Positions 1 through 20,842 of a DNA stretch of 20,842 nucleotides are shown here, in pieces. Location of the stretch: IMG/VR virus record IMGVR_UViG_3300038701_002586, positions 1-20,842 of that record, one strand, 5' to 3'. This stretch comes from a virus. The notes under the pieces are model-generated. The model did not search any database. It saw nothing but the letters and a program-made list of their open reading frames with translations, and was not told where the DNA came from. The position numbers were made by a program, and so were the translations under genes. Positions within the stretch are counted from its first letter, which is position 1. The number at the start of each line of letters is the position of its first letter.

Positions 1-207
1 GGGAAAGAGGAGGAAGACCCAGGGGGAACAACCGCGCGGTGTGACTGTCTTGCCTCCACCACCCAGACGAGGGATCAAGCGTGCTCATCGGAGACGAGGA
101 CGACTACTTCGTCGTCGAGGACGAGGAAGACGACGACTGACGAGATCTCCGCGGCGGCGCTCAGACGCGACGACGCAGAGCTCTGGGGGGAGTGGCACGG
201 CTCATGA
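1..207 (+). CDS. Possible 3' end of an upstream gene, cut by the window edge
   Basis: A reading frame is open from base 1 to a TGA at 205-207, with no start codon inside the window. The last 20 residues, after about position 139, read like real protein (they end ELWGEWHGS). The stop overlaps the next gene's ATG as ATGA, the coupling pattern used throughout this window. Against it, residues 31-46 are a run of T, S and R that could be a shadow of an acidic stretch in another frame (81-140). Function is unknown. At most one of this frame and the 81-140 frame is likely to be real over their shared bases. Confidence 0.3.
   Translation, partial: GKEEEDPGGTTARCDCLASTTQTRDQACSSETRTTTSSSRTRKTTTDEISAAALRRDDAELWGEWHGS
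81..140 (+). CDS. Possible 19-residue acidic peptide
   Basis: A GTG at 81 follows GAGGGA (69-74) at a 6-nt spacing and opens a 19-codon frame ending at TGA 138-140. The product starts VLIGDEDDYF and ends in a run of D and E. Nearly every codon ends in G or C, which matches the bias of the confident genes. It could equally be the acidic tail of a longer gene broken by a frameshift, because the same frame is open back to a TGA at 42-44. It overlaps another candidate frame, so confidence is low. Confidence 0.25.
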   Translation: MLIGDEDDYFVVEDEEDDD

Positions 208-653
208 GCGACCAGGCCCCCAAGCCCACGGGCGACGACTTCCGCGCGGTGCTCGACGCGATGCGTGAGCAGATCTGGCGCGTCGAGTACCCGGACCGCG
301 ACGATGACGACGTCCGAGCGCTGCAGACGATCCTGCACGACTTCGCGCACGAGACGGTCTGCCGCGCCGCCATGGTGATCGGCGACGAGGCCAATCGCCT
401 CGCTCGAGCGCGTCACAACGTCCCCGGCGAGCAGGCGCCGCCGGCGACGGCCGAGGACTACCTCGCGGTCCTCCAGGCGATCGACGAGCAGATCGAGCGC
501 GTCGACCTCTCAAGCGGACCAATCGAGTCGCGTGAGGACGACGCGCCGGTCGCCGCCGCGATCGACGACTTCGCGTGGAACGTGATGGGCAACCTGATTC
601 TTGGCATCAAGGCGAAGGCGAAGCGCCTCGCCCAACAGAGACACACACCATGA
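204..653 (+). CDS. Hypothetical protein with an internally duplicated domain
   Basis: This 149-residue protein is not a family I recognise. It consists of two copies of a domain of about 60-70 residues. Copy 1 (about residues 8-65) begins TGDDFRAVLDAMREQIWRVE and ends ANRLARARHN. Copy 2 (about residues 78-147) begins TAEDYLAVLQAIDEQIERVD and ends AKRLAQQRHTP. Between these landmarks both copies carry an acidic segment and then a helix with a DDFAW/HDFAH-type core. Both copies look helical. ATG 204 was chosen because a G-rich Shine-Dalgarno lies at 185-192; a GTG at 192 is also in frame. The stop at 651-653 is followed closely by the DNA-binding gene, so an early regulatory or accessory role is possible but unproven. 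Confidence 0.78.
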   Translation: MSDQAPKPTGDDFRAVLDAMREQIWRVEYPDRDDDDVRALQTILHDFAHETVCRAAMVIGDEANRLARARHNVPGEQAPPATAEDYLAVLQAIDEQIERVDLSSGPIESREDDAPVAAAIDDFAWNVMGNLILGIKAKAKRLAQQRHTP

Positions 654-666
654 ACGGAGGCGGCGC

Positions 667-717
667 ATGGACGCGCAGACGACGCAGGCGCCCCAGCTGA
701 AAGCGGGTGACGCATGA
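667..717 (+). CDS. 16-residue micro-ORF coupled to the HTH gene
   Basis: ATG 667 sits 6 nt after a strong GGAGG (656-660) and opens a 16-codon frame (MDAQTTQAPQLKAGDA). Its TGA at 715-717 overlaps the next gene's ATG at 714 as ATGA. The following gene has only a weak Shine-Dalgarno of its own, so this micro-ORF may mainly bring ribosomes to it by coupled translation. An alternative 16-codon frame (650-700) has no comparable Shine-Dalgarno. Whether the peptide itself has a function cannot be judged from sequence. Confidence 0.38.
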   Translation: MDAQTTQAPQLKAGDA

Positions 718-1064
718 GACGATCGACACTGGACCGGGCGAGCGAGGCGGACCTCGAGCTCGCCTCGAGGATCAAGGCGGCGGCGCTGAAGGTCACGAAG
801 TGCGAGGGCGAGATCGACATGCTCGAGAGCGGCTCGATGCGTCGGTTCATCTCAATGGCCCGACGCATCTCGTGTGCGCTGATGAGGCGGGAGACCAAGC
901 TCAGCCTGAATCAGATCGGCGAGCTCGTCGGCGTATCTCACGCCAGCGCGTTCCAAAACATCAAAGCCACCGAGGGAGATCCGCAGACTGAAGCTTTCGT
1001 TGCGGAAGCTTGGGGTGAGGTCCTGGAGGACCTACAGGCGCAAGGAGGCGGCTCGGATGCTTGA
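714..1064 (+). CDS. Small DNA-binding protein with a DnaA domain IV-like helix-turn-helix
   Basis: This 116-residue protein has a helix-turn-helix around residues 44-87. The segment LSLNQIGELVG followed by VSHASAFQNIK matches the layout of the origin-binding domain IV of DnaA. There, an LSLPEIGRAFG-type helix is followed by a GRDHTTV-type recognition turn; here H76 falls where the conserved DnaA histidine lies. No AAA+ ATPase domain is present. Residues 1-40 look like a helical N-terminal part. It could be a transcription regulator or the small terminase subunit, since small DNA-binding proteins often precede the large terminase and no other TerS candidate is visible. Its end overlaps the next gene's start at 1057. 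Confidence 0.78.
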   Translation: MRRSTLDRASEADLELASRIKAAALKVTKCEGEIDMLESGSMRRFISMARRISCALMRRETKLSLNQIGELVGVSHASAFQNIKATEGDPQTEAFVAEAWGEVLEDLQAQGGGSDA

Positions 1065-1950
1065 GGTCCTCGACTGGTCGGGCAACATCGAAGAGCTGCA
1101 GCGCGTCAACGACCCCGAGCGCGGGATCCGATTCGTCGACACGCTGAGCGTGTACGTCGATCGCCCTGGCAAGACGCCCGAGGAAGAGCATCGCGAGGCG
1201 ATGGCGAAGTATCGAGGACAACGCGCGATCCGCTGGCAGAACGAGCAGCTGGCCGGCGGCGGTGCCTTCGACGACGTTCACCAGGTCACCGACATGGCGG
1301 ACGACGCGCGGCCGGAGCGGACCGAGTTCTGCCGACGAATGGGCGAGCTCTTCCGCAAGGACGGCGTCGAGTTCGATCAGCAGGTCTTCGACCACGAAGA
1401 CAAGATCACCTGGGGCGAGTGGAACGAGCGGATGCCCGGGTACATCGAGGGTTGGGGAAACGACCCGAACCCAGAAAACTTCGACAAGTTCGTCGCGGGC
1501 CGCACGCTCGAGAAGCAATCGACGGCGGTGCGTGAGCGGTACGTCCAGGCCAACGCGATCGCGTTCATGACCGGCAACGGTCGAGGGATGCGCGTCCGGA
1601 GCTACACAGGGCATAGGGACATCGTCGCCTACCCGCCCTTCAACTCGGCGCCGACGGTCCGCGCGTTCACCGATCGCCTCGCAGCGATCGTGGAGGAACT
1701 GAGAGACCGCGCGTTCGAGGACCTGACGATCTGGACCCACATGCCGTTGCTCGGAATCCCAGACGAGCTCCTGCTGGGGTGGCGTGAGTTCAATCGCGTA
1801 CTCATGCGCGAGGCCATCGAGTGCGGGCACGACCTGAAGTGGTTCAACCCGCACACGTACCAGGATCGCTGGTTCGTGAAGGACTTCCGACAAGCCGCGC
1901 GTACGTACACGCGTGGCGATTTCTTCCGTCGACTGGAGGCAGCGAAGTGA
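1057..1950 (+). CDS. Conserved-looking hypothetical protein upstream of the SGNH hydrolase
   Basis: This 297-residue protein was not recognised. ATG 1057 was chosen because AGGAGG (1043-1048) lies 8 nt upstream; a TTG at 1000 would add 19 residues. It is soluble, with no signal peptide or membrane segment. The sequence is rich in aromatic and charged residues, with stretches such as WGEWNERMPGYIEGW and LKWFNPHTYQDRWF that recall TIM-barrel carbohydrate-active enzymes, but no family signature was found. Its stop overlaps the start of the SGNH hydrolase by 4 bases (GTGA). The two are thus likely co-translated and may act together on a polysaccharide or virion surface; that is inference. Confidence 0.82.
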   Translation: MLEVLDWSGNIEELQRVNDPERGIRFVDTLSVYVDRPGKTPEEEHREAMAKYRGQRAIRWQNEQLAGGGAFDDVHQVTDMADDARPERTEFCRRMGELFRKDGVEFDQQVFDHEDKITWGEWNERMPGYIEGWGNDPNPENFDKFVAGRTLEKQSTAVRERYVQANAIAFMTGNGRGMRVRSYTGHRDIVAYPPFNSAPTVRAFTDRLAAIVEELRDRAFEDLTIWTHMPLLGIPDELLLGWREFNRVLMREAIECGHDLKWFNPHTYQDRWFVKDFRQAARTYTRGDFFRRLEAAK

Positions 1951-3437
1951 GCATCATCCACGGAAACAACAAGGCGTGGGGAGACTGCGTCGCGGCTTGT
2001 CGAGTCGCGGAGCCGACGGCCCGATGTCTCGACATCAACTTCTTCGACTCGAACGGGCACCGCTCGAGCTCCGGAATCAACCACGGCGTCATTCACGCCA
2101 TGGCGTCGCTGGGAATCCCCGTCTGGGGCACGCCCATGTACGGCGTCCGGATCAACGGCAAGGACAACCTCGCGCCGATGGTCGGGGCGAGTAGTACGTC
2201 TCCGCTCCACGACAATCGCTTCAGCAACCCGGCGGACGCCGACCCGTACGGCTCGAACTACCCCGCGGATTTCGCGCCGTTCCTGCTCGACGAGTCGGAC
2301 ACGGGCGAGGCGTTCCACGCCGTGCAGCCCGGCGGCATGGGCGTCGATCGCGACAACTCCGGCACGGGCGCCGAGACCTACACCAACACGTTCCCCGACG
2401 AGCACCAGATGCTCGGGAGCTTCTACCCGGTCGAGCTCGAGTTGCTCGTCTCGGGGTTCTTCGTGGCGTCGCCCGACGCGGGCGCCGCATCGCTCTACGC
2501 GAGGCGAGCGGGATCCGGCACGACGTACCTCCGCGTCACCGACGCATCGAACGTGCGCGCGCCGGGCGATAGCCCGATCCAGCGGATCGACGGCACGATC
2601 GCGGCGGACCCCGGGCGTGCCGGCCTCAACGTCGGTTGGATCGAGCGAAACCTGGGCAGCAGCACCCCGACCGCGCTCCCGTGGTGGGCCATCGGGTCGT
2701 GCATCACGATCCCGAGTCTCAAGGGCGTGAACGTGCAGCCGTTCATCTGGCGGGGCGGCGGCGGCGCTCGCGAGTTCTTCGACAACCTCTTCAACAAGAT
2801 GCCGACCGCCTACTTCGACGAGCTCCTGAAGGTGTGGGCGTGGATGGCCGGCGACGACGGCTATCTCAATTTCCGCATCGCGACGGGCGTGAACGATCGC
2901 AACCGCAACGACCCGCAGAACGCCAACCACATCGCGTTCAATCCCGAAGACTTCGGGCAGCCGCTCGCCGGCGTCGTCTCGAGCAGCAAGGCGGGCATCG
3001 TGGCGAACGTCACGTCGATCGCGCGCTACGTTGCGTCTCGTCACGCAGCGCTGGGCCTCGAGCCGAAGCTCCTCTTCCGATTCGATCGAACGCACCGAAT
3101 CGACCAGGACGGATCGGCCAACGAGGACACGCTCAACGAGTACTTCGAGGGCTTCCAGGACATCGTCGACACCGGCGAGTTCAACGCGATTGCGGTCAAC
3201 CCCGCCGAGGCGTGGGCCTACGAAGATTTCGGCGACACGATCTTCTGGGACAACGGCGGCGCTGACAGGGATCACATTGAAGACAGCCCGTCGTCCTACC
3301 TCGAGCACGAGCTCCGCCTGGAGCAGGATTTGGCGGCGTACACGTACACGGCGACGGGCGGCGGGACCAACCCGGCGCTCCGCATCCGCGCGATGAAGTC
3401 CGGGAGATCTCCATACGCGAAGCGCGGCAAGCGGTAG
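1947..3437 (+). CDS. SGNH/GDSL-type hydrolase
   Basis: This 496-residue protein shows catalytic landmarks of the SGNH hydrolase fold. Block I-like FFDSNGH (residues 32-38) supplies a candidate nucleophile Ser35. Block III-like GVND (314-317) has Asn316. Block V-like DRDH (440-443) gives the Asp/His pair, followed by a helix like the one after block V in the family. Such enzymes are esterases or deacetylases, often on carbohydrates; in phages they can trim surface polysaccharides. The protein is longer than a minimal SGNH domain because about 280 residues separate blocks I and III. No signal peptide is visible. GTG 1947 overlaps the previous stop, with GGAGG just upstream. A place directly before the terminase is unusual for a tail enzyme, so its substrate is unknown. 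Confidence 0.82.
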   Translation: MSIIHGNNKAWGDCVAACRVAEPTARCLDINFFDSNGHRSSSGINHGVIHAMASLGIPVWGTPMYGVRINGKDNLAPMVGASSTSPLHDNRFSNPADADPYGSNYPADFAPFLLDESDTGEAFHAVQPGGMGVDRDNSGTGAETYTNTFPDEHQMLGSFYPVELELLVSGFFVASPDAGAASLYARRAGSGTTYLRVTDASNVRAPGDSPIQRIDGTIAADPGRAGLNVGWIERNLGSSTPTALPWWAIGSCITIPSLKGVNVQPFIWRGGGGAREFFDNLFNKMPTAYFDELLKVWAWMAGDDGYLNFRIATGVNDRNRNDPQNANHIAFNPEDFGQPLAGVVSSSKAGIVANVTSIARYVASRHAALGLEPKLLFRFDRTHRIDQDGSANEDTLNEYFEGFQDIVDTGEFNAIAVNPAEAWAYEDFGDTIFWDNGGADRDHIEDSPSSYLEHELRLEQDLAAYTYTATGGGTNPALRIRAMKSGRSPYAKRGKR

Positions 3438-3446
3438 GGGGCGGCG

Positions 3447-5555
3447 TTGAGGGCCGGCGATCCCGGCTGGGATGACTACAAGGCCAGACGCGCTCGCCAG
3501 CAGCGCGCCCTGTCCGCGTCGGGGCGCGACATCGGCCCGATCCCGGCGGTGGAGGACGAAGCGCGCCGTGAGTCGTGCCGGCTCGATCTGAAGCTCTTCT
3601 GTGAGACGTACTTCGCGCCAACATTCGATGACCCCTGGTCAGACGCTCACCTGAAGGTGCTCTCGGACATGGAGTCCGCGGCGCTCCACGGGACGAAGAA
3701 GGCCATCGCCATGCCGCGCGGGTCTGGCAAGACGAGCATGGCCGAGGCGTGCGCGATCTGGGCGGTGCTCTATGGGCACCGCATCTTCCCGGTGTTGATC
3801 GGGGCGACGGCTACCCACGCTGACGAGCTCCTCGACTCGGTCAAGACCGCCCTCCAAACCAACGAGATCCTGGCCGAGGACTTCCCGGAGGTGTGCTACC
3901 CGGTCGCGCGTCTCGAGGGGATGAACCAGCGGGCGACCGGCCAGACATGCGAAGGGGTGCCGACGCGAATCCGATGGACACAGGATGGGGTGATGCTCCC
4001 GACGATCAAGGGCTCCCCGAGCTCGGGCTCGATCATCCGCGTCGCGTCGATGACCGGGCGCATCCGAGGCATGAAGGCACGCCTCGCCGACGGACGCACG
4101 ATACGCCCTGACCTCGTGCTCCCCGATGACCCCCAGACCGACGAATCTGCGGCGTCGGTCACCCAGACGACGCAGCGGATCCGCAAGCTCTCCAAGGCCA
4201 TCGAGGGGCTCGCCGGCCCCGGCAAGTCGATCGCGGCGATCATGCCGCTGACCATCATCAATCAGGGCGACCTGGCGGACCAGCTGCTCGATCGAAAGCT
4301 GCACCCCGAATGGCGCGGCGAGGTCACCAAGATGCTCACGTCGCTCCCGACCGACGAGGAGCGCTGGGAGAAGTACGCCGAGGTCTACCGAGACGAGCTC
4401 GCCGGCAACGTCCCGCCGGGCACGGCGCTCGCGTTCTACAAGCGGCAGTGGAAGAAGCTCGAGGCTGGCGCCGTCGCCAGCTGGCCCGCGCGATACAACA
4501 AAGAGCAAGAGTTCAGCGCGATCCATCACGCGATGAACCTCAAGATCAAGATGGGCGATTACGCCTGGTATGCCGAGTATCAGAACGAGCCTCAGAGCGA
4601 CATCCCAGAGGACTCGGCGCCGCTGACCGCCGAACAAATCACACGCAAGTACAACCGCATGGAGCGGGGCCTGGTCCCCAACTGGGCGACGCGCGTCACG
4701 GCCTTCGTCGACGTCCAGGAGCGGGCGCTCTACTGGATGGTCTGCGCGTGGTCCGACGACATGACCGGAGCCGTCGTCGACTACGGGACCTGGCCCAAGC
4801 AGCCGACGCGGTACTTCGCCCTCCGCAACATCAAGCGCACGATGAAGAAGGCGACCGAGATCCCGTCGCGCACCGGCGCCATCTACAAGGGCCTCGAGGT
4901 CCTCACCGGGATCCTCATCGATCACGAATGGGAAGTCGACGGCGGGGACACCGTCCTGAACCTCGAGCGGATCCTCGTCGACGCGGCGTGGGGTCCGTCG
5001 ACGGACACCGTCCACCTGTTCTGCCGTCAGAACCGCCACGGCGGCGTGGTGATGCCCTCGATCGGCAAGGGCGTCACGGCGAGCATGAGGCCCTTCGACC
5101 AGTACACGAAGAAGCAGGGCGAACGCATCGGCCTCAACTGGCGCGTCCCGAAGCCGGCCAACAACCGCGTGATCCGCCACGTCCTCTACGACACCAACTG
5201 GTGGAAGAGTCAGGTCTACGAGGGCCTCGGCCTGGCGATGGGCGAGGACGGGTGCATCTCGCTCTACGGCAAGAGCGCCCAGCACCACCAGCTGCTCGCC
5301 GAGCACCTCACCCAGGAGTACCGGATCAAGACCGAGGGGCATGAGCGCACGCTCTACGAGTGGAAGCAGCCGCCCAACAAGCGCGACAACCACTGGTGGG
5401 ACTGCCTGGTCGGATGCGCCGTCGGCGCGTCCATGGGCGGGAGCACGCCCGCCGGCGTCCAGACCAACCGACCCGTGAAGAAGCGCCGCCGGCGTCGACG
5501 GAAGCTCAGCGAGATCCAGGCCGAGAAGCGCAGCCAGCGCGCGGGGGTGCGGTGA
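3447..5555 (+). CDS. terL: Terminase large subunit (GpA-like)
   Basis: This 702-residue motor-nuclease packages DNA into proheads. The N-terminal ATPase carries Walker A in MPRGSGKT (residues 89-96) and Walker B in LVLPDD (223-228). The C-terminal RNase H-like nuclease shows the expected acidic residues: Asp422 in FVDVQERALYW, Asp512 in ILVDAAWG and Asp652 in DNHWWDC. The VDVQ and HWWDC contexts are those of the lambda GpA family. The C-terminus is a run of K and R. The start is a TTG at 3447, 10 bases after the previous stop and behind a G-rich stretch; no better in-frame start was seen. The stop overlaps the next ATG (TGATG). Confidence 0.95.
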   Translation: MRAGDPGWDDYKARRARQQRALSASGRDIGPIPAVEDEARRESCRLDLKLFCETYFAPTFDDPWSDAHLKVLSDMESAALHGTKKAIAMPRGSGKTSMAEACAIWAVLYGHRIFPVLIGATATHADELLDSVKTALQTNEILAEDFPEVCYPVARLEGMNQRATGQTCEGVPTRIRWTQDGVMLPTIKGSPSSGSIIRVASMTGRIRGMKARLADGRTIRPDLVLPDDPQTDESAASVTQTTQRIRKLSKAIEGLAGPGKSIAAIMPLTIINQGDLADQLLDRKLHPEWRGEVTKMLTSLPTDEERWEKYAEVYRDELAGNVPPGTALAFYKRQWKKLEAGAVASWPARYNKEQEFSAIHHAMNLKIKMGDYAWYAEYQNEPQSDIPEDSAPLTAEQITRKYNRMERGLVPNWATRVTAFVDVQERALYWMVCAWSDDMTGAVVDYGTWPKQPTRYFALRNIKRTMKKATEIPSRTGAIYKGLEVLTGILIDHEWEVDGGDTVLNLERILVDAAWGPSTDTVHLFCRQNRHGGVVMPSIGKGVTASMRPFDQYTKKQGERIGLNWRVPKPANNRVIRHVLYDTNWWKSQVYEGLGLAMGEDGCISLYGKSAQHHQLLAEHLTQEYRIKTEGHERTLYEWKQPPNKRDNHWWDCLVGCAVGASMGGSTPAGVQTNRPVKKRRRRRRKLSEIQAEKRSQRAGVR

Positions 5556-5734
5556 TGCCCAAGAAGCGACAGAGGCCCAAGGACGAGGCGTCGCCCGGTG
5601 TCGCCTGCAAGAAGTGCGGGTGCGTCGACATGCGCGTGATCTGGACCCGTCCGTACGGCAAGGGGATCCGACGTCTCCGCGCGTGCCGGCACTGCGGCGA
5701 CAAGACGACCACCGTAGAGCGGGTGGTTTCATGA
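5555..5734 (+). CDS. Small zinc-ribbon protein
   Basis: This 59-residue protein has two CxxC knuckles, CKKC and CRHC, separated by about 27 residues, followed by TTTVERVV. The layout resembles the zinc ribbon at the N-terminus of NrdR, where a CxxCG motif is followed by a TTFERV-type end, and also the Ogr/Delta phage activators. It probably binds nucleic acid and could be a late transcription regulator or a packaging accessory. The N-terminus is very basic (MPKKRQRPK). ATG 5555 overlaps the terminase stop by one base, so translation is likely coupled. Confidence 0.72.
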   Translation: MPKKRQRPKDEASPGVACKKCGCVDMRVIWTRPYGKGIRRLRACRHCGDKTTTVERVVS

Positions 5735-5818
5735 AGAAAGATTCCATAGAGCGAACAATCTGAAGCGCGCGCGCTCGACGTGCGCCAAGTTGACGACCCG
5801 TCTCACTACTGGTGGGGC

Positions 5819-6028
5819 ATGGCCGATCCCGCGAACATCAACGAGGCGATCGAGGAAGTCGCCAAGGCGACCGTGAAGTCCGCGACGGTCGACGGGCAGA
5901 GCGTCACGACGCACAGCCTCCGAGATCTCATCGCGGCGGACGAGCACCAGGCTCGCAAGAAGGCCCTCCGCAAGCTCCGGTTCGGGATGATCTTCCGACG
6001 CACGCGGCCCCCCGGAGGCCTCGGGTGA
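5819..6028 (+). CDS. Small conserved head protein between terminase and portal (gpW-like position)
   Basis: This 69-residue protein has an N-terminal helix (INEAIEEVAKA), a short strand around SATVDGQSVTTHS, and a helix LRDLIAADEHQARKKALRK. It ends in a basic FRRTRPPG tail. Small proteins of this layout are common between terminase and portal in lambda-like modules, where lambda has gpW. The similarity here is by position and layout, not by a defining motif. ATG 5819 is preferred over the in-frame GTG at 5780 because a GGTGGGG lies just upstream and related proteins begin near this point. The stop overlaps the portal start by 4 bases (GTGA). Confidence 0.75.
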   Translation: MADPANINEAIEEVAKATVKSATVDGQSVTTHSLRDLIAADEHQARKKALRKLRFGMIFRRTRPPGGLG

Positions 6029-7575
6029 TCAAGATCCGCTCGCCCATCACGTTCGGAAAGAAGCGCACCAACAAGCGGCGCCACGTCCGAGCGCGCTACG
6101 ACGCGGCCCAGACGACGGCGAACAACCGAGAGCACTGGAGCCAGGCCGACTTCCTGGCGGCGGACGCGGCGCTCTCCCCGGAGGTCCGCTCGAAGCTCCG
6201 CTCGAGATCACGCTACGAGATCGGCAACAACGCCTGGGCACGCCACATCATGCACACCCTGGTGAACATGGTCATCGGGTGCGGCCCGCGCCTCCAGCTG
6301 CTCGGACTCCAGGACCTCGAGGACCTCGAGGACGACGAGAAGCGGAAGATCTCGAAGGCGATCAAGCGGGCGTGGACGGACTGGTCGGAGGGCGTGGGCC
6401 TCACCGAGAAGCTCTGGACGGCACGTCTGTCACAGGGCGAGTCTGGTGAGGCGTTCCTGATCTTCGCGGACGACCTCACGAAGCCCGCCCTCGAGGGCCT
6501 CGACCTCTGGCTCGTGGAAGCCGACCAGGTGACGTCGTCCGCGTTGTACGGCTCGAAGCTCAACCTCGAGGGCGGCGAGGAGCTCGACTACGACGGCGTC
6601 GTTGTCGATCGCAGGGGCCGGCCCAGGCGGTACTACGTCGCGAACCGTCACCCGGGATCGGAGTACGGTCACACGGTCGATCCGAAGTCGATCCCGGCGC
6701 GCTACGTGATGCACCTGTTCCGACGCGAGCGCCCGGGCCAGGTGCGCGGGATCCCCGAGCTCACGGCCTCGCTCGAGCTCTTCGCGCTGATGCGCCGGTA
6801 CACGCTCGCCACCGTCCAGGCGGCGGAGGCAGCGGCGCTGCACACCGGCGTGCTCGAGTCCGACGCGGTCGAGGACGACGAGTTCGAGTCCGAGAGCGAC
6901 GAAGACAACGAGCAGGTCTTCGAGCCGGATCCGATGGACGAGGTCGCGCTCATGCGTGGTCAGTTCACCGTGCTCGCCAAGGGGCAGAAGCTCACGCAGC
7001 TGAAGGCCGAGCACCCGACGACCATGTACGAGGCGTTCATGCGGATGCTGATCGGCGAGGCCGCGGCGCCCGTCCACATGCCCAAGAACATCGCCCTGGC
7101 GGACTCCTCGAGCTTCAACTTCGCCTCGAGCGAGATCGATCACCTGGCGTTCGGCGGGTTCACCAAGATGGAGCGAAAGTCGCTCGAGCTCAAGGTGCTC
7201 AAGCGCGTGTTCGCGGAGTGGTGGCGCCGCGTGGTCACGGAAGACCGCGAGCTCGCGAAGGCAGCCGCACGGATGCGGCTCGATCGCGACACGCCACCCC
7301 GCATCGCCTGGAACTGGGACAACACCCGACCCGGCGATCCGGTGAAGCGTCAGCAGGCGCGGATGCTGGGCCTGAAGGCTCGGACGACGACGCGCGCCGC
7401 GATCGCCGCCGAGGACGGGCTCGACTGGGAAGACAACGCCTACCAGCTCGCCGACGAGGAGGCCCTCCACCGCCGACTGGGCCTGGTCGACGAGGCGCAA
7501 GACACCAGCGAGACACAGGACGACCCGGCGATCGAGCGAGCGCGCGTCCAGGAGGACGACTTCGATGACGACTGA
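6025..7575 (+). CDS. Portal protein (lambda-type)
   Basis: This 516-residue protein forms the ring at the capsid vertex through which DNA enters and leaves. The segment HLFRRERPGQVRGIPELTAS is the hallmark of lambda GpB-like portals. It is preceded by a domain with AWARHIMHTLVNMVIGCGPRL, also typical near their N-terminus. An acidic insert (about residues 280-305, with many D and E) follows the conserved helix, and the C-terminus is acidic (EDDFDDD). GTG 6025 overlaps the preceding stop and has CGGAGG (6012-6017) 7 nt upstream. The end overlaps the protease/capsid gene by 11 bases. Confidence 0.92.
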   Translation: MIKIRSPITFGKKRTNKRRHVRARYDAAQTTANNREHWSQADFLAADAALSPEVRSKLRSRSRYEIGNNAWARHIMHTLVNMVIGCGPRLQLLGLQDLEDLEDDEKRKISKAIKRAWTDWSEGVGLTEKLWTARLSQGESGEAFLIFADDLTKPALEGLDLWLVEADQVTSSALYGSKLNLEGGEELDYDGVVVDRRGRPRRYYVANRHPGSEYGHTVDPKSIPARYVMHLFRRERPGQVRGIPELTASLELFALMRRYTLATVQAAEAAALHTGVLESDAVEDDEFESESDEDNEQVFEPDPMDEVALMRGQFTVLAKGQKLTQLKAEHPTTMYEAFMRMLIGEAAAPVHMPKNIALADSSSFNFASSEIDHLAFGGFTKMERKSLELKVLKRVFAEWWRRVVTEDRELAKAAARMRLDRDTPPRIAWNWDNTRPGDPVKRQQARMLGLKARTTTRAAIAAEDGLDWEDNAYQLADEEALHRRLGLVDEAQDTSETQDDPAIERARVQEDDFDDD

Positions 7576-9646
7576 GCAGAAGACGATGGACCTTCGGGCG
7601 ACGATCTCAGTGCAGGCCGCATCGGGCGACGGGAAGAAGCTCCCCACGTTCGAGATCGTCGCCTACACGGGCGAGCCGCTGCGCCAGTGGTGGAGCCGGG
7701 TGCCCGTCATCGTCAACTGCGAGGGCGTCTCGCACGGCGAACAGGTGCCGCTGCTCTTCGCCCACGACGGCGGACGGATCCAGCACGTCCTGGGCTACAT
7801 CACGAGCGTGAAGACGGACGGCGGCAAGATCGTCGTCGCCGGCGTGATCAGCGCCGAGAGCGACGAGGCGAACCAGTTCCTTGCGCACGCGCGCAACGGC
7901 TACAAGTGGCAGGCCAGCATCGGAGCTCGTCCCGAGAGCACCTCGGACCACGACACCGGCTCGACCTACCAGGCGAACGGGCGCGCCTACGACGGCCCGC
8001 TCCACGCGTTCGACAAGTGCAGGCTCGAGGAGGTCTCGGTCCTGCCGGTCGGCGAGAACAAGGGCACAGAGACGCGCGTTGCTGCGCAATCCAATTCCAA
8101 GGAAGGAAACCAGATGGGCGACGACCAGAACGGCGCAGCCAATGGCGGTGCGCAGAACAACGGGCAGGCGAACACCTCGCAGAGCGGTGGCGAGCAGGGG
8201 CAGGGCGTCCAGGCCGGCGCCCAGCAGACCACGCAGAACACCGTGACGCAGACGGTCACGCCGGTCAGCCGGTCGACCGAGCAGATCATCGAAGCGCAGC
8301 GTGCCGAGAACACGCGCGTGCAGACGATCAACACCGCGCTGCAGGCGCACATCCGCCGGTACCCCGATCAGGTCGAAGCCGCCGGCCAGATGGCGACGGC
8401 GGCGATCGACTCGAAGCAGGACGCCGACTCGTTCCGCAACGATCTCGACCGCCTGGTCCTCGCGGCGCCGAACATCACCACCGTCTCGGGCCGTGGCCTT
8501 CCCGAAGGCCGCGTGATCGAGGCCGCCCTCGCGATGGGCTCCGGCCTCTCCAGCGAGCAGTGCGAGAGGGACTACGACGACCAGACGCTCCAGGCGGCCC
8601 GCGATCGCTACGGCGCCTCCCTGGGCATCCAGGAGGCCCTGCTCATCGTCGCCAAAGCGAACGGCTACACGGGTCGCGACAACGTTAAGGCCGGCAACCT
8701 CCGCTCGATCATGGAGCACGCCTTCCCGCACCGCAGCGTTCGTGCGTCGGGCGGCTTCACGCACACCGCCGACCTCACGATCGCGCTCGGTCTCGTCGCG
8801 CACAAGGTCATGCTTGAGTCGTTCATGAAGGCCGAGGATGCGCTTCAGCAGATCTCGGCGAGGGGTCGCGTGGGCGACTTCAAGACGCACAAGCGCTACC
8901 GCCTGACCGGCGACTTCAACTACAAGCTGGTGCCTCCGTCGGGCCAGATCGAGTCCGGAACGCTCGACGAGGAGAGCTTCGAGGCTTCGGCGGACACGTA
9001 CGGTCGGCTCTTCTCGATCCCGCGCACGGCGATCATCAACGACGACAACGACGCGCTCTCGAAGATCCCGAAGCTCCTGGGCCGCGGCGCCAAGCTCTCG
9101 ATGCAGGAGATCGGCTTCGCTCTTCTGCTCGCGAATCCCAACAACTTCTTCCACGCGGACAACAAGAACCTCCTGACCAGCAACGCCCTCTCCGTCACCG
9201 GCCTCGACGCCGCCGAGACGAAGTTCAACGACCAGGTTGATCCCGAGGGCAATCCTCTCGGCTTCGCCGCGGCGATCATGCTGGTGCCCAACGCGTTGCA
9301 CACGCTCGCCAACCAGATCTATCAGGGCCAGCAGGTGTTCGAGGACGGCAACTCTTCCAAAACGAAGTTCATCACGAAGAACATGCACGCGGGCAAGTTC
9401 CGCGTCGTGAAGTCGTCGTACCTCAACCTCGCGAAGATCCCTGGCGGCTCGCCGTCGACGTGGTGGCTCTTTGCCGAGCCCGAAGACCTGCCCGCGATCG
9501 AGATCTCCTACCTGGACGGTCGCGAGGAGCCGATCATCGAGTCCGCCCAGGCCGACTTCGACTCGCTCGGCATCAAGTGGCGCGGCTACCACGACTGGGG
9601 CGTCGACCTCCAGGACCCGCGCGGCGCGCTCAAGAACACGGCGTAA
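7565..9646 (+). CDS. Fused prohead protease and major capsid protein
   Basis: One 693-residue frame joins two head proteins. Residues 1 to about 175 are a prohead serine protease: VPLLFAHDGG supplies candidate His67, and YKWQASIGA candidate Ser118, as in HK97/U35-type proteases. Residues about 184-300 are a G/Q/N-rich linker and a helical scaffold-like part. Residues about 300-693 resemble Mu-type (gpT-like) major capsid proteins, with SMEHAF/SIMEHAFPH-type and IPRTAIINDDN-like stretches and a long beta-rich C-terminus. AGGAGG (7550-7555) lies 9 nt before ATG 7565. A second strong start inside the gene at 8114 could yield the scaffold-capsid part alone. Self-cleavage near the linker is likely but not shown. 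Confidence 0.9.
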   Translation: MTTEQKTMDLRATISVQAASGDGKKLPTFEIVAYTGEPLRQWWSRVPVIVNCEGVSHGEQVPLLFAHDGGRIQHVLGYITSVKTDGGKIVVAGVISAESDEANQFLAHARNGYKWQASIGARPESTSDHDTGSTYQANGRAYDGPLHAFDKCRLEEVSVLPVGENKGTETRVAAQSNSKEGNQMGDDQNGAANGGAQNNGQANTSQSGGEQGQGVQAGAQQTTQNTVTQTVTPVSRSTEQIIEAQRAENTRVQTINTALQAHIRRYPDQVEAAGQMATAAIDSKQDADSFRNDLDRLVLAAPNITTVSGRGLPEGRVIEAALAMGSGLSSEQCERDYDDQTLQAARDRYGASLGIQEALLIVAKANGYTGRDNVKAGNLRSIMEHAFPHRSVRASGGFTHTADLTIALGLVAHKVMLESFMKAEDALQQISARGRVGDFKTHKRYRLTGDFNYKLVPPSGQIESGTLDEESFEASADTYGRLFSIPRTAIINDDNDALSKIPKLLGRGAKLSMQEIGFALLLANPNNFFHADNKNLLTSNALSVTGLDAAETKFNDQVDPEGNPLGFAAAIMLVPNALHTLANQIYQGQQVFEDGNSSKTKFITKNMHAGKFRVVKSSYLNLAKIPGGSPSTWWLFAEPEDLPAIEISYLDGREEPIIESAQADFDSLGIKWRGYHDWGVDLQDPRGALKNTA
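8099..8116 (+). promoter_or_regulatory. Internal ribosome binding site and in-frame ATG within the protease/capsid fusion
   Basis: AAGGAAGG (8099-8106) lies 7 nt before an in-frame ATG at 8114 (Met184 of the fusion). This is among the better Shine-Dalgarno/start arrangements in the window and falls exactly where the protease domain ends and the G/Q/N-rich linker begins. Translation from here would give a 510-residue scaffold-plus-capsid protein without protease. That would let capsid subunits outnumber protease, comparable in logic to the lambda C/Nu3 overlap. Confidence 0.6.
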
Positions 9647-9651
9647 CCGAC

Positions 9652-9671
9652 CAGCTGAGTGCGCTCAGCTG
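9652..9671 (+). other. Perfect hairpin directly after the capsid gene
   Basis: CAGCTGAG (9652-9659) and CTCAGCTG (9664-9671) form a perfect 8-bp stem with a TGCG loop, starting 6 bases after the capsid stop. There is no following T run, so it is not a classical terminator. It could slow 3' exonuclease decay of the capsid message or partly end transcription between the capsid and cement genes. Confidence 0.45.
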
Positions 9672-9714
9672 AGCGCCGTACCCACACGGACAGACACACA
9701 CGAAGGAGACATCC

Positions 9715-10074
9715 ATGGCCGAGGCCAAATGGGTTCGGGACGGGAAGAGCATCAAGATCACCGCCGGCGCCGACATCGCTGCCGCCGAGGTCGTCGTGCT
9801 CGATGGGCACACCGTTGGCGTCGCGCCCGAAGCGATCGCCAACGGCGCGGTGGGCGAGGTGTTCCTCGAGGGCATCTTCGACTTCGCGAAGACCACGGGC
9901 GAGACCTGGACGGCGGGCGAGCCGATCTACTTCGACGAGACCGCCAACGAGATGACCACCACGGCGGCGGACAACAAGTTCGCCGGCATCGCGGCGGCGG
10001 ACGCCGCGAGCGGCGCGACGATCGGTCGCGGACGCCTGGGCGCCACCGGGCTGCACGTCAACACGACCAGCTGA
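9715..10074 (+). CDS. Capsid cement/decoration protein (DUF2190-like)
   Basis: This 119-residue protein follows the capsid gene and has the all-beta, A/G/T-rich character of DUF2190 proteins, which trimerise on the capsid surface and stabilise it. Typical features are the N-terminal segment ITAGADIAAAEVVVLDG and the later GEPIYFDETANEMTTTA followed by NKFAGIAAADAASG, the usual pattern of a value that ages into a new state. GAAGGAGA lies just before ATG 9715. The TGA overlaps the connector gene's start (TGATG). Confidence 0.85.
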   Translation: MAEAKWVRDGKSIKITAGADIAAAEVVVLDGHTVGVAPEAIANGAVGEVFLEGIFDFAKTTGETWTAGEPIYFDETANEMTTTAADNKFAGIAAADAASGATIGRGRLGATGLHVNTTS

Positions 10075-10475
10075 TGAATCTCCTCGCCCGAGGGAATTCG
10101 ATGATCGACCGCCTCCGCCAGAGAAGTCTGACGGAGGCGATTTCCTACACACCCGTCGGCGAGACGCGCCTCGACATCACCGCGACCTCGACCGAGCAGA
10201 GCGTTGCGTACCTGGACGAGCACGGCTCCGCCATCGTCGCCCGCGTCCGCCAGTTCATCATCCTCGCGTCCGACCTGGTCGGCGATGGCGAGCCCGAAGA
10301 CGACGCCCCGCCGGTGATCGACCCGAAGCGCGGCGACCTGATCGAGAGCACGATCGAGGGGAAGGTCCACCACTTTGAAGTCCTCCAGCCCGCCGGCGAG
10401 GACGTCTGGGCCTGGACCAGCCCGCAGCAGACGTCGCGCCGCGTGTTCGCCAAGCTCAAGGCGGTGGCGCCATGA
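10074..10475 (+). CDS. Head-tail connector/joining protein
   Basis: This 133-residue protein starts MNLLARGNSMIDRLRQRS and continues with a beta-rich body that includes SVAYLDEHGSAIVARVRQFIILASDL. A PKRGDLIESTIEGKVHHFEV stretch follows, resembling a small barrel. This layout matches head completion/connector proteins encoded after the decoration protein in many siphovirus prophages; it is recognised by pattern and gene order rather than by a catalytic motif. ATG 10074 overlaps the preceding stop, and its own TGA overlaps the next gene as ATGA. Confidence 0.72.
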   Translation: MNLLARGNSMIDRLRQRSLTEAISYTPVGETRLDITATSTEQSVAYLDEHGSAIVARVRQFIILASDLVGDGEPEDDAPPVIDPKRGDLIESTIEGKVHHFEVLQPAGEDVWAWTSPQQTSRRVFAKLKAVAP

Positions 10476-10894
10476 CGAGTCCGATCGTGACCGCTGCCGA
10501 TGCGCTGAAGGACCTTGTCGCCGCGGAGCCCGCGATCGCGAGCTCGAGCATCACGGTCAGCCGCGAGTGGGTCCCGACGACGAAGGCTGAGGACATCGGC
10601 GACGGCCTGATCGAGGTCCTCCCGCAGGACATCGATAAAGAAGCGGAGAAGCGCAGCGCGATGAAGACGACGGACGTCTTCGCCATCGCGCTCAGCTTCA
10701 ACGCCAACACGAAGGCCGAGCAGGATGCCGCGATGGAGATCGCGACCACGCTCATGGACTACCTCGAGAACAAGCACCTCGCGAGCATCGGGATCTTCAT
10801 GGAGATGGATCCCGGACCGCTCGTCGACGGCGACGCGTGGAAACTCGGCATCTTTCGCACGTTCATCACTCTGAAGTACAGAAGGAGAAACTGA
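10472..10894 (+). CDS. Probable tail terminator/tail completion protein
   Basis: This 140-residue alpha/beta protein lies between the connector and the tail tube gene, where tail terminator proteins (lambda gpU-like or gpZ-like) are encoded. Visible parts are a helical N-terminus (VTAADALKDLVAA), a strand pair around ITVSREWVP, a long amphipathic helix (KAEQDAAMEIATTLMDYLEN), and a C-terminal strand ending in basic residues. The assignment rests mainly on order and fold character. The gene starts at an ATGA overlap and ends three bases before the next ATG. Confidence 0.65.
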   Translation: MTSPIVTAADALKDLVAAEPAIASSSITVSREWVPTTKAEDIGDGLIEVLPQDIDKEAEKRSAMKTTDVFAIALSFNANTKAEQDAAMEIATTLMDYLENKHLASIGIFMEMDPGPLVDGDAWKLGIFRTFITLKYRRRN

Positions 10895-10896
10895 CA

Positions 10897-11346
10897 ATGT
10901 CCGGACTCATGCCTGGTATCGACGCGGTCCTGCTCTGGAAGCCCAACGGCATCGGCGACGCCACCGCGTGGGCGGAGGCCGACGTCATCGATCCCGAGTT
11001 TGACTACGACTACGACGTCGCGGAGAGCACGTCACGTCTCGGCGGCGGCACGAAGACCGAGGAGAGCACGCTCCTGGGCATTCGGTTCATGGGCAAGGTC
11101 CAGGCCGATCGCGACAACACCTTCTTCGTCGCCCTCGAGGACGCCGCGGCGTCGAAGGGGAAGCTCGGCGTTCACCAGATCGACGCCGACGGGGGCGCGG
11201 GTGAAGGCCCGAAGGCGACCGTCCAGGTGCGCAAGTTCAAGCGCACCGAGAACAACGACGGGCTCGTCGAGTACGACTACGAGCTCAGCCCGTGCAAGGA
11301 CAACACCAACCCTCCCGTCTGGGCGACGGACGATCGCGGCAGCTGA
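10897..11346 (+). CDS. Major tail tube protein
   Basis: This 149-residue protein is predicted mostly beta. It opens with MSGLMPGIDAVLLWKPNG, followed by DPEFDYDYDVAESTSRLGGG, KTEESTLLGIRFMGKV, and a C-terminal half with the alternating charged strands of tube proteins. It would stack in hexameric rings around the tape measure. AAGGAG (10872-10877) precedes ATG 10897 at a somewhat long spacing of about 19 nt, but no better start is visible. Position between the tail completion protein and the assembly chaperone supports the call. Confidence 0.75.
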   Translation: MSGLMPGIDAVLLWKPNGIGDATAWAEADVIDPEFDYDYDVAESTSRLGGGTKTEESTLLGIRFMGKVQADRDNTFFVALEDAAASKGKLGVHQIDADGGAGEGPKATVQVRKFKRTENNDGLVEYDYELSPCKDNTNPPVWATDDRGS

Positions 11347-11403
11347 TCGCTGGCGACCGGGCTCACCACCAACCACAGACACGCACCACGCCAGGAGACA
11401 CCG

Positions 11404-11916
11404 ATGCACACGTTCAAGGACAACATGGGCCGCGAGTGGTCGATCGACTTCACCCTCACGACGCTCAACAGGATCAAGGGCAAGGGCTTCCACCTCTTCG
11501 AGGGCGGGAAGGTCACCATCGTCCAGCAGCTCTACAGCGACTACGGCAAGCTCTTCGAGTTCCTCTGGCTTCTGTGCCAGAAGCAGGCGGAGCAGATGGA
11601 CCCGAAGGTCACGCAGGACGACTTCGGGGAGGCCCTCGCCGGCGACGCGATCGCGGAGGCCACGAAGGCCGTCCTCGAGGCGATCACTGATTTTTTCCCG
11701 AACCAGGAGCGTCGCGAAGCGATCAAGGCCGCGATCGAGACCGTCGATCGTCGGACGCTCCTGGCGATCGACCACGTCCAGAAGCGACCGGAGCTCAACA
11801 AGACGGACGAGCAGTTCCTCGAGGAGCTCGACGCGGTCCTGAACAGGGAGATGCAGACCTCATCCGCTGGGCCTACGAAGCCGCCGGCGTCGTCGGAATC
11901 GACCCAGGAGGACTGA
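11404..11916 (+). CDS. Tail assembly chaperone, G-like zero-frame product
   Basis: This 170-residue protein begins MHTFKDNMGREWSIDFTLTT, has a helical core with FLWLLCQKQAEQ and a DDFGEALAGDAIAEATKAVL helix, then ITDFFPNQERR, and ends with a low-complexity P/S/T tail (PPASSESTQED). In lambda-like phages the gene between tail tube and tape measure encodes gpG, and a -1 frameshift makes gpGT; both hold the tape measure during tail assembly. A matching slippery heptamer lies in codons 96-98. AGGAGA (11393-11398) lies 5 nt before ATG 11404. Confidence 0.82.
   Translation: MHTFKDNMGREWSIDFTLTTLNRIKGKGFHLFEGGKVTIVQQLYSDYGKLFEFLWLLCQKQAEQMDPKVTQDDFGEALAGDAIAEATKAVLEAITDFFPNQERREAIKAAIETVDRRTLLAIDHVQKRPELNKTDEQFLEELDAVLNREMQTSSAGPTKPPASSESTQED
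11691..11697 (+). promoter_or_regulatory. Candidate -1 frameshift slippery site
   Basis: T TTT TTC sits in frame with the G-like gene (codons GAT TTT TTC), the form known to support efficient -1 slippage. The -1 frame has its last upstream stop at 11688-11690, directly before the heptamer, and stays open to 12170. A GAGG lies 10 nt upstream, and a 7-bp stem with a 5-nt loop (11732-11750) lies 34 nt downstream, further than usual for a stimulator. Confidence 0.55.
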
Positions 11917-12170
11917 CCCTCCGCCAACTGCAACACATGGCGGAGGGGCGCATCGCGAACGAGTTCATGCAGACGGGTGCGCTTCTCTCTGCCATCGCTG
12001 GCATCGCCGGCCAGAAGCGCACGCCCTCGGACTTCTTCCCGGTCCTCAAGAAGCGCGAGACCTCCGGATCCGGGAAGTCCTGGTCACACCTCAAGTCGCT
12101 GATGAAGAAAGAGAAGCCCAAATGCGCAGAGCAGCAACCATCGTCCTTACGCTCGCAGCCTGTCTCCTGA
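11691..12170 (+). CDS. T-like extension of the tail assembly chaperone, read in the -1 frame
   Basis: In the -1 frame relative to the G-like gene, the conserved-looking segment LIRWAYEAAGVVGIDPGG, then LTLRQLQHMAEGR and a helix with GALLSAIAG, extends past the G stop to 12170. The start of this segment (about 11850) has no ATG, GTG or TTG near it, and the only ATG (11937) lies inside the segment with no Shine-Dalgarno. Expression by frameshift is therefore the simplest reading, giving a GT-like fusion of 255 residues if the slip occurs at 11691-11697. The stretch 11697-11840 reads less protein-like in this frame, so a later slip point cannot be excluded. The end overlaps the next gene by 49 bases. 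Confidence 0.6.
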   Translation, partial: FFPEPGASRSDQGRDRDRRSSDAPGDRPRPEATGAQQDGRAVPRGARRGPEQGDADLIRWAYEAAGVVGIDPGGLTLRQLQHMAEGRIANEFMQTGALLSAIAGIAGQKRTPSDFFPVLKKRETSGSGKSWSHLKSLMKKEKPKCAEQQPSSLRSQPVS

Positions 12171-12814
12171 CGCTCACCGCCACGCCCGGGTGCGCGACCC
12201 TCGAGGACCGCCAGGAGGCGAAGGAAGCCGCAGTCGCCGCAGCGACGGCCTCCGAGCAACGTCTTCAGCAGACGATCGACGTCGTCGCCGACCTCCGCGA
12301 GCAGATCGCCCAGGGGCAGGCGCAGCGCGAGCAGCTGCCCGAGGCGGAGAGCTCACGGCTCGACGCCGTGATCGACGGCCTGGTCGTGACGCTCGAGGAG
12401 GTCGAGCGCGTCCTCCCGGACATCCGAGACGCAGCAACGCGCGCTCGCGAGCACGCGGAGTCCCTCGACCCGAACGCTTCGCAAGCCGAGTTCATCGCCA
12501 CGAACGTGCAGCACGGCGCCGAAGAGGCGTCGCGATGGTTGCCCGTGGGTGCGTCTCAGATCGCCCTGCTCATCGGCACGCTCGCCGGCGGCGTCGCCGC
12601 GTTCGAGCGAGACCGGAAGGCGAGGCGCAGGGCCGAGGAGGCCGAGGCGGAGCGACTGCGCGCAGAGCACGCCATCGAGATGGGCCGTCGTGCCGTTGAG
12701 GGTGTCCGTCAGAGCGGCGTGCTCACCAACGCGACCCCCGAACAGATGGCGACGCTGAAGCGCGTCCAGGGCAGGCAGGGTCGCGAGTTCGTAGACGAGC
12801 TCCTCGCGGGGTGA
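12122..12814 (+). CDS. Membrane-associated, probable lipoprotein with coiled coils
   Basis: This 230-residue protein starts with basic residues and a hydrophobic segment (residues 3-20) and then TPGC with Cys24. This looks like a lipoprotein signal, although Pro22 departs from the usual lipobox. Residues about 27-125 are charged helix, likely coiled coil. A second hydrophobic segment (ASQIALLIGTLAGGVAAF, about 144-161) is followed by a strongly basic/acidic helix. Phage envelope proteins of this type include spanins and tail-associated membrane proteins. The next gene is also a membrane-anchored coiled coil, and the two overlap by GTGA, so they may form one lysis or envelope complex. The Shine-Dalgarno is weak (AAGAGAAG). 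Confidence 0.7.
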   Translation: MRRAATIVLTLAACLLTLTATPGCATLEDRQEAKEAAVAAATASEQRLQQTIDVVADLREQIAQGQAQREQLPEAESSRLDAVIDGLVVTLEEVERVLPDIRDAATRAREHAESLDPNASQAEFIATNVQHGAEEASRWLPVGASQIALLIGTLAGGVAAFERDRKARRRAEEAEAERLRAEHAIEMGRRAVEGVRQSGVLTNATPEQMATLKRVQGRQGREFVDELLAG

Positions 12815-13086
12815 GCGTGACGCTCGCGAGCGAAACACCCTTGGCGGTCGTCGTCTTCGTGACGCCGCTCCTGATCGCCGTCGTCGGCTGGCTCGTCGGG
12901 CGTCTGATCAATCGCGCGGTCGGCAAGCTCGACGAGATCGACGACGCGCTCGAAGAGGTCAGGGTCGACGTGCGCGAGCTCTCGGTCGTGCAGCGATTCA
13001 CGGCCAGCGAGTTCGACGCGGTGAAGGAGAGCATCAAGGACCACGAGGCGCGAATCCGGAAGCTCGAGCAGGGAGGCGGACCGTAA
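12811..13086 (+). CDS. Small membrane-anchored coiled-coil protein, holin- or XhlA-like
   Basis: This 91-residue protein has one long hydrophobic segment (about residues 10-34, VVVFVTPLLIAVVGWLVGRLI). A heptad-rich charged helix follows, with segments KLDEIDDALEEVRVDV and VKESIKDHEARIRKLEQ. XhlA-type lysis proteins also combine one membrane segment with a coiled coil ending in an HExRIxxLE-type motif, but they usually have the opposite order. A role as a holin, pinholin partner or anchor is possible. GTG 12811 overlaps the previous stop, and the TAA overlaps the next ATG. Confidence 0.68.
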   Translation: MSVTLASETPLAVVVFVTPLLIAVVGWLVGRLINRAVGKLDEIDDALEEVRVDVRELSVVQRFTASEFDAVKESIKDHEARIRKLEQGGGP

Positions 13087-13607
13087 TGGTCACAGTGAAG
13101 CTCAGCAGCAAGATGCTCCGCCTCGATCACGAGAAGGTGATCAAGAGCGTCAAGCAAGCCGAGCGGCGCCGCCTGATGTACGCCGGCGGCATGGTCCGCA
13201 AGATCTCGCGAAACAGCATCCGTCCCGCCGGCAAGTCGGGCATCACGTCGAAGCCTGGCGAGCCGCCCAGGACGCACACGAAGGACCTCAAGAAGATCCT
13301 CTTCGGCTACGACACCGCGATCAGCGCCGTCGTCGTCGGGCCCGTTCGCTTCAACAGGAAGGGGCCCGGAGGAAAGGTGGTCCCGGGCCTGCTCGAGCAT
13401 GGCGGTCGGGTGCGCGTCAGGGACATGCTCGTCGCTCGTGGGGGTGGTCTGGGGCGCGGCACCGGCGGTCGGTTCGTCGGTCTCGACAAGGACTTCGAGC
13501 GCGTCACTGGCACGCTCACCTACGCACCGCGCCCATTCATGGGGCCGGCCCTCGAGGCGGCGCAGTCCGACATCCCCGAGCTCTTCAAGAACAGCGTGAG
13601 CCCATAG
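13086..13607 (+). CDS. Virion morphogenesis / minor tail protein (HK97 gp10-like)
   Basis: This 173-residue basic protein shows the order seen in phage virion morphogenesis proteins. It has an N-terminal helix with KSVKQAERRR, then SKPGEPPRTHTKDLKKILFG, a strand with AISAVVVGPVRF, VPGLLEHGG, and a C-terminal YAPRPFMGPALEAA. The PGEPP and RPFMxPAL motifs are the recognisable marks; such proteins join head and tail or cap the tail. GGGAGG (13071-13076) lies 9 nt before ATG 13086. Its place next to the tape measure, after the membrane proteins, is slightly displaced from the usual order. Confidence 0.75.
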   Translation: MVTVKLSSKMLRLDHEKVIKSVKQAERRRLMYAGGMVRKISRNSIRPAGKSGITSKPGEPPRTHTKDLKKILFGYDTAISAVVVGPVRFNRKGPGGKVVPGLLEHGGRVRVRDMLVARGGGLGRGTGGRFVGLDKDFERVTGTLTYAPRPFMGPALEAAQSDIPELFKNSVSP

Positions 13608-13610
13608 GCG

Positions 13611-15806
13611 ATGTCGAAGTCTCGATCCATCAAGGCCGGTGGCGCGCACATCGAGATCGGCGCCGACCGCACGAAGCTCGAGAAGGGCCTCTTGCGCGCT
13701 CGCCAGATGCTCCGCGCCTGGGGCGGGCAGGTCGCGCGCATCGGTGCCGGCATCACCGCGGCGTCGACGGCGGCGGCGACGCCCTTCGCCATCGCGACGC
13801 GGGCCTACGCCCAGTTCGATGACGAGATGCGCACCGTCCGCGCGGTGACGGGCGCGACCGAGGAGCAGTTCCAGGCCCTGCGCGAGGAGGCGAAGCGTCT
13901 CGGTCGTGAGACGAGCTTCAGCGCCCGCCAGGTCGCCGGCGCCATGGTCGAGATGGGGCGTGCCGGCTTCGACTCCGGTCAGATCCTCCAGTCGACGCAG
14001 GACGTCCTGAACCTCGCCAGGGCGACGAACACCGAGCTTCCGCGCGCCACAGAAATCGCGGCGGCGGCGATGCGCGGCTTCAACCTGCCGGCGTCGGAGA
14101 TGGGCCGCGTCGCCGACGTCGTCGCGACCTCGGTGAACAGCTCCTCGCAGACGCTCGAGGACTACTTCGAGGCGATGAAGGTCCTCGCACCGATCGCGTC
14201 GGCGGCGGGCGAGTCGATCGAGCAGACGTCCGCGGCGATCGGCATCCTGGCGGACAACGGCATCAAGGGCTCGCTCGGCGGCAACGCGCTCGCCCGAGCG
14301 TTCAAGAACCTCTCGAGCGAGAAGGTCGACGAGCTCCTCGCCTCGATCGGCGTGAAGGCCGGCGACGCCCAGGGCAACCTGCGCCCGATCGCCGACATCA
14401 TCGCCGACATCGGCCAGGCGACGAGCGGCATGGGCTCTCGTCAGCGCCTCTCGATCTTCGAGGAGCTCTTCGGTCGAGGGCAGGCCGCCGGCATCAAGCT
14501 CGCCGACGCCGACGCCACCTTCGACAACGCGCTCGCGAATCTCCTGAGCTCCGACGGCAACGCCGAGCGGATCGCCAAGGAGATGGACGCCGGCATCGGC
14601 GGCGCCTTCCGGCGGACCATGTCGGCGATCGAGGGCGTGCTGATCGCCGTCGGTGAAGCGGTCGAGGGCCCGGTCACGAAGGCCGCGGAGATCCTCGCGA
14701 ACGTCTCCGGCGTGGTGACGGAGTTCGTTCAGAACAATCAGGCGCTCGTCGCTGGCGTGGCAGTGGGCATCGGTGTCGCGCTGGCGGCGGGCGTCACACT
14801 CACGCTCCTGGGCGGGGCGCTGATCCTCGCCGGGTCCGCCCTGGGCACGCTCGCCTCGCTCGTCGGGTTCATCCTCAGCCCGCTGGGTGCGCTCATCGTG
14901 CTCACGGCCGTCGCGACCGGCGGCATCATCGCAGCTGGTGCCGGCTTCCTGTTCTTCACCGACATGGGCCAGGCCGCGGTGTTGCTGATGCAGGGCGAGC
15001 TCAACAAGCTCTGGGAGATCGTAAAGGCGACGATGGGCGGGATCTTCGACGCGATCAAGAGCGGCAACTGGGCGCTCGCGGGGCGGATCGCGATGCTGGG
15101 CCTGAAGTCGGTCTTCCTCGAGGGCACGACGGAGCTCCAGGTCGTGTGGCTGAAGTTCGTCGGCTGGTTCGGCGGCATCTGGGCGGAGATGGAGATCGCT
15201 GCGCGTGGGTTCTTCGACGGCCTCTTCACGGGCGTCACGCAGGCCTACGACTGGGTCGTCACGAAGATCGGCAACCTCTTCCTGGAATTCAGTGTCGGGC
15301 TGGGCATCACCGATATGTCGGAAGAGGATGTCTGGCAGGAGATCCGCGACAACAACACGGCACTTCGTGGCCGGCAGTCCGAGAAGGACGCCGGGCTCGC
15401 GAATCGCGACGCAGAACGCCAGCGTGAGCTCGAGGCGAGACTCGCGCTGCTCGAGATCGGCAAGGGCAGCGAGCGGGCAACGGTCGAGAACGAGATCGCG
15501 GAGATCTTGGCTGAGCTCGAGCAGCTCAACATCCAGGCGGCGGAGGGCGCGGAGGACGCGCCCGGCCTGGGCGCGCAGACCGAAGCGGCGGTGAACAGCC
15601 TCGTGAACCGGATCACCGGCGGGTTCGCCGCGGCCTCGATCAACTCCGATCGCATCACCGCGCGGGGCACGTTCGCCGCCGACACGCGGGGTCTCGGCGC
15701 CGATTCGAGCGGCGCCGCCCTCGCGACGGCCGTCGCGGGGATCTCGCGCGAGGTCGAAGACATCCGGCGTCGCCTCAATGAGATGGACGGGCCCGTCGCC
15801 CGCTGA
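13611..15806 (+). CDS. Tail tape measure protein (TP901 family)
   Basis: This 731-residue protein sets tail length and is ejected with the DNA. Residues about 65-330 carry the TP901 core, with YAQFDDEMRTVRAVTGATEE, LGRETSFSARQVAGAM, MRGFNLPASEMGRVADVVAT, and IASAAGESIEQTSAAIGILA. Residues about 376-457 form several hydrophobic segments (for example LAAGVTLTLLGGALILAGSA), thought to act in membrane passage. The C-terminal 150 residues are charged helix. By the family rule of roughly 0.15 nm per residue, the tail would be near 110 nm. The start at 13611 has only a weak Shine-Dalgarno but lies 3 bases after the preceding stop. Confidence 0.93.
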   Translation: MSKSRSIKAGGAHIEIGADRTKLEKGLLRARQMLRAWGGQVARIGAGITAASTAAATPFAIATRAYAQFDDEMRTVRAVTGATEEQFQALREEAKRLGRETSFSARQVAGAMVEMGRAGFDSGQILQSTQDVLNLARATNTELPRATEIAAAAMRGFNLPASEMGRVADVVATSVNSSSQTLEDYFEAMKVLAPIASAAGESIEQTSAAIGILADNGIKGSLGGNALARAFKNLSSEKVDELLASIGVKAGDAQGNLRPIADIIADIGQATSGMGSRQRLSIFEELFGRGQAAGIKLADADATFDNALANLLSSDGNAERIAKEMDAGIGGAFRRTMSAIEGVLIAVGEAVEGPVTKAAEILANVSGVVTEFVQNNQALVAGVAVGIGVALAAGVTLTLLGGALILAGSALGTLASLVGFILSPLGALIVLTAVATGGIIAAGAGFLFFTDMGQAAVLLMQGELNKLWEIVKATMGGIFDAIKSGNWALAGRIAMLGLKSVFLEGTTELQVVWLKFVGWFGGIWAEMEIAARGFFDGLFTGVTQAYDWVVTKIGNLFLEFSVGLGITDMSEEDVWQEIRDNNTALRGRQSEKDAGLANRDAERQRELEARLALLEIGKGSERATVENEIAEILAELEQLNIQAAEGAEDAPGLGAQTEAAVNSLVNRITGGFAAASINSDRITARGTFAADTRGLGADSSGAALATAVAGISREVEDIRRRLNEMDGPVAR

Positions 15807-15822
15807 GCAAGGGAGCACGCCG

Positions 15823-16641
15823 ATGGCGTACGAAGTCTGGGAAGTCGAGGGCAGCCGGCGCATCAAGGCCGGCGACAACTCCTCAGCTGAGCGCACGTAC
15901 AAGGTCCAGACCGACGACTTCCCGACCGAGGACGAGGCCGGCGCCCGCGCCGCCCTGGCGGCACAGGTCCCGTCGGTCGTCGAGACGATGCCGCTCCGCA
16001 CCACCGAGCTCGTCAGCGAGACGACGCCCGGCCCCAACGCCCTTTGGACCTACCGCATCCGATGGGCGACGCACGACGCGAGCGGCCTGCCGGCGACGGG
16101 CGTCCTGGGATCGATCTCGACGACGGGCAACCGCCGGCGGCTCACGCACGCCCTCGAGACGGTCCACTCCGACGACCTCGACGGCACCGCGCCCGACGTA
16201 GGCAACGCGATCAACGTCACGGACCAGGGCATCGAGGGCACCGACGTCGAGGGCGACGGGTACAAGTTCGCTTTTCAGGCCCGACTGACCAACGCGCAGG
16301 TCGCCGCGGCCCGCTCCACCTGGCGTGAACGCGCGGTGAATGACGCGACGTTTGATGGCTACCCCGCCGGCGAGGTCCTCTTCCTCGGCGTGGAGGCGAA
16401 CCAGATCGAGCCCGGCGGCGACTGGGATGTCACCTGGCGGTTCGAGCAGCGCCCCAACAAGACGGGCCTCGTCGCCGGAGACCTCACCGGCATCCCCAAG
16501 AAAGGGCACGAGTACCTCTGGACCGCCTCGCGCGAGCAGAAGGACGCTTCTGCGAGCCGGATCGTGCGGAAGACCCAGAGCGTGTACGTGAATCGCGTCT
16601 ACGAGACCCTCGACTTCAGCACCCTGGGGATCCCCACCTGA
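15823..16641 (+). CDS. Distal tail/baseplate structural protein
   Basis: This 272-residue protein directly follows the tape measure, where the distal tail protein is expected. It is beta-rich, with a striking conserved-looking stretch from VNDATFDGYPAGEVLFLGVE through WDVTWRFEQRPNKTGL to GIPKKGHEYLWTASREQ and QSVYVNRVYE. I recall similar proteins in planctomycete prophages, always near tail genes, but know no assigned biochemical role. AAGGGAG lies upstream of ATG 15823. The stop overlaps the next gene's start (TGATG). Confidence 0.75.
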   Translation: MAYEVWEVEGSRRIKAGDNSSAERTYKVQTDDFPTEDEAGARAALAAQVPSVVETMPLRTTELVSETTPGPNALWTYRIRWATHDASGLPATGVLGSISTTGNRRRLTHALETVHSDDLDGTAPDVGNAINVTDQGIEGTDVEGDGYKFAFQARLTNAQVAAARSTWRERAVNDATFDGYPAGEVLFLGVEANQIEPGGDWDVTWRFEQRPNKTGLVAGDLTGIPKKGHEYLWTASREQKDASASRIVRKTQSVYVNRVYETLDFSTLGIPT

Positions 16642-17528
16642 TGGCCCGGCCTCCCTTCGCATCCATGAGCCCGGGCGATCGCGTCATCACGTACGCCTCC
16701 GAGCACAACGCCACCCTCGAGGCGATCGCGAGGACCCGCTCGGAGCCCCTCAGCCGGCCTCTCCCGGCGATCTCCGCCTCGGGGGTCCTCGTGGTCGTCG
16801 AGAACACCACAGAGGACGACGTGCCGCTCTACGGCGTCCTGGGCCTCGGAGACAGCGTCTTCGGTCCGGGCGCCGACACCGACGCCGGCGAGATGGCCGA
16901 CCGCATCGCCTTCCAGGGCGTCGACATCGAGGCCCCGAAGCACCTGGGCAACTTCGTCGTCTGTCAGGAGCCCATCCCCGCCGGCGAGCTCGGCATCGGC
17001 ATGATCTCGGGCATCACGCCGGCGCTCATCGACGTCATCGACGAGCGGGACCGCTTCGTCGATGTCGAGGTCGGCGAGCAGATACCGCGCTCGAGGCCCA
17101 GCGGCGGTGCGCTGATCCGGTTCAAGGAATCGGGCACGGGCACGAAGTGGGCGTTGATCGACCTCACGGGGATGCACGAGACCGCCCACCGTTACCTGGG
17201 CGAGATCACGGCGGTGGGCTCGCCGACCGATCACGTCTGGCCCTACACCATCCGCGAGGTCTACCCCTACGAGCCCTGGCCGGCGAACGCGATGGGCGTC
17301 GTCACCGACGGGCGGACGGGGACGGCCCACGCCGGCTTCGACGCCGGCAACACGGCGACCCGCGCCGGCGCCGTCGCCACCAATGGCGCCGACTATCCCG
17401 GCGGCTTCAGCGCCCAGCCCTACGACGTCGGGGCGATCGTCTGGATCCGCGAGATCCCCGACGACGAGGACGGCGTCACGCGCTTCTTCGACGGCGGCAA
17501 CGTCTCGCACGACGGGACGTGCCCGTGA
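16641..17528 (+). CDS. Tail-tip or adhesion structural protein
   Basis: This 295-residue protein begins MARPPFASMSPGDRVITYAS, continues with beta-rich segments (VPLYGVLGLGD, KHLGNFVVCQEPIPAGELG), and ends in a G/A/D-rich region about 215-295. It has no enzyme motif. Its order after the distal tail protein and its beta-rich, glycine-rich character suggest a virion surface protein at the tail tip. ATG 16641 overlaps the preceding stop; the stop at 17526-17528 overlaps the next GTG. Confidence 0.7.
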   Translation: MARPPFASMSPGDRVITYASEHNATLEAIARTRSEPLSRPLPAISASGVLVVVENTTEDDVPLYGVLGLGDSVFGPGADTDAGEMADRIAFQGVDIEAPKHLGNFVVCQEPIPAGELGIGMISGITPALIDVIDERDRFVDVEVGEQIPRSRPSGGALIRFKESGTGTKWALIDLTGMHETAHRYLGEITAVGSPTDHVWPYTIREVYPYEPWPANAMGVVTDGRTGTAHAGFDAGNTATRAGAVATNGADYPGGFSAQPYDVGAIVWIREIPDDEDGVTRFFDGGNVSHDGTCP

Positions 17529-18187
17529 GCTTCCATCGGGTGTGTTGTCCTCCCTGCGGGGGCGGTGAAGTACCGGAGCCTGAGTGCGACGCCATCTGCG
17601 GCTGGGACATCTCGGGTCCCAACAGTGTGCGCATCAAGGTCACGATCACGCAGAACGAACTGGCGTGGTCTAACACCGCAGGTGCCGACGCATCGGTCCC
17701 CAATCCGATTCCCGGACCGACGGGGACGTTCTATCTGGACACGGGACTCTTCGTCCAGTTCGACGAGGTCGGCGGGTACTTGATCAATGGGAGTGGGAAG
17801 CTCGTCGACGGGGACGACGAGGTCTCTATGTCCTTGTCCGCGTCGTTCGATTGCGACGACGGGCAGGACACGCTGGCGGAATACAGCTTCGGCATCACCG
17901 TCAACGTTGAGCTCGATCCGTCGGTTAACACCCAATGGGCAAGCACCAGCTGGGCCGGCGCGTACGAACGTGCCACGGGATGGGAAGCGGGCGGCACTAC
18001 GCTAGGACGCACACACTCGGTCGACGGATGCTTCGTTTTGGATGCGACCGAGGTGCGATCCGGTACGCAATCGAACTATGTGACCCGAGTCCCCGCCACC
18101 GGCGGCGGCAGCACAATTCTGATGAACTGGATCAGACGAATCACGATGGAGATCGAGATCGAGGATCTGCTCGAGATAATCCCATGA
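17525..18187 (+). CDS. Cys-rich, beta-rich tail-end protein
   Basis: This 220-residue protein starts with a Cys cluster (MSFHRVCCPPCG, then CDAICGW). It continues as probable beta-sandwich sequence (VRIKVTITQNELAWSN, FGITVNVELDP, TLGRTHSVDGCFVLDATEV) and ends acidic (EIEIEDLLEIIP). The Cys pairs may bind metal or form disulfides. No family was recognised; a receptor-binding or tail-tip role fits its place as the last large structural gene. Codon use is somewhat more AT-tolerant than in the head genes, hinting at recent exchange. The GTG start overlaps the previous stop. Confidence 0.72.
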   Translation: MSFHRVCCPPCGGGEVPEPECDAICGWDISGPNSVRIKVTITQNELAWSNTAGADASVPNPIPGPTGTFYLDTGLFVQFDEVGGYLINGSGKLVDGDDEVSMSLSASFDCDDGQDTLAEYSFGITVNVELDPSVNTQWASTSWAGAYERATGWEAGGTTLGRTHSVDGCFVLDATEVRSGTQSNYVTRVPATGGGSTILMNWIRRITMEIEIEDLLEIIP

Positions 18188-18603
18188 GCGAGAAGATCAA
18201 AATGACGGTGGAGCGAGCACGCTCGTTTGTCCTGCTCGGAATGCCCGAGCCCGGATGGTCGGGTCTCCGCGTTTCGGAGCGGGTCGACGACAAAACGGCG
18301 CGGCGGCGCTCAGCTGCGTGCGCTGGGTGTGACACGATCAAGCTGGTGAGGATGCCCACGATCGAAGGGCCCAAGCGAGCGACGATCTTGGCGAAGTGTC
18401 AGGGCGGTGTGCGCGGACGCCCCTGCGGGTGCGTCGTTGCCGAGAGCGCTCGAGGGGGCGCGGAACACATCACCCCCGCAGGCATTCGCGTCGAGATCAC
18501 CGCTGCCGGCAAGGGCCTCGAGTCGTCGAAGCGGTGCCCGCGCGGGAAGTGGGGAGCGATCCAGGGTGATCACGTATCGGACGACGTCAGCTTCCCAAGC
18601 TGA
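18184..18603 (+). CDS. Small Cys-rich protein whose 3' end lies in the attachment core
   Basis: This 139-residue protein starts at an ATGA overlap. Its cysteines (CAGC at 46-49, Cys72, CGC at 81-83, and one near the C-terminus) could make a zinc-binding fold with the surrounding basic residues (TARRRSAAC). No family was recognised. The last codons (GAC GTC AGC TTC CCA AGC TGA) are the anticodon arm of a tRNA-Gly half, so the stop codon lies within the attachment core. Integration would leave this end unchanged because the core is the same on both sides. Confidence 0.68.
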   Translation: MSEKIKMTVERARSFVLLGMPEPGWSGLRVSERVDDKTARRRSAACAGCDTIKLVRMPTIEGPKRATILAKCQGGVRGRPCGCVVAESARGGAEHITPAGIRVEITAAGKGLESSKRCPRGKWGAIQGDHVSDDVSFPS

Positions 18604-18633
18604 ATGTCGCCGGTTCGAGTCCGGTCACCCGCT
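18587..18633 (+). other. 3' half of tRNA-Gly(CCC), probable phage attachment core
   Basis: The bases form a canonical tRNA 3' half: anticodon stem TCAGC/GCTGA around the loop TTCCCAA (anticodon CCC, Gly), variable region ATGTC, and T arm GCCGG/CCGGT around TTCGAGT. The acceptor strand CACCCGC is followed by discriminator T. No proper D arm or acceptor 5' strand precedes it; only GGGTG (18564-18568) can pair with CACCC. A half tRNA next to a tyrosine integrase is the classic att core of phages that integrate into tRNA 3' ends. The true core may begin a few bases upstream (about 18584). Confidence 0.75.
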
Positions 18634-18645
18634 CTTGCCGTGGAT

Positions 18646-18770
18646 GATGACCCGGCACCGTGTTCTGGACGCGGCCCTGCTTCTGCGGGGGAACAGCCTC
18701 GGGATTTAGGACCCCGAAACCGAACAGCCGAGGCCCATCCTTTCGCGAGGGTGGGCCTCTTTGCTAGGTT
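18646..18770 (+). ncRNA. Candidate structured RNA, tandem copy A
   Basis: This is the first of two tandem 125-bp units. Predicted hairpins in order are: H1 CCGTG/CGCGG with a 7-nt loop (18658-18674); H2 CCCTGC/GCGGGG with a 4-nt loop (18675-18690); H3 TCGGG/CCCGA with a 9-nt loop (18699-18717); and an 11-bp terminator-type hairpin (18730-18759). It carries no convincing open reading frame. H2 differs in sequence from copy B but pairs in both, which supports selection for structure. No known RNA family was recognised. Confidence 0.5.
18730..18762 (+). terminator. Terminator-type hairpin of copy A
   Basis: GAGGCCCATCC (18730-18740) pairs with GGGTGGGCCTC (18749-18759), with one G-T pair and the loop TTTCGCGA, followed by TTT. 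The stem is strong but the T run is short, as is common in GC-rich genomes. It would stop + strand transcription coming from the late genes or the tRNA core. Confidence 0.68.
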
Positions 18771-18895
18771 GATGACCCGGCACCGTGACCTGTACGCGGC
18801 CTCGTCAGCCGAGGGAACGACTTCGGGACTTATCACCCCGAGACCGAACAGCCGAGGCCCATCCTCTCGCGGGGGTGGGCCTCTTCCGTGCGCGG
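18771..18895 (+). ncRNA. Candidate structured RNA, tandem copy B
   Basis: The second unit shares the opening GATGACCCGGCACCGTG and most of its 3' half with copy A. Its hairpins are H1 CCGTG/CGCGG (18783-18799), H2 CCTCG/CGAGG with a 5-nt loop (18800-18814), H3 TCGGG/CCCGA (18823-18841), and a terminator-type stem. The H1 loops share only nnCTGnA, and the H3 loops differ at several places while stems are kept. That is the pattern expected of paralogous RNAs with different loop specificities. Confidence 0.5.
18854..18885. terminator. Terminator-type hairpin of copy B, possibly bidirectional
   Basis: GAGGCCCATCC (18854-18864) pairs with GGGTGGGCCTC (18873-18883) around an 8-nt loop, followed by TT. 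It lies between the + strand late genes and the 3' end of the minus-strand membrane protein gene, so it may serve both directions. Confidence 0.62.
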
Positions 18896-18942
18896 GCGAC
18901 TGACGTTTTAGGGCTTTATGGGAACGCCATACAGCGTCGGTT

Positions 18943-19440
18943 TTACTCGGACTTCCGGAGCTCCTCGAGGACGGCTCGCTGATCCTGTTGCATCGCCTGA
19001 ATCGCCCGGCACGTCTCAGAGATCATGACGGCGAAACAGATCACTGCGAACGATCCGAAGGCGATCGCGGCACCGAGTACCGACCGCTGGAAGGACTCTC
19101 TGCCCACGCCGTCGATCAGCACCAAGGCACCGGCGAGCAGCCCGGGAAGGGCGCCGAGCATCACCGCGATCGCGAAGACGTAGCCCGGCGTGGTGATGGC
19201 GAATCCGGAGCGGCGCAGACGGCGGGTCGGCTCCACGTCCTCAGAGGCCTGCGCCATCTTCCGCTGCTCAGCCCTCGGGATCTCGACCGCGTCGAGAATG
19301 ATGGCGCCCGGATTGGCCCGCCTGGCATGGGCGATGGCGGCCTCTCGGTCGGCCTCCGGGGAGTGGAATCGTCCGATCGGCCCTGCGTGTCCATCTCGGA
19401 TCGAGACGACCCAACGGGCATTAGAAGCGGCATCGTTCAT
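18943..19440 (-). CDS. Two-TM membrane protein, function unknown
   Basis: This minus-strand protein of 165 residues starts at ATG 19438-19440; a GTG at 19491 would add 17 residues and neither start has a clear Shine-Dalgarno. The N-terminal soluble part contains WVVSIRDGHAGPIGRFHSPE and a helix rich in A and R. Two hydrophobic segments (YVFAIAVMLGALPGLLAGAL and VLGAAIAFGSFAVICFAVMI) are joined by a short loop, and a charged C-terminal helix follows (AMQQDQRAVLEELRKSE). It is the only confident minus-strand gene and lies in the lysogeny region, so superinfection exclusion or another lysogen function is possible. No family was recognised. Confidence 0.65.
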   Translation of the reverse strand: MNDAASNARWVVSIRDGHAGPIGRFHSPEADREAAIAHARRANPGAIILDAVEIPRAEQRKMAQASEDVEPTRRLRRSGFAITTPGYVFAIAVMLGALPGLLAGALVLIDGVGRESFQRSVLGAAIAFGSFAVICFAVMISETCRAIQAMQQDQRAVLEELRKSE

Positions 19441-19494
19441 GCCCGAGAAGATACCAGCCCCGAAGTCACTGAGCGAGAATTCTGTCGCCACAGG

Positions 19495-19523
19495 TTGACG
19501 ACCGCCGAAGAGGCCAGTAACTT
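19495..19523 (+). promoter_or_regulatory. Weak candidate promoter for the integrase
   Basis: TTGACG (19495-19500) is followed after 17 nt by TAACTT (19518-19523). The -35 box matches the sigma-70 consensus well and the -10 box poorly. It lies about 110 bases before the integrase start in the intergenic space (19492-19633), which holds no other clear signal. Confidence 0.25.
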
Positions 19524-19633
19524 CCCGGCGCCCGGCGTTTCTGAAGCGGCCTCCTAACCCGCTGACGTCTGGCTCGTTTGTGCGGGCTCATCAACCCCAC
19601 AAATCAGACGGACATGATGATTCGAGGCGGCCT

Positions 19634-20569
19634 ATGGCCCGCGCACACCCCATGCTCGTGGGCATGTCAGCGTGTAGCACCACGGAGATCGTGCGGCGCT
19701 ACACGGACCACGCTCGGCGCGTCTACGTGCGCGCCGACGGCGTGACGCCCACGCGCCACGCCGACAACGTCCGGGTAGCGCTGAAGGACCTCGAGGAGCT
19801 CCACCCCGGTGTGCCGGCGGCGGAGCTCGCGACGCACCACCTCAAAGCCCTGCGCCTGATGCTCATCACGAAGGGCCTCAAGCGGAAGACGATCAACGCC
19901 CGCGTGAACATCATCCGCCAGGCCTGGGATTGGGCCGCGGAGATGGGCCTGATCCCCGAGTCGACCGCCGACGAGCTCCGCACGCTCCGCCCGCTCAAGC
20001 GCAACGCCGCCCCCGAAGGTGCCGGCGTCGAGGCGGTCGCGCTCGAGACCGTCCGGGCGACGATCCCGAATCTTCCTCGAGACATCGCCGACCTGGTCCG
20101 GTTCCTCCTCCTGACCGGGTGCCGGGTCGGCGAAGCCCGCGAAGCGCACAGGGACGACGTCGTCATCACAGCTGCCGGCGACGCGTTCCTGTGCCCTCGC
20201 TGGCACAAGACGGCACGGCACGACATCGTGCGCGAGATCCCGCTCAACGAGCCGGCGTACCTGCTCGTGAGCGCACGCGAGGGGCGTGAGTACCTGTTCG
20301 GCGTGGGCGACGGCTCGAAGCCCTACTCGAAGGACGCGATCTATCACGCGATCCGGCGCGCCTGCGATCGTGCCGGCGTCGCCCACTGGTCGCCGGGCCA
20401 GATCCGACACACCGCGGCGACGGAGATCTTCGTTGCCGAGCAGAGCCTCGAGGCGACGGCGTCGGTCCTCGGGCACACCTCGACACGGGTCACACGCAGC
20501 TACGTCCATGCGCGAGGGAACGCGCTGGCGCTGCGATCAGCAACACCCCTGGAGTCACTCAGCGCCTGA
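19634..20569 (+). CDS. int: Tyrosine integrase
   Basis: This 311-residue site-specific recombinase would insert and excise the phage at the tRNA-Gly core. The N-terminal DNA-binding domain (about residues 10-110) has LKALRLMLITKGLKRKTINA followed by ARVNIIRQAWDWAAEMGLIP. The catalytic domain shows Arg164 in TGCRVGEA, Lys192 in RWHKTARH, Arg258 in SPGQIRHTAAT, His281 in LGH, and the nucleophile Tyr290 in SYVHA. The first His of the usual HxxR motif is replaced by Gly255, with a His at 251 nearby. ATG 19634 has a GAGGCGG just upstream; ATGs at 19652 and 19664 and a GTG at 19580 are alternatives. The N-terminal layout resembles planctomycete integrases. Confidence 0.93.
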   Translation: MARAHPMLVGMSACSTTEIVRRYTDHARRVYVRADGVTPTRHADNVRVALKDLEELHPGVPAAELATHHLKALRLMLITKGLKRKTINARVNIIRQAWDWAAEMGLIPESTADELRTLRPLKRNAAPEGAGVEAVALETVRATIPNLPRDIADLVRFLLLTGCRVGEAREAHRDDVVITAAGDAFLCPRWHKTARHDIVREIPLNEPAYLLVSAREGREYLFGVGDGSKPYSKDAIYHAIRRACDRAGVAHWSPGQIRHTAATEIFVAEQSLEATASVLGHTSTRVTRSYVHARGNALALRSATPLESLSA

Positions 20570-20611
20570 TCGCCAGGTCGCTTCATGCAACACGCAGAGA
20601 TTGGATCAAGG

Positions 20612-20842
20612 ATGAACCAGAAGGAGACGATCGAAATCTACGATGGAATGCGGACGCTCGACCTCGGCGGCGGCACGCTCCCCGCTGGGACTGCGCTGCC
20701 CGAGTCGCTCCGCTGGCTCTACCTCGGCGGCGGCACGCTCCCCGCTGGGACTGCGCTGCCCGAGTCGCTCCGCTGGCTCTACCTCGGCGGCGGCACGCTC
20801 CCCGCTGGGACTGCGCTGCCCGAGTCGCTGAGAGGGCTCTAC
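20612..20842 (+). CDS. Leucine-rich repeat protein, cut by the window edge
   Basis: ATG 20612 opens a frame that starts MNQKETIEIYDGMRTLDL and then repeats a 20-residue unit, LGGGTLPAGTALPESLRWLY. Three units are visible and the frame runs off the right edge. The repeat has the spacing of short leucine-rich or beta-helix repeats such as FNIP-like proteins, which build solenoids for protein binding. CAAGG just before the ATG is a poor Shine-Dalgarno. AAGGAG at 20621-20626 lies after this ATG, and the only ATG near it (20643) is in another frame. A role in binding host or phage proteins is possible but open. Confidence 0.7.
   Translation, partial: MNQKETIEIYDGMRTLDLGGGTLPAGTALPESLRWLYLGGGTLPAGTALPESLRWLYLGGGTLPAGTALPESLRGLY
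20661..20842 (+). repeat. 60-bp tandem repeats coding the leucine-rich units
   Basis: Units begin at 20661, 20721 and 20781. The first two are identical over 60 bases, and the third differs only near its end (cgagtcgctgagagggctct). The array continues past the window. Near-identity at the DNA level shows recent expansion rather than old protein repeats. Confidence 0.95.

Follow-up and report, generated by a model that had tools for sequence, protein, structure and literature searches.

The window, i.e., the whole stretch of DNA analysed here, corresponds to an IMG/VR virus record of 20,842 bp and has phage gene content. Tail-region ORFs extend to 18603 and are followed by a tRNA fragment, two tandem structured units, a minus-strand ORF and an integrase gene. 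The main features are as follows:

3447–5555: terminase large subunit
structural region of the window: portal and head protease/major head protein
13611–15806: tape measure
18187–18603, + strand: last ORF of the late (structural) operon, entering the attP core
18584–18633, + strand: attP common core, equivalent to the 3' part of a tRNA-Gly(CCC) gene of Phycisphaerales, from the anticodon arm through the discriminator base
18643–18764, + strand: structured RNA unit 1 (folding z -2.5)
18768–18888, + strand: structured RNA unit 2 (folding z -1.9)
18943–19491, - strand: convergent ORF of 182 aa with hydrophobic stretches, between the units and the integrase gene
19580–20569, + strand: tyrosine integrase (Pfam PF00589, E 1.9e-15; PHROG integrase, E 1.5e-29)

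The last ORF of the late operon gave no match in PHROG and Pfam searches. The integrase gene points the same way as the tRNA fragment and the units, from which it is separated by about 0.7 kb and the convergent ORF; a pattern search of IMG/VR returned no relatives of this integrase. Just upstream of its start there is an imperfect inverted repeat (19567–19609, GTCTG..TTTGTG..CACAAAT.CAGAC), possibly an operator of the integrase gene, which contains a 14/16 inverted copy of the 5' segment of the units (19580–19595). The contig ends in three 60-bp tandem repeats (20656–20829, 99% identical) encoding LYLGGGTLPAGTALPESLRW; they likely encode a repeat protein and are possibly the reason why the assembly stopped there.

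The attP core and the host

The 42 nt starting at 18592 have 17 exact matches among GTDB species genomes, all in MAGs named Phycisphaerae, Phycisphaerales, Phycisphaeraceae or Planctomycetota, save one named only 'bacterium'. The majority of these places are intact tRNA-Gly(CCC) genes, to which the match can be followed back as far as 18584. The core itself scores 25.9 bits as a tRNA in cmscan, i.e., below the gathering threshold. Where a tRNA gene would have its 5' half, the window has phage tail-region sequence. Therefore, 18584–18633 is the attP of the phage, and its host is, judging by these matches, most likely a member of Phycisphaerales. Among other IMG/VR contigs, a search with 40 specified bases of the core found no second occurrence. 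The initial annotation of this DNA did not include the attP core from the host tRNA-Gly abutting the units, which is the key context for what follows.

A tandem pair of folded units

The two units lie head to tail in the same direction. Tandem Repeats Finder, run on the window, reported 18645–18885 with a period of 124, 84% matches and a score of 354, and pairwise alignment of unit 1 with unit 2 gave 97 identical columns out of 122, with a register offset of 125 and 124 bp and one 1-nt indel. Their parts are:

18645–18662, + strand: unit 1, conserved 5' segment TGATGACCCGGCACCGTG (same 18 nt in unit 2)
18658–18674, + strand: unit 1, hairpin 1
18675–18690, + strand: unit 1, hairpin 2, site of the compensatory change
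18699–18717, + strand: unit 1, hairpin 3
18730–18759, + strand: unit 1, terminator-type hairpin (13 bp, about -24 kcal/mol, tail TTTGCTAG)
18770–18787, + strand: unit 2, conserved 5' segment TGATGACCCGGCACCGTG (same 18 nt in unit 1)
18783–18799, + strand: unit 2, hairpin 1
18800–18814, + strand: unit 2, hairpin 2
18823–18841, + strand: unit 2, hairpin 3
18854–18883, + strand: unit 2, terminator-type hairpin (tail TTCCGTGC)

The predicted consensus fold consists of a 3-bp closing stem (GGC/GCC) enclosing three hairpins, followed by the 13-bp GC terminator-type hairpin. The initial annotation had described a tandem pair of units, each with three hairpins and a terminator-type stem; the repeat search, the alignment and the pairing, standard at 31 of 31 consensus pairs in unit 1 and in unit 2 alike, bear it out, and the closing stem is added here as a fourth stem. 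Hairpin 2 is indeed paired in both copies (CCCTGC/GCGGGG in copy 1, CCTCG/CGAGG in copy 2), and the stems are kept while the loop sequences have diverged, as had been proposed. The compensatory change claimed at the same time is real, but its extent comes down to one double-sided change among the four pairs that differ, the other three being single-sided; in hairpin 2, one pair goes from C-G to U-A and another is altered on one side. The copies do not differ in the 18-nt 5' segment or in the linker ACCGAACAGCC, both largely unpaired according to the prediction. In the terminator hairpin, 28 of 30 bases are conserved, while most columns of hairpin 2 and its loop have changed.

Differences between the copies are rarer in stems (5 of 62 columns) than elsewhere (20 of 60; Fisher P = 6e-4). 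When the five stem transitions were placed at random, no pair was broken in 0.073 of the trials, and no pair was broken with a double change present in 0.026; in these tests of stem avoidance and pair retention, the structure was taken from the same two sequences. Together, stem avoidance and pair retention give the fold modest, not decisive support from two sequences. For the two-copy alignment, the folding z is -4.5 when read as the + strand and -2.5 as the - strand. Without the terminator hairpin z drops to -1.7 (15 of 300 shuffles), so most of the excess stability belongs to the terminator-type stem. The latter, GC-rich with 13 bp and a 4-nt loop, has the stem and loop of an intrinsic (Rho-independent) terminator; the U-tracts behind it are short (UUUG and UUCC), and a consensus terminator scan flagged neither unit hairpin with its tail. 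A scan of the window found no promoter-like site ahead of unit 1 or unit 2. A coding explanation was discarded: the spacing of 125 is not divisible by three, the copies differ by a 1-nt indel, and translation in the same frame yields different peptides from the two copies. The earlier statement that no ORF accounts for the units thus agrees with the lack of a reading frame conserved between them.

Related prophages and tRNA flanks

An integrated relative of the window phage is present on contig 14 of genome G325. There, the order is an intact tRNA-Gly(CCC), a spacer of 215 nt, a co-oriented integrase gene, and terminase, portal, capsid and tail genes; the proteins are 48% (terminase), 36% (portal) and 27% (capsid) identical to those of the window phage, and the integrases are 34–35% identical over 304 aa. 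A second copy of the tRNA 3' part, matching at 51 of 53 bases, lies 24 kb on and represents attR. The spacer (L108:2565-2779, - strand) folds with a z of -5.4 and carries a terminator with six U at its end; then comes a TTGACA-type promoter-like stretch ahead of the integrase gene. It shares no detectable sequence similarity with the units, and no homologues of it were found, its fold being predicted from a single sequence. By the map of this relative, an integrated window phage would have unit 1 about 10 nt downstream of the mature tRNA-Gly. The units and the integrase gene would both be read in the direction of the tRNA, so that the tRNA-Gly transcript of the host would end in the units as its 3' trailer.

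For the 250 nt that directly follow the tRNA, z is -4.1 in the window and -5.8 in the relative. Five co-oriented tRNA-then-integrase loci (L108, L110, L115, L117 and L123) gave z of -2.7 to -4.0 for the 125 nt next to the tRNA; in the four besides L108, where a tRNA lies near a related integrase, the range is -2.9 to -4.0. Of thirteen further flanks of tRNA-Gly(CCC), most lie near 0; the exceptions include L073, L080, L083 and L084, and some of these carry a native terminator or the tRNA-integrase leader RNA treated below. The native hairpins behind the tRNA in L073 and L080 have short tails (CTCTTGCCG and CTCTTTCCG), like those of the units. In several hosts, a -10-like box is present just upstream of tRNA-Gly(CCC).

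The tRNA-Gly(CCC) gene is an integration hot spot. Directly behind the attR of the 24-kb prophage in G325 (L143/L144), the leader RNA and the integrase start of a second, apparently degraded element are found. At four further loci in Phycisphaerales MAGs (L069, L075, L078 and L081), a 3' part of tRNA-Gly(CCC) occurs without a proper 5' half, resembling attR scars left by other elements, and the flanks are alike, with recurring CTGCTGGGG motifs.

In other Phycisphaerales elements, a leader RNA of about 120 nt lies exactly between the 3' end of a captured tRNA (Gly, Asp, Ala or Pro) and the start of a co-oriented integrase gene. Its copies are:

L162:1522-1645, + strand
L193:15902-16023, - strand
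L201:17134-17255, - strand
L164:1892-2012, + strand
L171:6733-6850, + strand
L084:380-499, - strand
L144:5420-5539, - strand
L077:1280-1397, - strand
L079:2941-3060, + strand
L207:about 6215-6329, - strand

Nine aligned copies (alignment A4) share a GCUG/CAGC closing stem enclosing two hairpins, plus a third hairpin. Double-sided changes affect 7 of 24 pairs, a number reached in 2 of 500 shuffles, and the covariation score is 0.253 as compared with 0.125 for shuffled alignments and at most 0.08 for slid controls. The 3' stem overlaps the GGGAGG ribosome-binding region, and Rfam has no match in the loci scanned. The leader is thus better supported as an RNA family than the units of the window are, and represents a candidate family of integrase leaders or attenuators. 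Like the units, it is a structured RNA directly 3' of a captured tRNA, including tRNA-Gly(CCC), in the same host group; unlike them, it has another sequence and another fold and runs straight into the integrase start codon. As a homologue of the units it was rejected: its profile has no significant match in the window, the best one (6.5 bits, at 233–253) lying far from them.

Homologues of the units themselves were sought more widely. The initial annotation knew of no matching RNA family, and Rfam 15 likewise gave no match in the window at or above the gathering threshold; the only sub-threshold match over the units was to a microRNA model, far below the cut-off. In IMG/VR, the exact 18-mer and a gapped unit pattern gave one match each (L002 and L068), judged to be chance, since only the short pattern was present and the fold was absent; the gapped pattern had no matches in GTDB genome contigs. 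Searches with blastn in 400 and 397 Phycisphaerae genomes (overlapping samples) returned only chance matches of 20–55 nt; the ones examined by base-by-base alignment proved to be fragments, and two that were checked for frames fall inside ORFs. Annotated phages and plasmids gave nothing past the tRNA part, or matches with E of about 3–9. A covariance model built on the two unit copies, run against related phage and prophage sequences totalling about 2.1 Mb, recovered only the two window copies, and weak matches of earlier, less exact models (E 0.01–9) look like chance. The many homologues with covarying stems, proposed initially as support for the units, were thus not encountered in anything searched, and for this reason covariation of the units can be tested on the two copies alone. 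At the same time, terminase matches at E <= 1e-30 occur in 81 of 330 Phycisphaerales genomes, and phages with this type of terminase are very common there as prophages; up to three copies of such prophages per genome were seen, some about 40 kb apart (G327, contig 1). Since no further units turned up in the DNA searched while the phage group is common, they are a narrow feature of the window phage and not of its group.

A proposed terminator or attenuator block beside the tRNA

The units are best explained as a duplicated transcription terminator or attenuator block on the integrase side of attP, replacing the displaced terminator of the tRNA, a reading that we give a probability of about 0.5. 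We infer transcription from the tRNA promoter, termination in the units and an insulating purpose, in the following way. The phage would integrate at the 3' end of the tRNA-Gly(CCC) gene of its host, its 50-bp copy of the 3' part restoring the tRNA, and the host downstream sequence, with any tRNA terminator, would come to lie at the distal end of the prophage. Transcripts started at the tRNA-Gly promoter of a lysogen would enter the units about 10 nt after the 3' end of the mature tRNA. Here, each unit would fold and close with its strong GC hairpin, so that the transcript is stopped or attenuated, and read-through from the tRNA would thus be kept off the antisense ORF and the integrase gene. 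In the free or replicating phage, the hairpins would terminate the late structural operon, which reads into the units. Two weak terminators with short U-tracts, placed in series, may make one strong terminator.

This reading is supported by the identity of the attP core with the 3' part of tRNA-Gly(CCC) and, as far as the comparison of the loci goes, by the folded spacer that the integrated relative has in the same place. The well-folding flanks on the integrase side, the native hairpins with similarly short tails in L073 and L080, the upstream -10-like boxes, the pairs kept while the loops diverged and the published precedent of ICEKp1 also support it. Against it stand the short U-tracts and the negative terminator scan, as well as the good folding of the native tRNA-Gly(CCC) flanks L073, L080, L083 and L084. 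Furthermore, a plain terminator has no need of three extra hairpins and a perfectly conserved 18-nt 5' segment. Because the convergent ORF and about 0.7 kb intervene, the units are not a direct leader of the integrase gene.

Alternatively, the units could be trans-acting small RNAs (a regulator, a sponge or a decoy) made from the tRNA-Gly 3' trailer or from promoters of their own and directed at targets of the host or the phage. Each unit would then be a separate structured RNA, complete with a terminator-type end, and the identical, mostly unpaired 18-nt segment and linker, superfluous for a pure terminator, would find a use; the literature on 3' external transcribed spacers, moreover, describes tRNA 3' trailers as sponges of small RNAs. 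We consider this unlikely: no homologue turned up in the databases searched, no promoter-like site precedes either unit, the loops differ between the copies and therefore offer no conserved seed loop, and, with the terminator left out, the fold is barely more stable than that of shuffled sequence (z -1.7). The regulatory or decoy role put forward initially is not supported, the attP/tRNA-Gly neighbourhood pointing to a terminator or attenuator role in the lysogen. We rate slightly lower the specific version in which the host tRNA-Gly promoter drives a pair of paralogous phage small RNAs, freed by tRNA 3' processing and acting in trans during lysogeny. If the units did act in trans, the prophage would be borrowing a tRNA promoter directly to make small RNAs of its own. 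Another reading takes the units as ordinary tandem terminators that close the late structural operon, next to attP by chance and with no tRNA-linked role. A terminator would indeed be expected on the + strand here, where the last structural ORF stops at 18603 with the next gene on the - strand. In the relative, however, the folded spacer lies on the integrase side of attL, about 24 kb from the end of the structural genes, so its position follows the att site; the conserved 18-nt segment is not explained either, and this reading appears quite improbable.

There is little likelihood that the repeats act as DNA, i.e., that TGATGACCCGGCACCGTG is bound as arm-type sites of the integrase or an accessory factor on the P' arm. 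The direct 18-bp repeats do lie 12 and 137 bp from the core, and the 14/16 inverted copy at 19580–19595 would fit, but arm sites usually flank both sides of the core and are spaced closer together, whereas no 12-bp match (one mismatch allowed) is shared across its two sides. Other 16-mers of the units also reach 14/16 elsewhere in the window by chance, and the paired changes in hairpin 2 would be purposeless in a DNA site. Least probable of all is a neutral duplication of one terminator-containing stretch without further function. A single duplication event without homologues would look like this; however, the divergence is uneven, with the stems spared (Fisher P = 6e-4), and 18 consecutive bases and 28 of the 30 terminator-hairpin bases were kept while hairpin 2 changed at most columns.

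Among known systems, 3'ETS-leuZ is a tRNA 3' external transcribed spacer that serves as a sponge of small RNAs. It resembles the units in being RNA from sequence 3' of a mature tRNA; 3'ETS sponges, unlike the units, come from host tRNA operons and pair with known small RNAs. Closer to the terminator or attenuator reading is ICEKp1, whose integration displaces the tRNA-asn terminator so that the tRNA promoter reads int; stem-loops SL1–SL3 in the int 5'-UTR, a potential terminator, were measured to lower the amount of full-length transcript (PMC13023037). As in ICEKp1, the window element would integrate at the 3' end of a tRNA gene, restoring the tRNA and displacing its terminator, and has terminator-like stem-loops between the tRNA 3' end and a co-oriented downstream integrase gene. 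In contrast to ICEKp1, the units are two tandem multi-hairpin copies, each with an identical 18-nt 5' segment; they lie outside the int 5'-UTR, with the convergent ORF (18943–19491) and about 0.7 kb in between; and the element is a phage with a planctomycete host, known here from sequence alone. Because of the duplication, the 18-nt segment and the interval with the convergent ORF ahead of int, we do not file the units as a member of the ICEKp1 system. In the KplE1 (argW-intS) integrase-tRNA module, protein binding at a promoter overlapping attL controls int, and the available part of the source describes no tandem RNA units (PMC2951348).

Integration of phages and ICEs into tRNA genes displaces the terminator of the tRNA and puts the integrase side under a strong host promoter, and how such elements escape this cost is only starting to be understood (ICEKp1, 2026). 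The window phage, its relative and other Phycisphaerales elements all seem to have a folded RNA in the gap between the tRNA and the integrase gene, with unrelated sequences. This suggests that an RNA insulator or attenuator has arisen repeatedly at the same position.
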